64,000 nucleotides of DNA from Phycisphaerae bacterium (lineage in GTDB: Bacteria; Planctomycetota; Phycisphaerae; UBA1845). Below, piece after piece: positions 1-64,000 of this stretch (within the stretch, counting starts at the first letter, position 1; every line of letters starts with the position of its first letter). Both the position numbers and the translations under genes were made by a program. The DNA lies in NCBI GenBank assembly GCA_029260165.1, contig JAJDDT010000028.1, positions 1 to 64,000 on the forward strand, read 5' to 3'. A model generated the notes under the pieces. The model was not told the origin of the DNA, made no database searches, and saw only the letters and a program-made list of their open reading frames with translations.

Positions 1-253
1 GCGCTCGGGTTGCTTCCCAGCAGAGCCCTACCCTCCGCCTGAACAGAAACATCGTACGGCTATACAGAACCGGATTCCAGGACATTCTGACAAACCGAAA
101 CTTGATCTTCTGGAAAGGAACAGATAGGAAGGAAAATTCAAATCCAGGCGCCACGGTTTTCAACCGCCACGCGCTACATCTTTCAACCGCCGTTCACAGC
201 GTGCAGACGAGAAACGAGAAACGAGAAACGTGGGGCGGCAGAACGGGCGACGG

Positions 254-700
254 TCAGGATTTGTTTGCGGTCAATCGGGAGGTTAGTTTTTCGAGCTTCT
301 CAACATGTTTGCGAATTCGACCGGCAATTCTGCCGACGATTTCGGATGCGGCTGGGTGGGACGCAACTACCGAGGAAGCGGATTCATAATAGCCTGACAG
401 GGTCCGTCGGTCTTCAAAGACCCTTGGCAGGACAAACCCCAGTTCGAGAAAATGCAGGTTGGTTGAATTGATGTCAGCCAACGCGGGCAGTGGTTCACCG
501 CCGGCATTGAGAATCGCATCCACCAACCATGATTGATGTTCCCGATCCTCGGCCAACATGCACTGCACGTCATCCACATCGTCGGCAGATGCCCACGAAA
601 TGAAGATTTCCGACTCTCCCAAACGGGGCAGCAGGCTGGCGGATTCAGCGGCCAGCAATTCATTCAGCACGTCGATGACAGGTTCGTTGTTCATAATCAC
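254..700 (-). CDS. small hypothetical protein, ferritin-like four-helix style (tentative)
   Basis: 148 aa ORF; helical pattern with E/H-rich segments (LNELLAAESASLLPRLGE..., EDREHQSWLVDAIL); 20 bp downstream of nuoN on the same strand. Confidence 0.5.
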   Translation of the reverse strand: MIMNNEPVIDVLNELLAAESASLLPRLGESEIFISWASADDVDDVQCMLAEDREHQSWLVDAILNAGGEPLPALADINSTNLHFLELGFVLPRVFEDRRTLSGYYESASSVVASHPAASEIVGRIAGRIRKHVEKLEKLTSRLTANKS

Positions 701-720
701 CGAATACCTTGAATAGGGCG

Positions 721-2421
721 CTATTGGGCGCCACCAAGCGCGGGAATCTGCATCGCATCCGACTCATCGACAGACCTTGCGACCTGCATATCGCCCGGTG
801 CGTTGATCGGTACGTCCTTTGATGTCAGGACAACCGTTGGTTTGTACATGTCGCCGGTGTACCGGTCGGCTAACTCTTTCGGCTCATTGATCAGCACCAC
901 GCCAAACAGCAGGAGCAGGACCGCACACAGGTTGGCCATTGCGGTACCGAGAAATGGTGGGGACAACGCCGGGAGCTGATCGTCCGACAGGAACATGGTT
1001 CTGATGATTCTGAAGTAGAAGAACAGGCTGATGAGCGTATTGATCACCACAACGATAATCAGAATCCATGACAACGGAGCCAGGGACGTCTCAGCCATCT
1101 TTGATCCGAGCGCCAGAAGCAACCAGTACTTCGCGATGAATCCGCCAAACGGCGGTAGTCCAACGAGCGATACCAGACAGCATACCATCGGAACCGCCAA
1201 CCACGGTGCCCGACGCCCCAGCCCTGAAAAGGCACCAATATCTTCGCTTTTCGTCTGCCACGAAACGATCGCAGCCACCGTGAACACGCCAAGGTTCATG
1301 ACCGCGTACACGATGAGGTAGATCATCAGCGCTGCCATCGGTTTGCCACTCGTCGTCGTTCCGGGAAGCGTAAAGATCGTGGCTAGCATCATCATGTAGC
1401 CTGCGTGGGCGATCGACGAGTAGGCCAACAGGCGCTTGACGTTGGACTGGCGATAGGCAGCGAAATTTCCCCATGTGCAACTGATCGCAGCCAGCACACC
1501 CAGACCCCACGCCAGACCGTTGTAGGTCAGGATCGAGTGTCCCGCGACCATGGCACCGATGTTGAACGCATCCACGAGTCGGAGAAGCAGCACAAGGGCT
1601 GCGGCTTTACTCGCGACGCTCAGCCAGGCGGTCACCTCGATTTTCGCACCCTCGAACACATCCGGACACCAGAAATGAAACGGAACGGCTGCGATCTTGA
1701 AGGCGATACCCCCCAGGACACAAAACAATGACATCGAAATGAGCACGGTGTTTTGACCGGCGGCCAGGTCATTGGCGACGCCCTGGGCAATGATCGCGAC
1801 ATTCAGCGTGTGGTACATGCCATAGAGCAGACTGATGCCGTACAGCATGATCGCGACGCTGACCCCGCCGAAAATAACATATTTCACGGAGGCTTCCGCC
1901 GACTTGCGGTTCCGTTTATCAAATCCGGCGATGGCATAACTTGGCAACGAAGCAGCTTCGATCGCAACCGCCATCATCAACAGGTTCAGCGTGCTGGTCA
2001 TCAGGGCCATGCCCAGCGCGCTGCCGATCATCAATACAAAGAATTCTTCGCCGTTTTCCTCTTTTTCCGAGGATCCCAGCACCCAAAGGGCGGTCACGCC
2101 CGTCAGGAACAGCATCAGGATGATCTTGAAAAGGATGGTGAGTTTGTCGAGGATCAACATACCCGCGGCAGACTCGGGCGCAAGCCCCGAAATACCGCCG
2201 CCCCCGACTTGCTCAACCAGTCTTACGGACAGCAGAAGCGTTACCAGCGCGCCGGCAAACGCGATGCGCGCCGATCGCAAACCCGACCGCCCCAGAATCA
2301 GCGGAGCCACGAGAATCACGACAATCGTGCCGACCAGCGCCAGCTCGGGCGCGAACCAACCGAGTTCAGCCAACGACGGATACCAGGATAATTCAATAGC
2401 AGCCAACATTGTGTGTATCAA
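721..2421 (-). CDS. nuoN: NADH-quinone oxidoreductase subunit N
   Basis: 566 aa polytopic antiporter-like protein; FHFWCPDVFEGA and LAYSSIAHAGYMMM motifs; operon position. Confidence 0.95.
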   Translation of the reverse strand: MIHTMLAAIELSWYPSLAELGWFAPELALVGTIVVILVAPLILGRSGLRSARIAFAGALVTLLLSVRLVEQVGGGGISGLAPESAAGMLILDKLTILFKIILMLFLTGVTALWVLGSSEKEENGEEFFVLMIGSALGMALMTSTLNLLMMAVAIEAASLPSYAIAGFDKRNRKSAEASVKYVIFGGVSVAIMLYGISLLYGMYHTLNVAIIAQGVANDLAAGQNTVLISMSLFCVLGGIAFKIAAVPFHFWCPDVFEGAKIEVTAWLSVASKAAALVLLLRLVDAFNIGAMVAGHSILTYNGLAWGLGVLAAISCTWGNFAAYRQSNVKRLLAYSSIAHAGYMMMLATIFTLPGTTTSGKPMAALMIYLIVYAVMNLGVFTVAAIVSWQTKSEDIGAFSGLGRRAPWLAVPMVCCLVSLVGLPPFGGFIAKYWLLLALGSKMAETSLAPLSWILIIVVVINTLISLFFYFRIIRTMFLSDDQLPALSPPFLGTAMANLCAVLLLLFGVVLINEPKELADRYTGDMYKPTVVLTSKDVPINAPGDMQVARSVDESDAMQIPALGGAQ

Positions 2422-4106
2422 AGCCCAGCCGCCAGTGAACCAAACCGTTCCGGGGCAGCCGCCATCGTCTTAACAATCAAATCCAATGTTCCGTTTGTGA
2501 AATCAAACAACAGGTGTTTCGGCAGAATTCCAAACAGCACACAAAGAGCCGCGAGCGGCACCAATATCAACATCTCGCGACCGGTGACCTCGGGAAATTT
2601 TGCATGCTCCGGCTTTGATGGGCCGAGGTACACACGCTGGATCAGCCAGAGAATGTAGCCAGCCGTCAGGATCACGCCGCTCGCGGCCAGGATCGCCATC
2701 GGCACCGCCCAGGTGAACGTATCACGGGCGGCGAAGACCCCAAGCAGAACCCATAGCTCGCCAATAAACCCGCACATCCCCGGAAGACCCAGCGATGCGA
2801 AGAAACCGATCGTCGCCATCGTGCCGTATTTGGGCATCGACAGCCACAACCCACCGAAACGGTTGATTTCGCGATGGTGTGCCCGGTCGTAAATCACGCC
2901 GACCAAAAAGAAGCACATCGGCGAGGAAATACCGTGGGCGATCATTTGGAACATCGCGCCCTGCACGCCGGCATCGGTCATGACAGCCACCCCCAGCAAG
3001 ACGTATCCCATGTGCGAGATGGAACTGTACGCGACCAGTTTTTTGAAGTCTGTTTGCGCCATCGCACACAGCGCGCCATACAGGATACTAATCACGCCGA
3101 TGCAGGCCAGGCAGTATGCCCAATGGTGACCACCGGCCGGGAAAATCGGATAGCACAATCGCAGAAAACCGTACCCGCCCATTTTGAGCAATACGCCGGC
3201 CAGGATCATGCTGATGGGCGTGGGGGCTTCGACGTGGGCATCGGGAAGCCAGGTGTGCACCGGAAAGGCCGGCAACTTCACCGCAAACCCGACAAACAGG
3301 AACATGAACATCAGCGGGGCGAATTGAAGCCCCTTCGCGAGGAAATAGGTGTCGGTGGCGTTGAAGTATGTTTGAATGGCCTGGTTGGTCGCCAGTTCGA
3401 TCAGGTCAAACGTGCCGGTCGTCAGTACGCCAACATCCGGACGATAGCTGGTGGCCAAGCTTGCATAGCGTGTGACCGCCTCGGAACTGTAGAAGAACAT
3501 CGCCACCAAACCGACGAGCATGAGCACCGAACCCGCCAGGGTGAACAGGAAGAACTTGATGGCTGCGTATTCTTTTCGAGCGCCACCCCAGACACCGATG
3601 AGAAAGTACATCGGCAGCAGCATGATTTCCCAGAAAATATAGAACAGGAAGAAATCGAGCGCGACGAACGTGCCGAGCATGCCGGTCTCAAGAAGCAGGA
3701 ACAGTGCGAAGTAACCCTTGATACCCTTGTTGACCTTCCAGGACTCGAAATTCCAACTGGCCAGACATGCGAGAAGGCCCACGAAACTGGTCAGAACCAT
3801 CAGCGGCATGTTCAGTCCATCGACGCCGACGAAATACTCGATGGTGAAGTTTTTGCTGGTAATCCAGTCCGCGCGTTGGACAAAATGCAGTTTCTCGCCG
3901 TAGGACGAGCCAAAAATATCGATCATGCCGGCTGCATCCGCCGATCCCGCGCCGAGGAACGGTCCGATCAGCCACAACGAAAGCACAAACGTCGCGATCG
4001 TCGTGAGCAGGGCGATACTGCGAACCAACTGCTTCGGCGCGATCATGCAAACGCCCGCGCCGACCAGTGGCAGGAAAACGATGTATGTTAACAGTGATGT
4101 TTCCAC
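2418..4106 (-). CDS. nuoM: NADH-quinone oxidoreductase subunit M
   Basis: FPVHTWLPDAHVEAPTPISMILAGVLLKMGGYGFLR and VAYSSISHMGYVLLG motifs; 4-nt overlap with nuoN. Confidence 0.97.
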   Translation of the reverse strand: METSLLTYIVFLPLVGAGVCMIAPKQLVRSIALLTTIATFVLSLWLIGPFLGAGSADAAGMIDIFGSSYGEKLHFVQRADWITSKNFTIEYFVGVDGLNMPLMVLTSFVGLLACLASWNFESWKVNKGIKGYFALFLLLETGMLGTFVALDFFLFYIFWEIMLLPMYFLIGVWGGARKEYAAIKFFLFTLAGSVLMLVGLVAMFFYSSEAVTRYASLATSYRPDVGVLTTGTFDLIELATNQAIQTYFNATDTYFLAKGLQFAPLMFMFLFVGFAVKLPAFPVHTWLPDAHVEAPTPISMILAGVLLKMGGYGFLRLCYPIFPAGGHHWAYCLACIGVISILYGALCAMAQTDFKKLVAYSSISHMGYVLLGVAVMTDAGVQGAMFQMIAHGISSPMCFFLVGVIYDRAHHREINRFGGLWLSMPKYGTMATIGFFASLGLPGMCGFIGELWVLLGVFAARDTFTWAVPMAILAASGVILTAGYILWLIQRVYLGPSKPEHAKFPEVTGREMLILVPLAALCVLFGILPKHLLFDFTNGTLDLIVKTMAAAPERFGSLAAGL

Positions 4107-4129
4107 TTTAGTACCATTCAGCTAGTTCG

Positions 4130-6466
4130 TTATCCACCTGCCGACGTCAGGATTGCCTGTGCATCCGGGACAGGATCGAAAAACAACAGCAGCAAAATCG
4201 CCACCGCAGCCGCTCCCGCGGTGAACAAAACGTAATTACGAATTCGCCCCGTGTGCGGGCTTCTAAATAAATTCGAAAGATCGAACGCGGTGACAGCCAT
4301 TCCGTTGAACACGCCGTCCACAATATTCGCGTCCACACCCCGACCCGCGAACGCCGAGAATCGTTCCGTGGCCTTGGATGTCAGACTCGCGATGATTCCG
4401 TCCACGACATAGGTGTCCCAAAACGCGGAAATGCTCGCGAGCAAGCGACATCCGCGGACGAACATGAAATCATAAATCTCGTCGAAATAGTATTTCTTTT
4501 CCAGGAGCGTCGCGATCGGACTGAAGGCGGACTTGAGCTTCGAGCCCAACCCCACACCGTTTCGGTAGATCACGATCGCCACAAGAAACATGATCGCCCA
4601 CGACCAACCGACGCCCCAGAAAAGCCAATCATGGGCACCGTGCAGGTTGATCAACGCGCCTTTCGCGTGGTTTGCATCGTCCGCATGACCATCGTAGGCG
4701 GTGACCAGGACGGCGTCTGTCAACGCGGGGGCGGCGTCGGCAATCAAGGGCCTGAACAACGCGTAACTCGACACCACCGTGAAGATGGCCAGCACCACAA
4801 GGGGCACATACATCATCGGACTCTCGTGCGCATGGTCGTGCACCTGTTGATCCCGAGGCTTGCCCATGAACGTCAACCACCAACACCGCATCATATAGAA
4901 CGGTGTCACATAGGCGGTAATCAAAGCGCACCAGAACATCAGCTTTAAGACACCCGCATGGTCCGCATCATCCGTCGCCAATGCGTGACCAGCCACACGA
5001 TCATCGCCGTTGTGCGCCTCGTGCGAATCAGACACGAGATCGAACGCCGTTGCACCGGAGGCGGCAGCGTGATGTCCGTCCTGATCGCTATGGTGACCTT
5101 CGCCACCAATACCAGCACGATCCCACGCGACAGCCAGGATTTCATCCTTACTGAAATACCCGCCGAGGCCCAGGTTCATGCTCGGAATGCCAAACCCCGC
5201 GATCGCGAGAACACCAATCAGAAACGTCACGCCTGTCACGGGCATCTTACGGATCAATCCGCCCATCTTGCGCATGTCCTGCTCGTGGTGGCATCCTTCG
5301 ATCACCTGTCCCGAGCCGAGGAACATCATGGCCTTGAAAAACGCGTGTGTCATCAGATGAAACAACGCGGCGATCCACGCGCCCATGCCCAATCCGAAAA
5401 TCATGTAGCCCAGTTGCGACAGCGTCGAGTAGGCCAGACACTTCTTGATGTCCGTCTGCACGATCGCGATCAACGCCATTGCAGTTAGCGTGATGCAACC
5501 AACACCAGCAATGAACAACTGTGCATCAGGTGTCAACAAACGGTACACCCGCGCGACCAGATACACACCGGCTGCCACCATCGTGGCTGCGTGAATCAAC
5601 GCACTGACCGGCGTCGGACCCGCCATCGCATCGGGCAACCACACCTGCAACGGAAACTGAGCGCTCTTGCCCATGGCACCGCAGAACAACCCGATGCCCA
5701 TCAGAGTAGCCATCATCGGACCGGAGACGTGCCAACCGAGCACGTTGATCGTAAACGATGGATCGAACAATCCCGTCCCGCTCGCATATTGATCCGCAAA
5801 GGCAGCGGCTGCCCCGTCGAGATCAAGCGTGCCAAGGAAGAAATAGACCATCATCAACCCGAAGATGAATCCGAAGTCACCCACACGGTTGGTGATAAAA
5901 GCCTTCATGGCTGCGTTGGACGCGAACTTTTTGTCGAAATAGAACCCGATCAACAGGTAGCTGCACAAACCCACCAGTTCCCAGAAGATGAACAGAAACA
6001 GCAGGTTGCTGCTGATCACCAGCCCCAACATGCTGAACCCAAACAGGGACAGATAGCAGAAGAAACGATGGTATTTCGACTTCCCGTCAACCTCGTCGCT
6101 GTGGCCAGCCATGTACCCGATGCTGAACACAAAAATCCACGTCGCGATAAACGTCACCATGAAGAACATGATGACCGTGAGCGAATCGAGATTGACGCCG
6201 ACCTTGATCGGAACGCTACCGATGTCCGCCCAATGGAACTGACTCTCCCCGGCGGCTGCTGTCAGTTCAGCCGCCGTGCCACTGTCCACCTCACCAAGCC
6301 AACCGACGAGCGTCAACGTCCCCAGGACGCAGCAAGTCGCCATGGCCGCCACCGCAAGCCAGCCCGAGAGCGGCTTGCCAATTCGCGGGCCGAACAGCAT
6401 CAGTATGAAGAAGCTGACGAACGGAACCGCCACACCAGCCAGAAGATATGTCTCGTAGTTGCTCAT
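4130..6466 (-). CDS. nuoL: NADH-quinone oxidoreductase subunit L
   Basis: FPLQVWLPDAMAGPTPVSALIHAATMVAAGVYLVAR and CLAYSTLSQLGYMIFGLG motifs; 778 aa with a His-rich loop insertion. Confidence 0.97.
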   Translation of the reverse strand: MSNYETYLLAGVAVPFVSFFILMLFGPRIGKPLSGWLAVAAMATCCVLGTLTLVGWLGEVDSGTAAELTAAAGESQFHWADIGSVPIKVGVNLDSLTVIMFFMVTFIATWIFVFSIGYMAGHSDEVDGKSKYHRFFCYLSLFGFSMLGLVISSNLLFLFIFWELVGLCSYLLIGFYFDKKFASNAAMKAFITNRVGDFGFIFGLMMVYFFLGTLDLDGAAAAFADQYASGTGLFDPSFTINVLGWHVSGPMMATLMGIGLFCGAMGKSAQFPLQVWLPDAMAGPTPVSALIHAATMVAAGVYLVARVYRLLTPDAQLFIAGVGCITLTAMALIAIVQTDIKKCLAYSTLSQLGYMIFGLGMGAWIAALFHLMTHAFFKAMMFLGSGQVIEGCHHEQDMRKMGGLIRKMPVTGVTFLIGVLAIAGFGIPSMNLGLGGYFSKDEILAVAWDRAGIGGEGHHSDQDGHHAAASGATAFDLVSDSHEAHNGDDRVAGHALATDDADHAGVLKLMFWCALITAYVTPFYMMRCWWLTFMGKPRDQQVHDHAHESPMMYVPLVVLAIFTVVSSYALFRPLIADAAPALTDAVLVTAYDGHADDANHAKGALINLHGAHDWLFWGVGWSWAIMFLVAIVIYRNGVGLGSKLKSAFSPIATLLEKKYYFDEIYDFMFVRGCRLLASISAFWDTYVVDGIIASLTSKATERFSAFAGRGVDANIVDGVFNGMAVTAFDLSNLFRSPHTGRIRNYVLFTAGAAAVAILLLLFFDPVPDAQAILTSAGG

Positions 6467-6472
6467 ACCGTC

Positions 6473-6787
6473 CTAACCATGCAACGCGTCACCGCGGTCC
6501 ACATCGATCGTGTTGATATTCTTGTAAAGATTCATGCAAATCGCCACCGCGACGGCCGCCTCCGCCGCCGCCAGCACAATCACAAACAACGCCGTAATCT
6601 GCCCATCAAACCCAGGCTGCTGCGAATACCGATCGAACGCGATGAAATTCACGTTCACGCTGTTCAGGACCAATTCCACACCGATCAATATCCCGATGGC
6701 ATTCCGCTTCGTAATCATCACGAAGATACCGCAGCAAAAAATCGCCGCCGACAAAACCAGGTAGTGCATCAATCCAATGGTCAACAT
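6473..6787 (-). CDS. nuoK: NADH-quinone oxidoreductase subunit K
   Basis: 104 aa; GIEL..NSVNVNFIAF and AEAAVAVAICMNLYKN motifs. Confidence 0.95.
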   Translation of the reverse strand: MLTIGLMHYLVLSAAIFCCGIFVMITKRNAIGILIGVELVLNSVNVNFIAFDRYSQQPGFDGQITALFVIVLAAAEAAVAVAICMNLYKNINTIDVDRGDALHG

Positions 6788-6790
6788 CCG

Positions 6791-7423
6791 CTACCTCTCC
6801 TGCCTCGCGAGGTAAGCCGCCGCGATCATCACGACCAGCAACACAACACTGGCCACCTCAAACGGCACCAGATAGGTCGTCAGCAATTCCTTGCCAAAAT
6901 CCTTGACCGTCGCGCCGTTCGCAGTGGCAGCCGACGCCGGCCAGGTCGCCCGCGTCAGCATCAGGAACAATCCCGTAAACAGCGTGATTGCAATTCCACC
7001 ACCAGCCGCCATTTCAACCTTGCTGCACTCAAACCGCACCCAGGGTGATTTGCTGGTCAACATGACACCAAAAACGAGCAACACCAGCGTGCCGCCCGCG
7101 TAAACGATCAACTGAATCGCGCTCAAAAAGAACGCGCCAAGCAGCAAATACAAAACCGCAACCGCGCCAAGCGTCCCAAACAACCACGTCGCCATCCGCA
7201 CGACGCTCTTGCTCACGCAGACACCCAGCGCCGCCACCAAGGCTGTCCCGCCAAACAGATAGAACAACAATGCCTCCAACAACCCGCCCTGCACCGCGCG
7301 AGGAACGCCCTTGAGGTCCGCCGACTCCTGCCCAAAAGCAACCGTCGCCGACAAGACAATCACCGCAGCCGAGGCGGTCAACAGAAAACGTCGCGATGTC
7401 CATCGTCTTACCAACACAACCAC
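6791..7423 (-). CDS. nuoJ: NADH-quinone oxidoreductase subunit J
   Basis: LLGAFFLSAIQLIVYAGGTLVLLVFGVML motif; operon position. Confidence 0.93.
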   Translation of the reverse strand: MVVLVRRWTSRRFLLTASAAVIVLSATVAFGQESADLKGVPRAVQGGLLEALLFYLFGGTALVAALGVCVSKSVVRMATWLFGTLGAVAVLYLLLGAFFLSAIQLIVYAGGTLVLLVFGVMLTSKSPWVRFECSKVEMAAGGGIAITLFTGLFLMLTRATWPASAATANGATVKDFGKELLTTYLVPFEVASVVLLVVMIAAAYLARQER

Positions 7424-7425
7424 CC

Positions 7426-8955
7426 TCAGGACCCAGGCTTCAAATCAACCGCCAGGTACCCGACAAGATTTCGCCGCTGACTGAATCCGTAGGCCGCGAT
7501 CACCACAAAACCAAGCATGAAAAACGCGCCGATGGCCGCCAGCAGTATGTTGAAAACCCGGAACACGATCGTGCCAGGCGGAACAAACAGCTCGTACAAC
7601 GTTTGACCGAGCAACACAAGCATCATCAGCGGCAGGACCACCTGAATACACGAGTACAACACCTGATCAATACGAATCCGCGGCAGCGTCCAGCGAATCC
7701 AAAGCTGAACGTAGATGAAGAATGTGCATTTCGCGATGAACCAGACAGGCCCGGCGAACACCACACCCTTGATCGCTCGTGCGAAAATCGAATCGCCCAG
7801 TGATTCCGACCACGCCAACGGCAACGGCGAATACCACGCACCAAAGAACAAAATGACAGCCAGCCCGCTCACCACGAACATGGCTGCGTATTCTGCGAAG
7901 AAAAACAGCGACCAGCGGAACCCGGAATACTCCGTATGGAAACCCGCCACCAATTCGCTCTCGGATTCTGGCAAATCAAACGGCGCCCGCTTGCAACTCG
8001 CCAGCGAAGCCACATAGTACGCAATGGCGGCTGCAAATGTGAACGGGTTGCGGAACACGATCCAACTGAACCATCCGCCCGACTGCGCGTCGCCAATCTC
8101 GCCCAGACTCAACGTCCCCAACGCCATGATCGGAACCAACAGCGACATCCCAAGCGGAATTTCGTACGACACCATTTGGCAGGCTTCGCGCATCGCGCCG
8201 TAAACGCTCCACTTGTTGTTGCTCGCCCAGCCTGCCAGAATCACGCCATACACCTCAACCCCCAACATCGCCAACACGAACACCAACGCAACGTCCAGCT
8301 CGCGAAACACCCAATAGGTCCCGAACGGCAACGCAAAAAACGCCAAAATCGCCGGCACAAACGCCAAATATGGTGCCAACTTGAACAACGGACGATCCGC
8401 ACCCGCAGGACACAAATCCTCCTTCGTCAGTAATTTCAACCCATCAGCAATACACTGCGCCCAACCATGCCAACCCCCGACACGCATGGGTCCGGTCCGC
8501 GACTGAATACGACCAGCCACCTTCCGCTCCCACCAGATGCTGAACAACGGAATGATCGAGATGAATCCGAGAATACCCCCCAACCCGACAAGATCGCGAA
8601 CCAGGCCATATTGCAAAACATAAAGGGGATAACAAATCAGGTCAGGCGCAGGCCAACTCGCCTCGCTCAACCCGGTTTGAAACTCCGCCATCGTCAGGGC
8701 TGCCCCGAACAAACCTTCGTCCGCCCCGTTCGCCGTCCCCGCGATCAACCCATCGACGAATTCAAACAGCAGATAATTCGCCCAAACCCCAACGATCGTA
8801 CCGAACAGCGCGCTCAGCATGATCATCCCCGGTGCAGCCTTCACAAACGGCGCAACGATCGCATACACCATCCTCGCAAGCCCGGCGATCAATCCGGACA
8901 GTCCGCGATATTCCTGTTTCGCCCCGGGTCTCCAGGGCACCGATAGCTGAGGCAA
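7426..8955 (-). CDS. nuoH: NADH-quinone oxidoreductase subunit H with long N-terminal extension
   Basis: WERKVAGRIQSRTGPMRVG, AGWASNNKWSVYGAMRE, SYEIPLG, PFDLPESESELVAGFHTEYSG motifs; 509 aa, about 110 residues before the usual NuoH start. Confidence 0.95.
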   Translation of the reverse strand: MPQLSVPWRPGAKQEYRGLSGLIAGLARMVYAIVAPFVKAAPGMIMLSALFGTIVGVWANYLLFEFVDGLIAGTANGADEGLFGAALTMAEFQTGLSEASWPAPDLICYPLYVLQYGLVRDLVGLGGILGFISIIPLFSIWWERKVAGRIQSRTGPMRVGGWHGWAQCIADGLKLLTKEDLCPAGADRPLFKLAPYLAFVPAILAFFALPFGTYWVFRELDVALVFVLAMLGVEVYGVILAGWASNNKWSVYGAMREACQMVSYEIPLGMSLLVPIMALGTLSLGEIGDAQSGGWFSWIVFRNPFTFAAAIAYYVASLASCKRAPFDLPESESELVAGFHTEYSGFRWSLFFFAEYAAMFVVSGLAVILFFGAWYSPLPLAWSESLGDSIFARAIKGVVFAGPVWFIAKCTFFIYVQLWIRWTLPRIRIDQVLYSCIQVVLPLMMLVLLGQTLYELFVPPGTIVFRVFNILLAAIGAFFMLGFVVIAAYGFSQRRNLVGYLAVDLKPGS

Positions 8956-9061
8956 AATGTCGCTCCGATTCCTGCGGCGTTGACCTCCGCCGCCACCCGC
9001 AAACGAGCGGGCATTCTAGTCCGTTTCCAAATCCATGAAAACCGGACTCGCCAATACCATC

Positions 9062-10261
9062 CTATCGATCCACTTCGCCCATCACGATGTCCGTACTGCC
9101 GACAATGGCGGGTATGTCCGCCAACAAACAGCCACGACCAATATGATTCAGGATCGAAATATTGCTGAAACTCGGCCCCCGCGCCTTCACACGCGACGGA
9201 ATCGCAGACCCGTCACCCTGCACATAGAAACCCAACTGCCCACGCGGATTCTCAATCTCCATGTACACCTCCCCCGCCGGCAGCTTCAAATTCTTCAACT
9301 TTTTGTTGATGTGATCCCCATCCGGAATCTGCTCGATCGCCTGTCGAATAATCCGACACGACTGCTGCATCTCCAGCACCCGCACGAAATACCGACTCCA
9401 GCAATCACCCACGACCACCGATCGCGGAATCCCATCCGTACCACCAGCCACACCAACCGGAATATCAAATTCGAACCGGTCATAAATCTCGTAAGGCGCG
9501 CTCCTGCGCAAATCCCACTTCACCCCGCTCCCGCGCAGACAAGGCCCCGTCAAACCCCACGCAATCGCGTCGCTGGCTGAGATCACCCCGACATCCGCCG
9601 TCCGCTTCACGAATATGTGATTGAACGACAACAACTGATTGTATTCGGGAATCTTCGGCTCGAAATAATCCAGAAACTCAAGCAGCACATCAAAAAATCG
9701 GTCAGGCACATCATCATGCGCCCCACCGATCGTCAAATAGCTATAGGTCAACCGCGCCCCACACGCACTCTCGCACATGTCGAGAATCATCTCACGCTCG
9801 CGAAACGAATACAAAAACGGCGTAAACGCACCCATGTCCAAACCATACGTCCCAAACGCCACGAGATGCGATGCAACCCGGTTCAACTCCGCAAAAATCA
9901 CGCGAAGATATTTCCCGCGCTCGGGAACCTCGACACCAGCCAGCTTCTCAATCGCCAGCGCGTAGGCCTGGTTGTTGTTCATCCCCGCCAGATAGTCCAT
10001 CCGATCCGTATACGGAATGTACTGATAAGGCTGAAGGTTCTCGCCGATCTTCTCCGCGCAGCGATGCAGATAACCGACATGCGGGATCGACTCCAGCACC
10101 ATCTCCCCATCGGTCCGCAACACCACGCGAAGCACACCATGCGTCGCAGGATGCTGAGGCCCCATGTTTACGAGCATTTCCTCGGTCCGAACGTCCCCCT
10201 GCCCGGACTTGTCCAAATCCATCAAAACGTCAGGGGTCGATTCAATTACAACGTCTGCCAT
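9062..10261 (-). CDS. nuoD: NADH-quinone oxidoreductase subunit D
   Basis: NMGPQHPATHGVLR, GYLHRCAEKIGE motifs; internal ATG at 10261 preferred over ORF start 10375, which would overlap nuoC. Confidence 0.95.
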   Translation of the reverse strand: MADVVIESTPDVLMDLDKSGQGDVRTEEMLVNMGPQHPATHGVLRVVLRTDGEMVLESIPHVGYLHRCAEKIGENLQPYQYIPYTDRMDYLAGMNNNQAYALAIEKLAGVEVPERGKYLRVIFAELNRVASHLVAFGTYGLDMGAFTPFLYSFREREMILDMCESACGARLTYSYLTIGGAHDDVPDRFFDVLLEFLDYFEPKIPEYNQLLSFNHIFVKRTADVGVISASDAIAWGLTGPCLRGSGVKWDLRRSAPYEIYDRFEFDIPVGVAGGTDGIPRSVVVGDCWSRYFVRVLEMQQSCRIIRQAIEQIPDGDHINKKLKNLKLPAGEVYMEIENPRGQLGFYVQGDGSAIPSRVKARGPSFSNISILNHIGRGCLLADIPAIVGSTDIVMGEVDR

Positions 10262-10275
10262 GATCGCCCGCTCAC

Positions 10276-10809
10276 CTAATGCCTCGGATTCGTCAACTCG
10301 TGCTCGGTCGTACCCGGAATTCCGTGATATTCCAACGGGAACTCGTAATCCTTCCGCAGCGGATACCCTTCCCAATCATCCGGACACAAAATCCGCTCCA
10401 GATTTGGATGACCATCGAACACGATGCCCATCATGTCAAACGCCTCCCGCTCATGCCAGTCCGCCGCAGGCCAGAGATGCGACACGGTCGGCAAATGAGG
10501 ATCATCACGATCCGTCACCACCCGCACCGCAAAATGATGACGCAACGTCAAAACGTCATCCGTCCCGTCCTGCGGAATACAAAAGAAGTCATACACCGCC
10601 CCCAACTTGTTGTCTTCCAATAGATCGATGGCTGACAAACACTGCAACATGTTGAACGCCATCCGTGGATCGTCACGCAGGAATCGCGCAACCTCCTCCC
10701 ACCGGGCAGCATCAATAACAACATAGGGGCGGCGCGCGTCCATCACCGAATCGGTCACCGCCTCGCCAAACTCACCCTTCAAAATGTCACAGATCTCTTC
10801 AGAAGTCAT
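10276..10809 (-). CDS. nuoC: NADH-quinone oxidoreductase subunit C
   Basis: [40 protein letters not shown] motif. Confidence 0.95.
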
Positions 10810-10840
10810 AATTCAAAAAAAATTGCCGAGTCAAATCCCC

Positions 10841-10905
10841 CGGTGCTTCGTTGCTCGTCGATCGATGGTTGGGTGGCCCATGGCTTTAGCCGTGGGGGAC
10901 TCGAT
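10841..10905. repeat. REP/BIME-like half unit, copy 1, in the nuoB-nuoC gap
   Basis: GGTGCTTCGTTGCTCGTCGATCGATGGTTGGGTGGCCCATGGCTTTAGCCGTGGGGGACTCGATT; nearly identical over about 60 nt to the copy at 30130. Confidence 0.85.
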
Positions 10906-10940
10906 TGCTGATGATGTATCAAGCCGTCCGTCATGAGGCA

Positions 10941-11459
10941 CTAGTTCAACACCTCCTCCTTCACACGCGAAATTGGATCCTTCGCACGCGTCTGATGCCT
11001 GATCTTGTCCTGCAAACGCATCAGTCCCTCGATCAACGCTTCAGGCCTCGGCGGACAACCAGGCACATAAACATCCACAGGCACCACCAGATCAACACCC
11101 TTGACCACATGATATCCATGCTTGAAATAAGGCCCGCCACCAATCGTGCACGCACCCATCGCGATCACATACTTCGGATCGGGCATCTGGTTGTACAACC
11201 GCTTCAGACGACTAGCCATCTTGTACGTCACCGTACCCGCCACAATCATCAAATCCGACTGCCTTGGCGATGCGCGAAACGCACCTGCCCCAAACCGGTC
11301 AATATCAAACCGCGATGCACCCACCGCCATCATCTCAATCGCGCAACACGCCAACCCAAACGTCATGGGCCAGATACTGTTCTGCCGTCCCCAGTTGATC
11401 GCCCAATCCAGCGAGGTGACGATCAAACCCTCCTCAAACTTGTTGTCAATCCAACTCAT
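10941..11459 (-). CDS. nuoB: NADH-quinone oxidoreductase subunit B
   Basis: [36 protein letters not shown] motifs (4Fe-4S N2 ligands). Confidence 0.97.
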
Positions 11460-11959
11460 CCACCCGCCTCCGTTCCAACACGCCCCGCCTCGACGGAACC
11501 CGCAAGCCGCGACGAACGACGCTGACCGCCAGCTGCCCGGACCCAGTCAAGATAGCCAAACTTCCACAGAAACAAGAACCCCACGACGACAACCCCGAAG
11601 AAAAACAACATGTCATACAACGCGACAAACTTCGCCGTCGAGCCTGCCTCCGCCGACCCGAACACTACCGCCCAAGGCCAGAACAACGCAATTTCCACAT
11701 CAAAAACAATAAACACCAGCGCGACAACGTAGAAACGCAGATCAAACTGCACCCAACTGCCACCCACCGCAGGCTCACCACACTCGTACGGAGCATCCTT
11801 CTCAGGGTGAGGCAACGTCGGTCGAACAAGCCTGCCCACAACCAGCGCCGAAAACGCCATGAAAAAACCGGCGATGATGAACAACAACACCCCGGTCACC
11901 AACTCAATATTGGTATCACCGCGTGCCACAGCCTCAGTTTGTGCAAGCAGACTCACCAT
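11456..11959 (-). CDS. nuoA: NADH-quinone oxidoreductase subunit A
   Basis: [40 protein letters not shown] motif; ATGA overlap with nuoB. Confidence 0.96.
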
Positions 11960-11997
11960 GATCGTGGACCCACCATTTTGTCCTCATACACCCGCAA

Positions 11998-12582
11998 TCA
12001 CTTCTTCGCAGCCTTCTGCTCTTCCAATGCCCTGACCATCTCTTCGCGAACAGGCACACCGCGATCAATCCAGTCCTGCTTCTTTTCTGCCACCCAGTCA
12101 GGCAACCGCTCCGAACGCATCCAGAACGGTTGAGGCGTCTGCAATCCCTCTTTCGCCAACTCCGTAAACTCAACGACCATGTCCTCACGCGTGTAACCAG
12201 ACAGATCATGAACATTGCCCATATGAATGCAGTCCGTCGGACACGGATCGACACACAACGCACAAAACATGCACTTGGCGTAGTCAATCGCATAACGTGT
12301 CATCGCCCCACCCTTGGCAATTCCGGTGGCTTTGTCGATCTTCCGCGCACCGGACTTCTCAATATAAATACAATCGACCGGACACGCCTTCGCGCACAAA
12401 TCACACGCGATGCATTTCTCAATCTCGAAATAATGGAATCCCCGATACCGAGGCTGCAACGCCGGTGCCACATCCGGATACTGCACCGTGATCGTTTTTG
12501 CAAAGCAGTACTTCAGCGTGATCCGCATACCAATCAAAATGGTCCTGATCGTCATGTAGATATTGTGAAAATATTCACGCAT
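11998..12582 (-). CDS. nuoI: NADH-quinone oxidoreductase subunit I
   Basis: two 4Fe-4S motifs CIACDLCAKACPVDCI and CMFCALCVDPCPTDCI; start placed at MREYFHNIYM. Confidence 0.95.
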   Translation of the reverse strand: MREYFHNIYMTIRTILIGMRITLKYCFAKTITVQYPDVAPALQPRYRGFHYFEIEKCIACDLCAKACPVDCIYIEKSGARKIDKATGIAKGGAMTRYAIDYAKCMFCALCVDPCPTDCIHMGNVHDLSGYTREDMVVEFTELAKEGLQTPQPFWMRSERLPDWVAEKKQDWIDRGVPVREEMVRALEEQKAAKK

Positions 12583-12775
12583 CGCCGCCCGCACCTGCCT
12601 TCCGGGGACCACGCCACGCCCCAGGCCATAAGTCCTTGTCAACTCGCAGCATAACGAAAACCGCCTCGAAACCACGACCGGGAGGATTCTAGTTCGACCG
12701 CTTCGCTAACGCAACACGACAACTCGCCCGCTTCGCACCACGACCCGTACGCCTAACATCATGGTCACGAACAAC

Positions 12776-14020
12776 TTATCCCGACTCGCCCGTCATCCGC
12801 AGTCGAAGAAGATTCAACGCCACCTTGCACGCACGATCCCGAATCTCCCATCGGGTCAAATGGGTTCCAAACAACCGTTTTTCCACAACAACGCCGCCGG
12901 CGTCAGCCAATCCGAACCACACCAACCCCACAGGCTTCTCATCCGATCCGCCACCAGGACCAGCCACTCCCGTGATCGACAACGCATAATCCGTTCCAAA
13001 TCGCCGGCGACAAGCGCTGGCCATCATCGACGCCACCTCGCCGTTGACCGCGCCTTTCTGCATCATCAAATCCGCCGGTACGCCCAGCAAATCAGTTTTC
13101 GCTTCATAGGCATAGGTCACGACACCGCCCTGAAAATAACCACTGCTGCCTGACACATCCGTCAGCCGCCCACCCAACATCCCACCGGTGCACGATTCCG
13201 CCACCGAAACCGTAACCTTTTGATCCAAAAGAAGTTGGCCAACCGCCGACTGCAACGTCGTGGCATCCTCACCGAATACCAGTTGCCCCAACCGCCCCCG
13301 AATGTCGGCCACCTCCGCCTCGGCAATTGCAGCATCCCTGGCAATCACGCGGACTGAAATGATCGAATCGTGGGCGGTGATGCCAACGACGGGTTGCCTG
13401 CCGGAGGTCATCAGGTCGGCTATCTGTTCACCGATGTTGGCTTCCCCTGCTCCAAAACAACGAATCGTCCGGACGACCGTGCTCGTGCGATTTGAATCGA
13501 CAGGCAATTCGGGCAGGATGGACCGCTCGAACATGACCTTCATCTCGCGAGGCACGCCCGGCATCGCGTAAATTGTTTTGCCGTCGAACATTACACGCAC
13601 TCCCGGCGCGGTGCCGCAGGTGTTGGCAATCCCATGTCCGCCGATCGGAATGTCTGCCTGACGTTTGTTGCTCTCCGGCATGCTCCTGCCAAGTTTGTCG
13701 AAATACGATTCGATCTGTCGGAGCAACTCCGGATCGCGACTCAACCCCTGACCCACCGCCTCCGAGATGGATTCACGGGTCAGGTCGTCAGCCGTCGGAC
13801 CAAGACCGCCGTTGACGAATACAGCGTCACTTTGCGCCACGCCTTGTCGAACCGCAGCTGCGATGGCATCGCGATCATCCGGAACGGTCACATGCAAGCC
13901 GACATCCCAGCCGATGGACGCCAATTCGAGCGACAGCCACGCGGAATTCGTATCAACGGTCAAGCCGTTGGTGAGTTCGGTGCCGATGCTGACGATGGCT
14001 GCTTTCACGCCGGGGAGCAT
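12776..14020 (-). CDS. cinA: CinA-family protein (competence/damage-inducible; nicotinamide mononucleotide deamidase domain)
   Basis: MLPGVKAAIVSIGTELTNG..., GGLGPTADDLT, VSVAESCTGGMLGGRLTDVSGSSGYFQGGVVTYAYEAKTDLLGV. Confidence 0.95.
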   Translation of the reverse strand: MLPGVKAAIVSIGTELTNGLTVDTNSAWLSLELASIGWDVGLHVTVPDDRDAIAAAVRQGVAQSDAVFVNGGLGPTADDLTRESISEAVGQGLSRDPELLRQIESYFDKLGRSMPESNKRQADIPIGGHGIANTCGTAPGVRVMFDGKTIYAMPGVPREMKVMFERSILPELPVDSNRTSTVVRTIRCFGAGEANIGEQIADLMTSGRQPVVGITAHDSIISVRVIARDAAIAEAEVADIRGRLGQLVFGEDATTLQSAVGQLLLDQKVTVSVAESCTGGMLGGRLTDVSGSSGYFQGGVVTYAYEAKTDLLGVPADLMMQKGAVNGEVASMMASACRRRFGTDYALSITGVAGPGGGSDEKPVGLVWFGLADAGGVVVEKRLFGTHLTRWEIRDRACKVALNLLRLRMTGESG

Positions 14021-14099
14021 ACCCGTGCGGCAGGTTGGTAGATAGCGGAGTAGCGTGCCGATATAGTCTCGGCGGCGAACACGGAGCATCGTACGAATC

Positions 14100-15089
14100 A
14101 TGGCGTCCCCACGGAAATCCCTGCGCGTTTTGTTTGGCTGCGTTGGCAGACGGGTGGAACTTTTACAGGCGTTTCGGCGGGCAGCCGACCGTCTCAGGAT
14201 TGACCTGACCCTCCACGGTTCGGACATCACAATGCTCGCGCCGGCGATGCATCACGTCGATAAGCGGCACATCCTGCCCAGGCTTTCGGACCCGTCCTAC
14301 ATCGCCAAATTATTGAACGTCGCGCGTCGAAACCGTATCGACATGATCATCCCGACCATCGATTTCGAGCTTGATCTGCTCAGCCAATCGCGTGAGACGT
14401 TCGCCCAATTCGGTTGTCGCGTGGTCGTCTCGTCTCCAGCAGTGATCGACATCTGCTCCGACAAGGTTCTCACGTTCAACGCCTTGAAAAAGAACAAAAT
14501 CGACACCCCCGCCACCTGGACATTCGATGAGATCATGCAGCGTAAACGTCATCGATTTCCCTACCACATGAAACCGCGCGCGGGCAGCGCGGGGAAGGGC
14601 AACTATCGGATCGAAATCGCAGACGAGCTTCGCGTCCTGGGTCGGCGCGTTGAAAACCCGATCCTGCAGGAATTTGTGGATGGCGTGGAACACACGATGG
14701 ACGTCTACACCGGATTCGACGGGGTTCCACGATGTGCCGTCCCGCGAAAACGACTCGAGGTACGCACCGGGGAGGTCTCCAAAGCCATCGTCGTCAAGGA
14801 TCGGCGCGTCATGGATGTCGGGTTGGCTGTCGCTCGCGCGCTGGGTGAATGTTGCGGGGTGGTCACGGTTCAGTGCATGATCACCAAACGTGGTCGAATC
14901 CGCGTGATCGAGATGAATCCTCGTTTCGGGGGTGGTGTGCCGCTCGCGATCCACGCCGGGGCGGATTTTCCGCGTTGGTTGATGGCTGAACACCTTGGCC
15001 GGCGTGTCAAAATCGGCGAGTCGTTCAGGGATGGGTTGACGATGCTCCGCTACGATCAATCGGTCATGGGCCGATTCGGGGACGGGTAG
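14100..15089 (+). CDS. ATP-grasp domain protein (CarB/PylC-like)
   Basis: MKPRAGSAGKGNYR glycine-rich loop, VIEMNPRFGGGVPLAIHAGADFPRWL C-terminal ATP-grasp signature. Confidence 0.88.
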   Translation: MASPRKSLRVLFGCVGRRVELLQAFRRAADRLRIDLTLHGSDITMLAPAMHHVDKRHILPRLSDPSYIAKLLNVARRNRIDMIIPTIDFELDLLSQSRETFAQFGCRVVVSSPAVIDICSDKVLTFNALKKNKIDTPATWTFDEIMQRKRHRFPYHMKPRAGSAGKGNYRIEIADELRVLGRRVENPILQEFVDGVEHTMDVYTGFDGVPRCAVPRKRLEVRTGEVSKAIVVKDRRVMDVGLAVARALGECCGVVTVQCMITKRGRIRVIEMNPRFGGGVPLAIHAGADFPRWLMAEHLGRRVKIGESFRDGLTMLRYDQSVMGRFGDG

Positions 15090-15091
15090 TC

Positions 15092-15760
15092 GTGGGGGAT
15101 GCCGTCAACGACGCCATCGTTTTCGATCTGGACGACACCCTCTATCCCGAGCGGGAATTCGCATTCAGCGGTTTCGATGTGGTGGCGAGGGTGTTTTCCG
15201 ATCGGCTATCCGCAACATTCGACCTCGCTTCGCACATGCGCACGTTGTTTGATTCCGAGCATCGACATCGCGTGTTCAACGTCGTGTTGAATGAAATCGG
15301 CGTGGACACCCCGGAACCAATCGTCCGCGAAATGATCGAGACTTTCCGCACACACCGCCCGGCTATTGGACTGCATGACGACGCATTGCGTGCGATCGAG
15401 CGGTTTCGCGGTTCGCACAAGCTGGGGGTCATCACGGACGGATACGCCGTGACGCAGCATGGGAAGGTGGCTGCCTTGAAACTGACGTCGAGGGTCGATG
15501 CGGTCATTGTTACCGATGACTGGGGTCGGGAATTCTGGAAACCCCACCGGCGCGCCTTCGAGGAAATGGAACGCTTGCTTGGAACCCGCGGAAATCAATG
15601 CACCTATGTGGCTGACAACCCCGACAAGGATTTCGTCGCCCCAAACGCGTTGGGGTGGCGAACGGTGATGATTGCTCGCGAGGGCGGGGTTTATGTGGAT
15701 GCTGCCGTGGCGGATGGCGGCGAGCCTGATCAGCGGATTACATCGCTTGACCAACTCTGA
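15092..15760 (+). CDS. HAD-superfamily hydrolase
   Basis: VFDLDDTLYPE (DxDxT), GVITDG, YVADNPDKDFVAPNALGWRTV; GTG start 3 nt after the ATP-grasp stop. Confidence 0.93.
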   Translation: MGDAVNDAIVFDLDDTLYPEREFAFSGFDVVARVFSDRLSATFDLASHMRTLFDSEHRHRVFNVVLNEIGVDTPEPIVREMIETFRTHRPAIGLHDDALRAIERFRGSHKLGVITDGYAVTQHGKVAALKLTSRVDAVIVTDDWGREFWKPHRRAFEEMERLLGTRGNQCTYVADNPDKDFVAPNALGWRTVMIAREGGVYVDAAVADGGEPDQRITSLDQL

Positions 15761-15829
15761 TATTCTGATGGCTTCGATCGCGCCCGCACCGGATTGCGTG
15801 CGTAGAATCGTTGAAGGAGATATTCGACC

Positions 15830-16312
15830 TTGCCGATGCCAAGTCGTGACAAATGGGCGGAGTGGCGCGAGTTGGCTGCGCAGTTTCGAGAGCAGACCCG
15901 CGTTCAATTCAACGAGTGGGTGTTCGCCTGTCGCGACGAACCCGCTCTCATCTGGCAAACACCGCTCGTGCGATACATCACCTACGGCGCGGGTGGGTTG
16001 TTGAGCATTCTTGCGTTGCGGTTCGCCATGTTGTTGTTCGTACCAACGAACGCCGGTGAAATCGCACCGCGCGCGGTGACCGCCCATTTCGATGTTGTGT
16101 GCACGGATTCTGACTGCGGACGGTATTTCAAGATCGAACGCAAATTCCGATTCGACGATTTTCCGGTTCGGTGTTTCTTCTGCAAGAAGGAAACGGGACA
16201 CCTCGCGACCCACTGCACGTCGGACCGGTGCGGTGGTCGAATCACCCCGACGGTGAAAACGGACACCGGAGTCGTCTGTCGCGTCTGCCGCGAACCTGTT
16301 GGCGGCGGATGA
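15830..16312 (+). CDS. hypothetical membrane protein with two cytoplasmic CxxC-type zinc-ribbon-like modules
   Basis: one TM (LLSILALRFAMLLFV), then CTDSDC..CFFCKK and CTSDRC...CRVC. Confidence 0.55.
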   Translation: MPMPSRDKWAEWRELAAQFREQTRVQFNEWVFACRDEPALIWQTPLVRYITYGAGGLLSILALRFAMLLFVPTNAGEIAPRAVTAHFDVVCTDSDCGRYFKIERKFRFDDFPVRCFFCKKETGHLATHCTSDRCGGRITPTVKTDTGVVCRVCREPVGGG

Positions 16313-16414
16313 CGTCGTTTCGGGTTCCCGTCACCCAACAGGAAACCATAAAACGGTGACGCTGCAACGATCGATGGCGCGCCGCCGGAACGGTCATGTA
16401 CCCCGTGCCCTGGA

Positions 16415-17722
16415 TCAGGCTGGCGGTGCCCGGCGTCTGAGCACGAATGCACCACACATCACCACGAGCAAAGCCAACACGAGTGCGCTCGCGTTCGACA
16501 TTGCCGGAACAGCTCCCAGGTCGCACGGGACCGCCCCTGCCGCATTCATCGGACTAATCCTGTAGACCCGACCGTCGTTGGCTTCGTAGCTCGACGCCAG
16601 ATAATACAGATCACCCTCCGGTCCGATGGCTACATACACAGGCTTCAGTCTGCCTCCGGGGTCGGCGTAGCCTATGTTGGTGGCGAAACTGCCGGAAACG
16701 GGATTATCCTCGGACTGGAGCATTGAAATCTCACCGAAACTGCTTGAGTTACCACCCCACAGAGACGTGAAATAAGTGCCGTGGAATTCGGGTGCGAACG
16801 AACCGCACGCCCCATACCACACACCGCCGGAAATGATCCGACCGTTGGATCCACCCGTGCCTGCGTTCGACCAATCACCGGTTTCGATACCGATTCCGTT
16901 GAAACCGTCATGACCGAAATTGGCGGCTGATTCGAGTTGTAGAACCCTGGCTTTGTTCGTACCCGCGACATCGTTGATGTAGATGCGTCTGGAATCCGGA
17001 TGACGGGACATCGAGAACGGGTTACGCAGTCCCAGTGCGTAGATGGCTTTGAAGTCGCCGGCGACCTGGTCAAAAAAGGGATTGTCGGTCGGAATGGTGC
17101 CGTCTCGATTGATGCGAAACACCTTGCCGGTGAGGGTGGAAAGACTTTGGACGTTGTCGCCACCATTCCAGCCGTCGCCCGTTGTGAAGTAGAGCTTTCC
17201 ATCCTCGCCGACAAGTATCGCCCCGCCGTTGTGGCTGCCACTCGATTCGCTGCCGTTAAACGGCACCTCCATCAGCAGGACTTCATCCGGTTCGGCAACG
17301 TCCGGATTCGACAGGCTGGCCTGAATCCGCACCACGCGATTACGTCGGAGCTTGTCCTTCATGTAAAAGCAGTAGACGTAGCCATTGATCTCAAAATCCG
17401 GATCGAAAGCGAACCCGCGCAACCCTGCTGAACGATGTGCTTCGGGCTGACCGGAACTATTCGTCGGAATGTCGAACGTGTAAAACGGCTGAGAATTGAG
17501 CGTCCACTCGCCGCTTTGCGGGTTCTGTCTGGCGATGCGTAGTTGGCCGATCACACGTTCCGCGATGAACAGACGTCCGTCCGGCGAAAAACCCATGGTG
17601 GAGGGATCCTGCAAACCAGCCACAACGAGATCCTGCTGAAATCCGGCGGGCAAATCCGCGGCGAAACCCGGATGAGCAGAACCCAAACCAACAAAAATCA
17701 AAACGACGACGGCACGGTTCAT
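16415..17722 (-). CDS. secreted PQQ/glucose-sorbosone dehydrogenase-like beta-propeller with C-terminal sorting-signal-like tail
   Basis: signal peptide; FLHPDFEINGYVY-like, GLRNPFSMSRHPDS, GDGWNGGDNVQSLSTLTGKVFRINRDGTIPTDNPF; C-terminus AVPAMSNASALVLALLVVMCGAFVLRRRAPPA. Confidence 0.85.
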   Translation of the reverse strand: MNRAVVVLIFVGLGSAHPGFAADLPAGFQQDLVVAGLQDPSTMGFSPDGRLFIAERVIGQLRIARQNPQSGEWTLNSQPFYTFDIPTNSSGQPEAHRSAGLRGFAFDPDFEINGYVYCFYMKDKLRRNRVVRIQASLSNPDVAEPDEVLLMEVPFNGSESSGSHNGGAILVGEDGKLYFTTGDGWNGGDNVQSLSTLTGKVFRINRDGTIPTDNPFFDQVAGDFKAIYALGLRNPFSMSRHPDSRRIYINDVAGTNKARVLQLESAANFGHDGFNGIGIETGDWSNAGTGGSNGRIISGGVWYGACGSFAPEFHGTYFTSLWGGNSSSFGEISMLQSEDNPVSGSFATNIGYADPGGRLKPVYVAIGPEGDLYYLASSYEANDGRVYRISPMNAAGAVPCDLGAVPAMSNASALVLALLVVMCGAFVLRRRAPPA

Positions 17723-17970
17723 ATTTTTTGCTCCCTTTTGCAGGCATAGAGTTCGGATGCTGCAGGTCTCCCCGAACGCCAATTCTAGAATGGCTGGATC
17801 AGCGCGACAATCGAAAAACGCACCCCTGGCATGGACTGGACAATCGACTGAATATCAGTCGCGAGACGACAAGCCTGCCTGCGTTGGGCGTCACCCTGAT
17901 TTGCCGTCCAACCTCACAGGGTATTTTCGGCTCGCTTTTCTCCGGGGGTATGGGGTAGAATTCGCAGCCA

Positions 17971-18441
17971 ATGGCACCCGGCGAACTGATCCAGGCTTGG
18001 CGGACCAACAACAGGATCAATCTCATGCTGGTGGCCAGGATCAAACCGGACGGGTGGGAATCCACGTTGTCAAAACGGGGAGGCAGGGGTGTCGCCGGTG
18101 AATTTGCTCATATGCACAACGTCCGTTTCGCGCAGCTTGAAAGACGGGCCCGCGACCTTGCTCAGGGGCTCGAAAAATTTCCGACCGGAGCCGTCCCCTC
18201 CAAACGCGAGATCACCAGGGCACTGAAAGCCTCCGGCACCGCAATCGAGCGATTTCTTGCTGATGTTATGAGCGGTCAGGAAAAACGCAGGGGATTCAAA
18301 CGCGGGATCTTTACGACGTTGTCCTATTTCGTCTCCCACGAAGCCCATCACCGGGGCCGCATCCTTCTAACCCTCAAGGTGGCAGGGCAGACGCTCGACA
18401 AGAACACCCAATACGCCATCTGGGATTGGGATCGGATTTAA
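17971..18441 (+). CDS. DinB-family-like protein
   Basis: FAHMHNVRF and SYFVSHEAHHRGRILLTLK pattern typical of DinB/YfiT four-helix proteins. Confidence 0.75.
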   Translation: MAPGELIQAWRTNNRINLMLVARIKPDGWESTLSKRGGRGVAGEFAHMHNVRFAQLERRARDLAQGLEKFPTGAVPSKREITRALKASGTAIERFLADVMSGQEKRRGFKRGIFTTLSYFVSHEAHHRGRILLTLKVAGQTLDKNTQYAIWDWDRI

Positions 18442-18586
18442 TCGGCGCTGCATTGCGACCGGCGCAGACAGCGAGACCGGCGCTCCCCTGGAACACCGGT
18501 CCCTTTGAATTAGTACATTCTGCGGTTGCCGGGTATCAGACCGGCTTTGAGCCGATCACAGCGTGACCGGCGCGCCGGTGAATCGA

Positions 18587-19249
18587 TCAGAATTTTCCCC
18601 GACGGCGCTGCGCACCGTGTTGGCCTCGCCGGCGTTTCTCGCCCTTGTTCTCCGTATGCTGAATCTTTGCGGAAAGTCTGCCGGCGGTGAATTCGTCCAT
18701 CGTGAGCGTGCCGTCTCCGTCCAGATCGGCTTCGGGCCTGTTCCTGAGTACGCGTTGAATTTTGCGCATTTCCAACGCCTCGAATTCAGAGGCAGACAGA
18801 ACCCCATCGCCATCCGCGTCAAGATCGGCGTGATCCTCCAGAACCTGTTTTCTGAATGCGGTTGCCTTCTCTTCCACGAACGCCTGCAGCTCGGTACTGC
18901 TCAGCGTGCCGTCGCTGTCGGTGTCTGCCTCCGGCACACGATTGACGAGTCGCTCGACGATTTTGGCGGTCGTCGCGTTGGCGAACGTTTCCCACTCTTC
19001 ATTGCTCAGGGTTCCGTCCGCGTTTGTATCCTGGTCCGGGAACAGTGCGGGTGTGAATGTGGCTGGGGCGGTCTCACTCGACAGATACTCCAGCGTATGA
19101 ATCAACCCAATCAGTTGACGTCCCGGACCGCCGGATTTGTGCCCACGATGTCGCCGCCCACGTTCCGTTTCGGCTGATAACGCCGACCCCGCGATCAGCA
19201 TCGAACCCAAAACCGCTATCCCAATCGTCTTCGTCATCCCATTGCTCAT
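18587..19249 (-). CDS. secreted EF-hand domain protein
   Basis: repeated DQDTNADGTLSNEEWE, DTDSDGTLSSTELQ, DLDADGDGVLSASEFE, DLDGDGTLTMDEF. Confidence 0.88.
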   Translation of the reverse strand: MSNGMTKTIGIAVLGSMLIAGSALSAETERGRRHRGHKSGGPGRQLIGLIHTLEYLSSETAPATFTPALFPDQDTNADGTLSNEEWETFANATTAKIVERLVNRVPEADTDSDGTLSSTELQAFVEEKATAFRKQVLEDHADLDADGDGVLSASEFEALEMRKIQRVLRNRPEADLDGDGTLTMDEFTAGRLSAKIQHTENKGEKRRRGQHGAQRRRGKF

Positions 19250-19475
19250 TGCAGTATCCTCCCGCAATCTCGTCTTTCCTGGTTGTGTCCACGTCGATCA
19301 TCGACGTCATTCACCGGACATAACGCCCCCGAATCGGTCTTAATGCAAACTCTTTGTCGAATTTTGTCAGTATCACCAGACAAAAACGTCCCCAAACCCG
19401 GTTCCGGCGGGGTAGAACCGCATACTGGTGTGTTCGTCAGGGTTTCACACCCAGTCTCGTGCCAGGAAGACAGAC

Positions 19476-19919
19476 TCACCGCCCGCCGCTGAATGCCTTG
19501 ATCAGCCGATAAGCATTTCGCCTGAACCGATCCGGCGGCGGTTTCGCGTTTGCGAACGACGTTCCGTCCAGCGACCCTGCTGACGGTATTTCAACGCCGC
19601 CCTTCACGCCCGGACCGACGTCGTTTTCCGTCTCGGTCGGCTTCATCGCCCATCCCATGTAACATCCGATCATCAGCGTGGCTGCGTAGGCGAAACCCTG
19701 TCGCCGGAAACTCCGACGCGTCGGCAGGATGTGAGCCGGCCGCTCAAACGTTCCCGCGTCCAAAACATCGAGCGCGGTCACGGCTGCCTGCAATGATCCC
19801 ACCTCATCCGCGCATCGCGTGCACTCTGCGACGTGCGTATCGACGCTCGAGCGATCCGCCGACGACAGCTCATCGCCCAGATAGTCCGCCAACATTTCAT
19901 CCACACGTTCGCATTTCAT
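19476..19919 (-). CDS. anti-sigma factor with zf-HC2-like N-terminus
   Basis: HVAECTRCADEVG zinc-finger motif, one TM; ATGA overlap with sigma factor. Confidence 0.85.
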   Translation of the reverse strand: MKCERVDEMLADYLGDELSSADRSSVDTHVAECTRCADEVGSLQAAVTALDVLDAGTFERPAHILPTRRSFRRQGFAYAATLMIGCYMGWAMKPTETENDVGPGVKGGVEIPSAGSLDGTSFANAKPPPDRFRRNAYRLIKAFSGGR

Positions 19920-20416
19920 TTTCCCACCTCGAATTTCAGGACGCCCGCGACTGCCAACGACCGACGAACGGCCTGCAAACCACGCACATAATGCGTTTTT
20001 ACTGACGAAACCGCCAATCCCATCTGTTCTGCCATCTCCGCAAACGTGCACCCATCGTAAATCTTGGCGAACAGCACGGCTCTTTGCATTTCGGGTAACC
20101 CCGCGATCGCGCCAGCCACCAGTTCGCGATCAATTCCGGAATCGGTCGGTCGGTTCGCGACAGGCTCGATCTGAACTGATTCCGTTTTCGCTCGTGCCTT
20201 GAACAGATTGATCGCGCGGTTGATCGTCACGGTTCGCAACCATCCGACGGCGTTGACGGGTGCGTCGTTTTCACGATGCACCCGCCACCAGGTCACAAAA
20301 ACATCCTGCGTGACATCGAGCGCGTCGTGGTGGTTACCGAGCACGCGATACGCCCATCTGTAAACGGACGTTCGGTGACGTTCAAACGCTCCGACGGTAT
20401 CCATCGCGACGGTCAT
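19916..20416 (-). CDS. ECF-type RNA polymerase sigma factor
   Basis: region 2 (HRTSVYRWAYRVLGNHHDALDVTQDVFVTWWR) and region 4 (GCTFAEMAEQMGLAVSSVKTHYVRGLQAVRR). Confidence 0.94.
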   Translation of the reverse strand: MTVAMDTVGAFERHRTSVYRWAYRVLGNHHDALDVTQDVFVTWWRVHRENDAPVNAVGWLRTVTINRAINLFKARAKTESVQIEPVANRPTDSGIDRELVAGAIAGLPEMQRAVLFAKIYDGCTFAEMAEQMGLAVSSVKTHYVRGLQAVRRSLAVAGVLKFEVGK

Positions 20417-21453
20417 TTGTTCTCAACAAACGAGGAGGCCAACAGTTCGACCTGCCGATCCTGGAATTCACCAGCCTTCATTTCCCAGACGACGTTTCCG
20501 TCTTGCGTCTTGGTGGCATTGTGTCCGATCAACTTGCCGGGCAGGGTTAACGTGATTTCCCAGATTTCGTCTTCATAGTCTTCGGTAATCTCGAACCGCC
20601 GGCGCTCCCTGTCCAGCGATTCTGTAAACATGCGCACCTGTGCGTCACTCACGTTGCTTCGCAATGATTGCTCGATGGCCTCGGCGACTTCGCCTTCGAC
20701 ACGTCGGGCCAACGCCTCCAGTTGATCCGCGGCGGCCTTTTCGGTCGCGTCTTCGCGTTTCTTGTCATCGTCGCCCATGGCGTCGAGAAGCGACTGGATG
20801 TTCCCACGATCGACTTGGCTGTAGACCTTCGCTACTGCGTCACGCATCGCGAGCCGAACCAGTTGGGGCAATTTTTCGGGGAATAACGACTCGGTCCACT
20901 GAATCAGCGCCACTTGTTTGCGTCGTTCGACATCGACGAGACCCGAGACGAATTTCATCTTTTCCGCCCGATTCATGTCGTCCTCATCCTTGTCATCATA
21001 CTCCTCTATCAGCTTCTCGTACCAGTAGTTCACATAGGCGGATTTGCGAGGTTCGTACACGCGGCGGAAATGGAAGTACGTTCCATCCGCCGTCTTCTCC
21101 ATCGTCAACGACGTCGGATGCCGTAGCGCCAACTCGGCGCCTTTTGTGTCATTGGTCGGATAGGTGCTTGGCATCTCCACGACGGAGGCAAATCGCTTCT
21201 CCGCCGACCGAATTCTCTTGGTTTCCTGTCCCTCCGACTTGGCGGTGCGTTGAGAGAATGACCAGCCATCACGTTCCGTCATCACCGGAACGCCGTGTCG
21301 GTCGTTCATCATGTCCGTTTCGTCCCCTGTCACCTCGATCTGCCAATGCAGGCTACCATCCTCGAACACCGTAATCTTCTCTTCTCGTTTTACGCAGCCC
21401 GCCAATACCAATACGACGGCCAAACATGTCAGCCCTGTCATCCATATCCGCAT
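20413..21453 (-). CDS. lipoprotein of unknown function
   Basis: lipobox LAVVLVLAGC; ATGA overlap with sigma factor start. Confidence 0.75.
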   Translation of the reverse strand: MRIWMTGLTCLAVVLVLAGCVKREEKITVFEDGSLHWQIEVTGDETDMMNDRHGVPVMTERDGWSFSQRTAKSEGQETKRIRSAEKRFASVVEMPSTYPTNDTKGAELALRHPTSLTMEKTADGTYFHFRRVYEPRKSAYVNYWYEKLIEEYDDKDEDDMNRAEKMKFVSGLVDVERRKQVALIQWTESLFPEKLPQLVRLAMRDAVAKVYSQVDRGNIQSLLDAMGDDDKKREDATEKAAADQLEALARRVEGEVAEAIEQSLRSNVSDAQVRMFTESLDRERRRFEITEDYEDEIWEITLTLPGKLIGHNATKTQDGNVVWEMKAGEFQDRQVELLASSFVENK

Positions 21454-21610
21454 CACGTTTCTCCTGTTGAATTGAAGGCCGAGAAGACTCGGGACTAATC
21501 CATCACCCAAGAGACAAGCGAGCGGTGGATTTGGACGACACAATTCTCGCGATCCACAAAAAACACATCAACAACCTGCCTGCGGTCGGCATCGGGCGGC
21601 TGGCTGATCC

Positions 21611-22900
21611 ATGCGTCAGGAACTATACTCCCGACGATGGGATGACAGGAAAATACATACAGGAACAGACGAGAAAACCGACGTGATTGCACCCCATAAC
21701 CCTTTGCAGGACATCTCAGAAAAGGTCCACGCAGGTTTGCGACTGACCCGCGAGGACGGGCTTGTTCTGTACGAATCCAGCGATATCCACACGCTCGGGG
21801 AGCTGGCCAACCTTGTTCGTGAACGGCTTCACGGTAAAAACGTCTGTTACAACATCAACCGCCACATCAATTACAGCAATTACTGCGTCCTGCGATGCAA
21901 ATTCTGTGCTTTTTACCGACCTTTCGAGAAATCCGAAAACCCCGCCGCCGGCCAAAACGACCCAACAGTGACGCCGCTCCAGATCGCAGGACAGCCTGAT
22001 CTTACGGACACCGGTGGATACGAAATGTCCATCGACGAGGTTGTTGAGGCTGCGAAAATCGCCAGCGAGGCAGGTGCCACCGAGGTGCACATCGTCGGCG
22101 GACTGCACCCCAAACTCCCATTTTCGTTTTACACGGACATGTGCACAGCCATCCGCGACGCTTGTCCGGACATGCACATCAAGGCGTTCACCGCCATCGA
22201 GATTATCCACTTCACACGGATCACCAAACCGCGCAAGACCATCGCCGAGGTACTTTCCGCCCTTCGCGAGGCGGGACTGGGTTCGCTGCCTGGGGGTGGT
22301 GCGGAGATTTTCGACGACCGCGTCCACGACGAGGCTTTCAGGAACAAGGTTGGGGAGGTTGAGTGGTTCGAGGTCCATCGTAACGCGCACGAACTTGGGA
22401 TTTTCTCGAATGCGACCATGCTTTATGGGCACGTTGAGACGCGGGCGGAGCGCGTAGGCCACCTGATCAAGCTGCGTGACCATCAGGACGAATCGTTGAA
22501 ATCCCGGAAAGCCCATTTCAACACGTTGGTCCCGCTTTCGTTCGTTCCCGATGGCAGCGCGTTGGATCACATTCCGGGGCCGACGGGTCTGGAAGACCTC
22601 AAAACGCTGGCGATCAGCCGACTCATGCTCGATAACGTCGCGCACATCAAGGCTTTCTGGATCATGCAGACGCCCAAACTCGCGCAGGTGAGCCTGAACT
22701 GGGGCGTGGACGACCTCGACGGTACGGTTGTCCACTACGACATCACCAAACGCGAGGGCGACGGTTCGACGCATCAGGAGTTGACGGTGGACAGGCTGCA
22801 ACGATTGATCAGGGAAGCGGGCTGTTTGCCGGTCGAGCGTGATACGCTTTATCGGCGCGTCAGACGGGATCGAACGGGTTGGTCGGTTATCGGAGCCTGA
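21611..22900 (+). CDS. mqnE: aminofutalosine synthase (radical SAM, menaquinone futalosine pathway)
   Basis: CVLRCKFCAFYR radical-SAM motif; NINRHINYSNYC, GGLHPKLPFSFYTDM, GSLPGGGAEIFDDRV, NWGVDDLDGTVV. Confidence 0.93.
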   Translation: MRQELYSRRWDDRKIHTGTDEKTDVIAPHNPLQDISEKVHAGLRLTREDGLVLYESSDIHTLGELANLVRERLHGKNVCYNINRHINYSNYCVLRCKFCAFYRPFEKSENPAAGQNDPTVTPLQIAGQPDLTDTGGYEMSIDEVVEAAKIASEAGATEVHIVGGLHPKLPFSFYTDMCTAIRDACPDMHIKAFTAIEIIHFTRITKPRKTIAEVLSALREAGLGSLPGGGAEIFDDRVHDEAFRNKVGEVEWFEVHRNAHELGIFSNATMLYGHVETRAERVGHLIKLRDHQDESLKSRKAHFNTLVPLSFVPDGSALDHIPGPTGLEDLKTLAISRLMLDNVAHIKAFWIMQTPKLAQVSLNWGVDDLDGTVVHYDITKREGDGSTHQELTVDRLQRLIREAGCLPVERDTLYRRVRRDRTGWSVIGA

Positions 22901-23131
22901 CGGGACCGTCCAATAAGACCCTCATTTCATTGACTTGACGTCGCATGCGCCCAACAATCGGGTAGCAGGCAGTAATTGTGCGGTGAGTCGAAGCACACAC
23001 GTCGGGTGAACCGATAAGCGTATGGTAGAGTAACGGCGGCGGTCGGCGTCATTTGCGCCAGCCGACCCATTTCCAGGCAATGTGTACGCGCGATGCGGCA
23101 ATAGTGAATTCAGACATGGAGGTAGTCTTCG

Positions 23132-25195
23132 ATGGCCACCAAAGACGACATCCTTTCGATCGTTGAGAAGAAACTCGACGTTGGGCGGTTCCGCGAACAG
23201 CATTGGGAGGGGAGCTTCAACGACTACCTTTCGATGGTCGTGGAAAATCCGCGGATCGCGCGCAATGCGTACCAGCGGCTTTACGACATGATCGTGCACT
23301 ATGGCACGGAGCGTTACACGCGCATGCGTCACGATTATGTCAGATACCACTTTTTCTCCGATCCGATCGACGGGGGGAAAGACGCCATTTTTGGTCTCGA
23401 AACCGCGCTGATGGAGCTTGTCGATTTCATCAAGTCTGCCGCCCACGGTTATGGCACGGAGCGACGCATTCTTCTTTTGCATGGCCCGGTTGGTTCGAGC
23501 AAAAGCACGATCGCGCGTCTGCTCAAGAAGGGTCTGGAAGCGTACTCCGGAACCGAAGACGGCGCGCTGTACACTTTCGGGTGGAGGGTTCCGGGTCCGA
23601 ACGGCGAGATGGAATACCATCCGTGTCCGATGCACGAGGAGCCTTTGAAGCTTGTTCCGCGGGAAGCCCGCAGGGACGTGCTCGATGTCATCAACAAGGA
23701 CCTCGATGAACTTCATCAGGTTCGTGTTGAAGGGGATCTCGATCCGTTTTGTCGCAAGATGTACGACGATCTGCTCATCAAGTACGACGGCAACTGGAAA
23801 AAGGTCATGGACCACATCGTCGTCAAGCGTCTGGTGCTTTCTGAGAAGGACCGACGGGGCATCGGCACGTTTCAACCGAAGGACGAAAAAAACCAGGACT
23901 CGACGGAACTCACGGGCGACATCAACTACCGCAAGATTGCGGAGTATGGCACGGACAGTGACCCGCGTGCGTTCAACTTCGATGGTGAGCTTAACATCGC
24001 CAACCGTGGCCTGGTCGAGTTCATCGAGGTTCTCAAGCTTGATGTTGCGTTTCTCTACGACCTTCTCGGAGCGTCGCAGGAACACTCGATCAAGCCCAAG
24101 AAATTCGCTCAGACCGACATCGACGAGGTCATCATCGGGCACACCAACGAACCGGAGTACAAGAAGCTTCAATCGAATGATCTGATGGAGGCTTTTCGCG
24201 ATCGCACGATCAAGATTGACATTCCGTACAACATACAGCTCAAAAACGAGATCAGGATTTACGAGAAGGATTTCAACAACGAGCGCATCCGAGGGATCCA
24301 CATCGCGCCGCACACCATTGAGATGGCAGCCATGTGGGCGGTCCTCACGCGCCTGGAGGAGCCGAAGAAGGCTGGTTTGACGCTGATGCAAAAGCTCAAG
24401 CTCTACACGGGCAAGAGCATTCCGAACTTCACCGAAGACTCGATCAAGGAGTTATTGGCTGAGGCGCCGAGGGAGGGTTTGCAGGGCATCAGTCCGCGCT
24501 ACATTCAGGACAAGCTTTCCAATTCCCTCGTTTCCGACCAGGCGTTGCAGGAACGCTGTATCAACCCGTTCATGGTGATGAACGAACTCGAAGGCGGGCT
24601 TACCAACCACAGCCTGCTCAACGACGAGGAGACCAGGAAACGATATCGCGAGCTGCTTGGTGTGGTCCGCGAGGAATACGAGGACATCCTTAAATCCGAG
24701 GTGCAACGCGCTATCTCCGCCGACGAGGACGCCATCAAACGCCTTTGCTCGAACTACATCGAGAACGTTCGTGCGTACACGCAGCACGAGAAGGTGCGTA
24801 ACAAATACACCGGCAAGGATGAGGAGCCTGACGAGCGCCTGATGCGATCGATCGAGGAAAAAATCGACATCCCTGAATCGCGCAAGGAGGACTTCCGACA
24901 GGAAATCATGAACTACATCGGTGCGCTCTCGCTCGATGGCAAGAAATTCGAGTTTCACACCAACGAGCGCCTTCACAAAGCCCTTGAACTCAAATTATTC
25001 GAGGACCAGCGTGACACGATCAAACTCAAGAACGTCGTCTCCGGGGTCGTCGATGACGAAACCCAGGCCAAGATCGACGTGGTCAAACAGCGGCTCATCA
25101 AATACTTCGGCTACAACGAAACCAGCGCCACCGATGTGCTCAACTACGTCGCGAGCATTTTCGCAAGGGGTGACGCTCAGCAGGAGGAGAGTTAA
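23132..25195 (+). CDS. prkA: PrkA/YeaG-family serine protein kinase (AAA+)
   Basis: [20 protein letters not shown] Walker A; 687 aa; [26 protein letters not shown]. Confidence 0.96.
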
Positions 25196-25230
25196 TCACC
25201 GGACCGAGGCAGGGCAGGGAGTGATCACCG

Positions 25231-26331
25231 ATGATCTCAGGTATCACGAAAGACCATCAGCGCTTTCGCAACATCATCAAGGGCAGGATCCGCAAGGATC
25301 TCCGCCGCTTCCTCACCCGCAGCGAGCTTATCGGACGCGAAGGCAGGAAAGCCATCAGCATTCCCGTGGCCGACATCGACCCGCCTCACTTCCGCTACGG
25401 TGACAACAGCGACTCGGGGGTCGGATCTGGGGATGGCAAACCAGGGGACCAGGCTGACACACAGGGTGACGGCGTCGCTCCCGGTGGCGATCAGGAGGGC
25501 AGACACATCCTCGAGGTCGAGGTCAGTCTCGACGAACTGGCGGACATCCTTGGGGAGGAGCTTCAACTTCCGCGCATCGAGCCCAAAGGTCGAAAACAGA
25601 TCACGAGTTTGAAAGACCGCTACATCGGGATTCGTCAAACCGGCCCCGAATCTCTGCGCCATTTCAAACGGACATATCGCCGTGCGTTGCGTCGACAGAT
25701 CATGACCGGTGCCTACGACCCCACGAACCCGAGCATCATTTTCGAGCGAGGAGACAAGGTTTTCCGGAGCTGGAAGACCGTCATGAGCCCGCAATCCAAC
25801 GCGGTCATCCTCTACATGATGGACGTTTCGGGATCGATGGGCGACGAACAGAAGGAACTCGTCCGGCTCGAGGCGTTCTGGATCGATGCGTGGTTGCGAC
25901 GCAATTATCAGGGCATCGAATCGCGATACATCGTGCACGACGTCCGCGCCGGTGAGGTTGACCGCGACACTTTTTTTCGCATTCGTGAAGATGGTGGCAC
26001 CAGAATCTCGAGCGCTTTCAAGGCTGCGAAAGACCTTATTGAAAACCAATACGTCGCCGACGAATGGAACGTCTACCTTTTCCACTTCTCCGACGGTGAC
26101 AACAGTTCCGAATCTGATTCCAGAGAATGTTGCAACATTCTGCGAGACACCCTCCTGCCGATCTCCAACATGTTCGGATATTGCCAGGTTGCCAGCGCCT
26201 ATGGCAGCGGAAACTTCATCAACACGCTTCACGAGCATGTGGCTGACGAGGAGAAACTGGTGACCTCGCGTGTCAACACAAAGGACGACATCTACGACTC
26301 GATCAAGGCCTTCTTCTCGGCAGGGAAATAA
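25231..26331 (+). CDS. yeaH: DUF444 / YeaH-family VWA protein
   Basis: LYMMDVSGSMGDEQKELVRLEAFWIDAWL, GGTRISSAFK; operon with prkA and spoVR. Confidence 0.95.
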   Translation: MISGITKDHQRFRNIIKGRIRKDLRRFLTRSELIGREGRKAISIPVADIDPPHFRYGDNSDSGVGSGDGKPGDQADTQGDGVAPGGDQEGRHILEVEVSLDELADILGEELQLPRIEPKGRKQITSLKDRYIGIRQTGPESLRHFKRTYRRALRRQIMTGAYDPTNPSIIFERGDKVFRSWKTVMSPQSNAVILYMMDVSGSMGDEQKELVRLEAFWIDAWLRRNYQGIESRYIVHDVRAGEVDRDTFFRIREDGGTRISSAFKAAKDLIENQYVADEWNVYLFHFSDGDNSSESDSRECCNILRDTLLPISNMFGYCQVASAYGSGNFINTLHEHVADEEKLVTSRVNTKDDIYDSIKAFFSAGK

Positions 26332-26337
26332 TCCGAC

Positions 26338-27900
26338 ATGTCAAGCCCCTCGACCAGCTCGCACCTCACGGACGAACTCGCAAAATGGCGGGATATCATC
26401 ATCGAGTACGCGCGCAGGGAAGAACTCGATTTTTACGAAACGATCTTTGAACGACTCGACATCGACCAGATTAACCAGGTGGCGGCCTACGGGGGTTTTC
26501 CACAGCGCTATCCACACTGGCGATTCGGTATGGCCTACGAGAAGCTCCAGCGTCAGCATCGGTATGGGCTTGGCAAGATTTACGAAATGGTCATCAACAA
26601 CGACCCCTGCTACGCCTACCTTCTGAACGACAATGCCCTCGTCGATCAGAAAACCGTGATGGCCCACGTCTACGGTCACAGCGACTTTTTCAAGAACAAC
26701 ATCTGGTTCTCGAAGACCAATCGGCGCATGATGGACGAGATGGCCAACCACGCCACGCGCGTCAGGCGGTACATCAATCGCGAGGGACTGGAACAGGTCG
26801 AAAGTTTCATCGACACCTGCCTGTCGATCGAAAACCTCATCGATCCACACTCCGTTTTCGTCATGAGAAAACCACCAGGAGGCAGCAAACCCGTCGATTC
26901 CAGTCAATCTAACGAACCCACCAGATACCCCGCCAAGACGTACATGGATCGGTACATCAACCCCCCGGAGAAACTCGCGAAAGAGCGTCAGGATCGATTG
27001 GACGCAGCCCCCGGTGGAACCAATCCCGCGTCACCTGTCCGCGACGTCCTCCTGTTCATTCTCGAGAATGCACCACTCCAGGATTGGCAGGCGGACATCC
27101 TGGCCATGATCCGCGAGGAAGCCTACTACTTCGCACCGCAGGGTCAGACGAAGATCATGAACGAAGGGTGGGCGAGCTATTGGCATTCCACGATCATGAC
27201 CAGTTACTGCCTGCGCGATCACGAACTCGTCATGTACTGCGACCACCACTCCGGTACGCTGGCGACCTCGCCCGGCAGGCTCAACCCTTACAAACTCGGT
27301 ATCGAACTCTTGCGAGACATCGAACGACGCTGGAACACCGGGCGACACGGTATTGAATACGACCGCTGCGAGGACATGGAGCAACGGCGAAAATGGCAGA
27401 CGATGGACCCGCCGACAGGTCGCGTCGTCGGCAGGGGTTCACCGGGTCGCGAGAAAATCTTCGAGGTTCGCGCCACGCACAACGACGTCACCTTCATCGA
27501 CGCCTTTCTCACCCCCGAATTCGTCGATGACCAGAAACTCTACCACTACCGATACGATCCCAACACGGGGCGGATGGTCGTGGTCAACCGCGACTTCAAC
27601 AAGATCAAACAACAGATGCTCTACATGCTGACCAACCATGGTCAGCCCTACATCTACGTCCTCGACGGAAACTACCGAAACCGTGGCGAACTATATCTTG
27701 GACACCGCCACAACGGCATCGATCTGCAAATCAAGTTTGCGGTCGAGACCCTGAAAAACCTGCACGCGCTCTGGGGCAGACCCGTCCACATCCAGGCCCT
27801 TATCGACGACGACCCCATGCTCTTCAGCTACGACGGAAAACAATCGACCCAGCAACGCATCGACAAAGCCCTCGAATCCCCCGCCCTCGCACTCAACTAA
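26338..27900 (+). CDS. spoVR: SpoVR/YcgB-family protein
   Basis: FPQRYPHWRFGMAYEKL, MNEGWASYWHSTIM, GHRHNGIDL motifs. Confidence 0.96.
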   Translation: MSSPSTSSHLTDELAKWRDIIIEYARREELDFYETIFERLDIDQINQVAAYGGFPQRYPHWRFGMAYEKLQRQHRYGLGKIYEMVINNDPCYAYLLNDNALVDQKTVMAHVYGHSDFFKNNIWFSKTNRRMMDEMANHATRVRRYINREGLEQVESFIDTCLSIENLIDPHSVFVMRKPPGGSKPVDSSQSNEPTRYPAKTYMDRYINPPEKLAKERQDRLDAAPGGTNPASPVRDVLLFILENAPLQDWQADILAMIREEAYYFAPQGQTKIMNEGWASYWHSTIMTSYCLRDHELVMYCDHHSGTLATSPGRLNPYKLGIELLRDIERRWNTGRHGIEYDRCEDMEQRRKWQTMDPPTGRVVGRGSPGREKIFEVRATHNDVTFIDAFLTPEFVDDQKLYHYRYDPNTGRMVVVNRDFNKIKQQMLYMLTNHGQPYIYVLDGNYRNRGELYLGHRHNGIDLQIKFAVETLKNLHALWGRPVHIQALIDDDPMLFSYDGKQSTQQRIDKALESPALALN

Positions 27901-28260
27901 CGTCCCCAAAACGCTGAATCTGCAAAAAAATTTGCCCTCTTCACCGGTGAGATGCCCCAATCGCCGAACACTGACGGTGGAAAAAAGACGCTGTCAACCG
28001 AATTCTGAAACCATTGGCCGAACGATTCAACCGTCAGTGAAAATCGACTTCAGCCGTGGGTCAAATCACCCTCGCCGTCCCATAACAAAACTCTTGAAAA
28101 ACGATCCCTGTTTAAGGAGAATGGCGGCTGCAGGCATCGGGCGACATAGACTGACATATCCGGGAATTTCAATAACCGCATGTTCGCGCCGGATGAGGTG
28201 GGACATGTTTGCGATTTTGCAACCGAAGACACGAAGCGACCATTGTCGCGGAGGACAAAA

Positions 28261-30051
28261 ATGACGACCAGATATTCGACGTGGATTGCAGCCATCGCTG
28301 CTGTCATTGTAATCTCAGCCGACGCATCCGCGCGGTTGCCCGGCACCCTGAATTTCGCCGACGTGACCGCCACCAATGTCGATCAGAGCACCCTCGACGA
28401 CGGCGAGAAGGAGGTCGACTACGGCGACTTCGACAACGATGGCGACCTCGATGTGGTCGTCGCCAACGGTCAATCCGACTTTGGCGCCCGTCGAAACAGA
28501 TTGTATCGCAACGACGACGGGCTTATGCAGGAGATCAGCGGTAGTCCGATCGTCCCCGGGTTCACCAGTTCCGACGTCACACGCAATGCCTTCATGCGTG
28601 ATTACGACAACGATGGCTGGCTTGACCTCATCGTCGTCAACGATAACAACAGCGCCGGAGACGCAGGCCGAACCAAAATCTACATCAACAAGCAGCAGGA
28701 CGGACAGTTCCTGCGCTTCGACGAGGAGGGACTCCAGCGACTCGGGTCTGGGACAGGTGGTGCTGCGTGCAGCGGTGTTTCCATCGACAACGACAACGAC
28801 GGCGACATGGACCTTTATGTGGGAAACTATCCCGGACCAAGCCAGGATACGATGTACTTCAACGATGGGAACGGAAACTTCACCAACGTGACCGCGACCA
28901 TGGTCCCCGGCGACGGTGACTATACCGTCGACGTTGCATCAGCCGACCTCAACAACGACGGCATGCTCGACCTGATCATCGCAAACCATGGCTCTAACTG
29001 GATATACTACAACAACCTCAACAACGCCGGATCCCAGGTCGGCGACTACAGCTACAGCGGGAGCAGGCAGTTGCTCGCCGGTGGCCATGCTTCCGAAAAC
29101 GCCCTTGAACCGGGCGATTTCGACAACGACGGCGACCTCGATCTGTACCATAGTCAGGGACAGGGCAACGGTGATCTCGTGCTGGTCAACGAGGGCAATC
29201 TCATCAATGGTCAGGTCCAGTGGTCCGCCATAGCAAGCCTGCCGCCTCAGGTTCGCACCACCACTTCCCAAAAAGCAACCGTCCTCGACCTGAACCACGA
29301 CGGTCGTCTCGACATTTTCGTGATGGCAGGAAGCTCTCGTCCGACGGTCCTGCGAAACACCACGGTCAATGGAAACATTACCTTCGTCGACTGGACTCCG
29401 GGAAATGCGTTCGACAATGACGAGTCCGGCTGGCATGCCGCCGCTTTCCACATCAACGACGACGAATGGGAAGATATTTTCCTCGGCGGTTTCCAGGGCG
29501 ACAAACTGTTTGTCCAAACCGACTCGATCGAATGGAACGAGGCTGACCTCTCCGGCGGAAATATCCCCGGTTTTCACCATTCCGACCCCGTCGCCATCGT
29601 CGGCTCGGTTAGCGACAGTGACACCTACAACATCACCGGCGTCGGTGCCGACGACGTCATGTCCGTGGTGCTGAACACCTACAACAGCTGCGCCGACCTC
29701 AGGCTCGACATCCTCAATTCGAGCAACGCCGTCATCGCCTCATCGGACCGCGGCGAGGTCGGCATCGAAGAGGCTTTGCAAATCAGCACACCAAACACGG
29801 CAGGACTGAAGGTCCGGGTAACGGTCAACGGCGTTTGTGGCGACGTTGACAGCGACGGTGATGTGGACGTCAATGATTTCGACGCGCTCAACGACTGTCT
29901 CAACGGTGTCGGTGCAAGCTGCGACGAATTCGATTTCGACGGTGACGGTGATGTCGATTTCGCCGACGTCGCCGGGTTCCAGATCAATCACTCAGGCCGG
30001 GATGTCGACGCCTCTGCCCAATACATCCTGGAAATCCTGACGCGCAACTAA
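28261..30051 (+). CDS. secreted FG-GAP/VCBS-repeat protein with C-terminal dockerin-like Ca-binding pair
   Basis: signal peptide; at least six DxDNDGDLDxxV repeats; C-terminal DVDSDGDVDVNDFDALNDCL...DFDGDGDVDFADVAGFQINH. Confidence 0.88.
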   Translation: MTTRYSTWIAAIAAVIVISADASARLPGTLNFADVTATNVDQSTLDDGEKEVDYGDFDNDGDLDVVVANGQSDFGARRNRLYRNDDGLMQEISGSPIVPGFTSSDVTRNAFMRDYDNDGWLDLIVVNDNNSAGDAGRTKIYINKQQDGQFLRFDEEGLQRLGSGTGGAACSGVSIDNDNDGDMDLYVGNYPGPSQDTMYFNDGNGNFTNVTATMVPGDGDYTVDVASADLNNDGMLDLIIANHGSNWIYYNNLNNAGSQVGDYSYSGSRQLLAGGHASENALEPGDFDNDGDLDLYHSQGQGNGDLVLVNEGNLINGQVQWSAIASLPPQVRTTTSQKATVLDLNHDGRLDIFVMAGSSRPTVLRNTTVNGNITFVDWTPGNAFDNDESGWHAAAFHINDDEWEDIFLGGFQGDKLFVQTDSIEWNEADLSGGNIPGFHHSDPVAIVGSVSDSDTYNITGVGADDVMSVVLNTYNSCADLRLDILNSSNAVIASSDRGEVGIEEALQISTPNTAGLKVRVTVNGVCGDVDSDGDVDVNDFDALNDCLNGVGASCDEFDFDGDGDVDFADVAGFQINHSGRDVDASAQYILEILTRN

Positions 30052-30084
30052 CCAATCCTGAGCGATCGTCATTTATCAACAACA

Positions 30085-30120
30085 GGCCACGCGGAGCATC
30101 CCGCCCCGTGTGGCCTTTTT
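30085..30120 (+). terminator. rho-independent terminator
   Basis: GGCCACGCGG...CCGTGTGGCC stem followed by TTTTT, 34 nt after the stop of the VCBS gene. Confidence 0.8.
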
Positions 30121-30129
30121 CATTGACCA

Positions 30130-30262
30130 TGGTGCTCCGTTGCTCGTCGTTCGACGGTTGGGTGGCCCATGGCTTTAGCCGTGGGGGAGTCGAATCCAAA
30201 CCAGCCATCGAGCCCCACCTCTAAAGAGATGGGCCATCCGTATGGAGGTGGCCACTCATCTT
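30130..30262. repeat. REP/BIME-like element, copy 2 (two inverted hairpin units plus tail)
   Basis: GGTGGCCCATGGCTTTAGCCGTGGGGGAGTCGAA ... ATCGAGCCCCACCTCTAAAGAGATGGGCCATCC + tail ATGGAGGTGGCCACTCATCT. Confidence 0.88.
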
Positions 30263-30273
30263 CTTTCCTGACC

Positions 30274-31083
30274 TCAATTCGCAAACGGCAAACGCAAGAC
30301 CAGGCCGTCATGGGCAAGTGCCATCCCATCCGGCAGGTCTGCGTTGGTTTCCGCATGTTTGAGTTCATGAGCGATGTGCGTGAAACAGGTCCGCTTCGCG
30401 TTAATCCTGCGAGCCGTTTCAACAGCCTGGGCAAGCGTGAAATGCGTCGGATGAGGCGTGTGTCGCAACGCGTCGAGAATCAGAACATCCAACCCCTGCA
30501 GCTTCTCAACAGACGCGTCCGGAATAAAACTGCAATCCGTGCAATAGGCAAAATTCCCGATTCGATATCCAAGAATCGGCAGCGGACCGTGCATCAATCG
30601 AATGGGCACAATCTCCCGCCCCAACAACTCGAACGACGACTCATCAATCTCATGGATCGTCAGTTTCGGTGCAGCCGATGGATAAGTCGGATCGTCCTCA
30701 AAAGCGTAGGGATACATCCGCCGAAGCACACCTGCCGTCTCAGGCTCTGCATACAACGGCAACACGCATTTCTGAAGCCAGTTAAACCGCCTTAAATCAT
30801 CCAGCCCCGCCACATGATCCGCGTGAAAATGCGTATACAACACCGCGTCCACCCGGTCGATTCGGCACGCAATCGACTGCAGACGCAACTCCTGCGACGT
30901 ATCGATCAACAGCGTCCCGCCATCGAACCGAACAGCCACACTGGTCCGACTTCGCCGGTCCCGCGGATCATCAGATGTGCAGACCGGACAGTCACAGGCG
31001 ATCATCGGCACACCGTGCGACGTCCCCGTGCCCAGACAAACAACCTCCAGTGATTCCCCGTCAGCCACCGCAACAACCGCCAT
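30274..31083 (-). CDS. metallo-beta-lactamase fold hydrolase (PhnP-like)
   Basis: LGTGTSHGVPMIACDCPVC, YTHFHADHVAGLDDLRRF (HxHxDH), AYCTD. Confidence 0.9.
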   Translation of the reverse strand: MAVVAVADGESLEVVCLGTGTSHGVPMIACDCPVCTSDDPRDRRSRTSVAVRFDGGTLLIDTSQELRLQSIACRIDRVDAVLYTHFHADHVAGLDDLRRFNWLQKCVLPLYAEPETAGVLRRMYPYAFEDDPTYPSAAPKLTIHEIDESSFELLGREIVPIRLMHGPLPILGYRIGNFAYCTDCSFIPDASVEKLQGLDVLILDALRHTPHPTHFTLAQAVETARRINAKRTCFTHIAHELKHAETNADLPDGMALAHDGLVLRLPFAN

Positions 31084-31292
31084 TCCAGGACAACACGATA
31101 CGTCAGCCACATCGTAACCGCCGCATCCCCGGACGACCACCTGACGCGGGAAGTGGTCATGGCGGAAACGCTACAGATGCAACGACGGCAACGACACACA
31201 ACGCGTTCCAACGAATTGCTCGCAATGAACTCACCATCATTCAATTGTAGAGGGATAATCCCGAAGCTGCTCCCCGGCGGGGGCTGCCATTG

Positions 31293-31880
31293 TCAGGAGA
31301 CGTGTACCATGGCGGATTCTATGACGTTCTCGATGTATTCGGCGGGATAACCCGCGCAACGGAAAACATTCAAGCCCTGGAAAATCGCGATCAGAATCGC
31401 GGCAGTGGCTTGTACATTCTGAACATTCCCAAGCTCGCCGGAGTCGATACCGCGCTGTATTGCGAGCTCAATTTTTTTGCTCGCGGCGGACATGCCATTG
31501 CGCACCAGTTGTGCAAGCTCATCGTCGCGTTCAGCCACCTCAACGGCGGCGTGGGTGAGCAGGCAGCCGGTGCATTCCTTCCCGTCGCCAAGGTTGGCAA
31601 CAAAACGCATCGATGCGCGGATGTTGTCGCGCACAGCCCCCTCGCGACCAACGATCGCGCCCAGTTTGTCCACGAATTCTTCCGCGTAGTGACTGATGGA
31701 TTCCGCGAACAGCGACCTCTTGTCACCGAATGTGGCGTACATGCTGCCGCGATTGATGCCCATCTCGCCAAGGAGATCCTCGACGCTCGTGGACCGAAAC
31801 CCATTCGCCCAGAAGAGCCGCATGGCTTGATTCAGTACGCTCTGTCTGTCAAATTGCCGCGGTCTGCCGCGTTCCGCCAT
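31293..31880 (-). CDS. TetR-family transcriptional regulator
   Basis: N-terminal HTH NQAMRLFWANGFRSTSVEDLLGEMGINRGSMYATFGDKRSLF. Confidence 0.92.
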   Translation of the reverse strand: MAERGRPRQFDRQSVLNQAMRLFWANGFRSTSVEDLLGEMGINRGSMYATFGDKRSLFAESISHYAEEFVDKLGAIVGREGAVRDNIRASMRFVANLGDGKECTGCLLTHAAVEVAERDDELAQLVRNGMSAASKKIELAIQRGIDSGELGNVQNVQATAAILIAIFQGLNVFRCAGYPAEYIENVIESAMVHVS

Positions 31881-32124
31881 GACCCTATCCTCCCATACTC
31901 ATCCTTCGGAGATAGTACACGTCAATTCCATAATGATCCAGCATTCACCCTGACAGAATTTGACACCCCATTCGGTTCCCGGCACGTTCACAGGGTTTTT
32001 TTGTATCGATAAGGGGAAACACCTATGCCGAACCGTAGCCATTGTTTCGGCTTCCTGAACAACAACGTAAGGGTTTGGACGGAACCGGAATGGCTGGTTT
32101 GCCCGTGCGTTCAGGAGGAAAGCG

Positions 32125-32607
32125 TCATCTTTCGCGTTCTTCGCGAAGATCGGAGTGGTCGAGCAACCGCCAGTTTTTTTCTGCCAGGGCTTCGGCGGTC
32201 ATCTGGATGTTCTCGGTATAGATCGCCATCGTGGGGCGACCATGGGGCAGTCCCATCAGGGCGTAGGTGTAGTAGACGTTGATTTCGGCGGTGAGAACCG
32301 CCGTCCAGAGATTCTCAAGAGCGCGGTTCCCATGGGGCAGGCAGACGGCGAGCACCTCGGTTTCCTTGAATGTGTAACGATGGTCCGCGAGGGTCTGGCC
32401 CGCGGAGTCCGGGTCATCGAAGATGATCCTGACGATGGCACAGTCGCACGAATTGACGACCATGAGTCCCCAGATGCGGATTTCCGTGCCGTGAAAGAGC
32501 CTGGTCATGCGCAAAAGCTGTCCGACGCGGTCGTCAATGAAGACCGAAAGCTGCGTGACGGTCGGAAATTCGTGGCTGGAAGCGGTTTGCAGGGGTTCAA
32601 GTGCCAT
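32125..32607 (-). CDS. ACT-domain-like protein
   Basis: LSVFIDDRVGQLLRMTRLFHGTEIRIWGLMVVNSCDCAIVRIIFDDPDSAGQTL ACT-like pattern. Confidence 0.6.
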   Translation of the reverse strand: MALEPLQTASSHEFPTVTQLSVFIDDRVGQLLRMTRLFHGTEIRIWGLMVVNSCDCAIVRIIFDDPDSAGQTLADHRYTFKETEVLAVCLPHGNRALENLWTAVLTAEINVYYTYALMGLPHGRPTMAIYTENIQMTAEALAEKNWRLLDHSDLREERER

Positions 32608-32898
32608 AATCGACGGAGTGTAGCGATCGTATTGGCTGATGGACAGGAATAATGTCGTGCAACTCGAAAAATGGTGGAAAAAGTGCCATTTCCGCAGGGT
32701 TCGCGACTGCCAACATGGCAGGATTGCGTGGTGTTGTCACGGGCGATTGTGTCATAACGTATTGTTTTTGCTGAGGTTATGAATTTTTGTGTCGTCGAAA
32801 AATTCCGGCATCGAAGTTGCTGGAATTGGGGTGCAGGGAGGTGTGCGCCTGGAGCTACGCAGGAGGGTACATCCGGAATTCCACAGGAGAAACTGACT

Positions 32899-34851
32899 AT
32901 GTCGAAAATCATCGGAATTGACCTCGGAACGACCAACTCGGTGGTGGCCATCATGGAGGGCGGTCAGCCCAAGGTGTTGACCAACGGGCAGGGTGCAAGG
33001 CTGACACCGTCGGTGGTGGCGTTCACGGAAAAGGGTGAGCGTCTGGTGGGGCAGCCCGCCCGTCACCAGCAGGTGACGAATCCGGAAAACACGGTTTTCA
33101 GTATCAAGCGGTTTATGGGACGTCGTCACGACGAAGTGGGCAGCGAAGAGAAGATCGTGCCCTACGAAGTGATTGGTGGTCCGCGGGAGCTGGTGAAGGT
33201 CAAGGCGCGTGGCAAGGATTACACGCCGCCTGAGATCAGCGCGATGATCCTGCAGGATTTGAAGAAGACGGCCGAGGAGTACCTCGGTCAGTCGGTGGAC
33301 CGTGCGGTGATCACGGTTCCCGCGTATTTCAATGATTCGCAGCGTCAGGCGACCAGGGACGCGGGCGTGATCGCGGGTTTGAAGGTCGAGCGGATCATCA
33401 ATGAGCCGACGGCGGCGGCGTTGGCGTATGGATTGGAAAAGAACAAGAGCGAGCGGATCGCGGTGTTCGATTTGGGCGGCGGTACGTTTGACATTTCGAT
33501 TCTCGATATTGGTGACGGGGTGTTTGAGGTATTGGCGACCAGTGGCGATGGTCACCTGGGCGGTGATGATTACGACGAGGCGCTGATCGATCATGTGGCG
33601 GAGGAATTCCGCAAGCAGGAAGGGATCGATATTCGCAAGGATGCGATGGCGTTGCAGCGTTTGAAGGAAGGGTGCGAGAAGGCCAAGTGCGAGCTGTCGA
33701 CGATGCAGGAAACGACGATCAATTTGCCGTTTATTACGGCGGATCAATCGGGTCCGAAGCATCTGCAGTTGACGCTGACGCGGTCGAGGTTTGAGCAGTT
33801 GAGCGAGAGTCTGACCGAGCGATGCCGTGGACCGGTGATGAAGGCGTTGGAGGACGCGAAGCTGTCACCGAAGGACGTCGACGAGGTGGTGTTGGTCGGC
33901 GGATCGACGCGTATCCCGGCTGTTCAACAGTTGGTCAAGACGATTTTTGGCAAGGAGCCTAACCGGAGCATCAATCCGGACGAGGTGGTTGCGATCGGTG
34001 CAGCCATTCAGGGTGCGGTTCTCGCGGGTGACAAGGACGACATCGTTCTGCTGGATGTGACACCGTTGACGCTGGGTGTTGAGACGCTTGGCGGTGTGAT
34101 GACGAAGCTGATCGAGCGGAACACGACGATTCCGACAAGCAAGTCGGAGGTGTTCAGCACGGCTGCGGACAGTCAGTCCGAGGTGGCGATCAATGTGTTG
34201 CAGGGCGAACGCGAGATGGCTGCGGACAACCGGTCGTTGGGGCGGTTCAATCTGACGGGTATCGCGCCCGCTCCGCGTGGTATGCCACAGATCGAGGTGA
34301 CGTTTGATCTGGATGCCAACGGTATTTTGAACGTCTCAGCCAAGGACAAAGCCACCGGCAAGGAAAACAAAATTACGATCGAGGGATCGAGCGGTTTGAG
34401 CAAGGACGAAGTCGAGAAGATGAGGCGCGACGCCGAGTCTCATGCCGAGGATGACCAGAAAAAGCGTGTCCTTGTTGAAGCCCGAAACCGGGCGGATCAG
34501 TTGATCCATGAGACCGAAAAGACGCTGAAAGAGCATGGTGAAAAGGTGCCGGCTGATGAGCGTTCGAAGGTTGAGTCTGCCCTGTCGCAATTGCAGGAAG
34601 TTGCCAGGGGTGACGATGCGGATGCGATGCAGAAGGCGACCGAGCAGGTGCTGGAGGCGTCGCAGGCGATCGGCAAGATTATTTATGAGGAAGCTGCCAA
34701 GCAGGGTGGCGGTGTTGAGGGTGTGGATGGCGCGAACGCAAGCGCGGGCGCGGGCGCGGGCGCGGGCGATGAGGCAGGTGAAGCTGGCTCGGATGCGGCT
34801 GACGATGGTGTTATCGACGCGGAGTATGAGGTTAAGGACGCCGGCAAGTAG
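32899..34851 (+). CDS. dnaK: chaperone protein DnaK
   Basis: [58 protein letters not shown]. Confidence 0.98.
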
Positions 34852-34890
34852 TGGCGGGCGTTGGTAGATAATCGAAATTTGAAAGAAGGC

Positions 34891-34945
34891 GAGCCCGGAG
34901 TGGCGAGGTTGCCATCACCCGAACGAACGGGTGAGACGGGCTTTT
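34891..34945 (+). terminator. possible terminator-like structure after dnaK
   Basis: perfect 7-bp hairpin TCACCCG-AACGAA-CGGGTGA nested in AGCCCG...CGGGCTTTT. Confidence 0.4.
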
Positions 34946-34971
34946 CGCGGAAGTGACGAAAGGAAGAGGTA

Positions 34972-35571
34972 ATGTCAGGACGTACGTTTTTTACTGTGGC
35001 GGTTTTGTGTGGTTTTGCATCGACGGCGGTCTTCGCGGCCGATGGTCTTGAGATTGGGCAGAAAGCGCCGGATTTCAAGCTGACGTCGTCTGAGGGCAGT
35101 GAAATCTCGTTCTCGGATTTCAAGGGCAAGGTTGTGGTTCTGCAATGGACGAACCATACCTGTCCGTTCATCAAGCGACATGAGGGTACGCAGCATACGG
35201 TGCAGAAGCTGGTTGAGAAATTCGAGAGCAAGGGTGTCGCGTTTGTTGCGGTGGACTCGAGCTATTTCTGCGAGGAGAAAAAAGACGGGATCAACGCGTT
35301 CCGCAAGGAAAATGGTTTGAAACACCCGACGCTGCTCGACGCCAGTGGAAAAATTGGAAAAATGTTCGGTGCCAAAACAACGCCCCATGTTTTTGTGTTT
35401 GGTAAGGACGGAAAACTGATTTACAAGGGCGGGTTTGACAACGATCGTCGTGGGGACAAGGAAAATGCCCGCAACTATGTGGCTGAGGCGATCAGCGCTG
35501 CCTTGAATGGCTCGACACCCCCGGTTGAGCAGGCCAAGCCTTATGGCTGCGGCGTGAAATACGCGAAATAA
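34972..35571 (+). CDS. secreted redoxin/AhpC-TSA-family thioredoxin-fold protein
   Basis: signal peptide; GQKAPDFKLTSSEG, KGKVVVLQWTNHTCPFIKRH, LLDASGKIGKMFGAKTTPHVFV. Confidence 0.9.
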   Translation: MSGRTFFTVAVLCGFASTAVFAADGLEIGQKAPDFKLTSSEGSEISFSDFKGKVVVLQWTNHTCPFIKRHEGTQHTVQKLVEKFESKGVAFVAVDSSYFCEEKKDGINAFRKENGLKHPTLLDASGKIGKMFGAKTTPHVFVFGKDGKLIYKGGFDNDRRGDKENARNYVAEAISAALNGSTPPVEQAKPYGCGVKYAK

Positions 35572-35600
35572 TCCCGGCGATTTCGCCCGGATGAAGATTG

Positions 35601-35642
35601 AACGACGGTGACGCGGTTGATTCCGCGTTGCCGTCGTTTTTT
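35601..35642 (+). terminator. rho-independent terminator after redoxin gene
   Basis: ACGACGGTGACGCGG-TTGATT-CCGCGTTGCCGTCGT followed by TTTTT. Confidence 0.85.
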
Positions 35643-35734
35643 GATGGGTTGGGGTTGTGAAAATGGTTGAGGTTTGGCGGTCGATATTTGCCTGCCTTGC
35701 GGCGGATGCGTGGAGTTTTTAGACTGCTGCGTCG

Positions 35735-36580
35735 TTGGCGTGTATTTCCGGCGCGGTTGGGGTATTGGATTTGTCGCGTGTGAGGCGAGCGGAACGGGTG
35801 TTGCGATCGGGTTCGATTGCGGTCGGCAGTGTGGTGGCTGGTGTGCTGCTGTCGGTGTGCGTGGGGTGCGCGCCGAAATGGAATCCCGATATCAACGTTG
35901 CGTTGCGACAGGCGAGGCGGCGTGAGGCGGGTGTCGTGGTCTTTTACAAGGACCCGCTGGATACGCGATCGGCGTTGATGCGTGACGCGTTGGAGACGTC
36001 TGACGTGTTGCAACTGCTAAGCGACAAGGTGCGCTGCGTGATGGTGCCGTTCTATCCGCCCGATCAGCGGTTCGTGGCTCGCTACGGGGTTATGCAACCG
36101 CCCGCGCTAATCGTCATTCATCCGGACGCGACGTATCACGCGTTGAAGGACGCGGTGGACGCGGATTCGGTGGCTGCTTTTCTTCGGCAGGCGAAACCGC
36201 CCGGAGCGCGACCTGAGCTGGATGCGGAGATCACGACCCCGGCCAAAATGCAGTTCTACAACGTTTTCGAGCGGGCCGGCGAGGCTGCCCGGAAACAGAA
36301 TCGCCGATTGATTGTCGTCTACAAGTGGTGGCTTGACGGGGATTCGTCGGAGTTGATTCGGCGATTCACCTCGCCGTCGGTCTCGTCGTATTTCAATGAT
36401 TCGGTCGTGTGTCTTCTGGATTGGGATTATGCGCCGAATCGCGGGATCGTGGCTGACTATGGTGTGACGAAGTACCCGGCTGTGGTGGCGTTGGACCCGG
36501 ATGGAGCCTATCGGGTGCTGCGGGGATTGCCGACGGTGGAGCAGTTGATTCGGTTGGGGGTGTGGCGTCGTCCGAGGTAG
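35735..36580 (+). CDS. putative lipoprotein with tandem thioredoxin-like halves
   Basis: LLSVCVGC lipobox-like; two domains each with VVFYKDPL.../IVVYKWWLDG... and 'YGVxxxPAxxxxxPDxxY' (YGVMQPPALIVIHPDATY; YGVTKYPAVVALDPDGAY); start codon uncertain. Confidence 0.6.
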   Translation: MACISGAVGVLDLSRVRRAERVLRSGSIAVGSVVAGVLLSVCVGCAPKWNPDINVALRQARRREAGVVVFYKDPLDTRSALMRDALETSDVLQLLSDKVRCVMVPFYPPDQRFVARYGVMQPPALIVIHPDATYHALKDAVDADSVAAFLRQAKPPGARPELDAEITTPAKMQFYNVFERAGEAARKQNRRLIVVYKWWLDGDSSELIRRFTSPSVSSYFNDSVVCLLDWDYAPNRGIVADYGVTKYPAVVALDPDGAYRVLRGLPTVEQLIRLGVWRRPR

Positions 36581-36653
36581 TGGGACGGGGGCCATCGCAA
36601 ACGTGTTTCACGTCTGATTTTTGTTACGGGTATCGGTGTCAGATTTTCGCGGT

Positions 36654-37712
36654 TTATTTCGCAACGGTTTGGGAATCGGTGAGGGTTTCCATGCGGAATT
36701 CACCTGCGTCGCCCGCGATGGCGCGGATGAACAGGTCGGTATCGGACGGCGGATACCAGAATCCGAGGTTGGCGAGGTCGGTGAATCCGCGTTCCGCTTC
36801 CTCTCTTGCGATATCGAGGACGGATCGGGCGGAGTGGGCAAAGGTGGACTCGACGTTGTCGTGCACGTTGGCTGGGTTTGCGCGGATGCGCTCGAACGCG
36901 GTTTTTTCCTCCGGCGTGCCGTTGTGGACGATGTGGGCGAAAACGATGTTGTGCGACTGTCGCGTCAGGTCGAATTCAAAATCGGTGACGTCATCGACGA
37001 TTTGAAAAGCGGTCCCGAGTGCAGCCACACCCCGTTTGGCTACCGGCCATTTTTCGCGATCTGATTCGGGTTCAAACACATTGGGTGCGATAAGGGCGAG
37101 TGCAAATAGTTGTCCGCCTCGAACGCGATGGACCGTGTCGATCATCTTTTCGACGGGGAGGAAATCCGTAACGCCCTGCTCCTCGCTGCCCTCCAGTGTT
37201 CCGATGCGCGCCAACGCAGTCAGAAGGTTTCGACGGAAGGCAGCCACCCTTTCCATTGGCAGGGCGGGTTGGTGCGTCTCGAAAATGCGGGCGATCAGGT
37301 GATCGAAACAGAGCAGTTGCATGATCGAGGCGAAGCGTGGACCGCGACCGAGTTTGAGCGGGAGGTCCATCTTGGCTTCGTTGTCGAACAAATTGTCGCC
37401 CGCGACGACCAGGCCCTTCACGCAGAGATTCAACAGTCGATAGAGACGCAGGCGGTCCGGGGGGCATCCGATGGCGCGGAAAATGGAGTCGAAAAGCGTC
37501 AGGAAAAAGTGTTCCTGCAGAAAAGTGATGTCGTCGGTGGTGTCGAATTGAGGGTTCAGGAATTCGGGTTCGACGACGTCGCGAAGCAGTTCGTGCAGAC
37601 GGGTTTCGCCTTCGCGCTGGGCGGTCAGAGAGTCTGTCAGGCGGTCCAGATATCCTTTTTCTGCCAAGGCTTCGATGGCGTCGGGTGAGCGAAAAACGGG
37701 TGCGAGTGTCAT
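36654..37712 (-). CDS. polyprenyl synthetase-like protein with degenerate first Asp-rich motif
   Basis: second motif FQIVDDVTDFEFD intact; first motif region GDNLFDNEAKMD; start placed at MTLAPVF. Confidence 0.7.
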   Translation of the reverse strand: MTLAPVFRSPDAIEALAEKGYLDRLTDSLTAQREGETRLHELLRDVVEPEFLNPQFDTTDDITFLQEHFFLTLFDSIFRAIGCPPDRLRLYRLLNLCVKGLVVAGDNLFDNEAKMDLPLKLGRGPRFASIMQLLCFDHLIARIFETHQPALPMERVAAFRRNLLTALARIGTLEGSEEQGVTDFLPVEKMIDTVHRVRGGQLFALALIAPNVFEPESDREKWPVAKRGVAALGTAFQIVDDVTDFEFDLTRQSHNIVFAHIVHNGTPEEKTAFERIRANPANVHDNVESTFAHSARSVLDIAREEAERGFTDLANLGFWYPPSDTDLFIRAIAGDAGEFRMETLTDSQTVAK

Positions 37713-37978
37713 CGGGAATTCCTTTGGACAAGCGTTCGGGCTTCCAGGACCGCGCGACGGCCACCGAGCCGGTGAATATAGCCCGCAGTGGGCGGGTTCA
37801 CAACCGGTCTGATAAGTCAGGCCGTGCACGGTTGGCCGATAATTGCGGGGGCTTGCGTGAAAAACGGTGTTGTTGGCAATCGTTTGGTGGGCCGGGTCGT
37901 GGAAACCGATGATATTCCGGTGAGAGGGGCATGGGTTTCCCTCATTCAACGACGAGCGAGCCGACGGAGAACCGGATT

Positions 37979-38185
37979 ATGTCAATTTCAGGTGTAGGCC
38001 ACGGGGGTGGCGACGCGACGGCTGCGCTCGCGGCAGCAAGACAGCACGATCAGAGCACGGCTGTTCTGGCGAAAGCGCAGGACGCGCAGAAATCGCAGGG
38101 TGAGGCCGCCTTGTCGTTGATCGAGACGGCAGCGCAGGCGTCCGCCAATGTGATCAGTGCGGACAAGGTGGACGTGGTCGCCTAA
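37979..38185 (+). CDS. small protein, possibly YjfB-like putative motility family
   Basis: 68 aa: AVLAKAQDAQKSQGEAALSLIETAAQAS pattern resembles YjfB-type small proteins. Confidence 0.45.
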   Translation: MSISGVGHGGGDATAALAAARQHDQSTAVLAKAQDAQKSQGEAALSLIETAAQASANVISADKVDVVA

Positions 38186-38257
38186 CGCGATCGCGGGCAT
38201 CGAGAGGGACACGATATCGCGGGGGCGTCGTCATGCGGCGCTCTCGTTTTTTAGTGC

Positions 38258-38312
38258 GCGGTGCTATCGGACGGGTGGCCCATCGCTTCAGCGGTGGGGG
38301 AGTCGAATCGTT
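38258..38312. repeat. REP/BIME-like unit, copy 3, upstream of truncated RAYT
   Basis: GCGGTGCTATCGGACGGGTGGCCCATCGCTTCAGCGGTGGGGGAGTCGAATCG. Confidence 0.85.
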
Positions 38313-38346
38313 GTGCTTTACATGCTCGACTCGTTAAGCTCGTGAC

Positions 38347-38586
38347 ATGCCCGCGCATCTGAGACGAATCAACGAACCTGGACACGTCCATTTTTGGACA
38401 ATTTCATGCCACCGCCGCCTCGGTTTCTTCCATCACGAAGGCATGAAAAAGGTCGTCATCACCGCACTGCAACAGCTACGATCGAAATTCGGAATCTGCC
38501 TCGTTGGTTACGTCGTCATGCCGGACCATGTGCACGTCTTGCTCTACCCACACAAGCAAAGCGCCGACCGGGTGGCCCACCGCTAA
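38347..38586 (+). pseudogene. truncated REP-associated tyrosine transposase (RAYT, IS200-like Y1 family)
   Basis: GHVHFWTISCHRRLGFF...VGYVVMPDHVHVLLYPHK (HUH motif HVH); homology ends exactly at a REP palindrome; no downstream half in frame. Confidence 0.8.
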
Positions 38587-38600
38587 AGCGATGGGCCACC
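38571..38600. repeat. REP-like palindrome at the truncation point of the RAYT gene
   Basis: GGTGGCCCACCGCTAAAGCGATGGGCCACC, near-perfect 30-nt palindrome. Confidence 0.9.
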
Positions 38601-38750
38601 CTGCCAAACCAGCGTCAATCGCAGAGAAGCGACATACGCCGCAAATATCAATGAGACCCAATCCCAACCCCGCGCTCACGCGAGTCGAGAGAATCACTAC
38701 CACACAATACGACGATCAATAGTCGCTACGAATTCGTTTTTCGTGCGGTG

Positions 38751-39629
38751 CTATCGGATAGGTTTTCGGAAAATGGCGAGCATGTCGCCTTCGGGGCAGA
38801 AAAAATATCCAAACAGTGCCCAAAAAAGCGCTTTGGGAGAGATCAGCCTGAACGACGGTTTCAAATTCTCAAAGGCGAGATCGACCATGTTGTCGTAGCA
38901 TTTGCCGTAATGCTGGCCATAACGAACGTTGACGAAAGGGAACGGTGTGTTGTTGTACTGCATGATGTAGAACTGATCGGTGGACCAGCCAAGATCCTCG
39001 CCGGCGCGGATGAGGGCGGATTTCGAGAAAATGTGCGTGTGAAACGGTTGGTGGAGGTTGTGGACGTATTCCTCCGCATCCTGCAGGTCGATGCCGCTGG
39101 CGTTGGGCGTGCCGATTGCGATGATCCCGCCCGGTTTGGTTAGTCTGTCGAATTCCCTGAGCTGTTCGAGTGGTTCGTGAACGTGCTCGACGAGATCCTG
39201 GGCGAAAAGGCAGTCGTAGGTTTTTTCCAGCGTTGATGGATCGTTGAACTTGTCGGAGAACGCGTCGAATCCCGTGGCATTTCGGTACCCGCGTTCCTTG
39301 AAATACTGCACCATCAGTCCGCTGCCGCAACCATAATCGAGGATGGTGTGATGTCGTTGGAGTCCGGAGCGGGTCAGGCGTCGCAGGTTCGTGCCGTAGG
39401 CCATCTTGAGAAAGACGACGAGCTTCTGGTTGTGGAAGGGATAGTCCTTGTAATAGTGATTGAGATCGACTTCCTTTTGGGAGTGGATGCTGCCGCAGGA
39501 GCGACATCGCCAGACGGGAAACCGCTCCTTGCTGAACCGCCGCACGTTGGATCGGATGCGGGTTTTCTCGCTGTGCGGACCGAGGGTGTCGGGGGTGGGG
39601 CAAAGATTACAGGTGGTGGTTTCGGGCAT
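38751..39629 (-). CDS. class I SAM-dependent methyltransferase with N-terminal CxxC zinc-binding region
   Basis: CNLC...CRSC; ILDYGCGSGLMVQYFKERGY; LFAQDLVEHVHEPLEQLREFDRLTKPGGIIAIGTPN. Confidence 0.9.
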   Translation of the reverse strand: MPETTTCNLCPTPDTLGPHSEKTRIRSNVRRFSKERFPVWRCRSCGSIHSQKEVDLNHYYKDYPFHNQKLVVFLKMAYGTNLRRLTRSGLQRHHTILDYGCGSGLMVQYFKERGYRNATGFDAFSDKFNDPSTLEKTYDCLFAQDLVEHVHEPLEQLREFDRLTKPGGIIAIGTPNASGIDLQDAEEYVHNLHQPFHTHIFSKSALIRAGEDLGWSTDQFYIMQYNNTPFPFVNVRYGQHYGKCYDNMVDLAFENLKPSFRLISPKALFWALFGYFFCPEGDMLAIFRKPIR

Positions 39630-39665
39630 GATGGATGACCAGTTTCGACGGATGTTTGGTTCGGT

Positions 39666-40802
39666 TCAGGCGGCGTAGCTACGGTTTCGCCAGACGACGC
39701 CCTTGCGTCGATAGACGATAAACGAACGTGCGAAGATGTACCACCAGCCAATCTCGCGGATGGGGTTTGTGAAGGTGATGTACCACGGCTCGGCGAATCG
39801 GATGGCTTGCCCTGCGAAGATCGCGTGCATCATCCCGAGAGAGAGCAGGGCGGGCGTGCTCCAGATTCCGTTGAAAAGCCCGATCCCCAACCCGACGTAA
39901 GGCAGAACGCCCAGGATCGCACCCACGACAAAGAAAAGCGGCAATAGCCAGGGGAAGTTGCGAATGGTTGGGAACGTGTTTTTGGTGAATCCCTGCACGG
40001 TCTCGGCGGCACTGGTGTACATGCGGACGTAGACAAGATCACCGGCGTAGGCAGTGGCGATCTTGAATCCCTTGCTCTTGATCCAGTATCCCATGGCGAC
40101 GTCGTCGAGAACCTCGTCCTTGAGACATTCGAACCCGCCACAAGCATCAAACGCGTCCTTGCGCATCAGATTGAAGGCTGGCGATCCTGTGGAGAAGAGC
40201 GTGCTTTTCGTTCGACTGACGAGATACAACGGGGTTGCAACGAAGAAGAAGAAATTGACGGCGGACATGAGAACCGCCTCAGGAAACCCGCCGCTGGCCA
40301 ACTGAGATCGGACCACGCACATGCCCGCGTCGGTCTCGAGCGCGTAAGCAACACCGCGTTTGAGCGTGTCGGAAGCGTAGCGCGTGTCAGCATCGACCAT
40401 CAGAACCCAATCCCCGGTGATGTGCTTCTGTCCGGCGAAAAGAGCGTTGGGTTTGCCAAACCAACCGGGAGCAGGCTCCTGTCCCTGCACGACGCGCAGA
40501 TTCGAATGCGTTTTTTGCAATCTCGCGAGAATGTTCGGCGTGTCGTCGGTCGAGCGATCGTCGACGACGATCACCTCGTAATCGGGATAATCCTGCGTGC
40601 AGAAACTCGTGACAGCCCGCTCGATGCCCAACGCCTCGTCGCGCGCGGGCACGACAAACGAAATCCGAGGCCAACGCTTCGGTTCGCGGATCGGACGTTT
40701 CGCGATGTTCGGGATCAACAGCCAATTCAAAAGCCCCTGCATCATCAGCAGCGTCCAGAGACCCGCCCCGATCCACAACAGAATAGTCAACCAATCAGCC
40801 AT
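39666..40802 (-). CDS. family 2 glycosyltransferase (ceramide glucosyltransferase/HpnB-like membrane GT)
   Basis: SFVVPARDEALGIERAVTSFCTQDYPDYEVIVVDDRSTDDT; MVDADTRY; multiple TMs. Confidence 0.9.
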   Translation of the reverse strand: MADWLTILLWIGAGLWTLLMMQGLLNWLLIPNIAKRPIREPKRWPRISFVVPARDEALGIERAVTSFCTQDYPDYEVIVVDDRSTDDTPNILARLQKTHSNLRVVQGQEPAPGWFGKPNALFAGQKHITGDWVLMVDADTRYASDTLKRGVAYALETDAGMCVVRSQLASGGFPEAVLMSAVNFFFFVATPLYLVSRTKSTLFSTGSPAFNLMRKDAFDACGGFECLKDEVLDDVAMGYWIKSKGFKIATAYAGDLVYVRMYTSAAETVQGFTKNTFPTIRNFPWLLPLFFVVGAILGVLPYVGLGIGLFNGIWSTPALLSLGMMHAIFAGQAIRFAEPWYITFTNPIREIGWWYIFARSFIVYRRKGVVWRNRSYAA

Positions 40803-40911
40803 GTGCGGGCGGGATTATCGAACGACGGTCGAAGCTGGTCAAGACAGGCCGCCAAAACCAGCCTGTCAATCGCGTGCGGAGCGGAGCGATTCTGCTACCA
40901 TGCCGCCCGCA

Positions 40912-42704
40912 TGATATCGATGCAGACGCAATCGAACCGGTCGCATTCGCAGGCAAATCAGATGCATTCGCAAACAAATCGCGTGCATTGGTCGCTGAAG
41001 GTCGCGCTGGTGGTGACGTTTGCGCTGCATCTTTGGACGGCGAGGCTGCCGTTTTTCATGGATGATTTCGCCTACGTCGAGACCGCGCGCCATCTGAGCG
41101 TCTCGACGATTCCCGATCTGTTCACGACCGGAAACCTCGATCAGAGTGCCAGCGGTGTGTGGTGGACCCCTGGCGGCATGCTCCCGTTTTTCAGGCCTGT
41201 CGCGATTCTGTCGTTCGCAGTCGATTGGCAAATTTGGGGGTTGAACGCGTTTGGCTACCATCTGACCAATGTTCTCCTTCACGCCCTGTGCACATGGCTG
41301 GTCTATCGACTGGGTCGGCGATTGATGAACGATGCCCCAACGGCGGCAGTGGCTGCGCTGGTGTTTGCGATCCACCCCGTGCACAACGAAGCCGTCGTCT
41401 GGATGTCCGGACGGTTCGATCTGTTGGTTTGCGTGGCTGGTACGTCGTCAATTCTCGCGTACATGCGATGGCGTGACCGTGGGAATGTTCGATGGGCGTT
41501 GGCGACCGTCGTGTTGTACGTCGCGTCGCTCGGTTGCAAGGAAACCGGAATCGTCGTTCCTGCGTTCTGGTTTCTGCTGGCGACGATGTGGCGACGCGAT
41601 GATCGCAACCGATCCATCGTCGGCGAATGGATGATCGGCGTCGCGTTCGGCGCGATCGGGATGGGCTACCTCGCACTGCGATTCGCGTTGTTTGGCGGTT
41701 TGGGTTCATTACCGCCACCGTATGGTGTGGACCTGTCCTCGATGTCCGGTTTTGTCGAACTGTTTCGCAATCTGGGACAGTACCTGCTCGATTTCGTCCT
41801 GATGATTCAGGCCGACGCGGTGATCATGACCGGTTTTTGGACGCGTCACCCGTTGTTGATGATCGGTGGAGTCGTTGTGGCCATCGCAATCGTCGCGATG
41901 GCGGCGCGGGCGAGGTTCTCTGCGACCGTGTTCCGGCTGGGGTTGGGATGGACCGCCATCTTCACCGCGCCGACGTTGCCAGCCATGCCCGGTGAGCGAA
42001 ATGTGTACCTGGCCAGTGTCGGTGTCGCGTTGTTGATCGGCCCCGCCATGGTGCGGTGTTTGTCGAACCGGTCGATGCGAAAAATCGCCGTGATGATCGT
42101 CGCGTGGGCAGTGGTCATGTCGGTCGGCGAGCATCATTTGTTACTGCGAACGAATGGTTCAGCCCGACAGGTCTACCGTGATCTGACAGAACATCTGCCC
42201 AATCCCCCGGAAAACGCGCGCATTTACGTCGTCAATCAAAACCCGTTCGTCGCCATCGGTTTTTCGACCGGTGTTCGCATCCTGTACGATCGCGACGACA
42301 TCACCGCGATGGCGTTAACCGTCGCGCCGGACGCGCAGGCGGACACGCAGGATCACGCAATCAGGGTCGGACCGTCCTCGATCCGCGTCGAGCGCGAAGG
42401 CGGTCCGTTGTTCAGCGGATTTTTCGAGCGATTGCTGCTGTTCGGTGGTCAACCAGTCGACCTGCCGGAGGCTGCAATGCAAAACGGTCTGAACGTATCA
42501 TTCTATTGGGATTCGTTTGAAGAGGCGGACGCGGTGACGTTTCACCTGCCTGCACCGATCGACGATGTGACGATCCATTTGTTCCGCTGGGACAACACCG
42601 AGGTGCAGTCTCTTTTTGACGCGTTGTGGGGTGCTAACTTTCCGCGACTGGTTCCGCTGACGTTTCCGTCGTCATTCCCGTCGTCGTCTTCCGGCGCAGA
42701 CTGA
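40912..42704 (+). CDS. polytopic membrane protein, GT-C/TMTC-like
   Basis: PFFMDDFAYV..., FFRPVAILSFAVDWQIWGLNAFGYHLTNVLLHALCTWLVYRLGRRL; IHPVHNEAVVWMSGRFDLL; ATG at 40912 chosen. Confidence 0.75.
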
Positions 42705-45700
42705 TCACGTCTGTTGCGATCATGTAAAACGCCGGGATCAGGACGAGCGTCACAACCGTCGAGAACGCCAGTCCCCAGGCAAAACTCGAGGCAAACGGCG
42801 ACCATATCTTGCTCTTCCCGCCCCATCCGAGCGCGAGCGGCATCAGCCCGAGGACGGTCGTGATCGTCGTCAACAGAATGGGTCTCACCCTCAGGATACA
42901 GGCGGACCGTATCGCATCCATCGCGTTTAACCCCTTGTCGCGCTGGCGATTGATGAAATCAACCAGAACGATCGAGTCGTTCACCACCACGCCGGTCAAT
43001 CCGACGATCGCGATAAACGTTGTGATCGTGAAGGGATAATCGTTGATCACCAGACCTCCGATGACGCCGATCGCGGAAAACGGAACCGCCAGGATAATCA
43101 CCAAAGGCTGTGAATAGCTGCGAAACTGCGTCGCCAACAGCACATAAATCACGATCAATGCGATCAGATACGCGCGTTTCAAACTGTCAAACGATTTGGA
43201 CGTCTCCTCATATTCCCCGCCATGGGTCACCCGCACGTTCGCCAACCCCGACACGGTCTCGTCGAATTCGGCGCGAAGTACACGGTTAACCTCCTTGGCT
43301 GTGGTCAATTGCGTGTCAATTTGTGCGGTCACCGTGATCGCCCGCTTGTCGTTGTGGTGCGGGATACCCGCGTAGGATTGCGACATTTCGATGTCGGCGA
43401 TGTCGCGAAGGCGCACCTTCGTACTCGCCCCGGTCCGCGTCTCGACGTCCAGAAGATCGTGGATATCCCGACGATGTTTCTTGTCGAAAACGACGCGGAC
43501 GTCGAGGTCTTCACCCGTCCTGTTGTCCTTGAACGATGACACGACGACGCCGTCATTGGCGGTGCGAAGCGCGCGGGCGAGGTTGGCTTGTGTCAATCCG
43601 AACGCAGACGCTTCGTCCTCGCGAAGTCGCAGGTTGATCTGCTGCGGGCCGAAATCGAGGTTGTCACCAATCCCAAACACGCCCGGCATCTCCTGCAATC
43701 GCTCCCGGTAGCGTTCCGCCAATCGTTTCGCCGTCCCCAGGTCTGGCGCTTCGATCCGAACCGCAACGGGTTTCCCGACCGGTGGACCATCCTGCGGCGC
43801 CCAGACCTTGTACGATCTCAACCCGCTGTCCGGATGATTGGCCATGTAATCCTCGATACGCTCGCGCAGCAGATTGGTCACAATGTCGGGATCGCCGGCA
43901 ACGGTCTCCGAGTTGGCAAGTTTGACGTGCAACTGAGCACGGTTGTTACGCCAGACAGCCGTGTTGTTCTCATTCGCAAACAATCCGACCGACGTCAGAA
44001 CGGATTCGACCAGTTCCGTCCCCAACCCGTTGGCGATGCCCTCGATCGGTTTAGCCACCTCCCCCGTTTGATCGAGAGAAGCCTCGTCCCACGCGACCAC
44101 GTCGACCATGATCATCTGATAATCCGACGGAAACAAATCGACCGGAATCAACGGAACAACCGAGAACGCGAGAAACGCCATCGCAAACAGCGGCAGCGGT
44201 GTCAGATAACGGTATCGAAGCACGCCGACGATAAACCGTTCATACGCACGCAGGAGAAAACCGGCCGATCCGTCCGAACGACGCGGACGCAATCGCGACC
44301 AGAGCGGTTTGGCATCGGTCCGCGGACCCCAGTCGAGATAGTGCACCGGGAGGATCAGCAAACATTCGACGAGCGACGCAAACAGAACCACCGTGACCGT
44401 CTTCGGAATGATCGAGAAAAACTTGCCCGTCACGCCACCCATCAACAGCATCGGCAAAAACGCGACGACCGTCGTCATCGACGACGAAATCACAGGCCAC
44501 AACACCTCGCTCGTTCCGGTGATGATCGCATCGTGCAGCGATCCCTTCTGACCCGTCTCGACTTCTCGCCGACGGTTTTCCTCGACGTGGCGATAGATGT
44601 TTTCGAGCACGACGATGGCGTCGTCAACGATCATCCCCGAACAGAGGACCATCGCAAACAACGACACCGCATTGATCGTCACCCCGAGAAGGTGCATGAA
44701 AAGAACGCTGCAAAGAAACGCAAACGGAATCCCAACGATCGCAAGCAACGCATTGCGCACGCCCATGACCAACCACAGCGTCAGAAAAACGAGAACAATC
44801 CCGCTGCACAGATTGGTCACCAGAATGCGCATGCGGCTCTTGATAATGTCGCTCGTGTCCAGACACGCGTTGACCCTCACACCCTCGGGAACCGACGTTT
44901 CAAATCGAGCCATCGCCTCCCGGACGCGCTCCGCCACCACGCGCGAGTCAGCCTCGTCCGTCTTGGCGATCGACAACGCCTTGCAATCGTTCCCGTTAAA
45001 ACGCGCATAAAACGTCTTGCGCTCAAAACCCTCCTCGATCCGGGCGATGTCCCGCAGATGGACATGCGCTCCGCTGGGGTGTTTGCGCACCGTGATGGCA
45101 CCGAGTTGTTCAGGGTGCAATGCCTCCCCAACCGCACGGACCTCCAGTTCGCCCGTCGCATCCGGCAGATGCCCCGATGGAACGTTGCGGTTGAAATCCT
45201 GCAAAGAGGCTGCGACCTCCTCCAGCGTCAGGTCGTATTCCTGAATCCGACTGCGATCGACGAGGATGTGCAACTCACGCTCGCGAATCAGCTTGTCGTC
45301 GATTTTTGAAACACCCGGAATGTCGCGGAGAATCGGTTTCAGGTTCAAGACGATATTGTGCAGTACCTCTTCGCCAACCCCGCCAACGTCCTCAACCGCC
45401 ACCCACATCAGCGGAAAAACCTCCGCCAACGAAATGCGGCGAATGAGTGGTTTTTCCGCGCCCGATGGCAGGTCCGTCACGCGGTCAACAGCCGCACGAA
45501 GTCGGCTGAACGCGTCGTCCAACTCTGAAGGAGCCATGTCCTCCTTGAAATTCACAATAAAATACGAAAGGTCCGGTTTGGAATCCGACAAAAAATACCG
45601 CAGTCCGCGAAGGTCCGCGACCCTGGCTTCGATTTTGTCGGTGATCAGTCTTTCGACGTCCTCAGCCGACGCGCCAGGCCAGAACGTCTCGATCGTGGCC

Positions 45701-45843
45701 ACGTCAAGGTCCACGTCGGGGTAAACATCAACGGGGATAATTTCGACAACGAGCAATCCCGCAACGATCAATACGAGAAACAGGAGGTTCATGAGAACCG
45801 CCTGACCTAATGAGAAACGGGGAATACTGCGCTGTTCTGGCAA
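42634..45843 (-). CDS. RND-family efflux transporter permease (AcrB-like)
   Basis: 1069 aa; VVEIIPVDVYPDVDLDVATIETFWPGASAEDVERLIT; central TM blocks; GVVVNDSIVLVDFINRQRDKGL. Confidence 0.96.
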   Translation of the reverse strand: MPEQRSIPRFSLGQAVLMNLLFLVLIVAGLLVVEIIPVDVYPDVDLDVATIETFWPGASAEDVERLITDKIEARVADLRGLRYFLSDSKPDLSYFIVNFKEDMAPSELDDAFSRLRAAVDRVTDLPSGAEKPLIRRISLAEVFPLMWVAVEDVGGVGEEVLHNIVLNLKPILRDIPGVSKIDDKLIRERELHILVDRSRIQEYDLTLEEVAASLQDFNRNVPSGHLPDATGELEVRAVGEALHPEQLGAITVRKHPSGAHVHLRDIARIEEGFERKTFYARFNGNDCKALSIAKTDEADSRVVAERVREAMARFETSVPEGVRVNACLDTSDIIKSRMRILVTNLCSGIVLVFLTLWLVMGVRNALLAIVGIPFAFLCSVLFMHLLGVTINAVSLFAMVLCSGMIVDDAIVVLENIYRHVEENRRREVETGQKGSLHDAIITGTSEVLWPVISSSMTTVVAFLPMLLMGGVTGKFFSIIPKTVTVVLFASLVECLLILPVHYLDWGPRTDAKPLWSRLRPRRSDGSAGFLLRAYERFIVGVLRYRYLTPLPLFAMAFLAFSVVPLIPVDLFPSDYQMIMVDVVAWDEASLDQTGEVAKPIEGIANGLGTELVESVLTSVGLFANENNTAVWRNNRAQLHVKLANSETVAGDPDIVTNLLRERIEDYMANHPDSGLRSYKVWAPQDGPPVGKPVAVRIEAPDLGTAKRLAERYRERLQEMPGVFGIGDNLDFGPQQINLRLREDEASAFGLTQANLARALRTANDGVVVSSFKDNRTGEDLDVRVVFDKKHRRDIHDLLDVETRTGASTKVRLRDIADIEMSQSYAGIPHHNDKRAITVTAQIDTQLTTAKEVNRVLRAEFDETVSGLANVRVTHGGEYEETSKSFDSLKRAYLIALIVIYVLLATQFRSYSQPLVIILAVPFSAIGVIGGLVINDYPFTITTFIAIVGLTGVVVNDSIVLVDFINRQRDKGLNAMDAIRSACILRVRPILLTTITTVLGLMPLALGWGGKSKIWSPFASSFAWGLAFSTVVTLVLIPAFYMIATDVISLRRKTTTGMTTETSAEPVAES

Positions 45844-45875
45844 AATATGTCAATCCGGTTGCTTGGGTTGGCTGG

Positions 45876-47021
45876 TTAATCGCGAATGAGCACCACAGCC
45901 TCGTCGGTCACATGTTGCAAGCCCGTGGTGATCACACGGTCGCCAACCTCCAATCCGCTAAGCACCTGCGCGAATTGGGGCGACCCGAGGAGTTGGACGG
46001 TTTCGACCCGCGCGAGTTTCGCGATATCGCGACCGGTGGATTCGTCCCGTTGAACCAGGAAACAATGCTCCCGGCGATCGATGTCGAAGATCGCAAGTCT
46101 CGGAACAGCAGGTACTTGCGCGTTGGGTTGTCGCGGTGTGGCTGTCAAACGCGCTTCGGCGTAGAAACCCGGGCGAAGCTCGCCGGAATGGTTGTCGATT
46201 TTAATTTCGACTTCAAATTTGCGACTGTCGATTGCAGCAATTGGGAAGATACGCAGGATTTGGCCTCGAAAGGTCTGGGTCGGAAGAGCGGGTATCGAAA
46301 TTTTTGCGTCATCGCCCGGCGAGAACATGACCACTTCGCGGTCGTCGAATTGGACTAGCAGTTTCAAGGTGTCGGTTTCGATCAGTTCGACGAGGGGTTG
46401 GCCTGTGTGCGCGAATTCACCCCGACGGCGGTAAATTTTTGAAACAAAACCAGTTATGGGTGACTCAACGGTGGTTTTTTCGAGGAAAACCCCGGCTTCG
46501 TGGTGCGCTGCTTCTGCGCCGCGGACGGCTGCGACGGCGATCTGGTGTTCGGTGCTGAATTTTGTGAGTTCGAAGGGGTTGGCTGCCTCGCCGAGATTCT
46601 GGACTTTTTTGAGATTTTCCTCGGCGAGCGTGCGCTGGCTTTTGGACTGGTCAAGGGCGGCTTCGGATTTCTCAACGGCGATTTTGCTCAGCGTGTCGTC
46701 GATTTTGAATACCGGGTCGTCTTTCCGCACCGGATCGGAGACCTCGTGATGTTGCACGCGGATGTAGCCTGAGACCTCGGGCGAGATGGTTCGGATTTGG
46801 GCTGGCGCGAGAAATCCGCTGGCTCGGACGGTGACGGAGCGTGATTTCAGTTCCACTGTAGCGACGCTGACGGAGATGCCCATGGACGTTTTTGGTGGTG
46901 TGAGTGCGTTTGTGCGTTGATCTGACGCGTATTTTTGGGTGGCGAGGGCGGCTGCGGCGATGGCGACGGTGGCAGCGACGACGGCGGTGGGAATAAGTAT
47001 GTTTGCGAGCTTGTTTTTCAT
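45876..47021 (-). CDS. RND efflux periplasmic adaptor (membrane fusion protein, HlyD-like)
   Basis: VRASGFLAPAQIRTISPEVSGYI, SPITGFVSKIYRRRGEFAHTGQPLVELIETDTLKLLVQF. Confidence 0.93.
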   Translation of the reverse strand: MKNKLANILIPTAVVAATVAIAAAALATQKYASDQRTNALTPPKTSMGISVSVATVELKSRSVTVRASGFLAPAQIRTISPEVSGYIRVQHHEVSDPVRKDDPVFKIDDTLSKIAVEKSEAALDQSKSQRTLAEENLKKVQNLGEAANPFELTKFSTEHQIAVAAVRGAEAAHHEAGVFLEKTTVESPITGFVSKIYRRRGEFAHTGQPLVELIETDTLKLLVQFDDREVVMFSPGDDAKISIPALPTQTFRGQILRIFPIAAIDSRKFEVEIKIDNHSGELRPGFYAEARLTATPRQPNAQVPAVPRLAIFDIDRREHCFLVQRDESTGRDIAKLARVETVQLLGSPQFAQVLSGLEVGDRVITTGLQHVTDEAVVLIRD

Positions 47022-47331
47022 GCGGTGACCGGTGGTTGGTTATCCTGTCGGTTGCGGTGCGATTGGACGTGGCCTGGGATTGGGGATTGTGGCTGACTTC
47101 CGATCGGCACGAGCTGATTTGGGGGGGATTATCGTCGCGTTTTGAGCGTTCGTCGAGTGGGTTGCAAGGTCTCTTCCCGGCGTGTGTGACGGATTTCGCC
47201 CGGGGTTGGCCTGGTGGTGCAACCTTGACAATGGGCGAGCGTGCCGGATAATTTCCGGTTTGCCTTCCCACGGGTCGTACGGTGGCGCGGTTGCTCGTGC
47301 GGGAAGTGTGCCACCCATCAGGAGTAGTTTT

Positions 47332-48348
47332 TTGAGTGTCAAGGCTCAAATCGCAGGCGTTGGACACCACTTACCGGAGACGGTTGTCACCTCTGAGGAG
47401 GTTGAACAGCGTGTGTTCGATCGATCGAGTTTTCAGATCCCTCGTGGTTTGCTGGCCAAGTTGACCGGTATTCAGGAGCGGCGTTATCGCTCGGAGGATG
47501 AGCAGTCGTCCGACCTCGCGGCGAAGGCTGCCTTGCAGGCGTTGGAGCGTGCTGAGATTGACGCGGCAGATGTCGATCTTCTGATTTTCGCGTCGTGTAC
47601 TCAGGATCTGGCAGAGCCTGCGACGGCGAACATATTGCAGGAGAAGCTGGGTGCGACGCGTTCTCATGTTTTCGACATCAAGAACGCGTGCAACAGTTTT
47701 CTGAACGGACTGGATGCGGCGGAATCTTTTATATCGAGTGGCAAAGCCAAAACCGCACTGATTGCGGTGGGCGAAACGCTCTCGTTGGCGATTGACTGGA
47801 AAATCGACTCGGCGGAGCACCTGCGGACGCGAATGGCGGGTTTGACGCTTGGAGATGCGGGGGCTGCGGCTGTTTTGAAGGTGTCACCAAACGGGAACGG
47901 GCGGGGGATTTTGAAGGGTGCGTTCAGGACGTTTGGTGATCAGTGGCGGTTGGCGACTGTTTTGGGTGGTGGGAGTTTGCACCGTTTGAATGAAGAGCAC
48001 TCCTATTTTGTCGGTCACAGTCATGGTTTGCGGCAGCAGGCGCTCAAGCATATTCCGACGATGGTGGACGGTGTTCTCGAGAAAGCGGGTTGGAAGCGGG
48101 ACGAAATCGACCTTGTGTCGTGTCATCAGGTGTCGATGGATCTGGTCGGCGAGATTGCCAAGCGATGCGATATTCCGATCGAGAAGTGCATGATTTCGAT
48201 TCGGGATTGCGGGAATACCGCGGCTGCGAGCATTCCGATTGGTTTGTCGCGGGCGTGGTCGGAGGGGCGTCTCAAGCCCGGGTCGAAGGTGTTGCTTGTT
48301 GGTGCGGCGGCGGGATTCAGCGTGGCGGTGGTCCCGCTCGTGTGGTAG
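47332..48348 (+). CDS. 3-oxoacyl-[ACP] synthase III-like ketosynthase
   Basis: IAGVGHHLPETVVTSEEVEQR, IKNACNSFLNGLDAAESFI, GDAGAAAVL, CHQVSMDL; TTG start with AGGAG about 8 nt upstream inferred. Confidence 0.88.
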   Translation: MSVKAQIAGVGHHLPETVVTSEEVEQRVFDRSSFQIPRGLLAKLTGIQERRYRSEDEQSSDLAAKAALQALERAEIDAADVDLLIFASCTQDLAEPATANILQEKLGATRSHVFDIKNACNSFLNGLDAAESFISSGKAKTALIAVGETLSLAIDWKIDSAEHLRTRMAGLTLGDAGAAAVLKVSPNGNGRGILKGAFRTFGDQWRLATVLGGGSLHRLNEEHSYFVGHSHGLRQQALKHIPTMVDGVLEKAGWKRDEIDLVSCHQVSMDLVGEIAKRCDIPIEKCMISIRDCGNTAAASIPIGLSRAWSEGRLKPGSKVLLVGAAAGFSVAVVPLVW

Positions 48349-48420
48349 TGCATGTCTGTTGCGGCGGTCGCGGTTGATCGTCACATTCCGGAATTTCAGA
48401 TTTTGTAAGGTGGTTGGCTG

Positions 48421-49443
48421 GTGCCGACACTTGTAACCGGTGCGACAGGATTCGTCGGGTTGAACCTGGTTCGGTCTTTGACGGGATCGGGGGAGAAAGT
48501 CCGCGCGCTGGTTCGCAGGTCTTCGCCACGGGAACATCTGGAATCGGATATGGTGGAATTCGCGGTGGGGGATGTGACGGATGGGGCGTCCGTGCGTGCG
48601 GCGATGGAGGGGTGTGACCGGGTGTATCACCTGGCGGGCTGGGTGCAGGTCACGCCCTGGGGCGGGGACGTGGCGAGGCGTGTGAATGTCGAGGGGGTGG
48701 AGAATGTGTGTTGTGCGTGTGTGGCGTGCGGTGTGAAGCGATTGGTGCATGTGAGTTCGATAGCGGCTGTCGGTCATGGACCGATGAAATCGCCGGCGGA
48801 CGAGGAGGCGATGTGGAATTTCGGATCGTTGCGGGCACCGTATTACGATACGAAGCGCGAGGGGGAGATGGTCGTGCGTCGGTACGTCGGGGATGGATTG
48901 GATGCGGTGGTGGTGAATCCGGGTTATGTGGTTGGTCCTTTTGATGTCAGGCCGACGAGTGGACGTGTGATCCTGCGGGTGGCGGCGGGCAGATTGCCGG
49001 GGGTGCCGTCGCGGGGCGGGATTGCGTTTGTGGATGTACGTCAGGTGGTTGAGGGGATGCGTGCGGCGATGGATCGGGGGAAAACGGGGGATCGCTATGT
49101 TCTGGTTGGGGAGAACATCACCTACGCGGATTTTGGTGCTCGGATTGCGCGGATTGTGGGTGTGCGTGGTCCGCGGTTTCGCCTGCCCTATTGGGTTTTG
49201 TGGCCTGGGGCGGTGGTTTGCGATGTGGTGGCGCGGTGGAAACCGTCGGCGTTTGCTGATGCGAATTCGGCGATTTTGCGCACGGGTTTTTGTGATCAGT
49301 ACTTGAGCGGTGAGAAGGCGTATCGCGAGCTGGGGATTTCGCGTTGGCCTGTTGATCGGGCGATCAGTGATGCGTTTGAGTGGTTTCAACGGGTGGGGTA
49401 TGTGCGTCGTGCGGGCGATGGCTGGTCGAGCGACCTGATTTAG
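48421..49443 (+). CDS. NAD-dependent epimerase/dehydratase (HpnA/dihydroflavonol-reductase-like SDR)
   Basis: TLVTGATGFVGLNLVRSL; VYHLAGWVQ; YYDTKREGE; GTG start. Confidence 0.9.
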   Translation: MPTLVTGATGFVGLNLVRSLTGSGEKVRALVRRSSPREHLESDMVEFAVGDVTDGASVRAAMEGCDRVYHLAGWVQVTPWGGDVARRVNVEGVENVCCACVACGVKRLVHVSSIAAVGHGPMKSPADEEAMWNFGSLRAPYYDTKREGEMVVRRYVGDGLDAVVVNPGYVVGPFDVRPTSGRVILRVAAGRLPGVPSRGGIAFVDVRQVVEGMRAAMDRGKTGDRYVLVGENITYADFGARIARIVGVRGPRFRLPYWVLWPGAVVCDVVARWKPSAFADANSAILRTGFCDQYLSGEKAYRELGISRWPVDRAISDAFEWFQRVGYVRRAGDGWSSDLI

Positions 49444-49453
49444 AGCGTTGATG

Positions 49454-49581
49454 CCCGTCGTTTGATGGTTGGGTGGCCCATGGCTTTAGCCGCGGGGTAG
49501 TCGATTTCACGCCGGCAATCGAGTCCCCCACCTCTAAAGAGGTGGGCCACCCATCCGTAATGAGGTGGGCTACCCATCTGA
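49454..49581. repeat. REP/BIME-like element, copy 4 (two inverted units plus tail)
   Basis: GGTGGCCCATGGCTTTAGCCGCGGGGTAGTCGATT-N10-AATCGAGTCCCCCACCTCTAAAGAGGTGGGCCACC plus tail ATGAGGTGGGCTACCCATCT. Confidence 0.9.
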
Positions 49582-49958
49582 CTTGGTTAACCTCACCAGC
49601 CTGTTTTTCAGGTCTTTTCGGAGCGGATTCGGTCTGGATTCTGCTCCTTCTTCTTTCAAATTTCTTTCAAATTTTTCTGCATTTGTTGAGTGCGGCTGAG
49701 TTCGTCCTGCGGATCTGGTTTGTGGGGGATGCTGCGCTGGCGGTGTCAGAAAATGTCACGCCCGATTGGGGTTGTCTGGTGGATGGATGCTTCTGGTCCG
49801 TCGGCGGAGGCGATAGAGCGGTTTCGTTGTGAGTGTAGCGGTCAGGGCAAACTCGCATGGTTTGGTCTTCCCGTCACCCACAAGGGGTGACGCTACATCA
49901 GGATTGGGAACGTTTCAGGGGAATTCATCAGTCGGGTTCATTTGGGTCGGGATTGGCG

Positions 49959-50615
49959 ATGGGTGTGAGATTGGCATTGCGTGTTTTTGTGATTAGCGAG
50001 CGGCGGGTATTGCGCCGGGGACTGGCGATTCGGTTGGGGTTGTCGGAGGGTGTGGAGGCGATTGGGGTCGGTGGTCGGATGCGGTGGATTGAGCGGATGG
50101 TGGGTGATGGGGTGGTGGACTGGTTTGTGGTTGACGCGGATCTGTGCGAGACGGATTCGTTTGGGTTGATCAGGGAGTTGCGGTTCGGTTGGCCTGCTGC
50201 GCGGTTTGTTCTTTTGTTGTCGGAGTTGCGGGACGTGGCGATTGCTCGTGGTTTGATCGCGGGGGTCGATGCGATGGTGACGGTTCATGATTCGGCGCGG
50301 GTGTTGGGTGATGTGTTGTTGCAGGAGCGTGGGGTGAATTTTGGTTCCGGGGGAGTCTCCCGACGCGTGGAACGAGGTTTGGTGTCGGTGCTTCGGAATG
50401 GGACGCGGTGGGGGGCGTTGCCGTTGTCGATGCGCGAGTGCGAGGTGGTGACGTATCTGGCGTCGGGGTTGTCGCTTGGCGAGACGGCAGAGAGGATGGG
50501 GTTGAGCGTGCGGACGGTGGACAATCACAAGACGCGGGTGGCCCATCGTCTTGGGTTGCATGGTATGGCTGAGGTGATCCGGTATGCGATTCGGCACGGG
50601 GTTGTTGCCGGCTGA
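49959..50615 (+). CDS. NarL/LuxR-type response-regulator-like transcription factor with degenerate receiver
   Basis: C-terminal HTH LSMRECEVVTYLASGLSLGETAERMGLSVRTVDNHKTRVAHRLGLHGMAEVIRYAIRHG; receiver-like N-terminus lacks usual acidic pair and Lys. Confidence 0.85.
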   Translation: MGVRLALRVFVISERRVLRRGLAIRLGLSEGVEAIGVGGRMRWIERMVGDGVVDWFVVDADLCETDSFGLIRELRFGWPAARFVLLLSELRDVAIARGLIAGVDAMVTVHDSARVLGDVLLQERGVNFGSGGVSRRVERGLVSVLRNGTRWGALPLSMRECEVVTYLASGLSLGETAERMGLSVRTVDNHKTRVAHRLGLHGMAEVIRYAIRHGVVAG

Positions 50616-50844
50616 CGGGGGTGTTTGCGGTCATTTTGGTTTTTTCCCAGGGATCGTTGTTTTTATAGGTCGGGGCAGGCTGGTGGGGTTTCGGGTTGGC
50701 GGGTGGAATTGCGGGGTTCGGGGTGATCGTGTTGAAGGGTGGTGGTTGTTTGCACGATATTGACCCTGTCGGTTCGCGTGTATAATCGGATTGGTTATCG
50801 GACGGGCGGATGAGTGTTCGTTTGATTGCACGTCGAGTGGGAAA

Positions 50845-51915
50845 ATGACAGAGGTTGTGGATATTTTTTCGGTGAAGAGTCAGGCGGCCAGCGCGTCGCG
50901 TGGTGGTGATGCGATCGATGTATCGATTGTGGTTCCGCTGCTGAATGAGGAGGAGAATGCTGCGCAGGTTTATTCCGAACTGGCGAGCGTGATGGGGGAG
51001 TCGCCGCTGCGGTGCGAATTTATTTTTGTGGATGACGGAAGCAAGGATCGGACGTGGGCGCGGTTGACGGAGGCGGCGGGTGGGGATGATCGTTGCACGC
51101 TGGTTCGGTTGACGCGGCGGTTTGGTCAGACGGCTGCGTTGGCGGCGGGGTTTGCGCATGCGCGGGGCGGGGTGATCGTTCCGATGGATGGTGACATGCA
51201 GAACGATCCCCATGATATTGTGAGGCTTGTTGCGAGGCTTGACGAGCCGCCCGGGTTCGATGTGGTGAGTGGTTGGCGGAAGGATCGTCAGGACAAGATG
51301 TGGAGTCGTCGGTTGCCGTCGGTATTGGCGAACAAGTTGATTCGGTGGGTGACGGGGGTGCCGTTGAATGATCTGGGTTGCAGTTTGAAGGCGTACCGTC
51401 GGGAGGTGCTCGACGACGTTTCGCTGTATGGTGAGATGCATCGGTTTTTGCCGGTAATTACGAAATGGCGTGGTGCGCGGATTACTGAAGTCGAGGTCAA
51501 TCATCGTCCGCGCGTGCATGGAGTGACCAAGTACGATCTTCGTCGGACGATCAAGGTGATGCTCGATTTGATCACGGTGAAGTTTCTGGGGGATTACCTG
51601 ACCAAGCCGATCTACTTTTTTGGCAAGGCTGCGCTGTTGAGCACGTTTGGATCGGTGGCGTCGCTGGGGATTGCGATTTTTCAGAAGTATGGCTATCTGA
51701 CGACGGAGGAAGTCAATCTGAATCGCAATGTGCTGGTGCTGTTCAGCGTGATGCTGTTTTTGATGACGGTGTTGTTTTTGATGATGGGTGTGATCAGTGA
51801 GTTGCTGGTGCGGATTTACCATGAGAGTCAGGGGCGGACGACGTACAAGGTGCGGACGCTGGTGCAGGGTGGGGATTCGGCAGATGGGGAGACGATGGCG
51901 GCGGGACCGGGATGA
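50845..51915 (+). CDS. family 2 glycosyltransferase, GtrB/polyprenyl-phosphate type with C-terminal TMs
   Basis: VSIVVPLLNEEENAAQVYSEL, FIFVDDGSKDRTW, MDGDMQNDPHDIVRLV. Confidence 0.93.
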   Translation: MTEVVDIFSVKSQAASASRGGDAIDVSIVVPLLNEEENAAQVYSELASVMGESPLRCEFIFVDDGSKDRTWARLTEAAGGDDRCTLVRLTRRFGQTAALAAGFAHARGGVIVPMDGDMQNDPHDIVRLVARLDEPPGFDVVSGWRKDRQDKMWSRRLPSVLANKLIRWVTGVPLNDLGCSLKAYRREVLDDVSLYGEMHRFLPVITKWRGARITEVEVNHRPRVHGVTKYDLRRTIKVMLDLITVKFLGDYLTKPIYFFGKAALLSTFGSVASLGIAIFQKYGYLTTEEVNLNRNVLVLFSVMLFLMTVLFLMMGVISELLVRIYHESQGRTTYKVRTLVQGGDSADGETMAAGPG

Positions 51916-53150
51916 CGTGTGGGGGGCTGACGATGTCATCGCCGCGTGGTAGAAGCATTCATGTCCTGATGGCGGCGCCTCAGCCGATTTTTGAGCCTCG
52001 TGGGACGCCTTTTTCTGTTGTTTATCGCATTCGGGCGTTGTGCAAGGCGGGTCACCGGGTGGACCTGGTGACGTACCCGTATGGTCGTGATCCGCGGATT
52101 GATGGATTGCGGATGGTGCGGGTGCCGAAACTGCCGGGGGTTTCGGGGGTGAAGATTGGTCCGTCGGTGCCGAAGCTGTTTCTGGATGCGATGATGGCGG
52201 TTTGGATTCTGGGGATGGTTTGTCGTCGGCGGTATGACTGCATCTGGTCGCATGAGGAGGCGGGGCTTTTTTGTGGGTTGGTGTCGCGGGTGTTGGGGAT
52301 TCCGCATGTTTATGACATGCATTCGGATTTGTCGCAGCAGATCGGGAATTTCAGGAAATACAATTTGAGGCCTATCGTGGGGGTGTTTCGGGCGTGGGAG
52401 CAACTGACGTTGCGGATGAGCGACGTGGTGTTGACGATTTGCGATGATCTGTTGGAAACGGTGAGGCGGGTGGTGCCTGGCAAGCGGGTGATTCTGGCGG
52501 AGAATTACTGCACGGAGGTGGATTTTTTGGATGACGCGGTGCCGAGCGTGGAGGAGTTGCGGGAGCGGCATGGGGTCGAAAATTCGTTGGTGGCGTTGTA
52601 CATCGGGTCGCTGGAGTCCTATCAGGGGATTGATATCTTGACGGGGGCTGCGACAGAGTTGAAGTCGAAGCTGAATGGCGAGACGCCGGCCTGGAAGATG
52701 TTGATTGTGGGGGGGCGTGAGGCGCAGGTGTCGTCGTTGCGGGCGGAGGTGTCGCGGCTGGGGTTGGATGGGGTTGTGGAGGTGGTGGGTTCGGTGTCGC
52801 CGCCGGTGGTGGACGTGTATGTTCGGATGTGTGATGTGCTGTTGTCGGCGCGGAGCAAGGGGACGAATGTTCCGTTGAAGTTGTACAGCTACATGAAGAG
52901 CGGGAAAGCCATTCTGGCGACGAATATTTACAGTCATACGCAGTTGTTGACGGATGAGAATTCGGTGTTGGCGGATCCGACGGGGGAGGCGTTTGGGGAG
53001 GGTCTGGGTCGGTTGTTGGGGGATGAGGGGTTGCGAAAGCGTGTGTCGGAGAATGCGTCGCGGGAGGCGATGGCGTTTTCAAACGAGGTGTTCGAGCGGA
53101 ATATTGCGATGGCGGTGGATTGGGCGATGTCGCCTGCGGGGGCGGATTGA
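51912..53150 (+). CDS. family 4 glycosyltransferase
   Basis: FEPRGTPFSVVYRIRALCKAGHRVDLVT; IGSLESYQGIDILTGAATEL; LKLYSYMKSGKAILATNIYSHTQLL; ATGA overlap. Confidence 0.92.
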   Translation: MTCGGLTMSSPRGRSIHVLMAAPQPIFEPRGTPFSVVYRIRALCKAGHRVDLVTYPYGRDPRIDGLRMVRVPKLPGVSGVKIGPSVPKLFLDAMMAVWILGMVCRRRYDCIWSHEEAGLFCGLVSRVLGIPHVYDMHSDLSQQIGNFRKYNLRPIVGVFRAWEQLTLRMSDVVLTICDDLLETVRRVVPGKRVILAENYCTEVDFLDDAVPSVEELRERHGVENSLVALYIGSLESYQGIDILTGAATELKSKLNGETPAWKMLIVGGREAQVSSLRAEVSRLGLDGVVEVVGSVSPPVVDVYVRMCDVLLSARSKGTNVPLKLYSYMKSGKAILATNIYSHTQLLTDENSVLADPTGEAFGEGLGRLLGDEGLRKRVSENASREAMAFSNEVFERNIAMAVDWAMSPAGAD

Positions 53151-55063
53151 TGTGCGGGATCGCGGGTTGTTTTGATCGGTCGGGTGGACGGTTGCGTGAG
53201 GCGACGGCGGCGGTGCAGGCGATGCGTCATCGGGGGCCTGATGAAACGGGGTTCTGGTCGGGGGATGGGGTGCATCTTGGGATGTGCCGGTTGGCGATCA
53301 TCGCGCCGGAGGGGAACCATCAGCCGGCGAGCAACGAAGATGGCAGCGTCCGCGTCGTGTTTAACGGGCAAATCTACAACCATCCGGAATTGAAGAGGGA
53401 ATTGGAGGGGGCGGGTCATCGGTTTGCGTCGGAGGGGGATTCGGAGGTGATTGTTCATGCGTATGAGGAGTGGGGGTTGGGTTTCCTCGAGCGCGTGAAC
53501 GGGATGTTCGGGATTGCGATTTACGATGGTCGTGAGGAGCCGACGCTGATTCTGGCGCGGGATCGGGTGGGGATCAAGCCGTTGTATTACTGGTTGGATG
53601 ACGGTTTGGTTGCGTTCGGGTCGGAAGTGAAGGCGGTGTTGTCGTTTCTGGATACGGTGCCTGGGGTGGATGCGGCGGGGATGCTGTCGCTGCTGACGTT
53701 TGAGTACATCCATGGGCCTAACACGTTGTTTGACGGGGTTCGGAAGTTGGAGCCTGGGCATGTGATGAGCGTGACGCGTGGGAGGGTGGAGACGAGGCGG
53801 TATTGGCAGATGCCAACGCGGACGCGTGCGATGACCGAGGCGTCGGCGGTGGCTGACCTGCGACGGTTGATGTCGCAGGCTGTTGAAGCGCGGATGATTA
53901 GTGACGTGCCGTTGGGGGCGTTTCTGAGCGGCGGGATTGATTCGAGCATTATTGTGGCGCTGATGTCGCAGTGCAGCGATCGTCCGGTGGAGACGTTTTC
54001 GGTCGGGTTTGAGGATGCGACGTACAACGAGACGGGGTATGCCCGTATGGTGGCGGAGATGCACGGGACGAAGCATCACGAGATCATGCTGAAGGTGGAT
54101 TGGGATGAGTTCATGAAGCCTGTGGAGCTGATGCTGGATGATCCGATTGGGGATTTTTCGGTGTTTTCGACGTATCTGGTGAGTCGGGCGGCGCGGGAGC
54201 ATGTGACGGTGGTGTTGAGCGGGGATGGTGGGGACGAGTTGTTTGGTGGGTATGACACCTATTTGGCGGATAAGGCGGCAAGGTATTACGGGTTGCTGGG
54301 GTCGATGGTGACGAAACGGTTGGTGCCTGGGTTGATGTCGCGGGTGCGTCCGTCGCGGGCGAAGAAGGGGTTGGTGAATCGGGCGAAGGTGTTTTCGGCG
54401 GGGGCGTCTCGTGCGGCGGAGTTGGGGCATGTGCGGTGGATGATGTTTGCGGATGAGCGGATGCGGGCGGGGTTGTTGACGGAGGATTTCGCGGCGACGG
54501 TGGGCGAGATGGACCCGGCGGATCATGTTCGCGGGATCGCGGATGGTTGCGGGTTTGATGATCCGATGGCGCGGGACATGTATGTGGATGCGTCGTTCTA
54601 TCTGCCGGAGAATATATTGCACAAGGTGGATCGGACGAGCATGGCGACGTCGTTGGAGACGCGGGTGCCGATGTTGGATCATGGGGTCGTGGAGCTGGCG
54701 ATGTCGATGCCGGCGGGTTTGCGGATTCGGGGATTTCGGCGGAAGGATATTTTGAAGCAGGCGTTTGGGGATTTGCTGCCGCCCGCGATTTTGAAGCGCG
54801 GCAAGGAGGGGTTCAGCACGCCGATGAAGCATTGGTTGCGGGGGCCGTTGAAAGGGATGATGGGGGATGTGTTGAGTGAGACGCGGTTGAAGCGTGATGG
54901 GTATTTCAAGGCGGGGGCGGTTGAGGGGATGAAGCGGGCGCATCTGGCGGAGGAGGCGGACCATGCGCATGTGCTGTGGTCGATGATGCTGTTTTGTATG
55001 TGGGTGGATCGGTATCAGTCGGTGGGGCGGACTGCCCGGCGGGCGGAGGTGGTGGGGTCATGA
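53150..55063 (+). CDS. asparagine synthase (glutamine-hydrolyzing)-like amidotransferase
   Basis: MCGIAGCFD (Cys2 nucleophile), MRHRGPDETGFW, VFNGQIYNHPELK, LSGGIDSSIIVALM, LSGDGGDELFGGYDTY; TGATG coupling. Confidence 0.95.
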   Translation: MCGIAGCFDRSGGRLREATAAVQAMRHRGPDETGFWSGDGVHLGMCRLAIIAPEGNHQPASNEDGSVRVVFNGQIYNHPELKRELEGAGHRFASEGDSEVIVHAYEEWGLGFLERVNGMFGIAIYDGREEPTLILARDRVGIKPLYYWLDDGLVAFGSEVKAVLSFLDTVPGVDAAGMLSLLTFEYIHGPNTLFDGVRKLEPGHVMSVTRGRVETRRYWQMPTRTRAMTEASAVADLRRLMSQAVEARMISDVPLGAFLSGGIDSSIIVALMSQCSDRPVETFSVGFEDATYNETGYARMVAEMHGTKHHEIMLKVDWDEFMKPVELMLDDPIGDFSVFSTYLVSRAAREHVTVVLSGDGGDELFGGYDTYLADKAARYYGLLGSMVTKRLVPGLMSRVRPSRAKKGLVNRAKVFSAGASRAAELGHVRWMMFADERMRAGLLTEDFAATVGEMDPADHVRGIADGCGFDDPMARDMYVDASFYLPENILHKVDRTSMATSLETRVPMLDHGVVELAMSMPAGLRIRGFRRKDILKQAFGDLLPPAILKRGKEGFSTPMKHWLRGPLKGMMGDVLSETRLKRDGYFKAGAVEGMKRAHLAEEADHAHVLWSMMLFCMWVDRYQSVGRTARRAEVVGS

Positions 55064-55851
55064 CGGCGGGTGTAATGGAAGAGCGGCAGTCGATGGATGG
55101 GTATCAGGCGATCGCAGCCTATTGGAATGAACATATCCACGATCTGTCGATCGCAACGAAGCCTATCGGAACGAAAGGTTTTTTCGACGAGCTGGACGCG
55201 TATCGGTTTGATAAGTTGCGGTATTTGCCGAGGGTCGTGGATTTTTCGGGGTATGGGGGGAAGAAGTTGCTGGAGGTGGGTTGCGGGATCGGGATTGATC
55301 TGGTGCGGTTTGCGTCGGGTGGTGCGGAGGTGACGGGGATCGATCTGGCGTCGCGGTCGATTGAGTTGTCGCGGCAGAATTTCGAGCAGCATGACGTGAG
55401 CGGTGCGTTTGAGGTGATGAATGGGGAGGCGATGTCGTTTGAGGATGCGTCGTTTGATGTGGTGTATGCGCACGGGGTGTTGCAGTACACGATGAATCCG
55501 GAAGCGATGGCGGCGGAGGTTTTTCGCGTGTTGAAACCCGGCGGGACGGCGATATTTATGGGGTACAACCGTCGGTCGTGGTTGCGGTTGATGTCGGTAC
55601 TGTTGCGGACGCCGTTGGAGCATATGGACGCGCCGTGGTATCGGATGTTTACGTCGGGCGAGATGCGTGGGATGACGAGGCTGTTTTCGGAGGTTCGGTT
55701 GACATATGAGCGGTTTCCGGTGCCGACGAAATTGCACAAGGGATGGAAGGCGACGTTGTACAATGGTGTTTTCGTGCGGGGGTTTAACCTTCTGCCGAGG
55801 TTTTTGACGGGCTGGACGGGTTGGCATCTGATGGTGTTTGCGCGCAGGTAG
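55060..55851 (+). CDS. SAM-dependent methyltransferase
   Basis: LLEVGCGIGIDLVRFASGGAEVTGIDLASRSIELSRQNF; VVYAHGVLQYTMNPEAMAAEVFRVLKPGGTAIFM; ATGA overlap. Confidence 0.92.
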   Translation: MTAGVMEERQSMDGYQAIAAYWNEHIHDLSIATKPIGTKGFFDELDAYRFDKLRYLPRVVDFSGYGGKKLLEVGCGIGIDLVRFASGGAEVTGIDLASRSIELSRQNFEQHDVSGAFEVMNGEAMSFEDASFDVVYAHGVLQYTMNPEAMAAEVFRVLKPGGTAIFMGYNRRSWLRLMSVLLRTPLEHMDAPWYRMFTSGEMRGMTRLFSEVRLTYERFPVPTKLHKGWKATLYNGVFVRGFNLLPRFLTGWTGWHLMVFARR

Positions 55852-57567
55852 GTGTCTGTGAAGCGGGATATCAAACAACTGGGTGATGGTGAGTTCGATG
55901 TGCTGGTGATCGGTGCGGGGATCAATGGTGCGTGCGTGGCGCGGGATGCTGCGATGCGGGGGTTGCGGACGGCGCTGGTGGATGCGGGGGATTTTGGGGC
56001 GGGGACGTCGTCGAACAGTTTGCGGATCGTGCATGGTGGATTGCGGTATTTGCAGCATCTGGATTTTCGACGGATGCGGGAGTCGATTCGAGAGCGGTCG
56101 ATGTGGTTGCGGATCGCGCCGCATCTGGTGCATCCGTTGCCGTGTCTGGCGGCGACGTCGGGTCGGGGGATGCGGAGTCGGATGGCGTTTCGGGCTGCTT
56201 TCGCGGTGAATGATCTGGTGGGGTGGGATCGGAATCGGGGGCTGGAGGCGAGTCGGCGGTTGGCTGCGGGGCGGTTGTTGTCGCGGGATGAGACGTTGAA
56301 ATTGTATCCGGGTGGTGATGCGGCGACGGTGACTGGTGGGGCGGTCTGGTCCGACGGGCAGATGTTTCATTCGGAGCGGTTGGTGTTGGCGGTGTTGGCG
56401 GACGCGGTTCGGTGTGGGGCGGTGGTTGCGAATTATGTGCGGGTGGATGGGTTGGAGGTGGCAGCGGGGCGGATTCGGGCGGTGCGGGTTCGGGATGAGG
56501 TTGGCGGGGAGGATTTTGAGATTCGGGCGAAGGTGACGGTGAATGCGAGTGGTCCTGCGGTGGATCGACTGGTCGGGCGGGCGTTGGGTCGGACGGATGG
56601 GAAATGTAGGGTGGTGTTGTCCAAGGCGATGAACCTGCTGACCAAACGGATTGCGGGGCGCGTGGCTGTCGGGGTGCCCAGTCGTTATCGTGATCCGAAC
56701 TCGGTGGTGGATCATGGATCGCGGTTGTTGTTTGTGACGCCCTGGCGGGGATTGTCGATGACGGGGACGACGCATTTCGCGTTTGAGGGTGATCCGGCTG
56801 ATTTTCGGGTGACCGAGGCGGATGTGGCGGGTTTTGTGGCTGAGATCAACGCGGCTTGTCCGGCGGCGAAGTTGACGTTGGATGATGTGGCGGGTGTGTT
56901 GGGTGGGTTGTTGCCGGCGGTGACGGGGAAGGAAGGGGAGGCGGGTGTGCGATTGATGCAGCATCACCGGGTGATGGATCATGCGAGGCTGGATGGTGTG
57001 GAGGGGTTGGTGAGTCTGGTGGGGGTGAAGTATACGACGTCGCGGATGGCGGCGGAGCAGGTGGTGGATTTGGTTTGTCGGAAGTCGGCGATGACGGCGC
57101 GGAAGTGCGAGACGGGGCAGCGGGCGTTGTTTGAGATGGGTGATGATGGGTATGACGCGTTTGAAGCGGCGGCTGTTGATCGGTTGAAGGTGAGGATGGG
57201 TGATGAGGCGGCGGCTGGGTTGACGCGAATGTATGGTGCGGAGGTTGATGGATTGTTGTCGATGTTGGATGGGGAGGGTTCGGTGGGGGAGGCGGAGTTG
57301 GATGAGGTGACGACGCGATGGGGGGTTCGGCGGGAGATGGCGGTGCGGTTGGGGGATGTGGTTTTCCGTCGGTCGGATTTGGGGTCGTGCGGTCGGGTGG
57401 GTGAGGAGCGTTTGAGGCGGGTGGCGCGGGTGATGGCTGACGAGATGGGGTGGGATGAGAATCGTGAGCGGGAGGAGATTGACGTGGTGAGGAAGGGATT
57501 TCGGGCGTGGTGTGGTTCGGTTGAGAAGACGACGGTTGCGAGGGCGTCTGTGGAGAAGGTTGGCTGA
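55852..57567 (+). CDS. glpD: FAD-dependent glycerol-3-phosphate dehydrogenase-like
   Basis: DVLVIGAGINGACVARDAAMRGLRTALVDAGDFGAGTSSNSLRIVHGGLRYLQ; GTG start abutting upstream stop. Confidence 0.88.
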   Translation: MSVKRDIKQLGDGEFDVLVIGAGINGACVARDAAMRGLRTALVDAGDFGAGTSSNSLRIVHGGLRYLQHLDFRRMRESIRERSMWLRIAPHLVHPLPCLAATSGRGMRSRMAFRAAFAVNDLVGWDRNRGLEASRRLAAGRLLSRDETLKLYPGGDAATVTGGAVWSDGQMFHSERLVLAVLADAVRCGAVVANYVRVDGLEVAAGRIRAVRVRDEVGGEDFEIRAKVTVNASGPAVDRLVGRALGRTDGKCRVVLSKAMNLLTKRIAGRVAVGVPSRYRDPNSVVDHGSRLLFVTPWRGLSMTGTTHFAFEGDPADFRVTEADVAGFVAEINAACPAAKLTLDDVAGVLGGLLPAVTGKEGEAGVRLMQHHRVMDHARLDGVEGLVSLVGVKYTTSRMAAEQVVDLVCRKSAMTARKCETGQRALFEMGDDGYDAFEAAAVDRLKVRMGDEAAAGLTRMYGAEVDGLLSMLDGEGSVGEAELDEVTTRWGVRREMAVRLGDVVFRRSDLGSCGRVGEERLRRVARVMADEMGWDENREREEIDVVRKGFRAWCGSVEKTTVARASVEKVG

Positions 57568-58556
57568 TGGAACGACCGACGACGTTGGTGACGGGTGCGA
57601 ACGGGTACACGGGGAGTATGTTGTGTCAGTATTTGGCGAGGAAAGGCGTACCGACGCGGGCGATGTATTATGGTCCGGATGGGAAGCCTGATTTTTCGCA
57701 TGAGAATCTGGAACTGGTTCCGGGGGATGTTCGGAATCGCGGTGATATAGAGAAGGCGCTGGGTGGGATTGAGATTGTTCATCATTTGGCGGCGTTGTAT
57801 CGGCCTGTGAATGTGACGAACCGCGACTATGAGGACGTGAACATCGGTGGGACGCGGAACATGCTGGAGTTGTCTGCGGAGGCGGGTGTGAAGCGGTTCG
57901 TGCATTGCAGCACGATTGGTGTGCATGGGCATGTGGAGAACCCGCCCGGTCCTGAGACGGCGCCGATCAAGCCTGATGATTATTATCAGGAGACGAAATA
58001 CGAGGGAGAGGTGTTGGCCAGGACGCTGGGTCCTGAGTTGGGTTTGAAGGTGGCGGTGATTCGACCTGCGGCGATTTATGGATCGCGTGAGAAGCGGTTT
58101 TTGAAGTTGGCGCAGTTGATCAAGAGTCGCAGGTTTATGATGTTCGGCAGTGGGCGGGTGTTGTATCACTGGATCCATATTGACGATTTGTGTTGGGCGT
58201 TTGAGGAATGTGGGAAGAATGAGGCTGCCGTCGGTCAGACGTATATTATTGCGGATGACGGGGCGATCTATTTGAATGACGTGTTGCGGATTTACGGTGA
58301 GGCGATGGGGGTTGAGCCGCCGAAAATGCGCTGGCCGCTGTGGATGCTGATGATTCCGTCGACGATGGTGGAGTTTGCGTGCAAGCCGTTCGGGATCAAT
58401 CCGCCGTTGCATCGACGACGATGTGAGTGGTTCTGGTCGACGCGGGCGTTTGATGTTTCCAAAGCGAAGACGGAGTTGGGATATCAGCCGAAGGTGAAGG
58501 TCGAGGATGGGTTGGTGGACATGATTCGGTCGTACGAAGAGGCGGGTTGGTTGTAG
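57567..58556 (+). CDS. NAD-dependent epimerase/3-beta-HSD-like SDR
   Basis: TLVTGANGYTGSMLCQYL; HHLAALY; YYQETKYEGE; TGATGG coupling. Confidence 0.9.
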   Translation: MERPTTLVTGANGYTGSMLCQYLARKGVPTRAMYYGPDGKPDFSHENLELVPGDVRNRGDIEKALGGIEIVHHLAALYRPVNVTNRDYEDVNIGGTRNMLELSAEAGVKRFVHCSTIGVHGHVENPPGPETAPIKPDDYYQETKYEGEVLARTLGPELGLKVAVIRPAAIYGSREKRFLKLAQLIKSRRFMMFGSGRVLYHWIHIDDLCWAFEECGKNEAAVGQTYIIADDGAIYLNDVLRIYGEAMGVEPPKMRWPLWMLMIPSTMVEFACKPFGINPPLHRRRCEWFWSTRAFDVSKAKTELGYQPKVKVEDGLVDMIRSYEEAGWL

Positions 58557-58565
58557 GGGGCGACG

Positions 58566-59360
58566 ATGGCGTTGACGGGTGACAAGTTGAACAAGGCGCA
58601 TGCGAAGGTGACGGACAAGTCGCAGTCGGCGATGAAGCGATATCAGCATGTTGTCGTCGGGTCGACGAGTATGCTGTTCCTGCTGCGGTTTGAACTGGTG
58701 ACGATGTTGTTCGGGGGGATGTATGGGGCTGCTGGGTTGTGGTTTCGGCAGAAAGCGTTTTGCAGGTTGTTCAAGCGTGTCGGGCGTGGGGTGGTGTTTG
58801 GTCGGAATCTGACGATTCGTCATCCGCGGAAGATTGAGATCGGTGACAACGTTGTGATTTCGGATGGTTGTGTGTTGGATGCGGTGGGGGAGCAGAATCG
58901 TGGGATACGGATCGGGGATGGGGTGATGATGGGTCAGAACGCGATGCTGCGGTGCAAGAACGGGGATATTGATGTTGGTGCGCGGACGGGGTTGGGGGCG
59001 AACAGTGCCGTTTATGCGACGGGTGGTAATCATGTGCGGATCGGGTCGGATGCATTGATTGCGCCGTTTGTGTACATCGGTGGCGGGCAATATCACCACG
59101 AGCGGACGGACGTGCCGATTGTCGAGCAGGGGGCGAATCCGCGGGGTGGGAATGAGATCGGGGACGGGGTTTGGTTGGGAGCGCGGGTGACGGTGATCGA
59201 CGGGGCGCACGTTGGGCGGGACACGATTGTGTCGGCTGGTTCGATGGTGATGCACGAGTTGCCGGGGTATGCGATCGCGGGTGGGGTGCCTGCGCGGGTG
59301 GTGCGGATGCGTGATCGTGATGAGCCTGTGGTGTCGGAATCTGCGGTGGTCAGCGTCTGA
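58566..59360 (+). CDS. hexapeptide-repeat (left-handed beta helix) acyltransferase
   Basis: IEIGDNVVISDGCVLDAVG..., IGDGVWLGARVTVIDGAHVGRDTIVSAGSMVMHELPGYAIAGGVPARVV. Confidence 0.88.
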   Translation: MALTGDKLNKAHAKVTDKSQSAMKRYQHVVVGSTSMLFLLRFELVTMLFGGMYGAAGLWFRQKAFCRLFKRVGRGVVFGRNLTIRHPRKIEIGDNVVISDGCVLDAVGEQNRGIRIGDGVMMGQNAMLRCKNGDIDVGARTGLGANSAVYATGGNHVRIGSDALIAPFVYIGGGQYHHERTDVPIVEQGANPRGGNEIGDGVWLGARVTVIDGAHVGRDTIVSAGSMVMHELPGYAIAGGVPARVVRMRDRDEPVVSESAVVSV

Positions 59361-59474
59361 CGGTGCGCGTCGTTGGACGCGCCTGTTTCCCAAGGTACGA
59401 TAATCCCTGCGATGGTGGGTTTGCGTCGGTTGGGGTGTGCGTTGGCTGACGACCTCTTGATGTAAGGGTCGTGG

Positions 59475-61520
59475 TTGGCGGTGATAGTCGATAGTGGGAA
59501 TGGATGTGTAACGACGGAAAGCAAGTCCGATAAAATGATTTCGGGGAGACTGCGACACGTTGATGGTGGGTCGAAACGGGAGGTGTCTATCGACCTTCAT
59601 TCCCGTGCGATGTTAATCCGCGCGGTGGAGCAGCGGTTATTGGACCTGTTTTCGCAGGGTAAGCTGTTCGGGACGGTGCACACATGCATTGGTCAGGAAT
59701 GGGTTGGCGTCGCGGTGGCTGATGCGTTGCGCGATGGGGATTTGATATTCAGCAATCATCGGTGCCATGGTCATTTTCTGGCGCGGACGGACGACGTCGT
59801 GGGGTTGATGGCGGAGATCATGGGCAAGCAGACGGGGGTTTGTGGTGGTCGTGGGGGTAGTCAGCATATCTGCTCGCAGGGGGTGTTCAGCAACGGGATT
59901 CAGGGCAGCATCGCGCCGGTGGCGGCGGGTCTCGCCATGTCGCAGCAGATGGCGGGCGAGGGGAACATCACCACGTTGTTTATCGGTGACGGGACGTTGG
60001 GTGAGGGGACGCTTTATGAGACGTTGAACATCGTGTCGAAGTGGCGGTTGCCGTTGTTTATCGTTCTGGAATACAACGGATACGCGCAGAGCACGTCGCA
60101 GGAGCAGACGTTGGCGGGCGAGATTTGTCTGCGGGCTGCGTCGTTCGGGATTCGGACGGATCGTGCGGATACATGGCATCCTGAGGTGTTGCTGGGGGCG
60201 GTGTCGGAGGGGGTTGATTATGTGCGGACGGAGGGCAAGCCTGCGTTTTTGCGGGTGGATACCTATCGGTTGATGGCGCATTCGAAGGGGGATGACGATC
60301 GCGATCCGGACGAGGTGCGGAAGTACTGGGATCGTGATCCGATCGTGGTGTTTTCGCGGGAGCAGGCTGACGCGCATGAACGGATTCAACGCGAGGTTGG
60401 TGCGCGGGTGGATCATGCGGTCGCGCAGGCGGAGTCGGCTCCGTTGGCGGAGCCTTCGGTTGTTGCTGACGAATTTGCGCGACGGCGGAAGATCGTTTGG
60501 TCGCCAACGACGTTTGAAGAGAAGGATCGCGTCGTGGGTCGGATTCATGCGGCGCTTGCGGGGAAGCTTGAGTCTGATGAGCGGACGGTGATTATTGGGG
60601 AGGATATTGAGGGTCCGTATGGTGGGGCGTTCAAGGTTACGAAGGATTTGAGCGAGCGGTATCCGGGGCGGGTTCGGAACACGCCGATCAGTGAGGCTGC
60701 GATTGTTGGAATTGGGGGTGGTCTTGCGCTCAACGGTCAGCGTCCGATCGTGGAGATCATGTTCGGTGATTTTCTGACGCTGTGTTGCGATCAGTTGATG
60801 AACTCGGCGGCGAAGTTTCGGTACATGTACAACGATCAGGTGCGGGTGCCGCTGATCGTGCGGACGCCGATGGGCGGCAAGCGTGGGTATGGTCCGACGC
60901 ATAGCCAATCGATTGAGAAGTATTTTCTGGGGATTCCGGATACATGGATGTTGGCGGTGCATCATCGTTACGATCCGTTTTCGTTGTACGAATCGCTTTT
61001 TTCGTTGATTGATCGACCGACGGTGGTTATCGAGAATAAGCTGTTGTACGGCGTGCGGGTTGGTGAGGGTGTGCCGGCCGGTTTTTTTCTGGAGCATTCG
61101 GATGATCCGTTTCCGACGACGCGGTTGCGACCTGATGGTGCGGCTGATGCGACGGTGTTGTGTTATGGGGGGATGTTGCCGGATGTCGAGCGTGCGGTCG
61201 GGGTGTTGTTCGACGAGCATGATATCGTGTGTGAGGTGATTTGTCCGACGCGGTTGTATCCGTTGGATCCCTGGCCTATCGTCGGGTCGGTTGAGAAGAC
61301 GGGTCGTTTGCTGGTGGTTGAGGAGGGGGTTTCGTTCGCGGCGTTTGGGGCGGAGGTTGCGGCGAAGATTGTGGAGCGGTGTTCGGGTGTGTTGAAAGCG
61401 TTCAAGCGGGTGGGATCGCCTGAGCATGCGATTCCGACGTGCGGTCCGCTGGAAAAGGCGTTGCTGCCGGGGGTTGGGCATATCGTGGAGGGTGTGCGGG
61501 AGTTGGTTGAAGATGTCTGA
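59475..61520 (+). CDS. fused 2-oxoacid dehydrogenase E1 (alpha+beta), thiamine-pyrophosphate dependent
   Basis: alpha: GRGGSQHI, FIGDGTLGEGTLYETLNIVSKWRLPLFIVLEYNGYAQST; beta: IIGEDIEGPYGGAFKVTKDLSERYPGRVRNTPISEAAIVGIGGGLALNGQRPIVEIMFGDF; TTG 59475 or ATG 59535 start. Confidence 0.95.
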   Translation: MAVIVDSGNGCVTTESKSDKMISGRLRHVDGGSKREVSIDLHSRAMLIRAVEQRLLDLFSQGKLFGTVHTCIGQEWVGVAVADALRDGDLIFSNHRCHGHFLARTDDVVGLMAEIMGKQTGVCGGRGGSQHICSQGVFSNGIQGSIAPVAAGLAMSQQMAGEGNITTLFIGDGTLGEGTLYETLNIVSKWRLPLFIVLEYNGYAQSTSQEQTLAGEICLRAASFGIRTDRADTWHPEVLLGAVSEGVDYVRTEGKPAFLRVDTYRLMAHSKGDDDRDPDEVRKYWDRDPIVVFSREQADAHERIQREVGARVDHAVAQAESAPLAEPSVVADEFARRRKIVWSPTTFEEKDRVVGRIHAALAGKLESDERTVIIGEDIEGPYGGAFKVTKDLSERYPGRVRNTPISEAAIVGIGGGLALNGQRPIVEIMFGDFLTLCCDQLMNSAAKFRYMYNDQVRVPLIVRTPMGGKRGYGPTHSQSIEKYFLGIPDTWMLAVHHRYDPFSLYESLFSLIDRPTVVIENKLLYGVRVGEGVPAGFFLEHSDDPFPTTRLRPDGAADATVLCYGGMLPDVERAVGVLFDEHDIVCEVICPTRLYPLDPWPIVGSVEKTGRLLVVEEGVSFAAFGAEVAAKIVERCSGVLKAFKRVGSPEHAIPTCGPLEKALLPGVGHIVEGVRELVEDV

Positions 61521-62940
61521 TGTCAGGCCTGTGATGGTGCCGCACGAGAATGTGAATGACGAGTTTGTGACGATTGTGTCGTGGCAGGTGGGGGACGGGG
61601 ATCGCGTTGAGGCGGATCAGGTATTGGCGGAGGTCGAGGGGAGCAAGGCTGTTTTTGATGTGAAATCGCCGGGGGCGGGTTTTGTGCGATTTTCGCACGC
61701 GTTGGGGACGGACGTGGCTGTTGGGGGTGTGTTGTGTCATGTTTGTGCGACGGCGGATGCGGTGGTTCCGGCGATGGATTCGGTTGAATCGAGGGTGTCC
61801 GTGTCTGCGTCACCCGAGCCGGTCGCGACCCGTGCGACGGATGCGATGTCGGCGTTGGTGGACGATCTGGTTGGTTCGCCTGTTGATGCTGAGACGCGTG
61901 ATAATGACGATCATGTGTTGCGGATGAGTCGGCGGGCGCGGGCGATGATGGTAGATCGCGGTTTGGACGAGTCGGTGTTTGCGGGGCGGGGATTGATTCG
62001 CGAGCGCGATGTGCTGGAGCATCTGGGGGAGGTTGAAGGATCGGTTGCGGTTGCAGAGCCTGTGGTGCGGGAAGTATCTGCGGTGGTGCAGAGTGCGAGG
62101 GCGGAGTCAACGATGATGCCGGTGGCGGATGTGCCGACGCGTGTGGAGCCGTTGTCGCGGATGAAGCGAACGGAGGCGCGGTATATCGGGTCAGCCTATC
62201 GATCGACGTTGCAGAGTGCGGTGACGGTGGCGGTGCCGACGCGGGGTTTGAAGGCGGCGGCTGATCTGCATCCGAGTCTGGAAGGGAACACGACGGCGGT
62301 GATTGTGTTCGAGGCGGCGCGGTTGCTGCGGAAATACCCGGTGTTTAATGCGTGTCATGTTGATGGTGCGGCTCATTTTTATGAACAGGTCAACATCGGG
62401 GTGGCGATGGATGACGGTCGCGGGTTGAAGGTGCCGGTGATTCGGGAAGCGGACGGGCTGGACCTGCCGCAGACGGCTGACGCGATTCGTGATTTGCTGG
62501 TGGGATATGTTGGGGACGAGTTGCCGGTGGAATCGCTGGCGGGTGGGACGTTTACGGTGACGGATTTGTCGGGCGAGGGGGTGCATGATTTTCATCCGTT
62601 GATCAATCAGGGGCAGGCTGCGATTTTGGGGATTGGGGCGGAGTTTTTTCCACCGGGTAGTCGCGAGGGGACGTTCAATCTGACGATGACGTTCGATCAT
62701 CAGTTGGCGGAGGGGCGGTCGGCTGCGGGGTTTTTGAATGACTTGGCGTCGCGGTTGGCGGGTCATGACGAGGCGTTGCGGAACGCAATCGTGGCAGATG
62801 AAAGCGATGAGGAACCTTGTTGCAGTCGGTGTGCGACGTCGCATAGCAGGCTGCGTGAGATGAATCATTATTTGATTCAGACGATCGGGCGAGATGGAAA
62901 TGTGTTGCCGGTGTGTACGGTTTGCACGCAGGGATGGTGA
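61513..62940 (+). CDS. 2-oxoacid dehydrogenase E2 (dihydrolipoamide acyltransferase-like) with C-terminal CxxC...CxxC tail
   Basis: lipoyl domain EGSKAVFDVKSPGAGFV; PSBD-like MSRRARAMMVDRGLDESVFAGRGLIRERDVLEHL; catalytic TVTDLSGEGVHDFHPLINQGQAAILGIG and TFDHQLAEGRSAAGFL; C-term CCSRC...CTVC. Confidence 0.92.
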   Translation: MSDVRPVMVPHENVNDEFVTIVSWQVGDGDRVEADQVLAEVEGSKAVFDVKSPGAGFVRFSHALGTDVAVGGVLCHVCATADAVVPAMDSVESRVSVSASPEPVATRATDAMSALVDDLVGSPVDAETRDNDDHVLRMSRRARAMMVDRGLDESVFAGRGLIRERDVLEHLGEVEGSVAVAEPVVREVSAVVQSARAESTMMPVADVPTRVEPLSRMKRTEARYIGSAYRSTLQSAVTVAVPTRGLKAAADLHPSLEGNTTAVIVFEAARLLRKYPVFNACHVDGAAHFYEQVNIGVAMDDGRGLKVPVIREADGLDLPQTADAIRDLLVGYVGDELPVESLAGGTFTVTDLSGEGVHDFHPLINQGQAAILGIGAEFFPPGSREGTFNLTMTFDHQLAEGRSAAGFLNDLASRLAGHDEALRNAIVADESDEEPCCSRCATSHSRLREMNHYLIQTIGRDGNVLPVCTVCTQGW

Positions 62941-63752
62941 TGGGGATGGCGGATCAGCGGGAGCAATTGCAGAGTGTGGTGGCTGATTTTTTCGAGACGT
63001 CGCCGACGACGGTGGGGGCTGATTTTGTTCTGGGTGGGCAGCGGTTGGCGAGTTCCATTGCGCGGGCGGGGTTGGATGCTGCGATACGGCGACGGGTTGG
63101 TGTGAAGCTGCCGGCTGTCTATTCTGCCAGGACGTATGGGGAGCTGGAATCGGCGATGTTGGGCGAGGCGGTCGCGGGAACGGGTGGCGTGGCGACGACG
63201 AACGGTTCGCCGGTGTTTTCGATCGGGGCGGTGTCGTCGCGGATTCGGTGCGGCGTGGACGTGGAATCGATTGCAAACCTGCCGGAGGCGGATGACTATT
63301 GGGAACACGATTTCTACAAGACGCATTTTTCGAAAGCGGAGATCGCGTACTGTTTGACGACGGAGAACCCGCGCGAGCATTTCGCGGCGCGGTGGGCAGC
63401 CAGGGAGGCGTTGTCCAAGAGCGACGCGCGGTTTATCGAGGTGAATTCAAGCGATGTTCAGGTGGCTGTCGATGATCGCGGAGCACCGAGGCTGGAATGG
63501 CTGACCGGTGACGGCGTAACGACGCTGCCCTTTGCGGTGAGCCTGACGCATTCGGCTGACCTCGCGATTGCGGTGGTTGTGGGTGGCGGCGACGACGGGC
63601 GCGATGTTGAGAAGCCGTCGATTATGGAAGCTGTCGATTCGCAGGTTATGTCAGGTGCTGACGTGGCGACGCGCGGCGGGTTTGGACTGACGGGGTTGTT
63701 GGCGGTGGCGTCGTTGATTGCGTCGATGGTCGCGATTTGGCGAACGCTATAG
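62940..63752 (+). CDS. ACP-like domain fused to AcpS-type phosphopantetheinyl transferase domain, C-terminal TM
   Basis: N-term LQSVVADFFETSPTTVGADFVLGGQRLAS...TYGELESAML (ACP-like); CGVDVESI...FSKAEIAYC...PREHFAARWAAREALSKSDARF...VSLTHSADLAIAVVV (AcpS-like); C-term TM. Confidence 0.75.
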   Translation: MGMADQREQLQSVVADFFETSPTTVGADFVLGGQRLASSIARAGLDAAIRRRVGVKLPAVYSARTYGELESAMLGEAVAGTGGVATTNGSPVFSIGAVSSRIRCGVDVESIANLPEADDYWEHDFYKTHFSKAEIAYCLTTENPREHFAARWAAREALSKSDARFIEVNSSDVQVAVDDRGAPRLEWLTGDGVTTLPFAVSLTHSADLAIAVVVGGGDDGRDVEKPSIMEAVDSQVMSGADVATRGGFGLTGLLAVASLIASMVAIWRTL

Positions 63753-63775
63753 GGGGCGTTGATCCTGGGATGACG

Positions 63776-64000
63776 ATGTCGGAAATGGCCAACTCGAGCG
63801 GTGTCGCGTCGCAATCAGCACGTCAGCAGAGTCCGACGGCCAAGCGGATTTGGTTTGCCGTTCGCGCTCTCGTGAGCGTGTTGTTATTGGTGGCGGTTGT
63901 GCGTCAGGTTGGGGATGAGGCGTTGATGGCGTCGTTGCGTCGAGGGATGGCGAATTGGGGTTGGTTGTTGGCTGCTCTGGTGATTCCGCGTGCGGTGGGC
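63776..64000 (+). CDS. 5' part of a polytopic protein, LPG-synthase-TM/UPF0104-like (truncated by window end)
   Basis: 75 codons open to the end; AKRIWFAVRALVSVLLLVAVVRQVGDEALMASLRRGMANWGWLLAALVIPRAVG. Confidence 0.6.
   Translation, partial: MSEMANSSGVASQSARQQSPTAKRIWFAVRALVSVLLLVAVVRQVGDEALMASLRRGMANWGWLLAALVIPRAVG

Follow-up and report, generated by a model that had tools for sequence, protein, structure and literature searches.

Inverted REP doublets, most of them within IS630-type MITE ends, in a Phycisphaerae genome

The BIMEs of E. coli are inverted pairs of REP units with two different stem types (Y and Z units) and are not known to carry IS630 ends. Inverted pairs of two different stem types were also observed in the family described here, but with another stem sequence and loop, and with a GTGG foot instead of GTAG. 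REPIN and REP-RAYT systems (PMC3116915; Nunvar et al. 2010, PMC2817692; PMC3733652) likewise have a GTGG foot with a palindrome, inverted doublets of fixed spacing that are commoner than expected, and RAYT genes flanked by inverted REPs. Here, however, most doublets lie within IS630-type MITE ends, and the RAYT copy in the window that shares this REP subtype is truncated. REP, REPIN and RAYT systems are already known in Planctomycetes as well, with REP families reported in R. baltica (Di Nocera et al. 2013, PMC3733652). The "bizarre" double repeats of Pseudomonas putida and P. fluorescens, in which degenerate GTAG-1 units are joined to unrelated stem-loops (PMC3733652), resemble our elements in being amplified and in combining REP units with a second, unrelated inverted repeat; those repeats flank RAYT-like genes and their second module has no stated origin, whereas here it traces to IS630. 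IS630/Tc1-mariner MITEs (PMC2170065) share with our elements terminal inverted repeats common to an autonomous IS630-family element, CTAG or TA at their ends, a length of about 150 bp and a non-coding character, but the interior here is a REP doublet and not a deletion remnant of the parent element. The literature searched gave no description of an IS630 MITE with a REPIN interior, the Pseudomonas double repeats coming nearest. By themselves the hairpins fit ordinary REP biology; what is unusual is the IS630-MITE/REPIN hybrid.

The window, a stretch of 64,000 nucleotides of contig JAJDDT010000028.1 (Phycisphaerae bacterium, assembly GCA_029260165.1), had been described in a sequence-only reading as containing four copies of a BIME-like dispersed repeat (at 10841, 30130, 38258 and 49454), two of them with an inverted second unit and a shared tail of about 20 nt. 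A search with the pattern GGTGGCCCA-N4-TTTA-N4-TGGGGGA, allowing up to 3 mismatches, gave 7 matches in the window and 0 in 100 dinucleotide shuffles used as a control. All four copies were recovered, the inverted second units at 30130 and 49454 were both present, and alignment of the copies showed that their shared flanks are real. The list had omitted one inverted copy, at 38576-38599 (minus strand), for 7 sites in all (Table 1); the pattern matches were placed at 10872+, 30161+, 30211-, 38274+, 38573-, 49472+ and 49524-. A further match resembling the left flanking module, at 53315-53339 (minus strand), fell within a coding ORF resembling asparagine synthase and was taken as chance.

Table 1. 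Repeat units, flanking modules and RAYT fragment located in the window.
Feature	Positions	Strand	Basis or remark
Left MITE end (left module, IS630-type) beside REP pair	30131..30161	+	5 mismatches to 31-nt module consensus; past the common tip, module homologous to REP-free MITE ends of G031
REP unit, TGGC type, GTGG foot and 9-bp stem	30162..30185	+	Pattern and covariance model
Inverted partner REP unit, CCTC type in its TCTC/GAGG variant, ATGG foot	30214..30237	-	Pattern and covariance model
Left MITE end of copy at 10842-10943	10842..10872	+	4 mismatches to consensus
REP unit, TGGC type; copy without second REP	10873..10896	+	Pattern and covariance model
Right MITE end; CTAG at 10941-10944 is the right insertion boundary	10904..10942	+	Empty-site comparison with G001
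REP unit, TCGC type, upstream of RAYT fragment	38275..38298	+	Pattern and covariance model
Truncated RAYT gene, 79 aa	38347..38586	+	PF01797, NF047646, identity to L033
Inverted "double-foot" REP unit terminating RAYT fragment	38576..38599	-	Pattern search
Left MITE end, abutting TAG 49441-49443	49442..49472	+	6 mismatches to consensus
REP unit, TGGC type	49473..49496	+	Pattern and covariance model
Inverted REP unit, CCTC type	49527..49550	-	Pattern and covariance model
Decayed third unit in tandem, GTAGCCCACCTCATTACGGATGGG	49550..49573	-	Alignment of units

Across the whole genome (4.43 Mb) the pattern matched 123 times at up to 1 mismatch (reversed control, 0) and 167 times at up to 3 mismatches (reversed control, 32). 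A genome-wide count with a covariance model, which the sequence-only reading had proposed as a check, gave 132 matches at E <= 0.01 using a model built from 63 distinct units, so the family is not restricted to a few loci. The description as a BIME-like REP family was thus borne out, with inverted doublets and more than 120 copies genome-wide. For the analysis of structure we used 112 non-redundant units, taken from the window and from the sequence stretches around listed copies; the sample covers these stretches only, and copies of the highest divergence (2-3 mismatches) are under-represented in it. The REP family was carried by 28 of 60 related genomes, with copy numbers among relatives from 0 to 452. 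No Rfam family matched the window when gathering thresholds were applied.

The REP unit consists of GTGG followed by CCCA-NNNN-T(TT or TC)A-NNNN-TGGG, usually with GGA.TCGA next. In its hairpin form the GTGG foot is unpaired, the stem has 9 bp and the loop 2 nt (TT or TC). The foot was present in 103 of the 112 units (GGTGG when the preceding G is read with it). Classical REPs have a GT(A/G)G foot that immediately precedes a GC-rich, short-looped palindrome, and these units belong to that class. A total of 38 adjacent pairs were observed among the 112 units, and all 38 were inverted, with feet outward and a spacing of 52-55 nt, mostly 54. Each of the 38 was also a heterodimer of one TGGC-type and one CCTC-type unit (one window pair carrying the TCTC variant); the window pairs of this form are 30162-30237 and 49473-49550. 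These inverted doublets of fixed spacing are REPINs and are BIME-1-like. The unequal arms of the pair plausibly prevent the formation of one long unstable palindrome. Some units, including the one at 38576, were symmetric and had a "double foot", a form that could come from central deletion of an inverted pair (Corneloup et al., PMC6006769); central deletion of a REP pair may likewise have produced the double-foot single units here. At some loci, e.g. contig C102, the unit edge was expanded in tandem.

Selection on the hairpin had been argued in the sequence-only reading from four stems in the window copies, an argument that we rejected as weak. TCGC/GCGG and CCGC/GCGA, given as separate stems, are one stem read on opposite strands, and TGGC/GCCG and CCTC/GAGG, listed alongside them, are not independent variants but make up one element together, each as a fixed arm of it. 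The window therefore proves little about covariation, since its four stems reduce to two arms and one stem seen on both strands. In addition, TGGC/GCCG, which had been called paired, includes a T.G pair, a wobble in RNA and a mismatch in DNA. The covariation itself was real across the 63 distinct units, drawn from this genome and its relatives: standard pairs were found in 96.1% of pair cells vs 80.7% after shuffling, and 81 cells had changed on both sides vs 31 in shuffles. The covariation score was 0.405 vs 0.132 shuffled (0 of 500 shuffles reached it), with slid controls at 0.02-0.12. Compensatory stem change across these units is strong and genuine, and its absence had been named as the finding that would count against the element. 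Fully complementary inner stems of 17 types were observed across the sampled genomes. Divergence among 30 aligned pairs was about 1% in the inner stem, whose positions were not fixed by the search pattern, about 3% in the tails and 22% in the spacer, while the left flanking module, in the 18 aligned pairs having it, diverged by 14%. The hairpin is kept while the remainder of the element decays.

Searching the genome with PF01797 gave five loci, one of them in the window. Its product, MPAHLRRINEPGHVHFWTISC...VMPDHVHVLLYPHKQSADRVAHR followed by a stop, is an N-terminal half that includes the HVH motif (the HuH half only). An alignment of 75 aa with L033, an intact RAYT on contig C47, showed 60% identity, and the fragment scored 45.6 bits against NF047646 (REP-associated tyrosine transposase), over profile positions 2-70 of 146. 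It lies between the inverted REPs at 38275 and 38576, and its stop codon is inside the latter. The copy listed at 38258 is a real REP whose adjoining truncated RAYT gene had been overlooked. L033 reached 93.6 bits against NF047646 (NCBIfam cut-off 80), matched the solved TnpA_REP structure 4ER8, and has the sequences PDHIH and YCHKNP, corresponding to the HuH motif and the catalytic Tyr motif. The REPs flanking L033 agree with the family in foot and outer stem; their loop is TCT and not TTTA, and only three TCT-loop copies were present in the genome.

A RAYT at 40% identity or more was found in 19 of the 60 genomes, and many of these RAYT orthologues in relatives were bracketed by GTGG-CCCA...TGGG hairpins. 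In G040, which belongs to another family, the intact RAYT L114 has TTCA-loop REPs on both sides and the genome holds 147 dispersed matches; the RAYT of G001 has one loop type on each side. Intact genes in relatives and the truncated gene of the window are therefore flanked by inverted REPs of the same family. An association of RAYT with REP abundance, also proposed as a check in the earlier reading, was significant over all 60 genomes (14/24 vs 5/36, p=0.0005) but not within the family alone (13/22 vs 4/14, p=0.10), and both values ignore phylogeny. The closest named relatives of the RAYTs were from MAGs of Phycisphaerae and other Planctomycetota.

Alignment of the pairs with their flanks revealed two flanking modules: a left one, AGTGCTTCGTTACTCGTCGTTTGATGGTTGG, next to the TGGC unit, and a right one, TGTGCTGATGATGCATCAAACCATCTGTCATGAAGCACT, next to the CCTC unit. 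The two terminate in inverted repeats (AGTGCTTC...GAAGCACT). The left end was present on 24 of the 38 pairs and the right end on 23, with both on 13 and neither on 4, so that 34 pairs had at least one end. With its REP pair the MITE measures about 150 bp. The right end of the 30131 copy was not recognisable. The same ends were found in the relative G031, where CTAGTGCTYYRTYR had 95 occurrences, many of them in inverted pairs separated by about 154 bp, and no REP was found inside the G031 MITE elements inspected. At locus L241 of G031 the same ends lie on either side of a 1.2-kb stretch whose two overlapping frames match the IS630 transposase profile at 65.7 and 121.7 bits; this split suggests programmed frameshifting. 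The genome studied here holds an IS630 copy (contig C80) that is 88% identical to that of G031 and has two stop codons. Composites and the autonomous L241 element have terminal inverted repeats in common, and in each of four genera the match between the left modules of composites and REP-free MITE ends continued past the tip common to both (0 of 5000 shuffles in every case). G023 likewise has REPs between such ends, in composites of 155 bp and, with a double-foot REP, of 105 bp; the composite in G027 measures 171 bp, and the composite junctions correspond in G000, G023 and G027. The BIME-like description, although right about REP doublets with compensated stems, was incomplete in that the shared flanks are IS630-type MITE ends.

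Two further sets of loci were noted among the relatives. Loci L241-L249 of G031 represent a REP-free IS630-type MITE family of about 154-170 bp with 95 CTAGTGC ends. At loci L216 and L217 of G040, heterodimer pairs of this 54-nt kind were observed without CTAGTGC ends, sharing a different right flank, CCAAGGTTC...CTGTCCAAACAT.CTTGCAGGCAG, which is possibly another carrier element.

IS630 reportedly prefers CTAG as its target (Tenzen and Ohtsubo 1991). Insertion of IS630-family elements occurs at TA, with duplication of the TA (Feng and Colloms 2007, PMC2170065). The region of the 10842-10943 copy aligned on both sides to contig C12 of G001, a genome of the same genus, at 75% and 82% identity; in G001 the aligned blocks are separated by 23 bp and the element is absent. 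The right boundary reads GGA[CTAG]TTGAGTGCC in G001 and GCA[CTAG]TTCAACACC here; the left side was not alignable. For the 30130 and 49454 copies no empty site was found in G001, the flanks being on different contigs or aligned on one side only. CTAG was present at both ends of the G031 copies, and in the genome studied here, where the ends are decayed, a TA stood where expected in 11 of the 29 left ends and in 10 of the 22 right ends. The 49442 element abuts the TAG (49441-49443) that terminates ORF 48421-49443; homology to G001 extends as far as 49441. The element ends at 49441-49443 and 10941-10944 both coincide with TAG stops of adjacent ORFs, a coincidence to be expected if a stop codon is often part of a CTAG insertion site.

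We consider it probable that the family is a two-layer non-autonomous mobile element, with a RAYT-class REPIN as its inner layer and, in most pairs here, an IS630-type MITE as its outer layer. The anatomy, copy number, fixed heterodimer spacing and covariation of the units support this directly, as do the RAYT association, ends that are homologous to those of REP-free IS630-type MITEs, and the one contrast between an insertion and an empty site. Against it stand the decayed state of the ends in this genome, the single REPs and 4 pairs outside recognisable MITE ends, the non-significant REP/RAYT association within the family, and the TCT loop of the REPs beside the intact RAYT. The composite would have been spread by an IS630 transposase, now decayed here, that pasted it in trans at CTAG or TA sites, and the REP hairpins would be single-strand substrates of a RAYT; other TnpA_REP proteins recognise their REPs through foot, stem and loop (PMC8266576). 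Movement of a doublet by a RAYT predicts strong conservation of both REPs (Bertels and Rainey, PMC3116915), and RAYT activity, or a function of the hairpin at the DNA or RNA level, may preserve the stems while the remainder decays. We give roughly even chances to the more specific proposal of a stable hybrid, in which the REPIN is the interior of the MITE, with junctions corresponding in at least three genera, and in which cut-and-paste disperses the element and a single-strand system or host selection maintains the hairpins.

A plain family of RAYT-mobilised REPINs, with flanks merely co-duplicated with some of them and an incidental likeness to IS630, appears unlikely. It would accommodate the copies outside recognisable MITE ends, namely single REPs (TCGC and others) and 4 of the 38 pairs, as well as the widespread RAYT genes with flanking REPs in relatives and the pairs of equal spacing in G040 that are without CTAGTGC ends. 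However, 34 of the 38 pairs carry a MITE end, these ends match REP-free MITEs and the IS630 element in G031, the junctions correspond in the three genomes named above, and the right boundary of the 10842 copy is at CTAG. We think it quite improbable that the repeat is primarily a functional RNA or DNA element kept by the host (an mRNA 3'-end hairpin, a regulator or a protein-binding site), with mobility only historical, given its patchy distribution among relatives and the lack of an Rfam match. Such a function would be in keeping with stems far better conserved than other parts of the same copies, and with the placement of all window copies between genes that look plausible, two copies sitting right at stop codons, although the stop-codon position is equally given by CTAG insertion sites that contain TAG. 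Copies were also under-represented in ORFs (35 of 80, vs 87% of random positions), by a test that is crude because long spurious ORFs are frequent at this G+C. The least probable reading, to which we give very little credence, is that the covariation is an artefact of a few copied subfamilies with unconstrained pairing: two stem types account for most units here, each type forming one arm of the pair, and copy counts therefore overstate the independent changes, but the variety of complementary inner stems across genomes, the failure of shuffles and slid controls to reproduce the pairing, and the unequal decay inside one set of copies all speak against it.

How REPs disperse is still debated because RAYTs look domesticated and movement is seldom observed. 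A REPIN within an IS630 MITE would give REPs another way to disperse, one that can be tested. The copies also contain their own control for selection on the hairpin, in that their REP stems and MITE ends decay unequally. The family also documents REP/RAYT elements on a large scale in a planctomycete-type lineage, where only brief descriptions existed.

Several minor observations were made alongside the main family. ORF 28180-30051 (plus strand), just upstream of the 30130 element, contains repeated DFDNDGD-like coding motifs at 28426-29968 (FG-GAP or dockerin-like). A third REP-like family, GTAGGGCAGGTGCTCGCACCTGCC, was represented by a few copies in the sampled stretches of the same genome (L033, L050, L056, L067, L075), with none in the window. 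A second REP family, GTAG-CGTCACCC-CTTGT-GGGTGACG, was observed in the window at 49872-49896 (minus strand), with about 20 sites in the sampled stretches of the same genome and about 30 short matches in G001. The Y1 transposase gene L031 (contig C98), which has one in-frame TAG, looks like part of a second REP-RAYT unit because it lies between inverted copies of this GTAG family (L031:1399+ and 1976-).
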